Positions 1 to 54,226 of a stretch of DNA of 54,226 bases are shown one piece after another. Positions within the stretch are counted from its first letter, which is position 1. Each line of letters opens with the position of its first letter. Source of the stretch: Streptococcaceae bacterium AM104-57 (GTDB lineage Bacteria; Bacillota; Bacilli; Lactobacillales; Streptococcaceae); the NCBI GenBank assembly GCA_027659245.1, contig JAQDPW010000013.1, positions 1,846 through 56,071 on the forward strand. Direction: 5' to 3'. Both the position numbers and the translations under genes were made by a program. Below the pieces are notes generated by a model, which was not told the origin of the DNA, searched no databases, and was given only the letters and a program-made list of their open reading frames with translations.

Positions 1-39
1 AACATCAATACCACAACACGTTTCAATCATGACTTCCAT
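1..39 (-). CDS. IS110-family transposase, 5' end only (cut by window edge)
   Basis: Only the first 13 codons are in the window: ATG at 39-37 reads MEVMIETCCGIDV. The CCGIDV start is typical of IS110-family DEDD transposases, where the Asp of G-[IL]-D-V-H is the first catalytic acid of the RuvC-like domain. A strong ribosome binding site (AGGAGG, minus strand, about 45-54) lies just upstream. These elements excise and insert through an RNA-guided recombinase. The rest of the gene lies to the left. Identification rests on 13 residues, so the family is likely but the exact element is unknown. Confidence 0.62.
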   Translation of the reverse strand, partial: MEVMIETCCGIDV

Positions 40-290
40 TATAAAAACCTCCTGTTAACTATTTGAACAATAGAACAAGAGGCTACTAGTAAGATATTTT
101 CATGCTCAAGGCATATTCGAGTTATCTCATGACTCTTGTTCATCCAGTTTTTTGTACAGGCTAGGAAAAGCCCTATTAAACACCACGGATTTGTATTGTT
201 CATCTTCATTATAAGCTAAACTTCTTTTTCTGTCATGAGTTAGCAGGCTTTGCCTGCTTGGAGTTTTTTAAGTCTATAATGTTATGGAAG
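40..290 (-). ncRNA. 5' non-coding region of the IS110 element, candidate bridge RNA
   Basis: About 320 bases separate the transposase start from the pbp2a gene, with no ORF of note. Visible structure: inverted repeat GAACAAGAG (73-81) with CTCTTGTTC (133-141); CTCATGAC (126-133) with GTCATGAG (232-239); a 9-bp direct repeat TTGTTCATC at 136-144 and 196-204; and a perfect 7-bp hairpin AGCAGGC-TTT-GCCTGCT at 242-258. In IS110-type elements the region upstream of the transposase encodes the bridge (seek) RNA. I infer that role here from position and structure only; I cannot place the element boundary. Confidence 0.35.
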
Positions 291-315
291 TTGTGAATGC
301 TAACAAATGAGGGTG

Positions 316-346
316 AAAAAAGACAAAGATTTGAATCCTTGTCTTT
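316..346 (-). terminator. Rho-independent terminator of pbp2a
   Basis: On the minus strand, arms AAAGACAAGGATT (346-334) and AATCTTTGTCTTT (331-319) pair over 13 bp with one G-U, followed by a run of T and then CACCC. It lies 16 bases past the pbp2a stop. Confidence 0.85.
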
Positions 347-361
347 AACCTTTTAAACGTT

Positions 362-2587
362 TTAGCGAAACAGATCTACAATGGTATCCCAGACTGTCTG
401 AGCTTTTTCTTTAATCTTAGCATCTGAAATAGCTTTTCCTGCTTCATCGACCAGATTTTGTGCCCGTCCACGAATATCTGATAGTATATCATCAGACTGT
501 GCACTAGTATCACTTGTAGTTTGTTTCCGTATGTTTTCTGGTGCAATGCCATTCATTTTATAAGCATTTTCAACTGTAAAAGTACTTCCTGGTGTATAAG
601 GAAGAATTGTTTCTGCCATACTTCTAAAAATGTGAGCAGCACCATTCGAAGTCGAACCTGCCAGATAATGATTTTCGTCCGTAGTCGGGAAACCAAGCCA
701 ATGACTTATCACCACATCAGGCGTATATCCGATAACCCACTGGTCACTTGTATATACTGGGTTAAAAGCCGCTTCAGTTGTACCAGTTTTCCCAGCCATA
801 ACATAGTCATCTGGCGAGGAGCTTATTCCTGTACCATTTGTAAAAGTACCTAACATCATACTGGTCATTTTATCAGCTACTGACTTATCTATTATACGTT
901 TTTGAGAATTTTTGTGGGTTGCAATGACTTGTCCGCTAGCATTTTCAATACGAGTAATAAAATGCGCTTCAGGTATCAAACCTTCATTTGCAAACGCTGC
1001 ATAAGCCTGCGCCATTTGTAGCGGACTTGTCTCCACCCCACCACCTAGAGCTACACCTAGCACACGATCAACATTCGTTAAATCAAGTCCGAATCTTTCA
1101 CCTGATTCAAAAGCCTTATCGATACCAAGTTGCTTGACTGTCGCTACAGCAGGAAGATTTAGAGACTCGGCTAAGGCTTGATACATTGGAACTTCTGGTG
1201 ACGTTTTGATCCCAGCGTAGTTATCAACCTTATAGTCTCCATATTCCATGGTATGATTATCCAACTCTTTATTTAAAGCCCAACCCGCTTCGACTGCTGG
1301 TGTATAGACTACTAGAGGTTTAATCGTTGAACCTGGACTTCTTTTGGTTTGGGTTGCATAGTTAAAATTTCTGAAACCTGTCTTATCATCCCCTGCCACT
1401 CGACCAACAACTCCTCGTACTCCTCCTGTTTTCGGCTCCAAGGCGACACTGCCTGACTCAGCATGCGTTCCATCTTCGGCTGTTGGAAACAGAGAAGTAT
1501 TTTCATAAATGACCTGCATATTAGCTTGGTAATTTTGATCTAGCTCCGTATAAATTCGATAACCGTTATTAACGATTTCTTCCTCTGTTAGATTATACTT
1601 TTCAATAGCTTCATTAACAACTGCATCAAAATAGGAAGGATAACGGTAGTCTGATATTTTCCCTTCATAACTATCTTTCAACTGAGAAGCCATATCAACA
1701 CTTGATGCTTCTGCTTCCTTATTTTTATCAAGATAGCCGGCAGCCACCATATTTTGCAAGACAGTATCTCTTCGATTAGTTGAATGCTCAATAGAATTCA
1801 GAGGATTGTACAATTCTGGGCCTTTAAGCATACCTGCTAAAGTGGCGGCTTCATCAAGAGTTAATTCTGATGCTGAAACACCAAAGTACTTTTTACTAGC
1901 ATCCTCAACACCCCAAACTCCATTACCAAAGTAGGCATTGTTCAAATACATGGTTAGAATTTCTTTTTTACTGTATTTTTTGGTTAATTCTAAAGCAAGG
2001 AAGAATTCTTTTGCCTTTCTCTGAACAGTTTGGTCTTGTGAAAGATAAGCATTTTTCGCCAACTGTTGGGTAATTGTAGAACCACCACCCGAGCGACCAG
2101 CTGTTAGGATAGCTAGGAAAAAGCGACCATAGTTAATTCCACTATTTTTATAGAAGCTTCTATCTTCTGTCGCAATAACAGCATTCTGCAAATCTTCACT
2201 AATTTCCGAGAGCTCAACATAGGTTCCTTTTTGGCCTGACAAGGCACCAGCCTCATTCTCTTCTCTATCAAAAATCACCGTTCGTGTTTTCAAAGCATTC
2301 TGCAAGTCTGTAACATTTGTCGATTTAGCCAAGGCAAATAGATAGACCCCAACAAACAAGCTTGCACTTAGTCCAAGAATGAGAAAAATTTTTGTCAAAT
2401 GATAGCGACGCCAAAATTTTCGAATGGGGCCGACTTGCCCAGCTTTCTTTCGCCCACCTCTTGACCGTCTTAAATTAGTCGAGGTATTTTCTTCATTATT
2501 AACTTCATCGATTTCTACTTCTGCCATTTCAGATTCTTCTTTTTTAAATAAAGAAAGAAACTTTTCAAATAATGTATCTAATTTCAT
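362..2587 (-). CDS. pbp2a: Class A penicillin-binding protein 2a
   Basis: Bifunctional peptidoglycan synthase of 741 residues, membrane-anchored with its catalytic part outside the cell. A basic cytoplasmic tail (1-64) precedes one transmembrane helix (about 65-88). The glycosyltransferase (GT51) domain shows ATEDRSF with catalytic Glu141 and GRSGGGSTITQQLAKN near 165-180. The transpeptidase domain shows all three penicillin-binding motifs: STIK at 420-423 (Ser420 nucleophile), SLN at 475-477 and KTG at 600-602. Length and sequence match pneumococcal Pbp2a, with a slightly longer acidic insertion near residues 20-38. It is transcribed divergently from the RluA-type gene and its start codon coincides with the expected +1 of an extended -10 promoter, so the mRNA looks leaderless. 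In pneumococcus, as I recall, rpmG and secE follow this gene; here an IS110 element does. Confidence 0.95.
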   Translation of the reverse strand: MKLDTLFEKFLSLFKKEESEMAEVEIDEVNNEENTSTNLRRSRGGRKKAGQVGPIRKFWRRYHLTKIFLILGLSASLFVGVYLFALAKSTNVTDLQNALKTRTVIFDREENEAGALSGQKGTYVELSEISEDLQNAVIATEDRSFYKNSGINYGRFFLAILTAGRSGGGSTITQQLAKNAYLSQDQTVQRKAKEFFLALELTKKYSKKEILTMYLNNAYFGNGVWGVEDASKKYFGVSASELTLDEAATLAGMLKGPELYNPLNSIEHSTNRRDTVLQNMVAAGYLDKNKEAEASSVDMASQLKDSYEGKISDYRYPSYFDAVVNEAIEKYNLTEEEIVNNGYRIYTELDQNYQANMQVIYENTSLFPTAEDGTHAESGSVALEPKTGGVRGVVGRVAGDDKTGFRNFNYATQTKRSPGSTIKPLVVYTPAVEAGWALNKELDNHTMEYGDYKVDNYAGIKTSPEVPMYQALAESLNLPAVATVKQLGIDKAFESGERFGLDLTNVDRVLGVALGGGVETSPLQMAQAYAAFANEGLIPEAHFITRIENASGQVIATHKNSQKRIIDKSVADKMTSMMLGTFTNGTGISSSPDDYVMAGKTGTTEAAFNPVYTSDQWVIGYTPDVVISHWLGFPTTDENHYLAGSTSNGAAHIFRSMAETILPYTPGSTFTVENAYKMNGIAPENIRKQTTSDTSAQSDDILSDIRGRAQNLVDEAGKAISDAKIKEKAQTVWDTIVDLFR

Positions 2588-2593
2588 GCGTTT

Positions 2594-2602
2594 ATTTTAT
2601 CA
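2594..2602 (-). promoter_or_regulatory. Extended -10 promoter of pbp2a, predicted leaderless
   Basis: Minus strand TG-A-TAAAAT with the -10 at 2599-2594. The expected +1, seven bases downstream, is the A of the ATG at 2587. No Shine-Dalgarno lies at normal distance; the nearest GGGGA is about 17 bases upstream of ATG and would be outside the transcript. Confidence 0.6.
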
Positions 2603-2660
2603 TCTTCCCCATAGGAAGACAAGAATTTAGCTAGTTTCTCTATCCAAATAATCTATTTTT

Positions 2661-2669
2661 TGTTACAAT
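2661..2669 (+). promoter_or_regulatory. Extended -10 promoter of the RluA-type gene, predicted leaderless
   Basis: Plus strand TG-T-TACAAT with the -10 at 2664-2669, only six bases before the ATG at 2676. Expected +1 falls on or one base before the A of ATG. No ribosome binding site is present between them. Confidence 0.62.
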
Positions 2670-2675
2670 ATCTGT

Positions 2676-3551
2676 ATGAAATTTACCTTTGTTATCCCTG
2701 ATTCTCTTCCTGAAATGACTGTCAAAGTTTTCTTGGAGGAGCAACTACTCATTCCGAGAAAAATACGGCATTTCTTGAGAATTAAAAAGCACATTCTCAT
2801 CAATCAAGAAGAAGTCCACTGGCATCAAACTGTCAAATCCGGAGATGAATGTCAACTGATTTTCGACGAGGAGGATTATCCTACAAAAGAAATTGTTTGG
2901 GGAAATCCTAATCTTGTCCAAGAAGTCTACCAAGACCAACATTTGATCATCGTGAACAAACCAGAAGGTATGAAAACTCACGGGAATCAACCAGAAGAAA
3001 CTGCACTTCTCAATCATGTCAGCGCCTATGTAGGCCAGACTTGCTATGTTGTCCATCGCCTAGATAAGGAAACGAGCGGCCTCGTACTATTTGCTAAAAA
3101 TCCATTTATACTGCCCATCCTCAATCGATTATTGGAGAAAAAAGAAATCTCCCGCGAATACTGGGCTCTGGTTGAGGGAAAAATAGGAGTTAAAGAGCTT
3201 GTCTTTCGAGATAAAATTGGTCGCGATCGTCACGATCGTAGAAAAAGAGTTGTGGATCAAAAAAATGGTCAATACGCCGAAACCCAAGTAACTCGATTGA
3301 AACAATTTCAAAACAAGACTAGTCTCGTTCGTTGTAGATTAAAAACAGGTCGAACACATCAGATTCGGGTTCATCTATCTCACTATGGACATTCAATCCT
3401 TGGAGATCCTCTCTACAATCCACATTCAAAAACTAAGAGACTAATGTTACACGCATTTAAACTATCCTTTGTCCACCCTCTGACTTTAAATCAATTAAGC
3501 TTTACTGCGCTATCAGACACATTTGAAAGAGAATTAAACCAAAATGGATGA
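2676..3551 (+). CDS. RluA/RluD-family 23S rRNA or tRNA pseudouridine synthase
   Basis: Converts specific uridines in structured RNA to pseudouridine. 291 residues: an N-terminal S4-like RNA-binding region (about 1-65, with the RKIRHFLRIKKHILIN stretch) and a catalytic domain holding the family signature HRLDKETSG with catalytic Asp130. TGRTHQIRVHL near 235-245 is the second conserved block. It is the only plus-strand gene recognised here, divergent from pbp2a and convergent with gap. The start is fixed by the -10 box six bases upstream and by the MKF start; there is no Shine-Dalgarno. Family is certain; which RNA position it modifies cannot be told from sequence alone. Confidence 0.88.
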   Translation: MKFTFVIPDSLPEMTVKVFLEEQLLIPRKIRHFLRIKKHILINQEEVHWHQTVKSGDECQLIFDEEDYPTKEIVWGNPNLVQEVYQDQHLIIVNKPEGMKTHGNQPEETALLNHVSAYVGQTCYVVHRLDKETSGLVLFAKNPFILPILNRLLEKKEISREYWALVEGKIGVKELVFRDKIGRDRHDRRKRVVDQKNGQYAETQVTRLKQFQNKTSLVRCRLKTGRTHQIRVHLSHYGHSILGDPLYNPHSKTKRLMLHAFKLSFVHPLTLNQLSFTALSDTFERELNQNG

Positions 3552-3569
3552 CACTAGCATCCATTTTTT
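3543..3569 (+). terminator. Terminator of the RluA-type gene, overlapping its stop codon
   Basis: Arms AATGGATG (3543-3550) and CATCCATT (3558-3565) with a 7-base loop, followed by T5. The stop codon TGA is 3549-3551, inside the left arm. Confidence 0.85.
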
Positions 3570-3580
3570 CTTATAGATAC

Positions 3581-3611
3581 AAAAAAAGCAAGACCTGTTG
3601 GCCTTGCTTTT
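3581..3611 (-). terminator. Terminator of gap
   Basis: Minus-strand hairpin AAAAGCAAGGCC / GGTCTTGCTTTT with a 4-base loop and a T7 tail, 14 bases past the gap stop. It abuts the oppositely oriented terminator of the neighbouring plus-strand gene. Confidence 0.88.
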
Positions 3612-3624
3612 ATCAACTCAAGAA

Positions 3625-4635
3625 TTATTTAGCGATTTTAGCGAAGTATTCAAGAGTACGTACAAGTTGTGCAGTGTATGACATTTCGTTGTCGTACCAT
3701 GAAACAACTTTAACCAATTGTTTACCGTCAACGTCAAGAACTTTAGTTTGAGTTGCGTCAAACAATGATCCATAAGACATACCTACAACATCTGAAGATA
3801 CGATTGGATCTTCTGTGTAACCGTATGATTCATTGGCTACTGCTTTCATAGCTGCATTCACTTCATCAACAGTAACGTTCTTTTCAAGAACAACTACCAA
3901 TTCAGTTACTGAACCAGTTGGTGTAGGAACGCGTTGTGCAGCTCCGTCAAGTTTACCGTTCAATTCTGGGATTACAAGACCGATAGCTTTAGCAGCACCA
4001 GTTGAGTTAGGTACGATGTTAGCAGCACCAGCGCGAGCACGACGGAGGTCCCCTTTACGGTGTGGTCCATCAAGGATCATTTGGTCACCAGTGTAAGCGT
4101 GGATAGTAGTCATCAATCCTTCAACAACACCGAAGTTATCTTGAAGAGCTTTAGCCATTGGAGCCAAGCAGTTTGTAGTACATGAAGCACCTGAGATAAC
4201 TGTTTCAGTACCGTCAAGAACGTCGTGGTTAGTGTTAAATACAACTGTTTTAACATCTGATCCACCAGGAGCAGTGATAACAACTTTTTTAGCTCCACCT
4301 GGGTGCAAGTGTTTTTCAGCAGCTGCTTTAGTAGCAAAGAAACCAGTTGCTTCAAGAACGATTTCTACACCGTCGTTAGCCCAGTCAATTTGTTCTGGAT
4401 CACGTTCAGCAGAAACTTTAACGAATTTACCGTTAACTTCAAATCCACCTTCTTTAACTTCCACAGTTCCGTCGAAACGACCTTGAGTTGTGTCATATTT
4501 CAACAAGTGTGCAAGCATAACTGGATCTGTAAGGTCGTTGATGCGAGTAACTTCAACACCTTCTACGTTTTGGATACGGCGGAAAGCAAGACGACCGATA
4601 CGTCCGAAACCGTTAATACCAACTTTAACTACCAT
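3625..4635 (-). CDS. gap: Glyceraldehyde-3-phosphate dehydrogenase (NAD, phosphorylating)
   Basis: Glycolytic oxidation of glyceraldehyde-3-phosphate to 1,3-bisphosphoglycerate with NAD. The start is ATG 4635 ([15 protein letters not shown]), preceded by AAGGAGG; upstream in-frame codons lack a ribosome binding site. 336 residues. The Rossmann motif [10 protein letters not shown] opens the protein; catalytic Cys152 sits in SGASCTTNC and His179 in TTIHAYTGD. It stands alone with a consensus promoter and its own terminator, as expected of a very highly expressed gene. A cre-like box overlaps the -35, which suggests CcpA input. Confidence 0.98.
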
Positions 4636-4721
4636 TAGTGATTTCCTCCTTATGAAAATCATGAAAATTTTATTGTGAAAAGAGTAACTTGAATCACTAC
4701 AAATCACCTTTCAACATACCT

Positions 4722-4750
4722 ATTATATAACTATTTGAGTTTAATTGCAA
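4722..4750 (-). promoter_or_regulatory. Promoter of gap
   Basis: Minus strand TTGCAA (4750-4745), 17-bp spacer, TATAAT (4727-4722). Leader about 80 bases, ending in AAGGAGG before the ATG. Confidence 0.85.
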
Positions 4751-4759
4751 GCGCTGGCC
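4746..4759 (+). promoter_or_regulatory. Candidate cre (CcpA) site over the gap -35
   Basis: TGCAAGCGCTGGCC matches TGNAAGCGNTNNCA at all but the last position and overlaps the -35 hexamer. Confidence 0.4.
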
Positions 4760-4862
4760 TTGTTTTTCTGATAAGCTTTGGTAATATTTTCATTTCTTTA
4801 CTTAGCCTTGCAGCCTACTCCAATTCTATGCATTTCTTAATAAAAATATATTCTCTAAGCAT

Positions 4863-4890
4863 AAAAAAACCGAGGTTTACCCTCGGTTTT
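4863..4890 (-). terminator. Terminator of adhE
   Basis: Minus-strand AAAACCGAGG-GTAAA-CCTCGGTTTTTTT hairpin, 12 bases past the adhE stop. Confidence 0.9.
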
Positions 4891-4902
4891 GGCTGATAAC
4901 GA

Positions 4903-7554
4903 TTATTTACGGCGTCCTGGACGTTCTGCATAACCATAATAAGCATCTGCCATGATTTCTTCCATGTCAGCTACCATCGGCAAGCGTGGGTTAGCAGGTG
5001 AACATTGATCCTCATAAGCAAGCAAGGCAATTTCATGCAAGCTGTCTTTCCAAGCTTTTTCATCAATTCCTTGATCCTTGAAATTCATCTTGATACCTAC
5101 TGCAACACCCAGTTCGTAAACAGCTTTAGCGTATGCTTCAACTGCTTCTTCTGGAGTTGAGTGAGGCAAGCCAAGCATTTTCGCGATGTCTTGGAATTTC
5201 TCATCAGCTTTCCAGTAGTTGTATTTAGGCCATGTAGTAGTCTTAGATGGGCGAGTTCCGTTGTAACGGATAACGTATGGAAGCAAGATTGCGTTTGTAC
5301 GTCCATGAACAGTATGGTGAACCGCACCGATCTTGTGGGCCATTGAGTGGCTCATACCAAGGAAGGCATTGGCGAAGGCCATACCTGCCATTGTAGAAGC
5401 ATTATGCATTTTCTCACGTGCTTCTGGGTCGGCTGTCTTAACAGATTTTTCCAACCATTCAAAGACAAGTTTGATTGTTTGAAGGGCGATACCGTCTGTA
5501 TAGTCGTTAGCGAAGTTTGAAGTGTAAGCTTCGGTAGCGTGAGTCAACACGTCCATACCTGTATCGGCAGCGATGAAGTCAGGAACTGACTCAACCAAAG
5601 CAGGGTCAACAATCGCAATAGTTGGTGTCAATGAGTAGTCAGCCAATGGATATTTACGGTTGTTTTTCTTATCAGAGATAACGGCAAATGGTGTTACTTC
5701 TGAACCAGTACCTGAAGTTGTTGGGATACCGATGTACTTCGCTTTCTTACCAAGTGATGGGAAGCGGAAGGCACGTTTACGGATATCCATGAATTTTTGA
5801 ACCAAGTCACGGAAGTCAATTTCTGGTTGTTCGTAGAAGAGCCACATTACTTTAGCCGCATCCATTGGAGAACCACCACCAAGAGCGATAATTGTATCTG
5901 GTTCAAATTTTCGCATCACTTCAGTTCCACGTTCTACAGTTGTGATATCTGGATCCGGTTCAACGTCTGAGAAGACTTGGACAGTTACACGGTTGCTACG
6001 TTTGTTCAATTGGTCGATAATGCGTTGAACGAAACCGAGTTTTTCGATAGATTTGTCTGTAACAATCATAACGCGTTCAATATCTTCACATGTTTGAAGG
6101 TATTGGATAGAATTGCGTTCGAAGTAAATTTTTGAAGGAACTTTAAACCATTGCATATTATTTCTACGTTTCCCTACTTTCTTGATGTTTAGAAGGTTAA
6201 TTGCACTCACGTTATCACCGACTGAGTTGTGTCCATAAGAACCACATCCAAGTGTCAATGATGGAATGAAGGCATTGTATACGTCACCGATACCACCGAA
6301 AGTAGATGGAGAGTTCCAGATAATACGCATAGCTTTGATTTCTGTACCAAAACGTTTAGCAAGGTCTTCGTCTTTTGTATGGATAGCTGCTGAGTGACCA
6401 AGTCCATTGAACTCAACCATTTGGCGAGCTTTTTTAAGACCATCTTCTGTATCTTCGGCTTTTAGGACAGCGATAACTGGTGACAATTTTTCACGAGTTA
6501 ATGGTTCTTTTGGTCCTACTTCTGCACATTCTGCAGCCAAGATGTTTGTTCCTTCTGGAACAGAGAATCCAGCTTGCTCAGCAATCCATGCAGCTGGTTT
6601 ACCAACGATGTTTGCGTTTAGTTTAGCACCAGCACAGTTTTTGCTGTTAGCTTTCACACCGAAGCAGAATTCTTCGAGAAGAGCTTTTTCTTTTTTGTTT
6701 ACGAAATAAGTGTGATATGACTTGAATTCTTCAACAAATTCATCATAAACTTCTTTATCAATGATAACTGCTTGTTCTGACGCACAGACCATACCATTAT
6801 CAAATGATTTAGACATAACGATATCATGAGCAGCTTGACGGAGGTCAGCAGATTTTTCTACATAAGCAGGAACATTCCCGGCACCTACCCCAAGTGCTGG
6901 CTTACCACATGAGTAAGCAGCTTTAACCATGGCATTACCACCAGTTGCGAGGATAGTCGCAACACCTTCGTGGTTCATAAGTGCTCCAGTTGCTTCCATT
7001 GATGGTTCTGTAATCCATTGAACACAGTTTTCAGGAGCACCAGCTGCAATCGCTGCGTCACGAACAATTTGTGCTGCGTGTGCTGATGATTCTTGTGCTG
7101 ATGGGTGGAAAGCAAACACGATTGGATTACGTGTTTTCAAAGCAATCAATGATTTGAAGATAGCTGTTGAAGTTGGGTTGGTTGTTGGAGTGACACCGCA
7201 GATTACACCTACAGGTTCTGCAATTTTAGTCAAACCTGTAATTGGGTCCTCTTCAATAACTCCAACTGTTTTAACGCCACGCATATTGTTTACTACGTGC
7301 TCACAGGCAAAAAGGTTTTTTGTTGCCTTATCTTCGAATACCCCACGTCCAGTTTCTTCAACTGCATGTTGTGCAAGAATTCCGTGTGCATCAAGAGCAG
7401 CAACAGATGCTTTTGCTACGATGTAGTCAACTTGCTCTTGGTTCAACTTGCGCATTTCGTCAAGTGCAACCAAAGCTTTTTGTACTAATCCATCTACATG
7501 CTTTTCAGCAGCGAGTTGTTTTTGCTCAGGTGTCAAAGTTTTTTTATCAGCCAT
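4903..7554 (-). CDS. adhE: Bifunctional acetaldehyde-CoA / alcohol dehydrogenase
   Basis: Reduces acetyl-CoA to acetaldehyde and then ethanol, regenerating two NAD in mixed-acid fermentation; the protein polymerises into spirosomes in other bacteria. 883 residues from ATG 7554 (MADKKTLTPEQ), chosen because GGAGG sits seven bases upstream; a further ATG four codons earlier overlaps that site. The N-terminal aldehyde dehydrogenase half (about 1-440) has the thiolate Cys257 in FDNGMVCASEQ. The C-terminal iron alcohol dehydrogenase half (about 460-865) shows GGGSPMDAAK, GTGSEVTPFAV and the His-rich metal-binding stretch GMSHSMAHKIGAVHH. It is monocistronic. The promoter carries a Rex-like operator, consistent with redox control known for this gene in streptococci. 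Confidence 0.98.
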   Translation of the reverse strand: MADKKTLTPEQKQLAAEKHVDGLVQKALVALDEMRKLNQEQVDYIVAKASVAALDAHGILAQHAVEETGRGVFEDKATKNLFACEHVVNNMRGVKTVGVIEEDPITGLTKIAEPVGVICGVTPTTNPTSTAIFKSLIALKTRNPIVFAFHPSAQESSAHAAQIVRDAAIAAGAPENCVQWITEPSMEATGALMNHEGVATILATGGNAMVKAAYSCGKPALGVGAGNVPAYVEKSADLRQAAHDIVMSKSFDNGMVCASEQAVIIDKEVYDEFVEEFKSYHTYFVNKKEKALLEEFCFGVKANSKNCAGAKLNANIVGKPAAWIAEQAGFSVPEGTNILAAECAEVGPKEPLTREKLSPVIAVLKAEDTEDGLKKARQMVEFNGLGHSAAIHTKDEDLAKRFGTEIKAMRIIWNSPSTFGGIGDVYNAFIPSLTLGCGSYGHNSVGDNVSAINLLNIKKVGKRRNNMQWFKVPSKIYFERNSIQYLQTCEDIERVMIVTDKSIEKLGFVQRIIDQLNKRSNRVTVQVFSDVEPDPDITTVERGTEVMRKFEPDTIIALGGGSPMDAAKVMWLFYEQPEIDFRDLVQKFMDIRKRAFRFPSLGKKAKYIGIPTTSGTGSEVTPFAVISDKKNNRKYPLADYSLTPTIAIVDPALVESVPDFIAADTGMDVLTHATEAYTSNFANDYTDGIALQTIKLVFEWLEKSVKTADPEAREKMHNASTMAGMAFANAFLGMSHSMAHKIGAVHHTVHGRTNAILLPYVIRYNGTRPSKTTTWPKYNYWKADEKFQDIAKMLGLPHSTPEEAVEAYAKAVYELGVAVGIKMNFKDQGIDEKAWKDSLHEIALLAYEDQCSPANPRLPMVADMEEIMADAYYGYAERPGRRK

Positions 7555-7586
7555 ATTTTCCTCCATAGCCTTAAAGGTTTAAGCCT

Positions 7587-7604
7587 TTGTTAATTTTTTC
7601 ACAA
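7587..7604 (-). promoter_or_regulatory. Rex-like operator at the adhE transcription start
   Basis: Minus strand TTGTGAAAAAATTAACAA fits TTGTKAA-N4-TTMACAA exactly and begins just downstream of the -10, over the start site. Further TTGTGA/TCACAA half-sites occur at about 7652-7680 and 7727-7762. Rex is the NADH/NAD sensor that represses fermentation genes; assignment is by motif only. Confidence 0.6.
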
Positions 7605-7608
7605 GTAT

Positions 7609-7637
7609 ATTATAACTCTTTTTTTAAAATTTGTAAA
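7609..7637 (-). promoter_or_regulatory. Promoter of adhE
   Basis: Minus strand TTTACA (7637-7632), 17-bp spacer, TATAAT (7614-7609). Confidence 0.8.
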
Positions 7638-7830
7638 CAGTTTCATGAGCATTTCACAAACTTTTTTTATTTATTTGTGAAAACAATTTCAAATATACTC
7701 ACACATGCACTTTTTCACTTAAAGTTTGTGAATTATTCTATAAAAGATTTATTTTTCACAAACTTAGTTGTAAAGAGGGGATAGAAATACCTTTCGTTCC
7801 CGTGTAAGCGTTTTCTTGCGCTCTAAAAGA
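7638..7830. other. AT-rich adhE upstream region without genes
   Basis: No credible ORF. It holds inverted repeats built from TTTCACAAA/TTTGTGAAA (about 7652-7682) and AAGTTTGTGAA/TTCACAAACTT (about 7725-7766), which could be extra Rex half-sites. TGTAAGCGTTTTCT at 7803-7816 matches the cre consensus at all but the last base, about 190 bp upstream of the adhE promoter. Confidence 0.5.
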
Positions 7831-7832
7831 AG

Positions 7833-7962
7833 GAGACTGGGCAAAAACTAAATTTCAGCAGAAAATCAAGTAAATCTTCCCACAATAAAACGCATAGTAT
7901 CAAGGTTTTTCAACAACTGATATTATGCGTTTTTTGATTTTAAAGACTTTTTGCCCAGACTC
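7833..7962. repeat. Small inverted-repeat element (GAGACTGGGCAAAAA ends) with inner terminator hairpin
   Basis: The ends GAGACTGGGCAAAAA (7833-7847) and TTTTTGCCCAGACTC (7948-7962) are inverted repeats with one mismatch. Inside, AAAACGCATAGTATCA (7887-7902) pairs with TGATATTATGCGTTTT (7918-7933) followed by more T, giving a terminator for the MORN gene on minus and possibly one on plus. The stop codon of the MORN gene (TAG, 7964-7962) overlaps the right end by one base. A similar end sequence recurs at 9265 and 54174. Confidence 0.6.
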
Positions 7963-8375
7963 TATTGTGCTTGTTGAAATAAACCTTGTTTGAAATCCCC
8001 TTCATAGACTACTTCTTGTTCAGTAGTCAGTTTTCCTTTTCCTTCAGCTTGGCCATTTACAAAGTCTCCCTCATATACCCAACCTGCTTTAGCTTGGTAG
8101 GTACCTTTACCATTGAAGGCACCATTGCTAAATTCTCCGGTATAGGTATCACCGTTTGAGAAGGTAACCGTGCCCTGACCATTCATCTTACCACGAACTA
8201 GGCTCCCGTCATAAATAATAGCATCATTATCAAGCTTAAGAACGCCCTGTTTTGGAAGATTGGTCAGAAATACGAGACCTGCACAAACAACAATGACGAG
8301 CACTGTCGCAATTTCTAAACGGGGACGTGTTAAATAGACGCTATATTTTTCATAGAGTTTTTTTAAATTTTCCAT
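7962..8375 (-). CDS. Membrane-anchored MORN-repeat protein
   Basis: About 137 residues from ATG 8375 (MENLKKLYEKY), with GAGAGTG just upstream; an ATG four codons earlier is possible. One transmembrane helix spans roughly residues 22-40. It is followed by tandem MORN repeats of the form Y-x-G-x-[FL]-x-x-G-x-x-x-G-x-G (YDGSLVRGKMNGQG, YTGEFSNGAFNGKG, YEGDFVNGQAEGKG), then a shortened last one. MORN repeats commonly mediate membrane or protein binding; no enzymatic role is evident. It overlaps the upstream phosphatase gene by 26 bases, so the two are co-transcribed. Specific function unknown. Confidence 0.8.
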   Translation of the reverse strand: MENLKKLYEKYSVYLTRPRLEIATVLVIVVCAGLVFLTNLPKQGVLKLDNDAIIYDGSLVRGKMNGQGTVTFSNGDTYTGEFSNGAFNGKGTYQAKAGWVYEGDFVNGQAEGKGKLTTEQEVVYEGDFKQGLFQQAQ

Positions 8376-8805
8376 GTTCACTCTCATTTTCTAAGCGACT
8401 TAACCAAGTCTGGCAACCAGTTAAAACTCGGTCATAAGTTTCTTCAAAATCACCTGTATACCAGGGATCTGGAACGCTTTCAGATGCAAAAGGCTGTATC
8501 TTATCTTGTTGATCTTGCGGGCACATCTGATATAAGTCAGCGAGATTAGACTCATCCATCCCAATGATATAGTCAAAATACTCAAAATCTTTTTTAGAAA
8601 TTTGTTGGGAAGTTTTCGAAGTATCATAAGGAACGCCATGACTTTGAAAGATGCCTTGTGTCCCTTTGTGGATCGGATTGCCAAGTTCCCAGGAAGAAGT
8701 CGCTCGGCTTTGAACCTCATACTTATCGGTCAAGGATTTCATCACAAATTCTGCCAAAGGACTGCGACAAATATTGCCAAGACAGACAAAGACAACTTTT
8801 TTCAT
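8350..8805 (-). CDS. Low-molecular-weight protein-tyrosine phosphatase
   Basis: Cytoplasmic phosphotyrosine phosphatase of 151 residues. The P-loop C-X5-R-S is CLGNICRS at residues 8-15, and the acid loop is DPWYTGDFEETYD near the C-terminus. Start chosen at ATG 8805 (MKKVVFV), seven bases after AGAGG; an adjacent ATG at 8808 is equally possible. The gene overlaps the MORN protein gene and follows yajC. In streptococci such enzymes have been linked to tyrosine-kinase control of capsule or metabolism, but no partner kinase is in the window. Confidence 0.88.
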   Translation of the reverse strand: MKKVVFVCLGNICRSPLAEFVMKSLTDKYEVQSRATSSWELGNPIHKGTQGIFQSHGVPYDTSKTSQQISKKDFEYFDYIIGMDESNLADLYQMCPQDQQDKIQPFASESVPDPWYTGDFEETYDRVLTGCQTWLSRLENESEHGKFKKTL

Positions 8806-8826
8806 CATTGTTCCTCTCATTTATAG

Positions 8827-8855
8827 AAAAACGGGAATGCTTTCCACCCCGTTTT
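8827..8855 (-). terminator. Terminator at the end of yajC
   Basis: Minus-strand AAAACGGG ... CCCGTTTTT hairpin overlapping the yajC stop codon (8856-8854). The phosphatase gene begins only 22 bases further, so it depends on read-through or a separate promoter. Confidence 0.7.
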
Positions 8856-9174
8856 ATTCTTCAATAGCACTGCCTTCTTCGATAACTGCACCTTCAGGTG
8901 TGACAGCTTCTTTGACTGGCAAAACAGTTCGAATTGCTGCTAATTCGAAGGTTAAGTATACGCCATCAACATCAAGAACAATTGTTCTGTTTTCTGTATC
9001 TACTTCGTCGACTGTACCGTAGAGACCACCGATAGTGATTACTTCGTAGCCTTTTTGAAGCTTATTGAGGCTCTCCATACGTTTTTCCGCTTGTTTCTTT
9101 TGAGAACGTTGCATGAAGAACATCAAGCCCAACATCAAGACAAGCATAATCAAAAATGTTAAATTCCCACCCAT
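8854..9174 (-). CDS. yajC: Preprotein translocase subunit YajC
   Basis: 106-residue accessory component of the Sec/YidC membrane machinery. One N-terminal transmembrane helix (about 3-21, LTFLIMLVLMLGLMFFM) is followed by the conserved RSQKKQAEKRMESLNKLQKGYEV block and a small soluble domain (IGGLYGTVDEVD). AAGGAG lies at proper distance from ATG 9174. It has its own promoter and terminator. Confidence 0.93.
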   Translation of the reverse strand: MGGNLTFLIMLVLMLGLMFFMQRSQKKQAEKRMESLNKLQKGYEVITIGGLYGTVDEVDTENRTIVLDVDGVYLTFELAAIRTVLPVKEAVTPEGAVIEEGSAIEE

Positions 9175-9206
9175 TATTTTTACTCCTTTGTAATTCAGAT
9201 AAAACT

Positions 9207-9235
9207 ACTATAACAAATTTTACGTGTTTTTACAA
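9207..9235 (-). promoter_or_regulatory. Promoter of yajC
   Basis: Minus strand TTGTAA (9235-9230), 17-bp spacer, TATAGT (9212-9207). Confidence 0.7.
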
Positions 9236-9264
9236 GATTAGGCCATGCTTTTTATATCAAGAAA

Positions 9265-9296
9265 GAGGCTGGGACAAAAATTCCCAACCTCGACTT
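9265..9296 (-). terminator. Terminator of tkt, bidirectional in form
   Basis: GAGGCTGGGA (9265-9274) pairs with TCCCAACCTC (9282-9291); T-rich tails follow on both strands (T6 at 9295-9300 on plus; TTTCTT on minus). The GAGNCTGGGACAAAAA sequence is a member of the dispersed family seen at 7833 and 54174. Confidence 0.78.
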
Positions 9297-9317
9297 TTTT
9301 AGCAATATGCCTCTATA

Positions 9318-11294
9318 TTATTTCAAGTTATTCACAAGTTCTACAAGGTTTTCAACTGTAAAGCCAAACTCTGCTAAAACTTTTGGTGCTGGCGCAGAAG
9401 CTCCAAAGGTATCAATACCAAGAACTGCTCCATCAAGACCGACGTATTTATACCAGTTTTGAGTTGCTCCCATTTCGACTGCTACACGACGACGGACAGC
9501 ATTTGGTAGGATTTCTTCTTTATAAGTTGCATCTTGTGCATCAAATACATCTGTAGATGGCATGCTAACCACGCGAACTTTTCCACCTTGACTTGCCAAT
9601 TCTTTAGCGGCTGCAACAGCGAGATTAACCTCTGAACCAGTCGCAATCAAGATAGTGTCGAAGTCTGCTGCATTTTCATAGACAACATAAGCACCTTTCG
9701 CAACCTTATTAAAGTCTGTTCCTTCCTCAACAGTCAAGTTTTGACGAGTCAAGACGAGGGCAGTTGGTGTTTTCTCACTATTCACTGCAAGGTACCAAGC
9801 TGCTTGAGTTTCACGCGCATCTGCTGGACGGAAAACATTAAGGTTTGGAATTGCACGAAGTCCTGCCAAATGCTCAATCGGTTCATGAGTTGGTCCATCT
9901 TCACCAACTGCGATTGAATCGTGAGTGAAGACATAAGTCACTGGAAGACCTTGTAAGGCTGACAAACGAACTGCTGCTTTAAGGTAGTCTGAGAATACGA
10001 AGAAAGTTCCACCGTAAACTCGAAGTCCACCGTGAAGAGCCATTCCGTTCAAGACAGTACCCATTGCAAATTCACGAACACCAAACTGGATGTTGCGATT
10101 CAAGCGATTTGCATCATCTTGAAGTCCGTCAGTTTTGATGTAAGTCATGTTTGAATGTGCGAGGTCAGCTGATCCACCAAGGAAGGTTGGCAACTTAGCT
10201 GCCACAACATTCAAGGCATCTTGGCTTGAGTTACGAGTTGCTTGAGAGAAGCCATTTTCTAAAGCTGGGAAGTCTTCTGGAGTCAACTCAACTGGATCGC
10301 GTCCTTCGATAATTGCTTCCGCTTCTGCAGCCAGTTCTGGGTGAGCTTCTTTATAATCTGCGACTAGTTTTGTCCATGCTTCATAGGCTGATGCGCCACG
10401 GTCTGCAACATTTTCTTTGAAATCAGCATAAACTTCTGCTGGGATTTCAAATGGTTCGTAATCCCAACCAAGGGCTTGACGAGTTGCTGCAGTTTCATCC
10501 GCGCCAAGAGGGGCACCGTGTACGGCATTAGTCCCTTGTTTATTTGGAGAACCATAACCAATAACAGTTTTCACTTCGATCAAAGATGGTTTTCCTGAAG
10601 TCTTAGCTTCTTCAATAGCAGCATGAATAGCTTCTAAGTCTGTTCCATCTTCTACCAAGGCTGTATGCCAACCATAAGCATTGTAACGATCGCGAACACT
10701 CTCTGTGAAAGAATCTTTTGTCTCACCATCCAAGTTGATATCATTTGAATCATAAAGAACAACCAACTTGTCAAGCTTTTGCAAGCCTGCATAAGAAGCA
10801 GCTTCACTTGAGACACCTTCCATCAAGTCACCATCACCACAGATGACGTAAGTATAGTGGTCAAAGATGTTGTAACCTTCACGATTGTACTTAGCTGCAA
10901 GGAAGCGTTCTGCTTGTGCAAAACCTGTCGCAGTCGCAATCCCTTGTCCTAGAGGGCCTGTTGTTGCATCAACCCCTGCTGTATGACCAAATTCTGGGTG
11001 ACCTGGAGTTTTAGAGCCCCATTGACGGAAGTTCTTCACTTCATCCATGCTCACATCTTCAAATCCAGAAAGGTGAAGAAGAGCATAAAGAAGCATTGAT
11101 CCGTGACCGGCTGAAAGAATGAAACGGTCGCGGTTAATCCAGTTTGGTTGGGCTGGATTGATACGAAGTTCTTTAGTGAATAGGCTGTATGCCATCGGTG
11201 CAGCTCCCATAACCACCCCTGGGTGACCTGAGTTGGCTTTATTGATAGCGTCAATACCTAGAAAACGAATCGCATTAACAGATAGATTTGACAT
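9318..11294 (-). CDS. tkt: Transketolase
   Basis: Thiamine-diphosphate enzyme moving two-carbon units between sugar phosphates in the pentose phosphate pathway. 658 residues, full length: N-terminal TPP-binding domain with [21 protein letters not shown] and GDGDLMEG near 155; pyrimidine-binding domain with [19 protein letters not shown]; and a C-terminal domain. AGAAAGGAA precedes ATG 11294. It lies directly downstream of ulaG with its own promoter. This placement is sensible because the ula pathway ends in D-xylulose-5-phosphate, a transketolase substrate. Confidence 0.97.
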
Positions 11295-11347
11295 AGAATT
11301 TCCTTTCTCTTTGAGGTGATAGGTCTATCACATATTCTATTTGTACT

Positions 11348-11387
11348 ATTATATGAAAATTATCCGTATCGTGCAACATACGGATAA
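11348..11387 (-). promoter_or_regulatory. tkt promoter embedded in a 10-bp palindrome
   Basis: Minus strand TTGCAC (11376-11371), 17-bp spacer, TATAAT (11353-11348). The -35 lies in the loop of TTATCCGTAT (11360-11369) / ATACGGATAA (11378-11387), a perfect inverted repeat. It may serve as the ulaG terminator (short T tail on minus) or as an operator. Confidence 0.7.
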
Positions 11388-11408
11388 CCTCCAGAAAAAA
11401 TTTTTATA

Positions 11409-12500
11409 TTAAAGCAAGGCTTTGAATTGGATATTTGAGTCTTGTTCGAAGCAGTCATCAAAACCACGTGGGTGATGGTATTCTATTAAGTGTTGGTCTT
11501 GAGGATAAGTGTATTTACCACCAACTTCCCAGATAAATGGATGGAAATCGTATTGCAAACGATCTTTTCTCATTTTCCAAAGTTCTAGGATTTCATTCGT
11601 AGAAGCCATGAAGTTAGACCAGATATCATAGTGAACTGGGATAATGACTTTAGCACGTAGATTTTCTGCCATGCGAAGTAGGTCGATAGAGGTCATTTTA
11701 TCTTGGATACCAACTGGGTTTTCACCATAGTTATTCAAAGCAACATCAATTTTGAAGTCTTTACCATGTTTCGCAAAATAGTTTGAGAAGTGAGAATCCG
11801 CACCATGATAGATGGTTCCACCTGGTGTTTCAAAGACATAGTTAACAGCCTTTTGAGCCATTTCCTCATCAGTAACAGCTAAGCCAGCAAGTTCGCCACC
11901 TGTCTCATCAGCACCGTTTACTGGTAGAGTTACCAAGCAAGTACGGTCAAATGATTCTACCGCATGAATCTTCATGTCTTTTAGTTCAATAGTATCACCT
12001 GGTTTGACAACGATGATGCGTTCTTTTGGAACACCCCATCCTTCCCAGATTCGTCCACAATGGTAAGGACCGATAAACTTAACATGATCTAACTTAGGAT
12101 TGTTGAGAATCGCTGCAGCTGTGTATGGGTCGATATGGTCACTGTGGAAGTGTGAAACCAAGTAGTAGTCGAGTTCGTTGATAGCAAATGGATCAATAAC
12201 CATTGGCTGAACACGCAAGTTTGGTTGCAACTTACGAACACCTGCCATATTTGCCATTTGGTGTCCACGAACCATATCTTTCACTTTTTTAGTTGATTTT
12301 CCACGGTTTGACCAAAGGTCCATGACAACGTTAGCACCACCTGGTGTCTTAATCCAAGTACCACAGTTACCTAGCCACCACATGGCGAAGTTGCCTTCAG
12401 GCACGACTTCTTCTTCGATTTCTTCATTCAACCATGTTCCCCACTCTGGGAAAGTAGCTAAAATCCATGATTCTCTTGTAATTTCTTTTACGTTTGGCAT
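11409..12500 (-). CDS. ulaG: L-ascorbate-6-phosphate lactonase
   Basis: Opens the lactone of L-ascorbate-6-phosphate, the first cytoplasmic step after PTS uptake. 363 residues with a metallo-beta-lactamase fold: the metal site SHFHSDHID falls near residue 136, with further His residues in [10 protein letters not shown] and PVHYDIW. GGAGG lies before ATG 12500. It is transcribed alone, downstream of ulaR, from a promoter with the same operator as the ulaA operon. The name follows the family and the presence of every other ula gene. Confidence 0.93.
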
Positions 12501-12542
12501 TTGAAATCCTCCATATTTTGTTCAAGTATTTATTTCATACTT

Positions 12543-12611
12543 AGTATAACACCGACCGATATATTAAAAAAGACCAAGAAAAACACAGGTTTGTGTTCAT
12601 CATTGGACTGT
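12543..12611 (-). promoter_or_regulatory. ulaG promoter with 45-bp shared ula operator
   Basis: The -10 TATACT is at 12548-12543. Between 12567 and 12611 lies a 45-bp element with blocks (minus strand) ACAGTCCAA, TGAACA, TGTGT and TTCTTGGTCTTTTT. The same blocks, in the same spacing and at the same distance from the -10, occur before ulaA. It includes the palindrome AACACA-AACC-TGTGTT. I infer UlaR binds here as an activator, since the -35 itself is weak. Confidence 0.72.
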
Positions 12612-12616
12612 GATGT

Positions 12617-14290
12617 TTATGATTCATCTAAAAAAGCTTGGATGACTAATTCTTGGTTGATTAAAAGTTGAATTTCTTCTTGTAATTTTGCTGCAGCGTG
12701 TTTATCAGTTATATAGGTAGCAATAATTGTTGAGAGATTATCCTTGAAGGTTCGACCATCTTTTCGAAGAACCTTGTTTTTCATAAAGTCTGTCATGCGT
12801 AGAATATCTTCTGCCTCAAGTATAGGATTTACCTTTAGCACCGGGAAGCGACTCTCAAGCTCATCGTTTGTTGTAATAAGTAAATCAACCTGAGTAATAT
12901 CCTCCACGCTTTTGAACTGCTCAGTGGTAAAGACTGCCCCAATCTGTTCGTTTGGAAGATAGAAGCGACATTGTTTAAGTAAGAGTTTAGAAACGCCCAC
13001 TCCTTCATCACACACAATATAAATCTTCTTGGTATTGTTCTGAATCGATGGAGTATATTTTAAAAATCCTCCAACATGAATGGTCAGATAGGCAATCTCA
13101 TCATCCGTCAATCGAATCTGCCAAGCTTCTTCTAACACTTCTGCACATTTTTTTGTAATTACGAAAAGTTCACTATACTTAGAACGAATCTGACGTGTCA
13201 AAGGATTTTTTGAGAAAATACCATAGTTCTTTCTGAATAATAGCGCCTTACAATGAATCACAAGATTCCTCAATAAGTCTTCTTTCTGTTCAATCTCCAT
13301 TCTGGTTTGGGATTCAAAATACCAAATAAACTCTTCTAAAGCCATTCTCAAATGCTGAAAATCTTTACTTTCTGCATGGATATCTCGATCTTTTCGATAG
13401 GATAACAAAAGAATGGCCAAGAGAGATGTATCTAATTCTGAAAACGAGATGCCAAATGTTTCAAACAAGCGTTCTCCTAGTTTCTTAGACACCTGGTATT
13501 CTATCCTCTTTCGAATCAATGAAAATTCTTGATCAATTTCTTGATGTTTATCTTGATTTCGAGTAACGGTATCACACCCTAGTAGAAGATAGGGAAGGAC
13601 CTGTAACATAAAGGTGACTTCGTGATGGTTTATTTTTTTCCCTAAATTTTGCTCAACCAGTGGAACTTGTTTTTTGAGGAATTGATTGACCTCATCAGAA
13701 AGAAGCTTCTCATCTTCTAATCGCTCCTTGATTTTCTCCTCTAAAATAGCTACAAAGGCGGGATTCCCCTCCATAAAGACATGATAGAGAAGGGATTGAA
13801 GATACTGGATTTTATTAAGAGGGTGCGCATTTAGATAGTAGCCTCGAGATTTACTAACTTGAAGCGTTACTTGATACTGTTCCAAGGTTAGTTGGTAACG
13901 AATGCTATTTAAGTCATTAAGAACTGTATTTCGAGAGACTTCTGTTAATTCCATGAGTTTTTCAAGTGTGATTCTCTCTTTGGAAATACCAATCAGAAGG
14001 AGCATCAGCTGCATCCGTTCATTTGCACTCATGATGTAGTCATAAGAATCAACTTCGTCTAATAATTGACGACAAGCTTCTCTTTGTTCCTCGGTCAAGT
14101 GAATACCAATTCGAGGCAGACTGATGATGTGCAAATTCTCATCATCCAGAGCATCATTGATTTTATCAATGTGATAGTAGATTTTTCTTCTAGACTGTTC
14201 AAGATCTTTCGAAATCGTCATGATCGTTTTGGACGTCTCTTGATTTATCAAATATTGAAGCAAGTCGCAACTCGCCTTATCTAACACCAT
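12617..14290 (-). CDS. ulaR: PRD-containing transcriptional regulator of the ula locus (BglG/MtlR type)
   Basis: 557 residues. N-terminal helix-turn-helix regions (about 10-60 and 85-130; the second contains MELTEVSRNTVLNDLNSIR) are followed by two PTS regulation domains (about 180-400, with conserved histidines such as VIHCKALLFR and LTIHVGGFL) and a EIIB-like domain with CDEGVGVSK near 430. There is no complete EIIA domain at the C-terminus. Such regulators sense PTS phosphorylation state and usually activate their sugar operon. GAGGGGGATG precedes the ATG. It sits between the ulaA-F operon and ulaG, both of which carry the shared 45-bp operator. Target assignment is by context. Confidence 0.87.
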   Translation of the reverse strand: MVLDKASCDLLQYLINQETSKTIMTISKDLEQSRRKIYYHIDKINDALDDENLHIISLPRIGIHLTEEQREACRQLLDEVDSYDYIMSANERMQLMLLLIGISKERITLEKLMELTEVSRNTVLNDLNSIRYQLTLEQYQVTLQVSKSRGYYLNAHPLNKIQYLQSLLYHVFMEGNPAFVAILEEKIKERLEDEKLLSDEVNQFLKKQVPLVEQNLGKKINHHEVTFMLQVLPYLLLGCDTVTRNQDKHQEIDQEFSLIRKRIEYQVSKKLGERLFETFGISFSELDTSLLAILLLSYRKDRDIHAESKDFQHLRMALEEFIWYFESQTRMEIEQKEDLLRNLVIHCKALLFRKNYGIFSKNPLTRQIRSKYSELFVITKKCAEVLEEAWQIRLTDDEIAYLTIHVGGFLKYTPSIQNNTKKIYIVCDEGVGVSKLLLKQCRFYLPNEQIGAVFTTEQFKSVEDITQVDLLITTNDELESRFPVLKVNPILEAEDILRMTDFMKNKVLRKDGRTFKDNLSTIIATYITDKHAAAKLQEEIQLLINQELVIQAFLDES

Positions 14291-14405
14291 ATTTCATCCC
14301 CCTCTATTTGTCAATCGCTTCCAAAACAACTTTATAATGGTATCACATTCGTACAGACTTTGCAATTATGTGCTGTAAACTCTTAACAGTGGATACTTAC
14401 AACTA

Positions 14406-14445
14406 CAAAAGCGAGGCTTGGATCCGTAAGGTCCTAGCCTCTTTT
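14406..14445 (-). terminator. Terminator of the ulaABCDEF operon
   Basis: Minus-strand GAGGCTAGGA ... TCCAAGCCTC hairpin followed by GCTTTTG, starting about 16 bases past the ulaF stop. A weak ulaR promoter (TATAAA near 14330) and a partial cre-like stretch near 14310-14326 follow. Confidence 0.65.
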
Positions 14446-14457
14446 CAATTCAATTTC

Positions 14458-15165
14458 TTATTTCTTTTGACCGTAATAAGCATTTGGTCCATGTTTACGT
14501 TGGTAGTGCTTTTCTAGGATGTACTGGGGAGCAGGTTCAACTCTTGGATTGATTTGCTCTGTGAAACGATTCATCTTAGACACTTCCTCTAGTACAACAG
14601 AGTGATAGACAGCATTCTCTGGATTTTTGCCCCAAGTGAATGGACCGTGATTACGTACGACAATCCCTGGTACTTCAACAGGGTTTAGACCACGACGTTC
14701 AAACTCTTCTACGATAACTAGGCCAGTATCTTTTTCATAAGCTACTTCTACTTCATCCTTGGTCAAACTACGAGCGCAAGGGATTGAACCGTAGAAATAA
14801 TCCGCATGGGTTGTCCCGTAGAAAGGAATATCACGGCCTGCCTGAGCCCAACCAACAGCTTCTGTCGAATGGGTGTGGACCACACTAGCAATCTCTGGCC
14901 AAGCCTTATATAACTGCACATGAGTTGGAAGGTCCGAAGATGGTCTTAAATCTCCTTCTAGAACCTTGCCATCTAGGTCAGTCACCACCATGTTTTCAGG
15001 GGTCAATTCGTCATAATCTACGCCTGATGGTTTGATAACAATGACACCGAGTTCGCGATTGACTTCCGATACATTACCCCAGGTAAATTTGACAAGTCCA
15101 TGTTTTGGCAATGATTGATTGGCATCACAGACTCGTTTACGCATAGCATTGATTACTTGATTCAT
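14458..15165 (-). CDS. ulaF: L-ribulose-5-phosphate 4-epimerase
   Basis: Converts L-ribulose-5-phosphate to D-xylulose-5-phosphate, the last step of the ascorbate pathway. 235 residues of the class II aldolase/AraD fold; the zinc ligands are His97 and His99 (VVHTHS) and His173 (RNHGPF). It starts one base after the ulaE stop, so translation is coupled. AraD could use the same fold, but the neighbours fix it as UlaF. Confidence 0.95.
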   Translation of the reverse strand: MNQVINAMRKRVCDANQSLPKHGLVKFTWGNVSEVNRELGVIVIKPSGVDYDELTPENMVVTDLDGKVLEGDLRPSSDLPTHVQLYKAWPEIASVVHTHSTEAVGWAQAGRDIPFYGTTHADYFYGSIPCARSLTKDEVEVAYEKDTGLVIVEEFERRGLNPVEVPGIVVRNHGPFTWGKNPENAVYHSVVLEEVSKMNRFTEQINPRVEPAPQYILEKHYQRKHGPNAYYGQKK

Positions 15166-15166
15166 C

Positions 15167-16030
15167 TTACATCAAACCTGCTTTCTTAATTAGTGGGTAG
15201 AGGAAAGATTGCGCCTCTTGAATGGCTGCGCGTGTTTCTTCTACAGTTTCACAATTTTCAGACCACATTTCGATTAGAAAAGGACCATTATAATTGGTTT
15301 GCTTTAAAATATCGAAAGCTTCTTCCCATTTGACACAACCTTGCCCAAAAGGTACATCTCGGAATTGGCCCTTTGAACTTTCTGTCACTGCATAAGTATC
15401 CTTGAGATGGAGAGCTGCGACGGCATGATGGCCAAGATAAAACTCACTGTAGACATCATTATGCCAGGCAGATACATTACCAATATCTGGGTAGACAAAA
15501 AGGTAGGGAGAGTCAATCTCTTTTTCTACAGCCAAGTATTTTTCGATACTATTGAGGAAAGGATCATCCATAATTTCGATGGCAAGTATCACCTGAGCTT
15601 CTTCAGCCCAGTCACAAGCTTTTCTCAAATTTTTGATAAAACGTTGGCGTGTCTGGGGTGACTTTTCCTCATAGTAGACGTCGTAACCAGCTAATTGAAT
15701 AGTACGAACTCCCAAGTCTTGGGCTAATTCGATACATTTTTTCATGAGTTCCAGAGATTTTTCCTCTAGAACTGGATCATTTGATCCCAATGGGTAGCGA
15801 CGATGACCTGAAAAACAGATAGAAGGAATACGAACTCCAGTTTCATAGATCGCTTTGACAATTTCCAAGCGCTCTTCCTTGCTCCAGTCAAGTCTTGCTA
15901 AACGCTCATCACGTTCGTCAATAGACATCTCGACAAAATCAAAGCCTAACTCCTTAGCAAAATTTAAACGTTCTAGCCAAGTAAAGTGTGTCGGGGTTGC
16001 CTTTTCATAAATTCCAATTGGACGTGCCAT
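15167..16030 (-). CDS. ulaE: L-ribulose/L-xylulose-5-phosphate 3-epimerase
   Basis: Epimerises L-xylulose-5-phosphate to L-ribulose-5-phosphate. 287 residues, xylose-isomerase-like TIM barrel: starts MARPIGIYEKATPTHFTW, has acidic metal-binding residues in VEMSIDE, LAIEIMDDPF, HLKDTY and the C-terminal LIEMWSEN. Located three bases downstream of ulaD in the operon. Confidence 0.93.
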   Translation of the reverse strand: MARPIGIYEKATPTHFTWLERLNFAKELGFDFVEMSIDERDERLARLDWSKEERLEIVKAIYETGVRIPSICFSGHRRYPLGSNDPVLEEKSLELMKKCIELAQDLGVRTIQLAGYDVYYEEKSPQTRQRFIKNLRKACDWAEEAQVILAIEIMDDPFLNSIEKYLAVEKEIDSPYLFVYPDIGNVSAWHNDVYSEFYLGHHAVAALHLKDTYAVTESSKGQFRDVPFGQGCVKWEEAFDILKQTNYNGPFLIEMWSENCETVEETRAAIQEAQSFLYPLIKKAGLM

Positions 16031-16033
16031 GGT

Positions 16034-16699
16034 TTACCCCCAAATTCGTTTGATTTCATCCTTGAAGGCACGCGCTGCTCCTGCTGGATCCGCAGCCTCC
16101 GTAATTCCACGACCTGCGATAAAGGTAAAGACATCAACGCCTTCAAAGAGTTTGAGAGTATCTACATCTAGACCACCTGTTACAGAAACCCGGAGGCCCA
16201 TGTCAATGAGTTTTTTAACCTTATTAAGGTCTTTTTCACCCCAAGTTTCACCAGCAAGAAGGGCATCACGAGATTGGTGATAAATAGCTTGTGAGATACC
16301 AGCATCTAGCCAAAGCTGAGCTTGTTCAAAAGTCCAATCACCATAAAGCTCGATCTGGATTTCGCCTCGGTCCCCACGTTCAGCCTTGATAGCCTTTAGA
16401 GCGGCTTCCATAGTAGGGATGGTTGCGCAACAGATACAAGTCATCCAATCTGCTCCACGAACGGCATTATTTTGGGCAACTGTTCCACCAGCATCAGCAC
16501 ATTTTGTATCTGCTACAATAATCTTATCTGGGAAAAGGCTTCGCAAGACTTCAACCAGTTCACTTCCAACTTGAAGCAAGCAAACAGTTCCAGCTTCGAT
16601 AATATCTACTTCCTGACCAACAGAAACAGCTGCTTTAATTGCTCCTTGCAAGTCTGAATGGTCTAATGCAACTTGTAAATTAGGTATTCTTTTTGTCAT
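16034..16699 (-). CDS. ulaD: 3-keto-L-gulonate-6-phosphate decarboxylase
   Basis: Decarboxylates 3-keto-L-gulonate-6-phosphate to L-xylulose-5-phosphate. 221 residues from ATG 16699 (MTKRIPNLQVALDHSD), preceded by AGAGGA; longer in-frame starts would run into ulaC. Orotidine-decarboxylase superfamily: QVALDHSD, EAGT, the metal-binding DTKCADAGG, and the phosphate-binding FIAGRGIT near the C-terminus. Confidence 0.95.
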   Translation of the reverse strand: MTKRIPNLQVALDHSDLQGAIKAAVSVGQEVDIIEAGTVCLLQVGSELVEVLRSLFPDKIIVADTKCADAGGTVAQNNAVRGADWMTCICCATIPTMEAALKAIKAERGDRGEIQIELYGDWTFEQAQLWLDAGISQAIYHQSRDALLAGETWGEKDLNKVKKLIDMGLRVSVTGGLDVDTLKLFEGVDVFTFIAGRGITEAADPAGAARAFKDEIKRIWG

Positions 16700-16715
16700 C
16701 TCTTTATTCCTCTTT

Positions 16716-17201
16716 CTAACTTTCCAAATCCAATCCTTCGAGATAAGGGCTATCCTTAGATTCTTCAATCATCGCCAAGACATCTTCTTTAGTTTTGCAA
16801 GCCTGTAAACGTGCAATAGAATCTTCTAATTCAAATAAGGCAATGATCTGTGGAATGGCTACACTTGTGTGAATTTTTGAGCTTGTTGCAGCTAGTGCCA
16901 ACAAAACAGAGACCTCTTTCCCATCTGAAAATACAACAGGATTTTGCAAGGTAATCAATGAAAAGGCATCTCTTTGCACTCCAGCTTCAGGTCTAGCATG
17001 GGGCATAGCCATACCTGGCATCAAGATATAGTAAGGACCATACTCTTCAGTCGATTCGATAATAGCATCGTAATACTCTGGCAAAATCGCCCCACTTTCA
17101 ATCAAGGGATCTACTGCTACCTTGACTGCTTCTTTCCAATCGTTAGCCTCTAAACCTAGTCGGATCGAGTCATTGTCAATTAAAGCTTGTTTTAAATTCA
17201 T
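16716..17201 (-). CDS. ulaC: Ascorbate-specific PTS EIIA component
   Basis: Cytoplasmic phosphoryl carrier taking phosphate from HPr to UlaB. 161 residues of the mannitol/fructose EIIA family; phosphorylated His68 is in GMAMPHARPE. AGGAGG precedes the ATG. It is separated from ulaB by a 76-base spacer holding a strong stem-loop, unlike the tight spacing elsewhere in the operon. Confidence 0.93.
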   Translation of the reverse strand: MNLKQALIDNDSIRLGLEANDWKEAVKVAVDPLIESGAILPEYYDAIIESTEEYGPYYILMPGMAMPHARPEAGVQRDAFSLITLQNPVVFSDGKEVSVLLALAATSSKIHTSVAIPQIIALFELEDSIARLQACKTKEDVLAMIEESKDSPYLEGLDLES

Positions 17202-17221
17202 ATCTGCCTCCTTTATTTAAA

Positions 17222-17270
17222 GAGGGAGAAGGACAGAAACGATAACTCTCAGTTTCTGTCCAGCCCCCTC
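17222..17270 (-). promoter_or_regulatory. Intercistronic stem-loop between ulaB and ulaC
   Basis: GGACAGAAAC (17231-17240) and GTTTCTGTCC (17252-17261) form a perfect 10-bp stem with an 11-base loop; GAGGGAGAA and AGCCCCCTC outside extend it imperfectly. There is no T tail, so it looks like an mRNA stability or processing element rather than a terminator. Confidence 0.6.
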
Positions 17271-17277
17271 CAACTTT

Positions 17278-17559
17278 TTACTGTAGTGCTTGACTGAGTT
17301 TTTCAGTGATTTCTTTATCATCCATCAAGTTGTCAAGCCCGATTAACTTCCCATTAGTCCGACCTTCCAATTCTTGGATCAAATGAAGAGAAGCGATTAC
17401 GATGTCATAGCCTGCTGCTAAACCTTTTGCTTCACCGACACTGCATGAATTGACTGTAAAGTCTGTTTGATTAAGTTTACGGAGGGCATTTTCAACCTTC
17501 ATCTTGATAACCATAGATGAACCCATTCCATTTCCGCACGCTGCTAATACTTTAACCAT
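17278..17559 (-). CDS. ulaB: Ascorbate-specific PTS EIIB component
   Basis: 93-residue phosphocarrier with the phosphorylated Cys8 in VLAACGNGMGSS, the P-loop-like site of lactose/ascorbate-type EIIB. It passes phosphate from UlaC to the sugar at UlaA. GGAGAAAA lies before the ATG and 23 bases separate it from ulaA. Confidence 0.94.
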   Translation of the reverse strand: MVKVLAACGNGMGSSMVIKMKVENALRKLNQTDFTVNSCSVGEAKGLAAGYDIVIASLHLIQELEGRTNGKLIGLDNLMDDKEITEKLSQALQ

Positions 17560-17582
17560 TTTATTTTCTCCTTTTCTAGAAA

Positions 17583-19040
17583 CTATGCTTCTTCTTGAAC
17601 TTCACCCTTGTAGTATTTTTCTTTATCTTTTGCTTTGGCAAATTGAAGTTGAGGAATAACAAGCAAGAAGAGACATACAAGTACATAACCAACAATACCG
17701 AGGTATTTAAAGATGTATCCAAATCCAAGCCATGGGAATTCAAAGTCGATATTTCCATGGTAACCACCGTAAGATGTCAAATCAAGAAGGGCTACACAGA
17801 GAGCTCCTAGAGCAACTTGGAGGACACCTGAGATGAAGGAGAGGATAACGGCTGCTTTCCAACCACCACGCTTATCAGCGTAGACTGCAATTGCTGCATT
17901 ATCAAAGAACACTGGTACAAATCCTGTAATAATAAGGATAGGGTTTTTAAAGACGATGAGCAAGACAATTGTAATCAATTGACCAATCAAACCAAAGGCA
18001 AATCCTGACAAGACCGCGTTTGGAGAACCAAATCCATAAGAAGCTGCAACGTCAACCGCTGGGAATGAACCTGGCAACAATTTGTTTGAAATACCTTGGA
18101 AGGCATTTGTCAACTCAGATACGAACATGCGGACACCTTGCATCAAAACGAACAAGTAAACAGAGAAGGTGAAAGCTGTTTGGATAATGTACATAAAGAA
18201 ATCTTGTTTAGCAGGATTGAATAGAGTTCCTGAAGTGATGACTTCTTTATTAGACATAATGTCTGGACCCAAGATTAAAAGAATAGCTCCGAAAAATACG
18301 AGCATCAAGGTAGCAGATGCAACAACTGTATCGTGGAAGATAGAGAGGAATTTAGGCAATTTAAGATTGTCTAGACTTTCTTCTTTCTTACCAAAGCGTC
18401 CTGCAACTTTATCTACAAACCAGATTGCAAATTGTTGTTGGTGACCAATCGCAAATCCGCCACCACCAGTCAAGCGTTGAGTTGCCTCAACAGTCATATT
18501 TGAACTAACTGCCCAGTAAAGGCCACAGATGATACCGATAGCTGCTGTACCGTAAGCATTGCGCAATTGTGGGACTAAGAATAGAACCATAAGAGATACA
18601 GTCGCAGCTTGTTGTACCATGATGTGACCAGTAATAAAGAGGGTTCTTACTTTCGTAATCTTGCGTAGAGCTACAAGCAAGATATTTACTCCAAAACCGA
18701 TCAATAGAGCTGTAGTTGCAGTTCCAACGAAATCTGGAAACTCTGCTGCAATTTTGTTGTTTGCTGCAGCAAGTCCAAAGTAAGGGTCAATAACCGCTGC
18801 ACCGATTTGGAATTTATAGTTAAGGGCTGCCAAGATTGGACGGAAGGTTGTAACCAAACCACCCGCACCCACGTTGAGCAACATATATCCTACTGTTGCT
18901 TTAACGAAACCTGAGAAAACGTCATGAGCAGGTTTTTTCAAAAGTGCGTATCCTATTAGCACCAATAAACCTACGAAAAATGCGGGATTCTGCAAAATAT
19001 TGCTAGAAAACCAATTTAGAACACTTGAAATGACTTCCAT
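17583..19040 (-). CDS. ulaA: Ascorbate-specific PTS EIIC permease
   Basis: Integral membrane transporter importing L-ascorbate with concomitant phosphorylation. 485 residues from ATG 19040 (MEVISSVLNWF), chosen for AAAGGAGAA upstream; the in-frame extension further upstream would cover the promoter. About eleven hydrophobic helices. Diagnostic stretches include PAFFVGLLVLIGYALLKK, VGYMLLNVGAGGLV and a C-terminal hydrophilic KAKDKEKYYKGEVQEEA. First gene of the ulaABCDEF operon. Confidence 0.95.
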   Translation of the reverse strand: MEVISSVLNWFSSNILQNPAFFVGLLVLIGYALLKKPAHDVFSGFVKATVGYMLLNVGAGGLVTTFRPILAALNYKFQIGAAVIDPYFGLAAANNKIAAEFPDFVGTATTALLIGFGVNILLVALRKITKVRTLFITGHIMVQQAATVSLMVLFLVPQLRNAYGTAAIGIICGLYWAVSSNMTVEATQRLTGGGGFAIGHQQQFAIWFVDKVAGRFGKKEESLDNLKLPKFLSIFHDTVVASATLMLVFFGAILLILGPDIMSNKEVITSGTLFNPAKQDFFMYIIQTAFTFSVYLFVLMQGVRMFVSELTNAFQGISNKLLPGSFPAVDVAASYGFGSPNAVLSGFAFGLIGQLITIVLLIVFKNPILIITGFVPVFFDNAAIAVYADKRGGWKAAVILSFISGVLQVALGALCVALLDLTSYGGYHGNIDFEFPWLGFGYIFKYLGIVGYVLVCLFLLVIPQLQFAKAKDKEKYYKGEVQEEA

Positions 19041-19074
19041 AATTGTTCTCCTTTTGAATTGTTTTTGTAAGTTT

Positions 19075-19143
19075 ATTATATAATTTGAAAACGGAAACAA
19101 AAAGACCAAGAATTACACAGCGGACTGTTCACTCTTGGACTGT
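19075..19143 (-). promoter_or_regulatory. ulaA promoter with shared 45-bp ula operator
   Basis: The -10 TATAAT is at 19080-19075. The 45-bp element at 19099-19143 carries ACAGTCCAA, TGAACA, TGTGT and TTCTTGGTCTTTTT, all in the same register as at ulaG, with its edge 18 bp above the -10 in both cases. The -35 is formed by the poor TTTTTG end of the element, consistent with activator dependence. Confidence 0.75.
19086..19099 (+). promoter_or_regulatory. cre (CcpA) site inside the ulaA promoter
   Basis: TGAAAACGGAAACA is a full match to WTGNAANCGNNNNCA. It fills the spacer between -35 and -10, the position for catabolite repression of ulaABCDEF by CcpA. Confidence 0.72.
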
Positions 19144-19170
19144 ATAATTTATGATATTTTACGGATTATC

Positions 19171-19794
19171 TTATTTCCTTGTAGCTAGATAATAGGGAAG
19201 AATTTTATCATAAGACTTCAATAGGCCTTCTACGATTTCTTCTTCCGATGAATTTGCAGTTACTGGAATATCTGCCTTTACTAAAACTTTGCGGACTTCC
19301 TGATGGAATCGTTTTTCTCTTAAAATTTGGCGATTTTCCTCAGTAGCCTCCATCTTTTGACTTTCTCCATCTGAGTAGACTAGATAGTAAATTCCTTCTA
19401 CCACTGGAACTTCTAAGACCTTGGTTTGTTTGTCTAATGTTCGCTCATCCTTCTTACGTTCAATAAAACTCACTTCTAGTGAAACTCCAAAATCAGAAGG
19501 GCTTCCATACAAACGAAGGGCCAACATAGGCTCCGTCACTTGCCCTTCACGCTGTAAATAAGCCCAGAAATGTGGTCGCAAACGTTGGGCTTGATTCATC
19601 CACTGACTCGTTCCTTGCAGTATCCATTCTGGATGCCTTGCTTGAAAAGCCTTGGCCAAGTGTGTAAAGACCTTTCTGGCCTCCTGCCCCTTACTCCTCA
19701 AATAAAGCATTTTCTCCGCATCTTGTTCTGCCTTCTCTGGTTTTTGGTACTGCAAGCCAGAGAAAGCTAGATAGTCTCTCATTGTATTCAACAT
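19171..19794 (-). CDS. Conserved protein of unknown function
   Basis: 207 residues, soluble and charged, no signal peptide or membrane helix. Starts MLNTMRDYLAFSGLQYQ after GGGAGG. The middle is rich in aromatic residues (PHFWAYLQREGQ, RLYGSPSDFGVSLEVSFIERKKDE) and the C-terminus (SSEEEIVEGLLKSYDKILPYYLATRK) looks alpha-helical. I do not recognise the family. It lies between khpB/jag and the ulaA promoter and has no terminator of its own that I can see; the jag terminator precedes it. I recall a homologue at the same place in pneumococcus, so it is an established chromosomal gene. Confidence 0.72.
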   Translation of the reverse strand: MLNTMRDYLAFSGLQYQKPEKAEQDAEKMLYLRSKGQEARKVFTHLAKAFQARHPEWILQGTSQWMNQAQRLRPHFWAYLQREGQVTEPMLALRLYGSPSDFGVSLEVSFIERKKDERTLDKQTKVLEVPVVEGIYYLVYSDGESQKMEATEENRQILREKRFHQEVRKVLVKADIPVTANSSEEEIVEGLLKSYDKILPYYLATRK

Positions 19795-19817
19795 AGGATT
19801 AACCTCCCTTAGCTAGC

Positions 19818-19842
19818 AAAAAATCAGGGAAGCCCTGATTTT
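19818..19842 (-). terminator. Terminator of khpB/jag
   Basis: Minus-strand AAAATCAGGG-CTT-CCCTGATTTTTT hairpin, five bases past the stop. Confidence 0.88.
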
Positions 19843-19847
19843 CTATT

Positions 19848-20810
19848 TTATTCTGTATCAACAACAACGTAACGATTTGGCTCATCACCTTCTGAATAAC
19901 TAGTGACACCCTCCATACGTGAAATGATACGATGGATAATTTTACGTTCGCTGCTAGACATTGGATCTGTCACCTGACTACGACCATCTTCTAGGACACG
20001 TGTAGCTAATTTTTGTGCATAGCTCTGCAAAACTTCCGCACGGTGCTCTACATAGTCATTAACATTGATGGTAATATAGAAGGTTCTTGAATAGCGATTA
20101 TAGAGATAATTCTGTGCTAAGAGCTGAAGAGATTTCAAGACCTTCCCGTGGTAACCGATAATACGACCTGGTTCATTAGTATCGATTTGCATATTGATAG
20201 AACGGCGATTTGAAGTACTTGAGATTGCTCCCTCAACATCCATATCATCAATAATACCTTGAACATAGCTGGTCACTTCTTCAACAACCTGGTCAATATC
20301 GTAGGTCGGCTCAATCTTCAAGCCTAGGTTTTCTAAATCATCATTCTGCTCTTGTTCTACTACTTCCTGCTCTTTAGGCTCTTCTGGAAGCAAATCTTTT
20401 AGAATGGCAATATGACCTGTCTCCTGGAGAATCGTGCTCGCTTCTTTTTCATTTTTCAGAATTTCAGCCTTAACCTCATCAGAGATGCCTTGCCCTTCTT
20501 CCTCGATTTTCTTAATGGCTTCAACAACATGCCCTAAGTCTACTGTTGCTTCACTAACAGTCTTAACGGGTTCGTTCTTAGCATTAACTTCCTTTGGAAC
20601 TCCTTTGACTGCTTGCTGATTTGCCTTCACAACAGTTGTCTCACTAATTGCTTCGATATCAACTTGCGCTGGTTTCTTCCCAAAAAGGCCAAAGAATCCT
20701 TTTTTCTCCCTTGATACGACCTTAATATGCGCCTTCATTCTAGGAATTCCCATTTCATTCAATCCCGTCTGGATCGCTTCTTCAACCGTTGAACCTGTAA
20801 ATAATACCAT
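19848..20810 (-). CDS. khpB: KhpB / Jag / EloR RNA-binding protein
   Basis: 320-residue RNA-binding regulator that in pneumococcus acts with KhpA and StkP to control cell elongation. Domain order: Jag-N (1-50, VLFTGSTVEEAIQTGLNEMGI with KKGFFGLFGKKPAQV), a long acidic linker (about 60-165), a KH domain with the GRIIGYHGK loop near 215, and a C-terminal R3H domain (SSSERKIIHRII, ending GDEPNRYVVVDTE). Cotranscribed after rnpA and yidC, with 14 bases between yidC and this gene. Confidence 0.94.
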   Translation of the reverse strand: MVLFTGSTVEEAIQTGLNEMGIPRMKAHIKVVSREKKGFFGLFGKKPAQVDIEAISETTVVKANQQAVKGVPKEVNAKNEPVKTVSEATVDLGHVVEAIKKIEEEGQGISDEVKAEILKNEKEASTILQETGHIAILKDLLPEEPKEQEVVEQEQNDDLENLGLKIEPTYDIDQVVEEVTSYVQGIIDDMDVEGAISSTSNRRSINMQIDTNEPGRIIGYHGKVLKSLQLLAQNYLYNRYSRTFYITINVNDYVEHRAEVLQSYAQKLATRVLEDGRSQVTDPMSSSERKIIHRIISRMEGVTSYSEGDEPNRYVVVDTE

Positions 20811-20824
20811 TACAAGATTCCTCC

Positions 20825-21658
20825 TTACTTTTTCTTTTTCTGTGCTTTCTTGAGAGCTTTTCTCTTCTTACCTTCTAAATCCTTCTGAGCCTGTACTCCC
20901 GCCTCACGCTCTGCAATAATCTTAAATGGATTGTTGAGCAGATAGGTTTGTAGCACCTGATAAGCATTGGATACCGCCCAGTATAAGGCAACCCCACTTG
21001 GTGAATACATGGCAAAGAAGAAAATCATGACTGGAATTGCATACATCATTCCTGTCATGGCACCATTTTTCTCAACCATGGCCTTATTGGATAACCAAGT
21101 GCTAAGGAAAGTAAAGATAGCTGCCAAAATTGGCAAAACAAAAGTCGTATCTACACCACCAAGGTTAATCCATAAGAAATGACCCGTTTTTAGAAATTCT
21201 ACCCTACTCAAAGCTTGGAACAAGGCCAACAAGACTGGCATTTGGATTAAGATTGGCCAAAGAGAAGCTGACTGCTTCACACCATGTTGCTTGAACAACT
21301 GACGCATTTCTTGATCAAGCTTGGTACGGCTCTCCATATCCCGTCCCGGATAACGTTCTCGCAACTCCTTAACAAGTGGTTGTACTTCTTGCATCTTTCT
21401 AGATGCCACCATTTGTATTTGAAAAACTGGTAGAAGAATCGTTCTAATCAGAAGGGTAAATAATATAATCCCCAGACCAATACTTGTATCAAATGATAAA
21501 AAGCGAATGGTTTCAGCAAAAAAATAAACAAATTTACTCCAAAAATCTGTTGATTCCGCTGTAATCTCACTCGGCGTACCACTAGCTGTGCAGGCGCTCA
21601 TCACAAATAAAGCAAGCACCATTAAGCTAGTCAACTGTAATTTCTTTTTCACTCCCAT
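20825..21658 (-). CDS. yidC: Membrane protein insertase YidC (lipoprotein)
   Basis: Inserts membrane proteins alone or with Sec. 277 residues; signal sequence with lipobox VMSAC, lipidated Cys23. Five transmembrane segments follow the Gram-positive YidC plan, with the conserved Arg in [14 protein letters not shown] of the first helix and a lysine-rich tail ([16 protein letters not shown]) for ribosome contact. It overlaps rnpA by 32 bases. Streptococci usually have two YidC paralogues; this is the rnpA-linked one. Confidence 0.95.
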
Positions 21659-21998
21659 TTCCTTCCTGGTAAATCTTTGATAACTTTAATACGTGAAGTA
21701 GATTTTTTTCCATTTCCGCGTAGTCCAAGATTTCAACACCTTTTCGAGCAATCACAACAAAATCTACATTTTCAACCAGCTGATCTTTATGTTCAATCAG
21801 AATATGTCGAATTCTTCTCTTGATCTGATTCCTCGTGACAGCGTTTCCTAATTTTTTACTGACAGATAGGCCAACTCGAAAATGCTGTTCATTATTTTCT
21901 AATCGATAAATAACAAATTTACGATTAGCAAAACTCTCCCCTTTTTTAAATATTGCACTAAAATCTTTCTCTTTTTTTACACGAAAGCGTTTTTTCAA
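21627..21998 (-). CDS. rnpA: Ribonuclease P protein component
   Basis: Protein subunit of RNase P, which matures tRNA 5' ends. 123 residues, start codon TTG (21998-21996) with GGAG seven bases upstream. Family motif [10 protein letters not shown] around 57-66 and the [14 protein letters not shown] strand. The TTG start and the 32-bp overlap with yidC couple expression of the two. rpmH, its usual neighbour in many bacteria, is absent here. Confidence 0.96.
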
Positions 21999-22028
21999 AA
22001 TTCAACTCCATCTATTAAAACTACTACT

Positions 22029-22056
22029 ATTATACCATAATTTTTCAAAAAGCCAA
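22029..22056 (-). promoter_or_regulatory. Promoter of rnpA-yidC-khpB
   Basis: Minus strand TTGGCT (22056-22051), 16-bp spacer, TATAAT (22034-22029) with extended TGG immediately upstream. Confidence 0.75.
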
Positions 22057-22179
22057 TCATAGCAAGGTTTTAGCCCATGTTTACCTAATAAAAAGACATA
22101 TTTTCACTCTAAAATCATCATCTTTTTTCAAAAATTTCTCAAATTTGGGCATACAAGTCTGCTCATTTCTGATCAGAAA
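22057..22179. other. Gene-free AT-rich spacer
   Basis: Between the rnpA promoter and the small RNA terminator. No ORF or clear structure seen. Confidence 0.5.
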
Positions 22180-22269
22180 AAAACAAAAGTCACCCTTTGG
22201 AGTGACTTTTGTAGGAGATTATTATGAAAAAGTTAGGATTTCTATTAAATAAAGTTAGGAGGTCTTTAT
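22180..22269 (-). ncRNA. CiaR-dependent small RNA (csRNA family)
   Basis: A predicted RNA of about 90 bases on minus, running from about 22269 to the T-run near 22177-22183. The 5' stem-loop AAUAAAG / CUUUAUU presents ACCUCCUAA in its loop, and AUCUCCU recurs further on; both are anti-Shine-Dalgarno sequences. The 3' end is a 10-bp terminator hairpin (CAAAAGUCAC / GUGACUUUUG) with a long U tail. Two unpaired UCCU segments, a terminator and a CiaR promoter are the hallmarks of streptococcal csRNAs (ccn genes), which repress translation initiation of several targets. It lies between the DUF711 gene and rnpA. I cannot say which numbered csRNA it is. Confidence 0.85.
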
Positions 22270-22275
22270 TTAATA

Positions 22276-22313
22276 ATTATAGTATACACGTCTATCCTTA
22301 AACCCAACTTAAA
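22276..22313 (-). promoter_or_regulatory. CiaR-box promoter of the small RNA
   Basis: Minus strand TTTAAG-N5-TTTAAG at 22313-22297, the CiaR direct repeat, then TATAAT at 22281-22276. No other -35 is present, as in CiaR-activated promoters. Confidence 0.85.
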
Positions 22314-22329
22314 CAGATTCCACTTCTTT

Positions 22330-23667
22330 TTAATTTTTAAAACTATGGATTGGAGCCGGGATTTGTCCTCCACGTGCAATAAAATCAACAGACGAGGCAC
22401 CGTTGACTTTCATGACTGGCGCTGTTCCTAAAAGCCCACCAAACTCAATCATATCGCCTTCTTTTCCTTTTGGAATAATACGTACAGCTGTTGTTTTCAT
22501 ATTGATGACCCCGATAGCAGCTTCATCAGCAATCATTGCCGCAATCGTTTCTGCAGGTGTATCCTCAGGAATGGCAATCATATCCAAACCAACTGAACAG
22601 ATTGCCGTCATAGCTTCTAGTTTTTCCAAATTAAGGGAGCCATTTTGCACAGCAGCAATCATCCCCTCGTCCTCAGAAACTGGGATAAAAGCACCTGATA
22701 AACCACCAACTTGGTTGCAGGCCATCACTCCGCCCTTCTTAACTTGGTCGTTCAAAAGAGCCAAGGCAGCAGTCGTTCCATGGGTCCCAACTGTTTCTAG
22801 TCCCATTTCTTCAAGAACACGAGCTACAGAATCACCCACTGCTGGAGTCGGAGCCAAGCTCAGATCGACAATTCCAAAATCAACTCCCAGACGCTCACTA
22901 GCCATCTGACCGACTAATTGACCAATACGGGTAATCTTGAAGGCTGTCTTTTTAACAGTTTCTGCTACAACATCAAAACTCTGACCACGAACCTTTTCTA
23001 GGGCACGTTTGACAACACCCGGTCCTGAAACACCCACATTAATGATAACATCTGCTTCACCTACTCCATGGAAGGCACCTGCCATAAAAGGATTGTCCTC
23101 TACCGCGTTGGCAAATACAACTAATTTAGCAGCACCCATATCAGACAGAGAAGCTGTCTCCTTGATAATACGCCCCATATCCGCTACTGCAGTCATATTG
23201 ATACCCGATTTGGTAGAACCGATATTTACCGATGAACAAACCTTATCTGTTTCTGCCAAAGCACGAGGAATGGAATTGATGAGAATCTCATCACCTTTTT
23301 GGTAACCCTTTTGTACCAAGGCAGAAAAACCACCAATGAAGTCAACACCAATTTCTTTCGCAGCTTTATCCAGTGCTTTAGCTAAGACTACATAATCCGT
23401 CGCATCAGTAGCAGCACCGATCAAGGAAATTGGAGTTACGGACACACGTTTATTTACAATGGGAATGCCCAACTCAGCCGCAATTTCATCTCCAACAGCC
23501 ACTAAATTAGCCGCCTTGGTTGTAATCTTTTGATAAATTTTCTCCGCAGCACGATTGATATCTGTATCAATACAGTCTAAGAGAGAGATACCCATAGTGA
23601 TTGTCCGAATATCAAAATTCTGCTCCTCAATCATAGCGATTGTTTCGGTAACTTGTCTAATATCCAT
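22330..23667 (-). CDS. DUF711 / UPF0210 family protein
   Basis: 445 residues, matching a conserved streptococcal protein with a TIM-barrel-like fold of the DUF711 family. Sequence features: [32 protein letters not shown] at the start (the conserved opening), [40 protein letters not shown], and the C-terminal [25 protein letters not shown]. Soluble. It follows an ACT-domain protein by 8 bases, so the pair is an operon; the ACT domain often senses amino acids, suggesting a small-molecule link. Function is not known. Confidence 0.85.
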
Positions 23668-23675
23668 GACCCCTC

Positions 23676-23942
23676 CTAGATATTGTACATAGCATCAAAA
23701 ATAGCTGCACTTTGAATATTAATTTTAACATTCAAAGTCCGTCCAAAAGTTTCAAATTCACTTCTAAGATAAGTGAAATCTTGTTTTTCATCACTAGATA
23801 CCACAGCCATCATTGTAAAGAATTCGTCCAAGACTGTTTGTGAGATATCATCAATATTCAAACCCAATTCTGCAATTTTACCAGAAACACCTGCAACAAT
23901 TCCAGATTTATCTTTACCAACAACAGTTATAATCGCTTTCAT
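23676..23942 (-). CDS. ACT-domain protein
   Basis: 88 residues from ATG 23942 ([30 protein letters not shown]), preceded by TTGGAG. A single ACT-like fold spans the whole protein, similar to glycine-cleavage GcvR-type regulators. It is probably a ligand-binding partner for the downstream DUF711 protein. A TATACT -10 at 24010-24005 may drive the pair, with a poor -35. Confidence 0.9.
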
Positions 23943-24033
23943 AAGCAAACTCCAATTCTTCTTAAAATAAGAAACCTGAACATTAAACAGGATTCTTTTT
24001 CAATAGTATAGCATATTTCTTACTAAAATACTT

Positions 24034-24089
24034 AAAAACGCCTGCTTACGAAATTGTTCTTTAGTAAAAAACAATTTCGTAAACAAGCG
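24034..24089 (-). terminator. Terminator of the S10-spc-alpha operon
   Basis: A long hairpin. Perfect 13-bp core TTACGAAATTGTT / AACAATTTCGTAA (24046-24058 and 24070-24082), extended by imperfect outer pairs (CGCTTG / CAGGCG), followed by T5 on minus. It lies about 120 bases past rplQ. Confidence 0.8.
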
Positions 24090-24102
24090 TCTACCTTATC
24101 AT

Positions 24103-24190
24103 CTTATGATGAGTGTTCCCGCTAGGACTTATGTCCTAGCGGTAGACCAGAGCTAGACTAAGAGCACAAGACTCCATCATCATAACACTC
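24103..24190 (-). other. Structured 3' region between rplQ and its terminator
   Basis: A perfect 10-bp hairpin CCGCTAGGAC-TTAT-GTCCTAGCGG (24119-24142) is flanked by alternative pairings: TTATGATGA (24104-24112) with TCATCATAA (24177-24185), and GAGTGTT (24111-24117) with AACACTC (24184-24190). GTCTACC (24087-24093) can also pair with GGTAGAC (24141-24147). No ORF. Confidence 0.55.
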
Positions 24191-24206
24191 AACAAAATTG
24201 ATGATT

Positions 24207-24593
24207 TTATACTAATTCGATGATCGCCATTGGCGCTGCATCACCACGACGTGGTTCAGTTTTAAGGATACGAGTGTATCCACCGTTACGTTCAGCATAA
24301 CGAGGTGCGATTTCTGAGAACAATTTTTGAAGTGCTGTAGTAGAAGTGTACTTATCAGTTGCTTCATCATAGTTTTCAGATGCGATTTCATTACGTACGA
24401 AAGCAGCTGCTTGACGACGTGCATGCAAATCACCACGTTTACCTAGAGTAATCATTTTTTCAACAGTTTTACGGATTTCTTTAGCACGAGCTTCAGTTGT
24501 CACGATTGATTCGTTAATCAAAAGGTCAGTTGTCAAATCGCGAAGCATTGCTTTACGTTGTGAGCTAGTGCGTCCTAGTTTACGGTAAGCCAT
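24207..24593 (-). CDS. rplQ: 50S ribosomal protein L17
   Basis: 128 residues, full length ([20 protein letters not shown] ... [12 protein letters not shown]), with the conserved [12 protein letters not shown] segment. Last gene of the ribosomal operon, 11 bases after rpoA. L17 sits near the peptide exit tunnel of the large subunit. AGGAGG precedes the ATG. Confidence 0.98.
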
Positions 24594-24604
24594 GTATTCC
24601 TCCT

Positions 24605-25540
24605 TTATTTATCTTTTAATCCAAGACCCAAATCAATGAGTTTGACTTTCACTTCTTCCAAACTCTTGCGTCCAAGATTTCTTACTTTCATCATCTCTGC
24701 TTCAGATTTTTCTGTCAAATCATGCACAGTATTGATACCGGCACGTTTCAAACAGTTGTATGAGCGCACAGACAAGTCAAGTTCCTCAATCGTACGTTCC
24801 AAGATACGGTCGTCCGATTCAGTATCAGCTTCTTTCATCACTTCTGCTGACTTAGCAATCTCTGTAAGATTTGTAAACAAATCAAGATGCTCTGTCAAGA
24901 TACGTGCTGAAAGCCCTAAAGCATCTTCTGGAATAATTGTTCCATTAGTCAAGATTTCAAGGGTTAATTTGTCGAAACCATCATTGCTACCTACACGAGC
25001 AGGTTCAACTTGATAGTTGACTTTTGTAACTGGTGTATAAATAGAATCTACAGCAAGTGTCCCAACTGGTGCATTATCTTTTTTATTTTCATCAGCAGGT
25101 ACATATCCACGACCACTGTTAACAGTCATAGTCGCTTTTAGAGAAGAACCTTCACCGATTGTAAAGAGATAATGATCTGGATTTACAATTTCAATATCGC
25201 TATCTGTCAAAATGTCACCAGCTGTTACTTCAGCAGGGCCTTCAACATCTAGTTCGATGATTTTTTCGTCTTCAACGTACGATTTCACTGCAATTCCTTT
25301 AATGTTCAGAATGATTTGCATCACGTCTTCACGAACACCTGGAACTGTGTCAAACTCATGTAACACACCATCAATGTTGATAGATGTCACAGCTGCTCCT
25401 GGTAGAGAAGCTAGAAGTACACGACGAAGAGAGTTACCAAGAGTTGTACCGTAGCCACGTTCAAGTGGTTCGATTACAAACTTGCCATAATCTTTATTTT
25501 CATCAATTTTTGTTATATTTGGTTTTTCAAACTCGATCAT
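24605..25540 (-). CDS. rpoA: RNA polymerase alpha subunit
   Basis: 311 residues. N-terminal dimerisation domain (about 1-230, [31 protein letters not shown]) that nucleates RNA polymerase assembly, a linker, and a C-terminal domain (about 245-311, [22 protein letters not shown]) that binds UP elements and regulators such as CcpA. Located between rpsK and rplQ, the usual alpha-operon order. Confidence 0.98.
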
Positions 25541-25582
25541 TTAGTTACTCCCTCTTAAACGAAAAGCAGTGTAAGGTTATGA

Positions 25583-25966
25583 TTATACACGGCGACGTTT
25601 TGGAGGACGAGCACCATTATGTGGCACTGGAGTCACATCGCGAATTGCTGTTACTTCAAGACCAGCGGCAGCAAGAGCACGAATAGCTGACTCACGACCA
25701 GAACCTGGACCTTTTACAGTAACTTCAACTGACTTAAGACCGTGTTCTTGTGCAGATTTAGCAGCAGCTTCAGAAGCCATTTGAGCAGCGAATGGTGTAG
25801 ATTTACGAGAACCTTTGAAACCAAGAGCACCAGCTGATGACCAAGCAATTGCATTACCATGCACATCAGTAATCATAACAATAGTGTTATTAAATGTAGC
25901 GTGAATATGAGCAATACCAGATTCGATATTCTTTTTCACACGACGTTTACGTGTTGGTTTAGCCAA
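25583..25966 (-). CDS. rpsK: 30S ribosomal protein S11
   Basis: 127 residues, platform protein of the small subunit near the 3' end of 16S rRNA. Typical [18 protein letters not shown] and C-terminal [23 protein letters not shown] upstream; 17 bases after rpsM. Confidence 0.98.
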
Positions 25967-25983
25967 GACTTTTACCTCCTATA

Positions 25984-26349
25984 TTATTTTTTCTTACCAG
26001 CAATCGCAACAGCTTTACCTTTACGAGTGCGAGCGTTGTTTTTAGTGTTTTGTCCACGGACAGGAAGTCCACGACGGTGACGGATACCACGGTATGAACC
26101 GATTTCCATCAAACGTTTGATGTTCAAGTTAACTTCACGACGAAGGTCACCTTCAACTTTGATTGCATCCACTTCACGACGGATAGCATCTTCTTGATCT
26201 GATGTAAGATCGCGAACACGTACATCTTCTGAAATTCCAGCAGCTGCCAAGATTTTCTTAGATGTTGGAAGTCCGATACCGTACACATAAGTCAATGAAA
26301 TTACTACGCGTTTGTCATTTGGAATGTCAACTCCAGCAATACGAGCCAT
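25984..26349 (-). CDS. rpsM: 30S ribosomal protein S13
   Basis: 121 residues, head protein contacting the P-site tRNA and L5. Starts [21 protein letters not shown]; conserved [16 protein letters not shown] and a basic tail ending AGKKK. Confidence 0.98.
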
Positions 26350-26366
26350 GTTTTCTCCTTTCTATC

Positions 26367-26483
26367 TTATCCTTGACGTTGTTTGTGTTTTGGATTTGCT
26401 GGGCAAATTACCATAACACGACCATTACGACGAATTACTTTACAGTATTCGCAAATTGGTTTGACCGATGGTCTTACTTTCAT
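26367..26483 (-). CDS. rpmJ: 50S ribosomal protein L36
   Basis: 38 residues ([20 protein letters not shown] ... KHKQRQG). Zinc-binding residues C-x2-C (CEYC) with Cys in VMVICP and a following His. ATG 26483 with GGAGGGATAAG upstream. Lies between infA and rpsM, the usual place. Confidence 0.97.
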
Positions 26484-26507
26484 TTCTTATCCCTCCAAGT
26501 TTTTCGA

Positions 26508-26726
26508 TTATTTAAAGCGGTAAGTGATACGTCCACGTGTCAAGTCATATGGACTCATTTCGACAGTAACACGATCTCCCGCTAAAATACGAATATAGTT
26601 TTTACGAATTTTACCAGAAACTGTTGCTAAAATCTGATGTCCATTTTCAAGTTCAACCGTAAACATTGCATTCGGCATGGTATCAACTACTTTGCCTTCA
26701 ACTTCAATCACATCGTCTTTTGCCAC
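26508..26726 (-). CDS. infA: Translation initiation factor IF-1
   Basis: 72 residues with a GTG start (26726-26724), preceded by GGAGG at nine bases. S1/OB fold: [22 protein letters not shown] ... [12 protein letters not shown]. Occludes the A site of the 30S subunit during initiation. Upstream in-frame ATG codons lack a ribosome binding site. Confidence 0.97.
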
Positions 26727-26843
26727 GCAAAAGTACCTCCATAAATTTCGATTTGATGCCTCTAGACACAGAGACAACAATTATAAGTCAGACTAATTCA
26801 GTATAACATTTGTAGAGACATTTTGCAAGCATGAAAAACGCTT

Positions 26844-27482
26844 TTATTTCAAATTTGTCAATACTTTTTCGATATCTGCAAATACATCATTGATATCTTG
26901 ATTACCTTCGATATCATGTACCAAACCTTTAGCACGATAGTGAGCAATAATCGGTTCACCTTGGGCAATATTGACATCCAAACGACGTTTTACTGTCTCT
27001 GGTTTGTCATCTTCACGTTGGTAATAGTCTTCTTCTTTGTAGTCAACTGGTGGGTTGAAAACTTTGTGGAAAGTTTCACCAGTTTCACGGTGAATGATAC
27101 GACCACTCAATCGTTCGAGTAGGCATGATGGATCTACTTCAATATTGATTACACCCTCAAGTTCAAGACCGAGGTCTACCAAAATTTGATCCAAAGCGTG
27201 AGCTTGTTCAATTGTACGAGGAAATCCGTCTAAGAGGAATCCTTTTTCCTTAATGTCATCTTGAGCCAAACGTTCTTTAACGATTCCGTTTGTAACTTCA
27301 TCTGGAACTAACTCGCCTTTGTCGATATAAGACTTAGCTAAGACACCCATTTCAGTTTGGTTAGCCATTGCCGCACGGAACATATCACCTGTTGAGATAT
27401 GAGCAACATGGAATTGTTCAACAATTTTTGCTGCTTGTGTACCCTTACCTGCACCAGGTAAGCCCATAATCAAAAGATTCAT
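26844..27482 (-). CDS. adk: Adenylate kinase
   Basis: Equilibrates ATP + AMP with 2 ADP. 212 residues; P-loop [13 protein letters not shown] at 7-19, NMP-binding STGDMFRAA near 31, DGFPRT near 85, and a LID domain (about 122-160). The LID lacks the four-Cys zinc site of many Gram-positive enzymes. AAGGAG precedes the ATG. It lies between secY and infA as in other Firmicutes. Confidence 0.97.
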
Positions 27483-27554
27483 GATTCAAACTCCTTTTTT
27501 GTTTTTAAATAGAAGCAAAAATTCATTTCAACTCCTATTTAAGAACAAAATAGA

Positions 27555-27606
27555 AGAGAGGAGTAAAAAATCTGACAAGGTCTTTGATTTTTACACTCCA
27601 CTCTCT
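27555..27606 (-). promoter_or_regulatory. Stem-loop between secY and adk
   Basis: Arms AGAGAGGAGTAAAAAATC (27555-27572) and GATTTTTACACTCCACTCTCT region (27586-27606) pair with small bulges; the tail TTCTATTTTG on minus is moderately T-rich. Likely a partial terminator or processing site inside the operon. Confidence 0.5.
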
Positions 27607-27637
27607 GAGCAATAGTGAATTTTATTTTCTATTACAA

Positions 27638-28948
27638 TTATTCTGTTGTATTCATGAAACCAACATATTTACGTTTCAATAGATAACCTTCCAATTGTTT
27701 GATTCCTTCAATACCTGTTGAGATAATGATCAAGAGACTGGTACCCCCAAAAGCAACGACTTCTGAAAGACCAAATACATCCTTAGCCACAATCGGTAAA
27801 ATAGAAATCACACCAAGGAAGAGTGAGCCGACTGTGGCAAGACGACGAAGAAGTTTTGACATATATTCTTCTGTCCCTTTACCAGGACGGACACCGTGAA
27901 TGTAAGCACCGCTCTTTTGTAAATTCTCTGCTGCTTTCTCAGGATTAATCTGTACAAATGTATAGAAGAATGTAAAGAGGATAATCAACAGAGCGTACAA
28001 AGCGATACCTGTTGGCGCTGTTGTCGACAACAACTCCTGAGCTGTACGAACCCAGGCCCAATCAAGACCAGATGCACTTACAAATTGTAAAATTGCCGCT
28101 GGTGCTGCTGTAATTGAGCTAGCAAAGATAACTGGAATAACTCCTGCAGGGTTAATCTTCAATGGAAGATAGGAACTTGATGGTGCTCCTTGTGCTACCT
28201 TAGTATACTGAATTGGTATCTTATATTCAGCTTGTTGAACATAAGTTGTAAAGTAAACAATCAATAAGACTGCTACAATTAAGATAGCAACAAAAATGAG
28301 GGATGAAGTCAAGCGGTCACTTGGTACATTGACAAAATAGTCAACATAAATACCCTTGATCATATCAGGAATTGAAGCAACAATCCCTGCAAAGATGATC
28401 ATAGAAACACCATTCCCATATCCCTTATCAGTAATCTGTTCACCCAACCAAGTAACAATCATACTACCTGCTGTTAGGATCCCTCCAATCACAAGGAAAA
28501 CTTGTGGTGTTAGAGGAACAGTCAAAAGTTTGGCTCCAGATAAAGCATTAAAACCAGCTGTAATTCCGATAGATTGCACGAATGCAAGTACAAGGGCAAT
28601 GTAACGAGTTGCTTGATTCAATTTTCTACGACCAACTTCCCCTTGTTTGCCCCATTCCACAAACTTTGGTAATAAATCCATTTGTAAGAGCTGGACAACG
28701 ATAGAAGCGGTAATGTATGGACTAACACCAAGTGCAAAAACTGAGAAGTTTTTCATGGCATTACCAGACACCAAACTTAACATATTTAGAAAAGATAGAC
28801 CACTCAAAGCATTCAAGCTGTTGGCATTGACCCATGGAACTGTAATACTAGTCCCGATACGGAAGACCAAAACGATAAAAATTGTAAAAAGAATTTTTGA
28901 TCGAACCTGCTTGACTTTAAGAGCTTCTCTTAATAATTTAAAAAACAT
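27638..28948 (-). CDS. secY: Preprotein translocase subunit SecY
   Basis: 436 residues, ten transmembrane helices forming the protein-conducting channel with SecE. Signatures: FRIGTSITVPWVN in helix 1, LGVSPYITASIVVQLLQMD, and the cytoplasmic loop VRPGKGTEEYM. 12 bases after rplO. Canonical SecY, not the accessory SecY2. Confidence 0.98.
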   Translation of the reverse strand: MFFKLLREALKVKQVRSKILFTIFIVLVFRIGTSITVPWVNANSLNALSGLSFLNMLSLVSGNAMKNFSVFALGVSPYITASIVVQLLQMDLLPKFVEWGKQGEVGRRKLNQATRYIALVLAFVQSIGITAGFNALSGAKLLTVPLTPQVFLVIGGILTAGSMIVTWLGEQITDKGYGNGVSMIIFAGIVASIPDMIKGIYVDYFVNVPSDRLTSSLIFVAILIVAVLLIVYFTTYVQQAEYKIPIQYTKVAQGAPSSSYLPLKINPAGVIPVIFASSITAAPAAILQFVSASGLDWAWVRTAQELLSTTAPTGIALYALLIILFTFFYTFVQINPEKAAENLQKSGAYIHGVRPGKGTEEYMSKLLRRLATVGSLFLGVISILPIVAKDVFGLSEVVAFGGTSLLIIISTGIEGIKQLEGYLLKRKYVGFMNTTE

Positions 28949-28960
28949 AGGTCACCTCTC

Positions 28961-29401
28961 TTAGATGACTTCTACTGAACCACCTTTAGCAGTGATAGCT
29001 TCTTCAGCTGATTTAGAGAATTTAGCTGCTTTCACAGTCAATTTCTTAGTCAACTCACCGTTACCAAGGATTTTGATACCTGATTTTTCAGCTTTAACAA
29101 TTCCTGCTTCGATAAGAACAACTGGAGTTACTTCTGCACCATCTTCAAAGACGTTCAATTGGTCAAGGTTAACAATTGCGTATTCTTTAGCGTTGATGTT
29201 AGTGAATCCACGTTTTGGAAGACGACGGAACAATGGAGTTTGTCCACCTTCAAAACCAAGGCGAACTCCGCCACCGCTACGAGCTTTTTGACCTTTTTGA
29301 CCACGACCAGATGTTTTACCGTTACCTGATGAAGTACCACGACCTACACGGTTACGATTTTTACGAGAACCTTCTGCAGGTTTCAATTCATGAAGTTTCA
29401 T
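28961..29401 (-). CDS. rplO: 50S ribosomal protein L15
   Basis: 146 residues ([22 protein letters not shown] ... GSVEVI); glycine- and basic-rich N-terminal extension that enters the rRNA core. GGAGAAAA precedes the ATG. Cotranscribed with secY. Confidence 0.98.
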
Positions 29402-29547
29402 TATATATTTTCTCCTCTTTTGTAAAATGCTAGCGCCGATAAGAGAGAAAAGGTTGTCTCTCCTATCAACTCGCCTATACCTTTATCATCAAAGATGACT
29501 ATATCTAGTTTTAGGGGATGGTATAGTGCACATCCCCTAAAAATTCA
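29402..29547 (-). other. rpmD-rplO spacer with perfect stem-loop
   Basis: A 12-bp perfect stem TTTTAGGGGATG (29509-29520) / CATCCCCTAAAA (29531-29542) with a 10-base loop starts six bases after the rpmD stop; a smaller GAGAGA/TCTCTC hairpin follows near 29440-29461. There is no T tail on minus, so the operon probably continues. Confidence 0.55.
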
Positions 29548-29730
29548 TTAGTTTACTTCTTCAACTGTTACCAAGTGAGATACTGCTGTGATCATACCAC
29601 GGATAGCAGCGTTATCTTCTTTAATAACAGAGCTGTTCAATTTGCCAAGTCCAAGTGCTACAACAGTTTTACGTTGTGATGGAATGCGTCCGATTGGAGA
29701 CTTAGTCAAAGTAATTTTAATTTGAGCCAT
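29548..29730 (-). CDS. rpmD: 50S ribosomal protein L30
   Basis: 60 residues from ATG 29730 ([21 protein letters not shown]), preceded by AAAGGGGATAAA. The longer in-frame extension overlaps rpsE and has no support. Order rpsE-rpmD-rplO is canonical. Confidence 0.97.
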
Positions 29731-29743
29731 TTTATCCCCTTTC

Positions 29744-30238
29744 TTATGCCAAATCAGAAACTGAAATACCACGAAGGGCAGCAACTTCTTCAGCGCGTTT
29801 CAATTGTTTCAAACCTTCAACAGTTGCACGAACAATGTTGATTGGAGTGTTAGAGCCAAGTGATTTAGATGTAATATCTGCCACACCTGCCAATTCCACA
29901 ACGGCACGAACTGCACCACCTGCGGCAACTCCAGAACCTTCTACAGCTGGTTTCAACAATACTTTAGCTCCACCGAATTCTGAAAGAACTTCATGTGGGA
30001 TTGTTGTTCCAACCATAGGAACTTCGATCAAGTTTTTCTTAGCATCTTCTACTGCTTTGCGGATTGCTTCTGGAACTTCTTGAGCTTTACCAGTACCAAA
30101 TCCTACACGACCATTGCGGTCACCAACAACTACAAGAGCTGCGAAACGAAGACGACGTCCACCTTTAACAACTTTTGTAACACGGTTAACAGCAACTACG
30201 CGTTCTTCAAGTTCTACTGCATTGTCTTTAAATGCCAT
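29744..30238 (-). CDS. rpsE: 30S ribosomal protein S5
   Basis: 164 residues; double-stranded-RNA-binding N-terminal domain and a ribosomal S5 C-terminal fold. Conserved [22 protein letters not shown], the region where spectinomycin resistance and ram mutations map in other bacteria. Confidence 0.98.
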
Positions 30239-30255
30239 TTTCTAGTGTCCTCCTA

Positions 30256-30612
30256 TTAGAATTTCAATCCGTTTTCACGAGCTGCATCAGCCAAAGCTTT
30301 CACACGTCCGTGATATAGATATCCACCGCGGTCGAACACCACTTCTGAAATACCTTTAGCGTTTGCACGTTCTGCAACGAGTTTACCGACAGCAACGGCT
30401 TGTTCAGTTTTTGTTCCTTTTGAAACTTCTTTGTCAAGAGTTGAAGCACTTGCGAGCGTTACACCCGCTACGTCATCAATAACTTGAGCGTAGATGCCTG
30501 TATTAGAACGGAATACGTTCAAACGTGGGCGATCAGCAGTTCCAGAGAGTTTTCCGCGAACGCGACGATGGCGTTTTTGGCGGAGTTTGTTTTTATCTGG
30601 TTTTGAAATCAC
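30256..30612 (-). CDS. rplR: 50S ribosomal protein L18
   Basis: 118 residues with a GTG start (30612-30610), preceded by AGAGGTG. Starts [22 protein letters not shown]; ends [11 protein letters not shown]. Binds 5S rRNA with L5 and L25. An upstream in-frame ATG lacks a ribosome binding site. Confidence 0.97.
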
Positions 30613-30695
30613 AGTTTTCACCTCTTTAATTTTAAATCGTGTGCTATGCACAAAGTTGGAAATGATATTGGTGGCTGAAAATCAACCACTCAATA

Positions 30696-31232
30696 TTATT
30701 TACCTGTTTTACCTTCTTTAAGACGAACATATTCGCCAACGTAACGGATACCTTTACCTTTGTATGGTTCTGGTGAACGAAGGCTACGTACGTAAGCAGC
30801 TGTTTGACCAACTACTTCTTTTGAAATTCCGCTAACAACGATTGTTGTTGGGTTTGGGAGTTCAAAAGTAATTCCTGCTGGAGCTTCAACTTCATCTGGA
30901 TGTGATTTACCAACAGCCAAAACAAGTTTGTTTCCTTGAAGTTGAGCACGGTAACCAACCCCACGCATTTCAAGTTGTTTCTTGAATCCTTCTGATACAC
31001 CAATAACCATGTTGTTCAAAAGTGCACGAGTAGTTCCGTGGATAGTTTTCATTTCTTTTGAATCGTTTGGACGGTGAAGGGTTACTTCAGTACCTTCCAC
31101 ACGAATTTCAATATCTTTTGAGAACTCACGAGTAAGTTCTCCTTTAGGTCCTTTTACAGTTACAACGTTGTCATTGTTAGTGATTTCAACACCAGCAGGC
31201 AACACGATAACTTTATTACCAATACGTGACAT
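30696..31232 (-). CDS. rplF: 50S ribosomal protein L6
   Basis: 178 residues, two related halves; conserved C-terminal [27 protein letters not shown] that binds helix 97 of 23S rRNA. GGAGAAAA precedes the ATG. Confidence 0.98.
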
Positions 31233-31420
31233 GTTTATTTTCTCCTGTTAGATTGTCAGGCCGTGATGGCCAGTTTTCACGGGGGTTAAATCGATTTCTC
31301 GATTTAAAGGAACATTTAGGTTTCAATTTTAAAGTGAATCTAGGCATCGTCTCACAGGCATAACTTTGGGTTAGGCAAGAGACGATAACGACGAGTCACA
31401 AAGAAATTGGGAGCTAAATA
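31233..31420 (-). other. rpsH-rplF spacer with repeat-like stem-loops
   Basis: Hairpins: GGCC-GTGAT-GGCC near 31260, TTAAATCGA-TTTC-TCGATTTAA near 31285-31307, and ATCGTCTC (31346-31353) / GAGACGAT (31379-31386). The last encloses CAGGCATAACTT (31355-31366), a 12-mer also found in the element at 50231-50242, each followed within 30-90 bases by TAACGACG. No ORF. Confidence 0.5.
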
Positions 31421-31819
31421 TTACCAAACGTAAGCGATAACCTCACCACCAACATTCTTTTGGCGAGCTTCTTTATCAGTAAGCAAACCTTCTGAAGTTG
31501 AAAGGATAGCAATTCCAAGTCCGTTAAGGACTTTTGGAAGATCTTCACGTTTTTTGTAGACACGAAGTCCTGGTTTAGAAACACGTTTCAAGTTAGTGAT
31601 AACTTTTTCACCGTTTGGTCCGTATTTAAGGAATACACGGATGATGCCTTGTTTGTCATCTTCGATGATTTCTACGTTCTTAACAAAACCTTCGCGTTTA
31701 AGGATTTCAGCAATCCCTTTTTTGATGTTTGATGCAGGTACTTCAAGTACTTCGTGTTTTGCTTGGTTAGCGTTACGAATACGAGTTAGGAAGTCTGCGA
31801 TTGGGTCAGTCATAACCAT
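31421..31819 (-). CDS. rpsH: 30S ribosomal protein S8
   Basis: 132 residues, primary binder of the 16S central domain and translational repressor of the spc operon in E. coli. Start ATG 31819 ([10 protein letters not shown]) chosen by spacing to GGAG; a second ATG two codons in is less well spaced. Confidence 0.98.
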
Positions 31820-32103
31820 TTTGTTTTTCTCCTCTTACTAGTAGTTTGCAAGTTGCACTTGCTAGTTAATACATGATACAGAGAGCGTAACAGCAAGAGC
31901 AAAAATAGGCAATTTAATGTTGGAGCCATGCTCCAAAGTAAATTGGTCTTTTTTGCCAAAGCTGTAGCTCGTGTTCAAATTGGCTAGCCAAACTGAACTC
32001 GGGCTAAACTCTGTGTGAAAAAGATAAACTTTTCTAGAAACAAAAGTTTCTTCGCCAAGTTTCCTATTTTCACTTGGAGTTTTGACGCCCTTGATATCTT
32101 AAA
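31820..32103 (-). other. rpsN-rpsH spacer (284 bases) holding a dispersed palindromic repeat
   Basis: No gene. It contains the repeat copy described at 31994-32100 and smaller hairpins such as TGGAGC-CAT-GCTCCA (31921-31935). The remaining bases show nothing I can name. Confidence 0.6.
31994..32100 (-). repeat. Dispersed palindromic repeat, copy 2
   Basis: Read on minus it starts AAGATATCAAGGGCGTCAAA and ends TTTAGCCCGAGTTCA. The ends (GGGC-N4-AACTC-N3-GTGAAAA and TTTTTCAC-N3-GAGTTT-A-GCCC) fold back on each other. The other copy, opposite orientation, is at 38567-38671. Outer arms are conserved; the inner loop differs between copies. Confidence 0.7.
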
Positions 32104-32289
32104 TTACCAAGATGCTTTTGTTACACCAGGGATTTGACCTTTATATGCTAATTCACGGAAGCAAACACGGCAAAGTTTAAATTTGCGGTAAACTGAATGT
32201 GGACGACCACATTTTTCACAACGAGTATAAGCTTGAGTAGAGAACTTCGCTGGACGTTTGTTCTTAGCAATCATTGATTTTTTAGCCAT
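32104..32289 (-). CDS. rpsN: 30S ribosomal protein S14 type Z (zinc-binding)
   Basis: 61 residues with two C-x2-C pairs (CEKC, CRVC), so the zinc-containing form. The zinc-free paralogue is not in the window. 17 bases after rplE. Confidence 0.97.
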
Positions 32290-32306
32290 TAGATTTACCT
32301 CCTATA

Positions 32307-32849
32307 TTATTTTGCAAAAGGCATTCCAAGGCCTGTAAGCAATGCACGTGACTCTTCGTCAGTGTTAGCAGTTGTTACGATAACGATGTCAAGACCACGA
32401 GTTTTGTCAACGTCATCAAAGTTGATTTCTGGGAAGATCAATTGTTCTTTCACACCAAGTGTGTAGTTTCCACGTCCATCAAATGATTTTGTTGGAACAC
32501 CGTGGAAGTCACGTACACGTGGAAGTGAAACTGAAACCAATTTGTCCAAGAATTCGTACATACGTTCACCACGAAGGGTAACTTTTGCACCGATCGCAAC
32601 ACCTTCACGAAGACGGAAGCCGGCGATTGATTTTTTAGCTTTAGTGATAAGTGGTTTTTGACCTGAGATAAGTGCCAATTCTTCAGCAGCTTTTTCAAGG
32701 CTTTTAGCGTTTGATACAGCTTCACCAACACCCATGTTCAAAACGATCTTATCTACTTTAGGCACAGCCATCACTGATGAGTAGTTGAATTGTTCTGTCA
32801 AAGCAGGAACTACTTCATTAAGATATTTTTCTTTTAAACGATTTGCCAT
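32307..32849 (-). CDS. rplE: 50S ribosomal protein L5
   Basis: 180 residues ([21 protein letters not shown] ... GLGMPFAK); 5S rRNA binding and P-site tRNA contact. Conserved [24 protein letters not shown] precedes the ATG. Confidence 0.98.
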
Positions 32850-32872
32850 TATACTTCTCCTTTCCTTCGTGA

Positions 32873-33178
32873 TTAATCAAGCACTTCGCCTGATTTTTTG
32901 TTGTAGCGAACTTTTTTACCGTCTACAAATTTGTAACCAACACGACCAGCTACACCATTTTTGTCCAAAACTTGAACGTTTGATACGTGGATAGCTGCTT
33001 CTTTCTCGATGATACCACCTTGAGGAAGCTCGTTAGTTGGACGTTGGTGTTTCTTAACGATGTTAACACCTTCAACGATAACTTTGTTTACTTTTGGAAG
33101 GGCAGTAAGGACAACAGCTTCTGTTCCCTTATCTTTACCAGCGATTACGCGAACTTTGTCGCCTTTTTTTACAAACAT
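32873..33178 (-). CDS. rplX: 50S ribosomal protein L24
   Basis: 101 residues with the KOW motif [19 protein letters not shown] at 4-22; assembly initiator of the large subunit. Confidence 0.98.
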
Positions 33179-33355
33179 TTTTTTCTCCTTTTATTCTTAC
33201 GCCCAATGGGCACCCTGGCTAGGCCAGGGGACTGTGTTTGTTTGTTTTTGCTCTGTGAAAATCAAAGCAATCCTTCGTCAGTTTCAACTCACCTAACTTA
33301 AGTTATGCTTTCGTCTTACTTCCTAGACTTGTTTTAATTTTCTTTGAGCAATCAA
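33179..33355 (-). other. rplN-rplX spacer with several hairpins
   Basis: GCCC-AAT-GGGC (33202-33212) and CCTGGC-TAG-GCCAGG (about 33214-33228) are palindromes; TAACTT-AAGTTA occurs near 33295-33306. On minus, GCATAACTTAAGTTAGG resembles the GCATAACTT module at 31359 and 50234. Looks like remnants of intergenic repeats. No ORF. Confidence 0.45.
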
Positions 33356-33724
33356 TTAAAGTACTTCTGGAGCAAGTGACACGATCTTCATGAAACCACC
33401 TTCACGTAATTCACGTGCAACTGGGCCAAAGATACGTGTTCCGCGAGGAGTTTTGTCTTCACGGATGATAACTGCTGCGTTTTCGTCAAATTTGATGTAT
33501 GAACCATCAGCACGACGAGCACCTGATTTAGTACGAACGATAACTGCTTTAACAACGTCACCTTTTTTAACCGCACCACCAGGAGTAGCTTGTTTTACAG
33601 ATGCCACAATAACATCACCGATGTTCGCAAATTTACGTTTAGAACCACCAAGAACTTTGATAGTCAAGATTTCGCGTGCACCGCTGTTGTCTGCGACTTT
33701 CAAACGAGTTTCTGTTTGAATCAT
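33356..33724 (-). CDS. rplN: 50S ribosomal protein L14
   Basis: 122 residues ([19 protein letters not shown] ... [10 protein letters not shown]), very conserved; contacts 16S rRNA at an intersubunit bridge. Confidence 0.98.
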
Positions 33725-33749
33725 TTCAGTTTTCTCCTTTCAGGTTTGA

Positions 33750-34010
33750 TTAGATGATAACCGCTTCTTCAACAACTTCTACAAGACGGAAACGTTTTGT
33801 AGCTGAAAGCGGACGAGTTTCCATGATACGTACGATATCGCCTTCTTTGGCAACATTGTTTTCATCATGTGCTTTGTATTTTTTAGAGTAGTTAATACGT
33901 TTACCATAGACTGGGTGGTTACGTTTTGTTTCAACTACAACTGTGATTGTCTTGTCCATTTTGTCAGATACAACACGTCCAACAAGAACTTTACGATTAT
34001 TGCGTTCCAT
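33750..34010 (-). CDS. rpsQ: 30S ribosomal protein S17
   Basis: 86 residues, OB-fold primary rRNA binder; [19 protein letters not shown] and [18 protein letters not shown]. Confidence 0.98.
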
Positions 34011-34034
34011 TGAAATTTCTCCTTCCCTAGTCTA

Positions 34035-34241
34035 TTATTTCGCTTCAGATTGAACTGTTTTGATACGAGCGATTTGTTTTTTAACTTCTTTCAAGCGAGC
34101 TGTTTGTTCTAATTGACCAGTAGCAGCTTGGAAACGAAGTTCAAACAATTCTTTTTTCAATTCGTTTTCGCGCTTCGCGAGTTCTTCTTGAGAAAGACCA
34201 CGAAGTTCTTTAACAAATTCTTTTACTTCATTAAGTTTCAT
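34035..34241 (-). CDS. rpmC: 50S ribosomal protein L29
   Basis: 68 residues, helical hairpin near the exit tunnel where trigger factor and SRP dock; [17 protein letters not shown]. 9 bases after rplP. Confidence 0.98.
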
Positions 34242-34250
34242 GCCTTCTCC

Positions 34251-34664
34251 TTATTCTGCTTCACGTTTTACGAATTTACATTTAACTGGCAATTTGTGGC
34301 TTGCAAGACGAAGCGCTTCGCGAGCGATCTCTTCAGATACACCAGCGATTTCGAACATCACTTTACCACGTTTAACTGGTGCTACCCAACCTTCAGGTGC
34401 CCCTTTACCAGATCCCATACGCACACCGATAGCTTTAGCAGTGTATGATTTGTGTGGGAAGATTTTAATCCAAACTTTACCACCACGTTTCATGTAACGA
34501 GTCATGGCGATACGAGCAGCTTCGATTTGGCGGTTAGTGATCCAGTGGCTAGTTGTAGCTTGAAGACCGTATTCACCGAATGCTACTTCTTTTCCACCTT
34601 TTGCTTCACCGCGCATTTTTCCACGGAATTCACGACGGTGTTTAACACGTTTAGGTACTAACAT
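34251..34664 (-). CDS. rplP: 50S ribosomal protein L16
   Basis: 137 residues ([24 protein letters not shown]); organises the A-site and peptidyl transferase centre. Only 3 bases after the rpsC stop. Confidence 0.98.
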
Positions 34665-34667
34665 TGG

Positions 34668-35321
34668 TTATTTACCTCCTTTAGTGTTTTTGCGAGCTGG
34701 AAGAACTTCACCACGGTAGATCCATACTTTAACACCAAGTTTACCGTATGTAGTATCTGCTTCTTCCCAAGCGTAATCGATATCTGCACGAAGTGTGTGA
34801 AGTGGAACAGTTCCTTCAGAGTATCCTTCAGCACGGGCGATATCTGCACCGTTCAAACGACCTGATACTTGAGTTTTGATTCCTTTAGCTCCAGCACGCA
34901 TTGCACGTTGGATTGCTTGTTTTTGTGCACGACGGAAAGCAACACGTTGCTCCAATTGACGAGCAATACCTTCACCTACAAGGTGAGCATCCAAATCAGG
35001 TTGTTTGATTTCGATGATGTTGATGTGTACTTGTTTTCCAGTCAATTTGTTAAGTTTTGCACGGAGTGCATCAACGTTTGCACCACCTTTACCGATAACC
35101 ATACCTGGTTTAGCAGTGTGAAGTGAAACGTTAACTTTGTTTACTGCGCGTTCGATTTCAATAGTTGAAACTGCTGCGTCAGCAAGTTCTTTTTGAACGA
35201 ATTTACGGATTGCAAGATCTTCATGAAGGTAATCCGCGTATTCTTTTTCAGCATACCATTTGGCATCCCAATCACGGATGATGCCGACACGCATACCAAT
35301 TGGATGTACTTTTTGACCCAC
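34668..35321 (-). CDS. rpsC: 30S ribosomal protein S3
   Basis: 217 residues with a type II KH domain ([17 protein letters not shown] near 75); forms part of the mRNA entry helicase. Confidence 0.98.
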
Positions 35322-35333
35322 GATTTTACCTCC

Positions 35334-35678
35334 TTATTTTTCTGCAACAGCTACAGTGATGTGAGCTGTACGTTTGTTGATTGGTGAAGCTGAACCTTTC
35401 GCACGTGGACGGAAACGTTTCATAGTTGGTCCTTCGTTTGCGAATGCTTCAGATACTACCAAGTTAGCTTTATCCAAACCAAAGTTGTTTTCAGCGTTAG
35501 CTACAGCTGAGTTCAAAACTTTCAAGATGATTTCAGCAGCTTTGTTTGGAGTGAATGTCAAAATTGCGATTGCATCGGCTACGCTTTTACCACGGATGTT
35601 ATCAAGAACAAGACGTGATTTACGAGGTGAAACACGTACTGTACGAGCCATTGCTTTAGCTGAAGTAATTTCTGCCAT
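35334..35678 (-). CDS. rplV: 50S ribosomal protein L22
   Basis: 114 residues; beta-hairpin (near residues 82-95, [15 protein letters not shown]) lines the exit tunnel, a macrolide-resistance site in pneumococci. The hairpin shows no insertion or deletion that I can notice. Confidence 0.98.
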
Positions 35679-35689
35679 TTATGTTCTCC

Positions 35690-35971
35690 TTATTTTCTAC
35701 GTGTTTTCTTGTCGTCTGCAGCGTGACCTTTGTAAGTACGAGTTGGTGCAAATTCACCAAGTTTGTGACCTACCATGTCTTCTTGGATGTAAACAGGTAC
35801 GTGTTTACGTCCGTCATAAACTGCAATAGTGTAACCAATGAAACTTGGGAAGATCGTTGAACGACGTGACCAAGTTTTAATAACTTTTTTCTTTTCGTCG
35901 TTAGCTTGAGCTTCAACTTTTTTCATCAAATGCTCATCGACGAAAGGTCCTTTTTTAAGACTGCGTCCCAT
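35690..35971 (-). CDS. rpsS: 30S ribosomal protein S19
   Basis: 93 residues ([18 protein letters not shown]); head protein contacting S13 and the P-site region. Confidence 0.98.
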
Positions 35972-36074
35972 TTTTATATTTTCTCCTTTAAATGTTGTAC
36001 CACAGCGGCTTGCGCTCCATAGGAGCGCTACCGAGCTGGCGGATTTACTAGTTGCTTAAGCGACTAGTTTAATA
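35972..36074 (-). other. rplB-rpsS spacer with two hairpins
   Basis: GCGCTCC-ATA-GGAGCGC (about 36013-36029) and ACTAGTTGC-TTAA-GCGACTAGT (about 36048-36069). No T tail; no ORF. Confidence 0.5.
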
Positions 36075-36908
36075 TTATTTCTCGTTGCGACGACGAACGA
36101 TAAGTTTGTCAGATTTCGCTTTCTTGTTACGAGTTTTAAGACCAAGAGCAGGTTTGCCCCATGGAGTTGATGGTGCTTTACGACCAACTGGTGCTTTACC
36201 TTCACCACCACCGTGTGGGTGATCGTTAGGGTTCATTACAGAACCACGAACTGTTGGGCGGATACCTTTCCAACGGCTGCGTCCTGCTTTACCAAGGTTA
36301 ACAAGTCCATGTTGTTCGTTTCCGACAACACCAACTGTTGCACGACAAGTTCCAAGAATCATACGAACTTCGCCTGATTGAAGACGAACAAGAACATATT
36401 TACCTTCTTGACCCAATACTTGAGCAGAAGCTCCAGCAGCACGAACCAATTCACCACCACGACCTGGTTTCAACTCAATGTTGTGAACCAAAGTACCAAC
36501 TGGGATGTTAGCAAGTGGAAGAGCGTTACCTACTTTGATATCAGCTTCAGGACCTGAAACAATACGTTGACCAACTTCAAGACCTTTTGGAGCGATGATG
36601 TATGCTTTCACACCGTCAGTGTAGTGTACAAGAGCGATGTTTGCAGAACGGTTTGGATCGTACTCGATAGTTTTAACAACTGCTTCAACGTTATCTTTGT
36701 TACGTTTGAAGTCAACCAAACGGTAGAAACGTTTGTGTCCACCACCGTGGTGACGAACAGTGATGCGACCGTTGTTGTTACGACCAGCCTGTTTCTTCAA
36801 AGCAACAAGCAAAGATTTCTCAGGTGTGCTTGTTGTGATTTCAGCGAAATCCAAAGAAGTCATATTACGGCGACCGTTTGTTGTTGGTTTATAAACACGA
36901 ATTCCCAC
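36075..36908 (-). CDS. rplB: 50S ribosomal protein L2
   Basis: 277 residues; peptidyl-transferase-associated protein with [20 protein letters not shown] holding the conserved His near 228. Confidence 0.98.
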
Positions 36909-36925
36909 GATATTTCCTCCTTAGA

Positions 36926-37222
36926 TTATTCAGCTTCAGCAGCGAACAACTCGATTGCTTTTGAATCAGCTGTAAGTGTGATGATAGCTTTTTTAGTTTT
37001 GTTAGTAAAACCAGTGTAACGTCCAACACGTTTAGCTTTAGGTTTTACGTTGATTGTGTTAACATTTGCAACTTTAACACCTTCAAAAGCAGCTTCAACA
37101 GCTTGCTTGATCAAAAGTTTGTGTGCACGAGTGTCAACTTCAAATACATATTTTCCTGCTTCAAGTTGAGCCATTGAGCTTTCAGTGATAACAGGTTTTT
37201 TGATAACATCATACAAATTCAT
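36926..37222 (-). CDS. rplW: 50S ribosomal protein L23
   Basis: 98 residues; docking site for trigger factor and SRP. Its ATG overlaps the rplD stop as TAATG, so translation is coupled. Confidence 0.98.
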
Positions 37223-37845
37223 TATGCAAGAACCTCCTCGATTTTAGAGATAGCTGCTTGAGTAACAAGAAGTTTGTCACTATTTGCGATGTCAAGAACA
37301 CTTGCAGTTGTAGCAGTCGCAACTTTCACGTTTGGAAGGTTACGAGCTGAAAGAGCTGCGAATTCGTTTCCTTCTTCAAGAATAACAAGGACTTTAGAAT
37401 CGATGCTCAAAGCTGCAAGAACTTTTGCAAATTCAGCAGTTTTTGGAGCTGTAAATTCAAGAGAATCAACGGCTACAAATTTGTTTTCAGCAACTTTTTC
37501 TGAGTAAACAGATTTTAGTGCAAGGCGACGAACTTTTTGAGGAAGTTTGTACGCATAGCTACGTGGAGTTGGTCCGAAGACAATTCCACCACCACGCCAT
37601 TGTGGAGAGCGGATAGAACCTTGACGAGCACGTCCAGTTCCTTTTTGACGCCATGGTTTGCGTCCGCCACCTGAAACGGCTGAACGGTTTTTAACAGCGT
37701 GAGTTCCTTGACGAAGACTAGCACGTTGGCTGATGATGACATCAAACACAACAGATTGGTTTGGTTCGATACCAAAGATTGCATCGTTAAGAACAACTTC
37801 GCCCGCTTGTTTACCAGTTTGGTCGAATAATGTTACATTTGCCAT
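37222..37845 (-). CDS. rplD: 50S ribosomal protein L4
   Basis: 207 residues; extended loop [19 protein letters not shown] (about 60-78) reaches the exit tunnel and is where macrolide-resistance changes occur; the sequence here is the usual wild-type GTG motif. L4 autoregulates the S10 operon in E. coli. Confidence 0.98.
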
Positions 37846-37869
37846 TTTGACTGTATTCCCCTTTCCTTA

Positions 37870-38496
37870 TTATTTACCAGCTTTAACTGCTGATTTGATA
37901 GTGATAAGAGATTTCTTAGCACCTGGTACGTTACCTTTGATAAGGATAACGTTCTTTTCCGGAACAACTTGTACAACTTCAAGGTTTTGAATTGTTACAC
38001 GGTCGCCACCCATACGTCCTGCAAGGTTTTTACCTTTGAATACGCGGTTAGGTGCAACAGGTCCCATAGAACCTGGACGACGGTGGTAACGAGAACCGTG
38101 AGCCATAGGTCCACGTGATTGTCCGTGGCGTTTGATAACACCTTGGAAACCTTTACCTTTAGAAGTACCAGTTACGTCAACAACATCTCCAGCTGCGAAA
38201 GTTTCAACTGTGATTTCAGCACCAACTTCCAAGCCTTCAACGTTTTTGAATTCACGAATGAAGCGCTTAGGAGCCGTGTTAGCTTTTGCTACATGTCCTT
38301 TAGCAGGTTTGTTGCTCAATACTTCGCGTTTGTCATCGAAACCAACTTGGATAGCGTTGTATCCATCTGTTTCAACAGTTTTAACTTGAAGAACAACGTT
38401 TGGAGTTGCTTCAATAACTGTTACAGGGATCAATTCGCCAGCTTCAGTGAAGATTTGAGTCATTCCCACTTTTTTCCCTAAGATTCCTTTTGTCAT
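37870..38496 (-). CDS. rplC: 50S ribosomal protein L3
   Basis: 208 residues ([22 protein letters not shown]); central extension [17 protein letters not shown] approaches the peptidyl transferase centre. Confidence 0.98.
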
Positions 38497-38712
38497 GAGA
38501 AAATAGTTCCTTTTCTATATTTTTTATTCAAAAAGTTTTTAACGAGCGTTTTTTATGCTCAAGTCTAAGATACAAAGGGCGTCAAACTCAAAGTGAAAAT
38601 AGGAAGCTAACGCAGTGTCTTGTAGACACTAGGAAGTTTATCTTTTTCACACCGAGTTTAGCCCGTGTTCAATTCAATTGAAACACCAGCTTCTGCTCTT
38701 TTATATTTTAGA
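38497..38712 (-). other. rpsJ-rplC spacer holding repeat copy 1
   Basis: Almost the whole 216-base gap is the palindromic repeat at 38567-38671 plus AT-rich flanks with AACGAGCG...CGCTC-type pairing near 38540-38560. No ORF. Confidence 0.6.
38567..38671 (+). repeat. Dispersed palindromic repeat, copy 1
   Basis: Starts AAGATACAAAGGGCGTCAAA and ends TTTAGCCCGTGTTCA. The outer arms GGGC...AACTC...GTGAAAA and TTTTTCAC...GAGTTT...GCCC pair; an inner AGTGTCT-TGT-AGACACT hairpin (38614-38630) caps it. About 105 bp, MITE-like. Copy 2 lies in the opposite orientation at 31994-32100. Confidence 0.7.
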
Positions 38713-39021
38713 TTAAAGTTTGATTTCTACGTTTACACCACTTGGAAGATCCAATTTCATCAAAGCGTCAACTGTTTTTTGAGTTGGGTTAACGATATCG
38801 ATCAAACGTTTGTGTGTACGCATTTCAAATTGTTCGCGAGAGTCTTTGTATTTGTGAGTCGCACGAATGATTGTGTAGAGGCTACGCTCAGTTGGAAGTG
38901 GGATTGGACCCGCAACTTGTGCACCTGTACGAGTAGCTGATTCTACGATTTTTGCAGCCGCTGTGTCAAGCGTACGGTGTTCGTAAGCTTTCAAACGGAT
39001 ACGGATTTTTTTGTTTGCCAT
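38713..39021 (-). CDS. rpsJ: 30S ribosomal protein S10
   Basis: 102 residues ([19 protein letters not shown]); first gene of the S10 operon. Also the NusE transcription antitermination factor. Loop residues around 53-60 (HKYKDSREQ), the site linked to tigecycline resistance elsewhere, look normal. Confidence 0.98.
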
Positions 39022-39150
39022 CTTTTTCTCCTTTTCGTCTATTTAAGATAATAGGCTAGCTCCACAAGAAAACCGACGCGCGTTGCGTGGCAATGCAACC
39101 GAGCGTGTCGCAACCTCTTGCATCAAAGCTAAGGCTGTAATTTACAGCAC
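39022..39150 (-). promoter_or_regulatory. S10 operon 5' leader, structured
   Basis: About 129 bases from the predicted start to rpsJ. On minus it contains GCTGTAA/TTACAGC and a GC-rich region where GCGACACGC and GCGCGTCGG, and GGTTGC and GCAAC, can pair (about 39070-39115). This is the expected place for an r-protein autoregulatory leader; I cannot match it to a described class. Confidence 0.45.
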
Positions 39151-39156
39151 CATAAT

Positions 39157-39185
39157 AGAATAACACAAAGCCCCTGCGATTGCAA
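39157..39185 (-). promoter_or_regulatory. Promoter of the S10-spc-alpha operon
   Basis: Minus strand TTGCAA (39185-39180), 17-bp spacer, TATTCT (39162-39157). The -35 lies in a CCCTTGC-AATC-GCAGGGG hairpin (about 39170-39187) that could also end the upstream kinase transcript. Confidence 0.72.
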
Positions 39186-39285
39186 GGGATTTGACAAGAT
39201 TTTTTTATTTTTTTAGATGAAACTGTTTTCTTATTCCATTTTAATAAATTTGCATATTTAAGTGCTGAATTATCTGACTTTTCTT

Positions 39286-39909
39286 CTATATAATGTTAGT
39301 TTTAATTTGAAATTTATTATCTGATTGATCTACCAAGATATCAGCTCTTGACTCGGTTTCTTTATAGTATTGTAGATACTGCTCTCGTCTCATCTGCTGA
39401 CTAGCCAATATAATGGATGCATCGCCATTTCTCACAGTCGTATCTCGAGCTAGTCGCCTCTTTAATTCGGTCTCCTCATCTGTGTAGAAACAAATTGTTT
39501 TATCAAAAAGTTCCTTGGGTAGAAAACCCACAGACATCCCTTCGACTATCAGAATTGGTTTTGCTCCCGATAAGACCTCACTAGCCTTCCAAGGTTCTTC
39601 GATTGTCAAGACATCCATACCCGCCTGCAAGGCTAAGATATCTCTCTGCAAACTTGCCAGTTCATGCGCTACTGGCAAACAGGCTGTCACCTTTTGGTCT
39701 GGCGCTTGCTTTGGTACTACCAGATGACGTTCAGATGTGATATAGGGATCTGTTTCTAGTAAATTTACCTTTTCAGCATCCAGTACTTGGTATACGTCTT
39801 GGGCAAAAGTTGATTTCCCTGAAGCTCCGTGACCGTAGATACCTAGCGTTTTTACTTTTCCCGACTCTATTTCTGATGCTAGTCTTTCTATTAACTCTCT
39901 TTTCTTCAC
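39286..39909 (-). CDS. Uridine kinase-like P-loop nucleotide kinase
   Basis: 207 residues. Walker A GHGASGKST at about 27-35; ILIVEGMSVGF and the RRLARDT motif resemble uridine kinase/phosphoribulokinase-type enzymes. Its start overlaps the nrdG stop by four bases, so it is cotranscribed with the anaerobic reductase genes and may serve nucleotide salvage. Substrate not determined from sequence. Confidence 0.8.
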   Translation of the reverse strand: MKKRELIERLASEIESGKVKTLGIYGHGASGKSTFAQDVYQVLDAEKVNLLETDPYITSERHLVVPKQAPDQKVTACLPVAHELASLQRDILALQAGMDVLTIEEPWKASEVLSGAKPILIVEGMSVGFLPKELFDKTICFYTDEETELKRRLARDTTVRNGDASIILASQQMRREQYLQYYKETESRADILVDQSDNKFQIKTNII

Positions 39910-40502
39910 TCTCTCTTCACCTGTTCATAGCTTTCTTTCCCATCGTTAAGCTTTTCCCAAATAATGACTTCCCCGCTTTTAAGAGATTTTTGCACATCGA
40001 TAATCCGTTGGTTGGAAGAGCCACGGAACTGAAGCATGAGATTACGCTTACTTTTATCATAGCGACCATCTACCAGGATATCAATCAGGGATAAAAGTTC
40101 TAGTTTATCAGGCGTCTCCAACATCATTTCTTCCCAGGTGTAGCCTGTCCAAGACCAGATGTCTTTTTCTGGCAATTCCTTTCGAATGCGTTTTACAAGG
40201 GGCAAAAGAATACCTGTATTGAGGAATGGCTCTCCTCCTAGCAAGGTCAATCCTTGAACATAGGGCTGGGCTAAGTCTGCCATAATCTGTTCTTCCAATT
40301 CTTGTGTATAAGGAATTCCTGCATTGAAAGACCAGGTCGCTACATTGTAACAGCCCTCACAATGAAACATGCAGCCGGCTACATAGAGAGAATTGCGCAC
40401 CCCTTCTCCATCCACAAAGTTAAAAGCCTTATAGTCAATGATACGCCCTTGACTAAGCTCCTCACTCTTCCACTCGCCTGGTTTTGGTGTATTCCATGTC
40501 AT
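39906..40502 (-). CDS. nrdG: Anaerobic ribonucleotide reductase activating protein
   Basis: Radical-SAM activase that installs the glycyl radical on NrdD. 198 residues; the iron-sulfur cluster site C-x3-C-x2-C is CMFHCEGC near 44-51, followed by LLGGEPFLN. Start MTWNTPKPGEW. Six bases after the acetyltransferase gene. Confidence 0.96.
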   Translation of the reverse strand: MTWNTPKPGEWKSEELSQGRIIDYKAFNFVDGEGVRNSLYVAGCMFHCEGCYNVATWSFNAGIPYTQELEEQIMADLAQPYVQGLTLLGGEPFLNTGILLPLVKRIRKELPEKDIWSWTGYTWEEMMLETPDKLELLSLIDILVDGRYDKSKRNLMLQFRGSSNQRIIDVQKSLKSGEVIIWEKLNDGKESYEQVKRE

Positions 40503-40507
40503 GCTTT

Positions 40508-41008
40508 CTACTCCAACTCTATCCAGTAGCGCTCCGTTCCATTTCGAACATCCTCCAACTCTCCACCATTAGCTAAGATAACAGCTCGGCTTGCTGGATT
40601 TTCTGCGCTACAAGTCACCAGAGCACGATGGATGTTCTTTTCTTTAGCCACTTGTAGACCTTGTCGGAGGGATTCTTTCGCATAACCCTTACCTCTTTCG
40701 GAAGGGCGGATAGAATAGCCAATATGGCCAGCATGATTCAGCAAGCCCTCATTTAGTCTCAGCCGTAGATTCAAAAAACCTAAAGCACGGCCTGATTCAT
40801 CAAACAAAACGAACTGAATTGATGGAACGCGATTTTCCAGCAATCCTATTCCCATTTCTTTATTTCGGCCAGTTTCTAGCCAGTCCTCGTAAGAGAAATT
40901 CTCAATATCCCAAAATCCGCCATTGTGGGTCGATTGGGTCTCTTCAAACTCCTCTATCATATCTACAACAGCTTCCTTATCTGCCAATCTTGGTCTGCGT
41001 AATATCAT
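40508..41008 (-). CDS. GNAT-family N-acetyltransferase
   Basis: 166 residues from ATG 41008 (MILRRPRLADKEAVVDMIEEF), with GGAGG eight bases upstream. The acetyl-CoA site shows IGYSIRPSERGKGYAKESLRQGL (motif A, R-x-x-G-x-G/A). Inserted between nrdD and nrdG; substrate unknown. Confidence 0.86.
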   Translation of the reverse strand: MILRRPRLADKEAVVDMIEEFEETQSTHNGGFWDIENFSYEDWLETGRNKEMGIGLLENRVPSIQFVLFDESGRALGFLNLRLRLNEGLLNHAGHIGYSIRPSERGKGYAKESLRQGLQVAKEKNIHRALVTCSAENPASRAVILANGGELEDVRNGTERYWIELE

Positions 41009-41028
41009 CTTTACCTCCAACTAAGAGA

Positions 41029-41053
41029 AAAGCGAGAGCGGACTCTCACTTTT
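41029..41053 (-). terminator. Terminator after the 46-residue protein gene
   Basis: Minus strand AGTGAGAG-TCCG-CTCTCGCT then TTTCT; overlaps the stop codon of the small gene and lies 21 bases before the acetyltransferase ATG. Probably partial, since downstream nrdG needs expression. Confidence 0.6.
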
Positions 41054-41186
41054 TCTTATTCTTATTTAAAAATTGCTCTCTTAGGCTAGCCACTCGGTCT
41101 TTTTTATTGACTCCACCCTTTGAATGTTTTTCGTGGAATCTTTGAACCAAGGCCTTGCCCTTATCGTCTAATTGATATTTTCCCAT
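41046..41186 (-). CDS. Small basic protein in the nrd operon
   Basis: 46 residues: MGKYQLDDKGKALVQRFHEK, HSKGGVNKKDRVASLREQFL, NKNKKK. Highly charged, strongly basic C-terminus, no Cys or membrane helix. It begins 11 bases after the nrdD stop; its ribosome binding site (AAAGAGA) is weak. I recall a similar small gene at this place in pneumococcus. Position between nrdD and nrdG suggests an accessory role or nucleic-acid binding, but that is inference. Confidence 0.75.
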   Translation of the reverse strand: MGKYQLDDKGKALVQRFHEKHSKGGVNKKDRVASLREQFLNKNKKK

Positions 41187-41197
41187 TATATCTCTTT

Positions 41198-43405
41198 CTA
41201 ATTTCTTACTTCATGCCCTGCTGTTTTAATGGTTGAACCGTTCATGTGTTTGACACGCGCAGCAATTTCCTTGTGACGACCATTCACCATCGGACGCGCT
41301 TGCGGATTTCCAAGATAGCCACAGGTCCGTTTAACAACGTCTACTGTTTTTGGATCACTATTGCCACAGTTGGGACAAGCAAAGCCTCTCTCGGTAGGTT
41401 CAAAATCCCCTTCAAAATCACACTTGTAACAGCGGTCAATTGGAGTATTGGTTCCGAGATAACCTACACGGTCATAAGCATAATCCCAAACAGCTTCCAA
41501 GGCCTTTGGATTTTGTTGAAGAACTGGATACTCACAGTAGTGGATGAAGCCACCTGAAGCACCCGCTTCTGGATAAACCTTTTCAAAATCTAGTTTTTCA
41601 AAAGGAGTTGGATTTTTACGCACATCATAGTGGAAGGAATTTGTGTAGTATTCTTTATCAGTAATGTCTGGAATAGAGCCAAATTTCTCTGTATCCAAGC
41701 GGCAGAAGCGGTCTGTCAGACTTTCAGATGGTGTTGAATAAATAGAGAAGTGATACCCATATTGGTCTGACCACTCTTCCACTCGATGTTTCATATCTCG
41801 AATGATATCAAGGGTGAATTCTTTAGCTTCTGGATTGGTTTCCCAATTGTTGCCAAAGAATACTGTCGCTACTTCATAAAGTCCAATGTAGCCAAGCGAA
41901 ACAGTAGCACGACGGTTCTTAAAGAGCTCGTCAACACTTTCTTCTTTACCAAGACGACGTCCGAAGGCACCATATTGATAAAGAATTGGTGCATTAGCTG
42001 GAGTAGCTTCCTTGGTTCTTTCCACACGATAAACTAGAGCATCTTCAGCAATGTTCATGCGCTCATTGAAAATTTCCCAGAACTTGTTCAGGTCGCCCTC
42101 AGACTCAAGAGCGATACGAGGGAGATTGACTGTCACCACCCCTAGATTCATACGGCCAGAGTTAACTTCAACTCCATTTTCATCCTTCCATCCTTGAAGG
42201 AATGAACGGCATCCCATCGGAACCTTGAAGGAACCTGTCAATTCGATAATCTTATCGTAAGACAAGACATCTGGGTACATCCGTTTAGTTGCGCATTCGA
42301 GCGCTAACTGCTTGATATCGTAGTTAGGAGAACCTTCCTCCAGATTAAGTCCTCTTTTAAGAGTGAAGATCAATTTAGGGAAGATAGCTGTACGGTGTTC
42401 TGAACCAAGACCTTTGATACGAATGTTCAGGATTGCCTTTTGAATTTCGCGTTCAAAACGATTGGTTCCTAGACCGAAACCAAGAGAAGTAAAGGGTGTT
42501 TGACCGTTTGAAGTGAAGAGGGTATTGATTTCATACTCTAGAGATTGCATGGCATCATAGATGTCTTTTTGGGTTTTCTTCCAAGCATATTCTTCGCGTT
42601 TATCAGGTAGAACCCATTCCTCTGCATCTTTGAGGTGTTTTTGGTAATTTTTCTCTGCATATGGAGCCAAGACCTCATCGATACGGTCTGCTGAACAGCC
42701 TCCATACTGACTTGATGCAACGTTAGCGATGATTTGTGAAATCTGAGCAGTCGCAGTCTGAATAGACTTAGGACTCTCTACCTCAGCATTCCCAATCTTA
42801 AAACCATTTTCCAACATGCCCTTGAAATCAATCAAACAGCAGTTGGTCATCGGGGTGTAAGGGCTGTAATCCAAGTCGTGATAGTGGATATCCCCTTTTT
42901 GGTGGGCATTAGCTACGTGCTTAGGAAGCATTTGAAGACCGATTGATTTCCCAACAATCCCCGCCGTCAAATCACGCTGGGTATTAAAAACATCACTATC
43001 TTTATTAGCATTCTCATTGACAACTGCCTGGTCTTTGTTGAGAAGTTTATGGATACTGAAATTGATATCTGTTGCTTTTGAGCGCTCAAAATCCCTTTGA
43101 GTTCGATAAGTGATATATTCCTCTGCCAAGGCATATTCTTTAGCTTCCAATAACTCATGTTCTACGATGTTTTGGATTTCATAAATTTTTACACCTTGAG
43201 GAAAGCGACTATGAATCTCTTCTACAATACGTTCAATTAGAGTATTAAGACGCTTTTCTACCAAGGGGGTTACATCCATGACTTTTTCTGCAGCCTTGTG
43301 TAAGGCTTTATCAATCTTATCTACATCAAAAATGACGCGTCTACCATCTCGTTTTTCAACGAACAAGGTGGGAACGGTTGCAAGCTTTTCTTCTAATACA
43401 ATCAT
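41198..43405 (-). CDS. nrdD: Anaerobic ribonucleoside-triphosphate reductase
   Basis: Class III reductase making dNTPs without oxygen. 735 residues from ATG 43405 (MIVLEEKLATVPTLF), seven bases after AAGAG; another ATG two codons upstream sits too close. An N-terminal ATP-cone (about 15-105) precedes the barrel. The glycyl radical Gly is in RTCGYLGNPQARP about 40 residues from the end; the zinc site is CYKC ... CPNC just before it. Heads the nrdD-small protein-GNAT-nrdG-kinase cluster. Confidence 0.97.
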   Translation of the reverse strand: MIVLEEKLATVPTLFVEKRDGRRVIFDVDKIDKALHKAAEKVMDVTPLVEKRLNTLIERIVEEIHSRFPQGVKIYEIQNIVEHELLEAKEYALAEEYITYRTQRDFERSKATDINFSIHKLLNKDQAVVNENANKDSDVFNTQRDLTAGIVGKSIGLQMLPKHVANAHQKGDIHYHDLDYSPYTPMTNCCLIDFKGMLENGFKIGNAEVESPKSIQTATAQISQIIANVASSQYGGCSADRIDEVLAPYAEKNYQKHLKDAEEWVLPDKREEYAWKKTQKDIYDAMQSLEYEINTLFTSNGQTPFTSLGFGLGTNRFEREIQKAILNIRIKGLGSEHRTAIFPKLIFTLKRGLNLEEGSPNYDIKQLALECATKRMYPDVLSYDKIIELTGSFKVPMGCRSFLQGWKDENGVEVNSGRMNLGVVTVNLPRIALESEGDLNKFWEIFNERMNIAEDALVYRVERTKEATPANAPILYQYGAFGRRLGKEESVDELFKNRRATVSLGYIGLYEVATVFFGNNWETNPEAKEFTLDIIRDMKHRVEEWSDQYGYHFSIYSTPSESLTDRFCRLDTEKFGSIPDITDKEYYTNSFHYDVRKNPTPFEKLDFEKVYPEAGASGGFIHYCEYPVLQQNPKALEAVWDYAYDRVGYLGTNTPIDRCYKCDFEGDFEPTERGFACPNCGNSDPKTVDVVKRTCGYLGNPQARPMVNGRHKEIAARVKHMNGSTIKTAGHEVRN

Positions 43406-43450
43406 ATCCATGCTCTTTTCTAAAATATTATTGAATAGTTTATATTCAGT

Positions 43451-43488
43451 ATTATACCACTCTAAAAATAAAAATCAATATCTTGTGT
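43451..43488 (-). promoter_or_regulatory. nrdD promoter with NrdR-like box
   Basis: Minus strand TTGATT (43478-43473), 16-bp spacer, TATAAT (43456-43451) with extended TGG. ACACAAGATATTGATT (43488-43473) overlaps the -35 and matches ACACWATATATWGTGT at 12 to 13 of 16 positions. Confidence 0.6.
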
Positions 43489-43531
43489 TAAAAATCATAA
43501 AATTTTTAAAATTCCACAAGATATTGATTTT
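43471..43531 (-). terminator. 17-bp inverted repeat between the membrane protein gene and nrdD
   Basis: AAAATCAATATCTTGTG (43471-43487) and CACAAGATATTGATTTT (about 43515-43531) are perfect inverted repeats with a 27-base AT-rich loop. After it minus reads TTATTTTT, so it can terminate the upstream gene, yet its distal arm is the nrdD -35. Confidence 0.6.
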
Positions 43532-43534
43532 TTG

Positions 43535-45088
43535 TTATTTTAATTTGTAAAGTTTAAAGTCTTTGAATTCACTTTGAACTGGTTGATAACTTTCTGCCAG
43601 AAGCTGTTCTACTTCCGTCCAGAGAGCTGTTTTTGTATTGACCACAATCACTTTAGGTTGGTTATCACGTAGATCATTGACAAGTTTAGTACGATTTTCT
43701 GATAAAGCTGTATGTAATTTCGGTGTTAGTAACTGACTAGCTGCTAATCGTTCGCTAGCCTGATAAACACTAGCCGAATTGTCCCATACATAAATGCTGT
43801 CTGTTGCTTGCGTTTGCCCCTTGACAATAGTTTCGATACGAGCACGTTCTTGATATTGTTCTGGGTGAAGGACATAGCGCGCTACTAAAGGTGCCAAGAA
43901 TAGGTAAGCAAAGGCCAAGATAGGCAGGTAAGCATTTCCTTTGAGGAAGATTGCCCATACTGAAGGAGCTTCGCTATATCTTCTACGACGACTCACTCCC
44001 TCTGCATCATTGGCACGAATTCGAGTCAACAACAAAATGGACATGAAAGGAAGCAACTCAGCTAGACGACTTCCATGGATCGGTTCAGTAGAGAAAATTT
44101 CCAAGCCTAGTGATAGTACAAGAGCAAGCGCAGCAAATATAGATAAGACATATTGCTTGCTTGGTTTAGACTGGAAAAAGCCTGCAAACACCAGGGTCAA
44201 TCCTCCAAGACCGATTGCCAATAATCCATAAAAGAGGAGATTATCTAGCAGACCAGGGTTGGACATAAAATTCAAACTATCAATTGGATAGAGAATTTGA
44301 CTAATAGCACTCCCAAAACTCCCATTATAAGCCGTATAGTAACCGATTGGATAAAAGAAGAGTGAAAATCCTAGACCAACCGCAAGAAATTGATAAAAGC
44401 CGCGAGCCCAGTAACCACGCCCAATATTAAAGGCTAACAAAGCAAAAAATAAGACCAGAGCATATAAAGTTGTGACTAGAGGGGCGAAGAAAAATGCTAG
44501 AGCCAAACTCATCCCGATACGCAAGAAACCTTTGTCATGATTAGATTCTGCAAAATAGGTTGTGACTAATTTTAGGGCGTAGAATAAGAATGGAAGGGCA
44601 AGAATTGTGGCATAGCCACCACCAAAGCTAAGAACTCCAGCAAGAAGGTAAAAAATCGTCAACACTTGTCGCGACTGCTCGTCCTCTTTCGTCAAGTCAT
44701 AGGTTGAACGAAAAAGAAAAATTCCAGCGCCCACTAAAGCAAGCCAATTAAAGGCCGCAAATAAAAGGCTACCTTTAGCTAGATACTGTAAAAAGTAATA
44801 GAGAAGACCACTCGTTCCAAAATAGTCTGTGTAGATTTCTCCTCCTTGGTGCATTGCCCATCCAATATAGAAATCCTGAGCCTGCTCTGGACTGGTCAAT
44901 CCTAGCACAAAAGGAAGAACTACAGATACAAGTACCGCTAAAGTGCTCCAAATTAAGATTTTAAACAATGGTAAGCGAGCAGATTGTCGTGTTTCAAACT
45001 CTTCTCGCTCCTCTCCCCCAGCTGAATTTTCTTGATTTCCAGTCCAAGTTGGAGTTGGTTCGTCTTCTAATCTGCCATATACGTTCAT
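43535..45088 (-). CDS. Polytopic membrane protein, possible glycosyltransferase-like
   Basis: 517 residues. A hydrophilic N-terminus (1-42, rich in Glu) is followed by about ten transmembrane helices to residue 390 and a soluble C-terminal domain (about 395-517, ARIETIVKGQTQATDSIYVWDNSASVYQ). The layout (GT-C-like: early acidic loop GWAMHQGGEIYTDYFGTSGLL, many helices, extracytoplasmic tail) is that of membrane mannosyl/arabinosyl-type transferases, but no exact family is recognised. Start fixed by AGGAGAG upstream. It has its own promoter, overlapping the end of a small upstream gene. Confidence 0.75.
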   Translation of the reverse strand: MNVYGRLEDEPTPTWTGNQENSAGGEEREEFETRQSARLPLFKILIWSTLAVLVSVVLPFVLGLTSPEQAQDFYIGWAMHQGGEIYTDYFGTSGLLYYFLQYLAKGSLLFAAFNWLALVGAGIFLFRSTYDLTKEDEQSRQVLTIFYLLAGVLSFGGGYATILALPFLFYALKLVTTYFAESNHDKGFLRIGMSLALAFFFAPLVTTLYALVLFFALLAFNIGRGYWARGFYQFLAVGLGFSLFFYPIGYYTAYNGSFGSAISQILYPIDSLNFMSNPGLLDNLLFYGLLAIGLGGLTLVFAGFFQSKPSKQYVLSIFAALALVLSLGLEIFSTEPIHGSRLAELLPFMSILLLTRIRANDAEGVSRRRRYSEAPSVWAIFLKGNAYLPILAFAYLFLAPLVARYVLHPEQYQERARIETIVKGQTQATDSIYVWDNSASVYQASERLAASQLLTPKLHTALSENRTKLVNDLRDNQPKVIVVNTKTALWTEVEQLLAESYQPVQSEFKDFKLYKLK

Positions 45089-45117
45089 TCATTCTCTCCT
45101 AGATTTTGATTTGTTCT

Positions 45118-45146
45118 AGTATATCAAAAAGTCTAGTTCTTGTCAG
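45118..45146 (-). promoter_or_regulatory. Promoter of the membrane protein gene
   Basis: Minus strand CTGACA (45146-45141), 17-bp spacer, TATACT (45123-45118), with extended TGA. The -35 lies inside the last codons of the preceding 44-residue gene. Confidence 0.65.
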
Positions 45147-45267
45147 CCTGCTGAGGACATTTATTCAGCTTTTTATAGAGACTAGCGAAGCGTTCAATCT
45201 CATAAAAACGGTGATAAGATGCCTTTTTATAGGCTTCTAAAAAATTTTTTTCTTCTACTGTTATCAT
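45133..45267 (-). CDS. Small protein of unknown function
   Basis: 44 residues from ATG 45267: MITVEEKNFLEAYKKASYHR, FYEIERFASLYKKLNKCPQQ, ADKN. Predicted helical, charged, with one Cys. AAAAGGAGAAGAG gives a strong ribosome binding site. It lies after the mnmG terminator, before the membrane protein promoter. Codon pattern and ribosome binding site support it; function unknown. Confidence 0.7.
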   Translation of the reverse strand: MITVEEKNFLEAYKKASYHRFYEIERFASLYKKLNKCPQQADKN

Positions 45268-45313
45268 CTCTTCTCCTTTTCTCTTTATTCGAAAAAAAGA
45301 GAAGCAATCTATT

Positions 45314-45345
45314 AAAAAAACTGAATTCCCTAAAAGAGAATTCAG
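45314..45345 (-). terminator. Terminator of mnmG
   Basis: Minus-strand CTGAATTC / GAATTCAG stem with a 9-base loop and T7 tail. Confidence 0.88.
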
Positions 45346-45355
45346 CATTTTGTCT

Positions 45356-47272
45356 TTAGTCAGCCTTTTTTTCTAAATTTTTTGAAATACTACGATTTTT
45401 ACCTTCCAGATACACCATCAAAATAGAAATATCTGCTGGGTTTACTCCCGAAATACGGCTAGCTTGTCCGATGGTTTCGGGATTGATGAGTTTGAACTTC
45501 TGACGGGCTTCGGTTGCGATAGAGTCAATGTCATCCCAGTCGATATTAACTGGAATGCGTTTTTCTTCCATGCGTTTCATCTTGGCAACCTGATCCATGG
45601 CTTTTGAGATATAGCCTTCGTACTTGATTTCTGTTTCAATCAATTCGATAATCTTGTCATCCAAGTCCTCTGTAGCTGGTCCGATGAAGGCTACCACATC
45701 TTGGTAAGAGACTTCTGGACGACGGAGGAACTCCTTGGCTGTGACTGCATCTGTCAATGGTTTGAAGCCCATTGCTTCAACCTTAGCATTGGTTTCCTTG
45801 ACTGGCTTGAGTTTGATGCTATCCAAACGCTTCATCTCATTGTCAAATTGATTTTTCTTGATTTCAAAACGAGCCCAACGTTCATCATCCACAAGGCCAA
45901 TCTCGCGTCCCATCTCTGTCAAACGCATATCGGCATTGTCATGACGGAGAATGAGACGGTATTCTGCACGACTAGTTAACAGACGGTAAGGTTCAATAGT
46001 ACCCTTGGTCACCAAGTCATCAATCATCACCCCGATATAACCGTCGCTTCGCTTCAAAATCAACTCAGGCTTGCCTTGGATTTTCAGAGCCGCATTGATA
46101 CCAGCGATAATCCCTTGGCCTGCTGCTTCTTCGTAACCTGACGTTCCATTTGTCTGACCAGCAGTGAAAAGCCCAGAGATTTTCTTGGTCTCTAGAGTTG
46201 CACGCAACTGATGAGGCAAGACCATGTCATACTCAATAGCATAACCTGTACGCATCATCTCTGCATTTTCCAAACCTTTGATAGAATGAACCAGATCACG
46301 CTGGACATCCTCAGGCAGACTGGTTGAGAGACCTTGCACATATACTTCCTCTGTATTGCGCCCTTCTGGCTCAAGGAAAAGTTGGTGGCGTTCCTTGTCC
46401 GCAAAGCGAACAATCTTATCCTCAATCGACGGACAGTAACGAGGTCCCACTCCCTTAACCACACCTGTAAACATAGGTGCGCGGTGGAGGTTATTCTGGA
46501 TAATCTCATGGCTAGTACCATTGGTATAGGTCAACCAGCACGGTACTTGGTCTTTGACATAATCCTCATCACGTGAAGTGTATGAGAAGTGATTTGGCGC
46601 TTCGTCTCCTGGCTGAATCTCTGTCACATCGTAGTTGATTGAAGAAGCCTTGACACGTGGAGGGGTTCCTGTCTTGAAACGACCGATTTCAAGTCCAAGT
46701 TCCTTGAGATTATCAGCTAGGTTAATAGAAGCCAGACTGTGGTTTGGACCTGATGAATACTTAAGATCTCCGATGATGATTTCCCCACGGAGGGCGGTCC
46801 CTGTAGTCACGATAACAGCCTTAGCAGCATACTCTTGATGGGTTGCTGTACGAACACCGACAACCTTGCCATCTTCCACCAAAATCTCATCAATCATGGT
46901 CTGACGAAGGGTCAGATTCTCTTGATTTTCAACTGTCTTGCGCATTTCCTTAGAGTAAAGCTCCTTGTCAGCCTGCGCACGAAGGGCACGGACAGCTGGT
47001 CCCTTCCCAGTGTTAAGCATCTTCATCTGGATGTAAGTCTTGTCAATGGTTTTGGCCATCTCGCCACCAAGTGCATCAACTTCACGCACGACAATCCCCT
47101 TGGCAGACCCACCGATAGAAGGATTACATGGCATGAAAGCCAGCATTTCAATGTTAATGGTCGCAAGCAAGACCTTGCAACCCATACGGCTAGCAGCTAG
47201 AGAAGCTTCCACCCCGGCATGCCCAGCACCGATTACAATAATATCGTATTCTTCCGTAAAATTATAAGTCAT
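45356..47272 (-). CDS. mnmG: tRNA uridine 5-carboxymethylaminomethyl modification enzyme, FAD subunit
   Basis: With MnmE it installs the cmnm5 group on wobble uridine 34. 638 residues; FAD site [19 protein letters not shown] at about 12-30, [14 protein letters not shown], a second Rossmann region, and a C-terminal helical domain for MnmE and tRNA contact. Overlaps the upstream Nudix gene by 11 bases. mnmA, acting at the same nucleotide, is 1.7 kb away. Confidence 0.97.
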
Positions 47273-47693
47273 TTCTTAACCTTTCAAAAATTTCTCGCAA
47301 ATAAGGGACTAACTTCTCCTCCTCTAGAGCTTGAGCCATAGTAACCCATTTAGAGTGCGTATGCTCTTCAGGATCTAATCTGATAATTGGCTTCTCCCCA
47401 ACCCACTCTGCTTTATAAACTAAGCGAGTAAAGACAGTATCCTTAGAGGTATCCAGTTGACTATCTTCGTGAAGAAGCTTGAGCGAACTGCTGTCTAGCC
47501 TAACTCCCGCTTCTTCAACACATTCTCTAAGAGCTCCATCTCGCGGAAGTTCACCCTTTTCAACCCCACCACCAGGAATATCCCAGTAAGTTGGATAAAC
47601 GTTGGGTTGTCCTCTTTTAATTTCCGAACGCTGAATGAGCAAATAATCACCACCACTATGAACAAGCACATGGGCAATAAGCTTAACCATCAT
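47262..47693 (-). CDS. Nudix hydrolase, MutT type (first from mnmG)
   Basis: 143 residues. Nudix box G-x5-E-x7-REUXEEXGU is met by [48 protein letters not shown] opens the fold. Hydrolyses a nucleoside-diphosphate-linked compound, substrate unknown. Overlaps mnmG and follows a second Nudix gene by 8 bases, an unusual tandem. Confidence 0.9.
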
Positions 47694-47701
47694 TTTCTTT
47701 C

Positions 47702-48157
47702 CTATTCTTCAAGATGAATGTGTCTTAGTTGGCCGTCCCAAGCTGGCAAAGCTGTTTTTAAAAAGGCTGGAACCAGCTGGATATTCTGGAGTTTATCCAA
47801 ATCAATCCACTCACAGGGCTGCGTTTTTTCATCTTCCTGCATGGTCAACGGTGCATCCTCAAGTAAGTCCACCAGATAATGAAACTCGATGTTGTGATAG
47901 AAAACACCGTCCTGTTCAAAACGATTTTCAACCACGAAAGCTAGTTGCCCAGCTTGAGCTTTGACACCCAGTTCTTCCCTCACTTCACGGACTACCGCTT
48001 CTTCCGTTCTTTCGTTCACTTGAATCGCACCGCCGATAGTGTAATACTTGCCCTTGTCTTTGGTAACTAGAAGCTTGTGATTTTGGACAATCAAGGCTGT
48101 CGCCCGAACACCAAAAACTGTATTTCCTACTTTTGTCCGAAAGTCTTGTTGAATCAT
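47702..48157 (-). CDS. Nudix hydrolase (second, operon-leading)
   Basis: 151 residues with the Nudix box GGAIQVNERTEEAVVREVREELGV. N-terminus MIQQDFRTKVGNTVFGVRATALIVQNHKLLVTKDKGKYYTIGG. Only distantly similar to the neighbouring Nudix protein, so they probably have different substrates. GGAAAGGAAAA precedes the ATG. First gene of the Nudix-Nudix-mnmG operon behind a structured leader. Confidence 0.9.
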   Translation of the reverse strand: MIQQDFRTKVGNTVFGVRATALIVQNHKLLVTKDKGKYYTIGGAIQVNERTEEAVVREVREELGVKAQAGQLAFVVENRFEQDGVFYHNIEFHYLVDLLEDAPLTMQEDEKTQPCEWIDLDKLQNIQLVPAFLKTALPAWDGQLRHIHLEE

Positions 48158-48263
48158 CTTTTTTCCTTTCCTCTAAACGACACAAAAACAGTCAAAACTC
48201 CAAAGAAGTGCAGGACAAAAAAGCCTGCAACATCCATGAGCTTTGACCATCATGACTATTGTT
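48158..48263 (-). promoter_or_regulatory. Structured leader of the Nudix-mnmG operon
   Basis: About 105 bases from predicted +1. An outer stem GTCAAAACTC (48191-48200) / GAGCTTTGAC (48238-48247) with one wobble encloses an inner stem TGCAGG (48209-48214) / CCTGCA (48224-48229). A 25-codon ORF (48250-48173) reading MVKAHGCCRL and holding five Cys codons crosses it but has no ribosome binding site. Confidence 0.5.
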
Positions 48264-48269
48264 AAAGTT

Positions 48270-48297
48270 ATTTTATCAAATCAAATCGTTTTGTCAA
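48270..48297 (-). promoter_or_regulatory. Promoter of the Nudix-mnmG operon
   Basis: Minus strand TTGACA (48297-48292), 16-bp spacer, TAAAAT (48275-48270), with extended TGA. It begins just past the marC stop. Confidence 0.8.
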
Positions 48298-48303
48298 TGC
48301 AAA

Positions 48304-48918
48304 TCACTGTTTGAGCAAGGTCTGCACACTGACGATAATCATCTGTATTCCTATCGAGAATAGTAAAAGTCCCATCATTTTCGTTATAATTTTCATCAAA
48401 TTTTCTCCCAAGAAGCCTGCAATTTGTTTTGCACTTCTTAACAGGAGATAAGTGATGACACATAGTAGAGCAAAAGCAACTACGGTTATCAGTTGATTCT
48501 GCAAACCTCCATTAGCCAGACTTAAAGCAGTTGTAATTGTACCTGGTCCCGCAAAAAGTGGCATTGCAAGAGGAGAAATAGCAATAGACATTGGATCTGA
48601 ATTTACTGCTTGCTGCTCCATTCCTTTATAGCTGGGTGAATGATTACCATTAATCATATGATAACCGATAACGGCCACTAATATTCCACCAGCAATTCTG
48701 AAAGAAACAATTGTAATTCCAAATACTTTAAAAATGAAATCTCCTGAAAAGATAAAAACAGTTACAATAACAAAGGCAATCAAAAGACTCCTAAAAGCAA
48801 TTTTTCGTGAAATTTTTTGACTATCATCTGCTACTAAAGCCATGTAAGCAGGAAGATTTGAAATTGGGTTCATTATAGCGAAAAATGCCATAAATGCATA
48901 AAAAAATTGAGAACTCAT
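48304..48918 (-). CDS. MarC-family integral membrane protein
   Basis: 204 residues with six transmembrane helices; signatures FFAIMNPISNLPAYMAL at the start and SPLAMPLFAGPGTITTALSLA in the middle, the two MarC-family NPxG/PxxGP regions. A proposed neutral amino acid exporter family; function not proven. 19 bases after mnmA; the only GGAG is about 13 bases from the ATG, longer than ideal. Confidence 0.88.
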   Translation of the reverse strand: MSSQFFYAFMAFFAIMNPISNLPAYMALVADDSQKISRKIAFRSLLIAFVIVTVFIFSGDFIFKVFGITIVSFRIAGGILVAVIGYHMINGNHSPSYKGMEQQAVNSDPMSIAISPLAMPLFAGPGTITTALSLANGGLQNQLITVVAFALLCVITYLLLRSAKQIAGFLGENLMKIITKMMGLLLFSIGIQMIIVSVQTLLKQ

Positions 48919-48937
48919 CGTTTTTACTTAACTCCAG

Positions 48938-50128
<1,191 letters not shown>

Positions 50129-50139
50129 TTATTTGAGTA

Positions 50140-50350
50140 TAGTCATTTCGTTTGCTTTTAGTAGTAAAATGGTCTGGGAGACCATTTTAGCCTATCATCT
50201 TAAAATGAAAATATGATAGGCAACGAGTCGCAGGCATAACTTGAGTTCGCTCAATCAGTCTGGGAGACTGATTGAGGTTATAAATCAGACAAGCTCAGCT
50301 TGCATCTCATTGCGAGTTAACGACGTAATAAAAGATAAACGAAATGACTA
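50140..50350. mobile_element. MITE-like element with 14-bp terminal inverted repeats
   Basis: TAGTCATTTCGTTT (50140-50153) and AAACGAAATGACTA (50337-50350) are perfect inverted repeats bounding 183 bases without an ORF. Inside are hairpins AAATGGTC-TGGGA-GACCATTT (about 50166-50187), CCTATCAT / ATGATAGG (about 50190-50220), CAATCAGTC-TGGGA-GACTGATTG (50252-50274), and AAGCTCAGCTT, plus the CAGGCATAACTT module at 50231-50242. No clear target duplication seen. Confidence 0.6.
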
Positions 50351-50351
50351 G

Positions 50352-50392
50352 TTCACGATTGAAGGTCGTGTGTGCTTCACGATTGAAGGTCG
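50352..50392 (+). repeat. Two 17-bp direct repeats, period 24
   Basis: TTCACGATTGAAGGTCG at 50352-50368 and again at 50376-50392, immediately beside the MITE-like element. Spacer GTGTGTGC differs from the flanks. Confidence 0.75.
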
Positions 50393-50432
50393 CTTGAGCA
50401 GTATTCATTATAACACGCTTGGTTAGAGAAGA

Positions 50433-50463
50433 CAAGGAAGAGGCTGATAATCTACCAACCTCT
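50433..50463 (-). terminator. Terminator of argH
   Basis: Minus-strand AGAGGTTG ... CAGCCTCT stem, loop about 9, tail TCCTTGTC. A weak T-run. Confidence 0.6.
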
Positions 50464-50484
50464 GTTTCTTACTTTGCAAATGAA

Positions 50485-51876
50485 TCAATTTTCCCCTTTA
50501 AGTTCTTTCTTCGCTTGTTCTATCTGGTATTTCACTTGCTCAAAGCCGGTTCCTCCTAAGGAATTCCGTCTCTGAACAGCAGTCTCCGGTCGCAAGTAGA
50601 TATAAATATCCTCTTCAATCAAGGGATGGTAGGCTTGTAACTCCTTCAAATCCCAATCTTGGATATTTTTACTATGCTTGATAGAGTCTAGAACCAATTT
50701 CCCTACAATTTCATGCGCTTCTCTAAAGGGGAGACCTTTTTCTGCCAAATAATCTGCCAGTTCGGTCGCATTTGAAAAGTCCTTCTCTGTAGACTCTTGC
50801 ATTTTTTCTTTGTTCATCTGCAAGCTGGATAACATACCTGCCAATACATCAAGGGAATTTAAAATCGTTTCGACCGTATCAAACATCCCTTCCTTATCCT
50901 CTTGCAAATCCTTATTATAAGCTAAAGGCAAGGACTTCATGACTGTCAACATCCCAAACAAATGCCCATAAACTCTACCAGTCTTTCCCCGAATCAACTC
51001 AGCCATATCTGGATTTTTCTTTTGGGGCATAATAGAGGAACCTGTTGTAAACGTATCTGACAAGGTAATGAATTGGTACTCAAAGCTACACCAATTGATC
51101 ATTTCTTCACAAAAACGGCTCATATGCATCATGAGTATGCTGGCATTTGATAGAAATTCTAAGATAAAATCGCGGTCACTAACAGCATCCAAAGAATTTG
51201 TATAAGGTTGCTTAAACTTCAACAAATCGCTAGACAATTGGCGATCAATGGGGAAAGTCGTTCCTGCCAAAGCTGCCGCACCTAGAGGGCATAAGTCTGT
51301 ATGCTTCTGGTTAAATTCAAAACGTTCACTGTCTCTTTGAAACATATTGTAGTAAGCCATCAGGTGGTGGGCAAAACTAATCGGTTGGGCGTGCTGCAGA
51401 TGGGTATAGCCCGGCATGATAGTCTCCACATGATTTTCTGCCAAGTCTAATAAAACACCTTTGAGTTGAGCCAGTTTATCTAGGACATGGCCTAGTTGCT
51501 CCTTGAGATACAAGTGCATATCTGTCGCAACTTGGTCATTTCGAGAACGAGCCGTATGTAGTTTCCCTGCAAGGGGACCAATTTTTTCTGTCAGCAACAC
51601 TTCCATATTCATATGAATATCTTCGTTTGCGATATCAAAGTCAAGTTGACCTACCTCTAGCTCTTCTAAAAGCTCTTTCAAGCCTTCTTGAATCTTTTCT
51701 GACTCCTCCAAACTCAAAATGCCCGTCTGACCCAACATCTGAACGTGGGCTAAAGAACCAATCACATCAAATTTAGCTAATTTCTGGTCAAAAGATATAC
51801 TCGCACCAAAGCGCTCTACCCACTCTTCCACAGTGCCTTCAAATCGACCACCCCATAATTTTGTATTTTTCGGCAT
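50485..51876 (-). CDS. argH: Argininosuccinate lyase
   Basis: Cleaves argininosuccinate to arginine and fumarate. 463 residues; fumarase/aspartase superfamily signature [12 protein letters not shown] near 280 and [12 protein letters not shown] near 110. Intact and full length. Follows argG by 27 bases. Confidence 0.97.
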
Positions 51877-51903
51877 ATCCTGTCGTCCCTTTCTATCGCG
51901 TCA

Positions 51904-53100
51904 CTACTCAACATTTTTCTGAACTTCTGAATAAACCTTAGTCGGAAGCCCCCAAAGATTGATAAATCCAACAGCCGCATCTTGGTCAAAGGTATCTGCG
52001 CTAGTATAAGTCGCCAAATTTTCATCGTAAAGAGAGTTTGGAGATTTCCGAGCCACTACCTGAGCGTTCCCCTTATAGAGTTTAACTTTTGCAGTTCCAT
52101 TGACAACTTTCTGTGTCTCCTTGATATAGGCAATCAAAGCCTGAGTTGCTGGGCTAAACCACAAGGCATTATAAATGAGATTTGATAATTCATTTTCTAT
52201 GATTGGTTTAAAATGAGCCACTTCTCTCACAAGCGTCAAGTCCTCAATTTCCTTATGAGCTGTCAGCAGGGTCACTGCCCCTGGGCATTCATAAATCTCT
52301 CTTGACTTAATGCCAACTAAACGATTTTCCACATGGTCAATACGACCGACACCGTGTTTGCCTGCAATTTCATTGAGCCTTTGAATCAAATCTGCCACTT
52401 TCATCTTCTCACCATTGAGGGAGATAGGCATCCCGCAACTAAACTCAATGTCAATAAATTCTGGACTGTCTGGTGCCTCTTCTGGAGAAGATGTGATTCC
52501 AAATGCTTCTTCTGGCGCTTGGTTCCAAGGATTTTCCAAGACACCACATTCATTTGCACGTCCCCAAAGATTTTGATCGACAGAGTAAGGATTGTCAAGG
52601 TCAGCTGGAACTGGAACGCCGTTTTCTTTTGCATATTGGATTTCTTCTTCACGAGACCATTTCCACTCACGAACAGGCGCAACTACCTTTAGATTGGGAT
52701 CCAAAGCTGCAATAGAGACTTCAAACCGAACTTGGTCGTTTCCCTTACCTGTACAACCATGGGCAATTGTGGTTGCCCCCGTCTGATGAGCTATTTCAAC
52801 AAGTTTTTTTGAAATAAGAGGGCGACTCAGAGCAGATACCAAGGGATACTTCTGTTCATAGTAGGCATGTGACTGGAGAGCCACTAGCACATAATCTGTA
52901 GCAAATTCGTCCTTAACATCAATGACATAAGATTCGACTGCTCCAACCTTGAGAGCCTTATCATGGATGAAATCTAAGTCTTTCCCTTCACCCACATCCA
53001 TACAAACTGCAACAACATCATAATCTTTCTTCAGCCAGGTAATAGCAACTGATGTGTCCAAACCGCCAGAATAGGCTAAAATAACTTTTTCCTTACTCAT
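51904..53100 (-). CDS. argG: Argininosuccinate synthase
   Basis: Joins citrulline and aspartate with ATP. 398 residues; P-loop-like AYSGGLDTS at 9-17 and [13 protein letters not shown] near 116. Only 15 bases after the binding-protein gene, so the three genes form one transcript. No argB/C/D/J genes are present, so the operon supports the last two steps only. Confidence 0.97.
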
Positions 53101-53115
53101 TTCTCTTCCTTCTTT

Positions 53116-53922
53116 CTATTTTTCAATGGATGCTTTAAAGGCATCCTCAATGAGTTTGTCTAATTCCCCAGACTCCTTCAACTTTTGAATGGTTTTATCG
53201 ACTGCCTCTTTCAATTCCTTGCTATCTTTTTTCATGGCGACCGCGTAGGAATCATCTTGCTCTTTTTCAAAATTGAGGTCTGCGATTGCTAAATCAGGAT
53301 TATTTTCCACAAATCCCTTGGCAACTGGTTCTTCAAAGATAACCGCATCCAGTTGCCCTGATTTTAAATCTGTAATTAAATTCCCATTTTTAGGCAGAGA
53401 TACGAGGGAAGAATTTTGTAGCAAGTCTTTCGCCATCGTTTCTTGAATCGAACCTTTCTGCGCTCCGACCTTTTTCTGCGCTAAGTCGTTGACAGACTGA
53501 TAAGTGGCTAAATCAGATTTTTTGACAATGAGTTTATTTTTTGCAGTATAGTAGGGAATTGAAAAGTCGAACACCTTGCTCCGTTCATCTGTCTTAGAAA
53601 CACCTGATATGGCAAGATCGGCCTTACCTGAATCAAGACTAGCCAGTACATTGTCAAAACTCATTGGAGAGAGCTCCACTTCTACACCTAGTTCCTTTGC
53701 GATGGCTTTAGCTAGCTCAACATCTGAACCTACAATCTGATTTTTCCCATCAACCAATTTCTGGTATTCAAATGGAGCAAACTCTGGATTTAGAGCCACC
53801 ACCAATTTCCCTTTAGCCTTAATGGCTTCAACACCTTGGGATTGAGTATTACTACAAGCAAATAATAAGGGAAACATAAGCAAACCAAACATCGTCATCA
53901 ATACCTTCTTCACTTTATTCAT
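53116..53922 (-). CDS. Amino-acid ABC transporter substrate-binding lipoprotein
   Basis: 268 residues from ATG 53922 (MNKVKKVLMTMFGLLMF) with AGGAGG upstream. Signal sequence with lipobox LFAC, then a polar-amino-acid binding domain (SBP_bac_3): KLVVALNPEFAPFEYQ, GSDVELAKAIAKELG, DLAISGVSKTDERSKVFDFSIPYY. Permease and ATPase genes are not adjacent. Position in front of argGH and the ARG box suggest arginine, citrulline or a relative as ligand. Confidence 0.9.
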   Translation of the reverse strand: MNKVKKVLMTMFGLLMFPLLFACSNTQSQGVEAIKAKGKLVVALNPEFAPFEYQKLVDGKNQIVGSDVELAKAIAKELGVEVELSPMSFDNVLASLDSGKADLAISGVSKTDERSKVFDFSIPYYTAKNKLIVKKSDLATYQSVNDLAQKKVGAQKGSIQETMAKDLLQNSSLVSLPKNGNLITDLKSGQLDAVIFEEPVAKGFVENNPDLAIADLNFEKEQDDSYAVAMKKDSKELKEAVDKTIQKLKESGELDKLIEDAFKASIEK

Positions 53923-53955
53923 AGAAAAGCCTCCTTTTATTTTTATACTTTTTGT

Positions 53956-53991
53956 TGTATAAATAATACAGTTCTCATCCTCGTTTGTCAA
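53956..53991 (-). promoter_or_regulatory. Promoter of the binding protein-argG-argH operon with ARG box
   Basis: Minus strand TTGACA (53991-53986), 17-bp spacer, TATTAT (53968-53963). TGTAT-AAATA-ATACA (53956-53970), a palindrome like streptococcal ArgR/AhrC sites, covers the -10. Confidence 0.78.
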
Positions 53992-54226
53992 GAGAAAACT
54001 GTATTTTATTTCATTCAAACCAAGAAAAAGCTTATTATAAGATATATTTTTACACAAAATAAGATTATTTATACTATTTAAGTTTTGAAGTAATTTGAAG
54101 ATTTTCGTTAGATTTATACAAATGGAGCATTGCTGAGAAGATTGTTACACTTTTGGTTCTAGAGAAACAAAAAGAGGTTGGGCAAAAACTCTCTTCAAAA
54201 TCAAACCACACAGTGATTCCAGTCTT
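53992..54226. other. Intergenic region to the window end
   Basis: No convincing ORF. GAGGTTGGGCAAAAACT at 54174-54190 is a further member of the GAGNYTGGG(A)CAAAAA family seen at 7833 and 9265. The rest is AT-rich with no structure I can name. Confidence 0.5.

Follow-up and report, generated by a model that had tools for sequence, protein, structure and literature searches.

A csRNA-family small RNA gene downstream of DUF711 in a Mitis-group streptococcus: a short counterpart of csRNA5/CcnE with comC as its leading predicted target

The interval between a DUF711 gene and rnpA in Streptococcaceae bacterium AM104-57 raises the question of whether it encodes a small regulatory RNA and, if so, which one and against which messages. 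The window analysed here is a stretch of 54,226 nucleotides that contains this interval. The preliminary description had read the interval as a csRNA gene under a CiaR promoter, and the covariance model, promoter, structure, terminator and conservation all agree with that interpretation. We consider the locus to be a real, conserved and ordinary csRNA gene, as expected in a Mitis-group streptococcus, and its product to be, very probably, a free-standing, CiaR-activated, trans-acting RNA of the csRNA family. What the analysis itself shows is the sequence of the promoter, the predicted structure and the terminator, together with membership of the family, conservation and the positional counterpart. 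Our analysis adds the placement of the exact member (the ccnE locus, in a short form) and the name of its likeliest target.

The rule by which csRNA promoters were sought in earlier work sets a distance of ten bases between the CiaR repeat and the -10 box (Marx et al., PMC3091779). On the reverse strand of the window, the arrangement NTTAAG-N5-TTTAAG followed 10 bases on by a -10 box is present at 22313-22281, and the TTTAAG-N5-TTTAAG repeat that had been claimed is indeed perfect (22313-22297). The claimed TATAAT exists as a string at 22281-22276, but it stands 15 bases from the repeat; the -10 box at the family spacing is TATACT (22286-22281), which overlaps it by one base and sits at ten. 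TATACT at the 10-base spacing recurs in all 25 loci having a CiaR site within 700 bases of DUF711. When at most one mismatch is allowed, the window contains a single instance of the pattern repeat-N10-TATAMT, and 100 dinucleotide shuffles contain none. A looser scan for CiaR sites returned two sites compared with 0.65 expected, and the second, at 31304 (+), was rejected as being at chance level. The transcript start, 22274, is predicted from the rule of Marx et al. (7 bases past the -10 box).

Table 1. Features of the csRNA locus and its neighbours, in window coordinates.
Feature	Coordinates	Strand	Basis
csRNA gene at the csRNA5/ccnE position; csRNA1(Uo5)-like; 92 nt, U tail not counted	22183..22274	-	Rfam RF02379
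CiaR-binding direct repeat, TTTAAG-TTGGG-TTTAAG (TTTAAG-N5-TTTAAG)	22297..22313	-	exact match, 0 mismatches
csRNA -10 box, TATACT	22281..22286	-	10 bases past CiaR repeat; spacing rule of Marx et al. and conservation in loci
5' hairpin, 11 bp, CCUCCU (anti-SD) in loop	22244..22274	-	predicted fold
Linker carrying CAU (anti-AUG) and UCUCC (anti-SD), predicted mRNA-binding part	22213..22243	-	predicted fold, conservation, comC pairing
Intrinsic terminator, 13-bp stem, 4-base loop, T-run	22177..22212	-	
DUF711 gene, neighbour upstream of csRNA	22330..23667	-	Pfam PF05167
rnpA, RNase P protein, neighbour, outside csRNA	21627..21998	-	Pfam PF00825
rnpA promoter-like site, TTGGCT-N16-TATAAT, TG before -10	22029..22056	-	consensus scan

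The covariance search that had been recommended matched RF02379 at 22274-22183 (-) with 93.2 bits (E 8.5e-12) over model positions 1-93 of 93, compared with a curated cut-off of 57 bits. The gene is intergenic, Pfam confirms both of the neighbours that had been named, and it ends in an intrinsic terminator. It is invisible to protein-based annotation, as anticipated, and Rfam does detect it. From the predicted start to the end of the terminator hairpin, the RNA measures 92 nt plus a U tail, rather than the 90 bases first proposed. In the predicted fold (z = -5.53; none of 200 shuffles equally stable), the CCUCCU and UCUCCU segments are both accessible, as had been claimed: the 5' hairpin presents CCUCCU (nt 13-18) in its loop, and the unpaired linker carries UCUCCU (nt 57-62). 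The linker is unpaired except for one weak 4-bp hairpin, whose 3' arm contains part of the anti-AUG. Fold and sequence thus reproduce the anti-SD/anti-AUG layout of the family. The terminator hairpin spans 22212-22183 (-) and is followed by six T; its stem, described previously as perfect, comprises 12 Watson-Crick pairs and one G-U pair in the window. Two other RNA elements were found in the window, Spd-sr37 (RF02419) at 48261-48195 (-), with 88.8 bits compared with a cut-off of 45, and an L17DE element (RF01708) at 24191-24119 (-), with 74 bits compared with a cut-off of 37, which lies just downstream of the gene 24207-24593, rplQ by eye.

Conservation was assessed in an alignment of 13 rows, in which the window was joined by 12 short-form loci out of the 18 defined below; five of the other six duplicate an included row over the stretch, and the sixth, L048, is interrupted by N. 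The predicted pairs are kept in 99.7% of 308 cells, compared with 39-57% when the partner is slid. Cells with both-sided changes number 13, compared with a shuffled mean of 4.5, and none of 500 shuffles reached this number. Two of the five covariation measures fail to exceed shuffles: the number of pairs with a both-sided change (3; 260 of 500 shuffles) and the number of further pair types (9; 483 of 500). Within-pair variation is confined to the terminator helix, in which three of 13 pairs show both-sided changes and 164 of 165 cells (99.4%) are paired; all 11 pairs of the 5' hairpin are invariant in the 13 rows and provide no covariation evidence for or against it. The linker is strongly conserved from nt 44 to nt 60. 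Across the genus, 133 of 197 genomes have an RF02379 match, and in 113 it exceeds the cut-off. A search of phage records with 22100-22340 gave no match, and plasmid records gave 26 matches, all of 60-80% identity; among the 20 of these 26 that were listed, each covers 46-47% of the query at the DUF711 (PFL family) end and none covers the csRNA.

These comparisons bear on two other readings of the locus. The RNA could be a decayed or silent copy, redundant with five or so paralogues. Relatives do carry several paralogues, seven RF02379 matches with six above the cut-off in the nearest genome (G001) and six, all above the cut-off, in the relative G101, and suppression of competence in S. pneumoniae does not need all csRNAs (PMC4507080). 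However, the promoter, the linker and both hairpins of this copy are intact and conserved, and the terminator has changed on both sides of its stem, and we regard decay as very improbable. In G101, seven strict CiaR promoters were found, five of which drive csRNAs. The second reading is that of a small protein, MKKLGF..., encoded on the opposite (+) strand behind a good SD. An SD-ATG with 25 codons is present in both the window and L055, with 23 of 25 residues identical, but among the 14 of 15 rows having the SD-ATG, the length of the frame varies from 4 to 25 codons and the reading diverges past the first codons; row L063, as written, is without the SD-ATG. Such a look is, moreover, the necessary mirror image of an anti-SD/anti-AUG RNA. 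The frame is not conserved across the 15 rows, and the peptide was rejected, its probability being practically negligible.

The neighbouring rnpA raises a rival reading of the element, as a leader or attenuator, or as a CiaR-controlled extra promoter, of rnpA-yidC-jag, which lies downstream on the same strand; read-through would then tie the supply of RNase P and membrane insertase to CiaR stress signalling. The end of the hairpin and the rnpA start codon are 184 bases apart, and the DUF711-csRNA-rnpA junction recurs in 21 of 194 genomes (20 contiguous; G129 in two pieces), with rnpA inside the fetched flank of 10 of 80 DUF711 loci. The 13-bp terminator, however, stands in between, and rnpA has its own promoter-like site with an extended -10. 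In the S. oralis-like genomes listed, homology on the DUF711 side reaches approximately 22212-22206, where the terminator starts, and homology on the rnpA side begins at approximately 22096-22071, just before the promoter-like site at 22056-22029. Where rnpA lies elsewhere in the genome, DUF711 is still accompanied by the csRNA, and rnpA by the promoter-like site. Because one block of homology ends at the terminator and the other begins before the promoter-like site, the csRNA appears to belong with DUF711 and rnpA appears to carry its own promoter, the two having been joined in this clade by a rearrangement. The pairing of csRNA and rnpA thus looks like a by-product of rearrangement, and on account of this synteny and the separate promoter-like site we reject the leader reading as very improbable. 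The portions of the csRNA literature consulted do not mention the rnpA junction, which does not prove that it is absent from that literature.

Entry of islands (PMC4863584) and prophages (PMC9764711) at csRNA genes has been reported. In G101 (C1, 299203-301281), two csRNA copies, identical over a 99-nt match, flank a gene pair that is ABC-transporter-like by eye; this pair lies just before a gene that is ruvB-like by eye and resembles the csRNA-bounded islands described for S. oralis (PMC4863584). In L048 (7419-7518), a run of N lies inside the csRNA, with csRNA 5' sequence on either side, and the match in G129 (C34) is split in two at the corresponding spot. The run of N resembles a gap in the assembly at a repeat or a tandem copy.

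For a free-standing csRNA, we propose that phosphorylated CiaR would bind the TTTAAG repeat and start the 92-nt transcript, which would stop at its own terminator. The unpaired linker, perhaps together with the CCUCCU loop, would then pair in trans with several mRNAs at their Shine-Dalgarno and start-codon regions and would block ribosomes jointly with the other csRNAs of the cell. Its expression, CiaR dependence, translational repression and targets are what we infer.

Target prediction at ribosome binding sites, which the preliminary description had called for, was performed in G101, which is 93% identical to the window over 974 bases around the locus. Simple in-house calling, with no trained gene finder, gave 2096 genes; after one short region was dropped, 2095 start regions were scored, and a duplicate of comC added as a check brought the set to 2096. 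With opening energy, comC ranks 9 of 2096 (its duplicate 10th), and with the linker alone it ranks 19 of 2095. Its best rank with 40 mononucleotide-shuffled linkers was 268, and none of the 40 did as well. In the predicted pairing, 13 + 6 nt of comC are matched to the linker; an exact complement of at least 13 nt is present in nine of the 2095 start regions, comC included. The ComC protein of G101 matches NCBIfam NF033214 with 53.1 bits compared with a cut-off of 50. Of nine ComC loci, all but L273 were paired with the window linker: five that share the same start region give -22.4 kcal/mol, G096 gives -22.8, and two others give -16.7 and -11.1. ComC had no match in three of the 10 genomes searched.

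Genome-wide pairing energies are not clearly beyond those of 20 shuffled linkers (mean -15.4 vs. -13.9, sd 1.0); the 1% quantile is -26.6, compared with a shuffled mean of -24.6 and a lowest shuffled value of -27.5, and the minimum is -31.4 compared with -31.7. Complementarity to the SD makes the predicted target lists noisy. For S. pneumoniae, BrnQ and NirC are among the likely csRNA targets reported; in G101, neither is supported, the BrnQ orthologue ranking 1105 and the NirC-like orthologues 873 and 939 of 2096. Three other high-scoring candidates in G101, all identified by eye, are a substrate-binding lipoprotein (1652112) with a 17-nt exact match, an LplB-like permease (399886) and a LacI-type regulator (206501); with opening energy they rank 34, 122 and 465 of 2096, respectively. 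Control of comC by csRNAs in S. pneumoniae is supported by compensatory mutants, requires several csRNAs and is weakest for csRNA5 (PMC4507080). According to the predicted pairing, the csRNA of the window probably blocks translation of the competence-signal gene comC, among others, and comC heads the candidate targets in this clade as well.

G101 has a candidate CiaRH pair, a response regulator with a 406-residue protein next to it downstream, which looks like CiaRH by N-terminal sequence. No CiaR model was among the 25 NCBIfam matches listed for the response regulator, no CiaR name was among the best 60 of its 280 matches to solved structures, many of which are response regulators, and the 150 bases preceding it contain no CiaR-like repeat. 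Northern blots revealed csRNAs in S. mitis, S. oralis and S. sanguinis, and those of S. oralis vanished in a ciaR mutant (PMC3091779).

The identity of the csRNA was approached through its position. With the DUF711 protein as the query, the best 80 of 553 loci were examined, and the CiaR promoter scan of whole loci covers L001-L007 and L038-L075. A CiaR promoter lies within 700 bases downstream of DUF711 in 25 of the 80 loci, and seven further loci (L049, L050, L053, L056, L059, L061 and L064) have one approximately 1.5 kb further on; from L070 to L117, the 700 bases contain none. In total, 32 of the 80 loci, all within L038 to L069, carry a csRNA downstream of DUF711, 18 of them in a short form of S. 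oralis/infantis type (17 complete; L048 interrupted by N) and 14 in the long 148-149-nt csRNA5/CcnE form of S. mitis/pneumoniae type. L049, from S. pneumoniae, has the long form downstream of DUF711; it is the only one of the seven more distant loci that was read, and an extra gene directly follows DUF711 there, before the long csRNA5. SP0239 of S. pneumoniae is presumably the DUF711 gene. The literature locates csRNA5/CcnE between SP0239 and SP0240 (PMC2887815, PMC3395615). The csRNA of the window is therefore the positional counterpart of csRNA5/CcnE, in a shorter form; in the portions of the csRNA literature consulted, the short RNA of S. oralis/infantis is nowhere equated with csRNA5, which does not prove that this has gone unstated elsewhere.

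The direction of change between the two forms was read from a tree of DUF711 and the upstream stretch (38 rows), in which only the branching among the 33 csRNA-bearing rows was used. The 14 long-form rows group together (support 88/100) and are nested in a branch shared with eight S. oralis-type short forms (85/97). The window groups with ten short forms of S. infantis/taonis/peroris type (80/83, drawn open). A single change between the forms suffices in 86% of 200 bootstrap trees, although the bootstrap had not converged. Very long branches lead to the outgroups, a probable result of non-homology of the added upstream sequence there. The single nested group argues, with moderate support, that the long csRNA5 form is derived and arose once. 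L044 and L055, which are named S. pseudopneumoniae (843_SPSE, 342_SPSE), group with S. oralis and infantis/taonis rows and are possibly misnamed. As a tentative proposal, to which we would give slightly less than an even chance, the window may keep the ancestral short csRNA of the ccnE locus, and an insert in the 5' hairpin, acquired a single time in the S. mitis/pneumoniae branch, may have turned csRNA5 into the odd member, which acts least on comC, raises early competence promoters and has been implicated in lung infection; the short form of S. oralis and S. infantis would still be an ordinary comC repressor. The short form, seemingly older than the pneumococcal long form, would lend itself naturally to comparison with csRNA5 and its unexplained behaviour.

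S. infantis ATCC 700779 (L068), which we take to be the same strain as GTC849, carries a csRNA downstream of DUF711 (L068, 7394-7487). This is despite the published statement that S. infantis is without csRNA1 (PMC4863584); four csRNAs are listed for S. infantis GTC849 in a review (PMC8186281). The divergent terminator of L068 may explain its omission from csRNA1 counts.

Among known systems, the csRNA of the window shares with csRNA5/CcnE of S. pneumoniae and S. mitis the position after DUF711, the kind of promoter and the kind of linker. It differs in that the long form contains approximately 55 extra nt within the 5' hairpin, whereas the window RNA has 92 nt without this insert; the S. pneumoniae L049 copy and the S. 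mitis L052 copy are identical to it at 73 and 74 of 92 bases, respectively. With csRNA1-1 of S. sanguinis SK36, likened by description, it shares the family and the proposed mechanism, but the target reported there is pilT (PMC8186281). By position, we infer from size, order and orientation (Table 2 of PMC3091779) that its counterpart in S. oralis Uo5 is csRNA1. The rule of Marx et al. assigns csRNAs to one type when their identity reaches 80% and no indel covers three or more consecutive bases; the copy downstream of DUF711 in S. oralis DD21, which was compared in place of that of Uo5, is identical at 82 of 92 bases over 98 alignment columns. The terminator stem sequence differs from the csRNA1 (Uo5) type, and in the S. 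oralis loci fetched rnpA is not downstream of the csRNA, whereas it is in the window. The L015 copy of G096, whose coordinates are those of csRNA1 of S. mitis B6 (PMC3091779), is identical at 83 of 92 bases. Compared with the csRNA family RF02379 as a whole, the window RNA has the full-length model match, the CiaR promoter, the two hairpins, the anti-SD/anti-AUG linker and the terminator, and it differs by ordinary sequence drift only, its linker being one A shorter (CCUAAC for CCUAAAC), a variant that also occurs in rows L038, L043 and L055.
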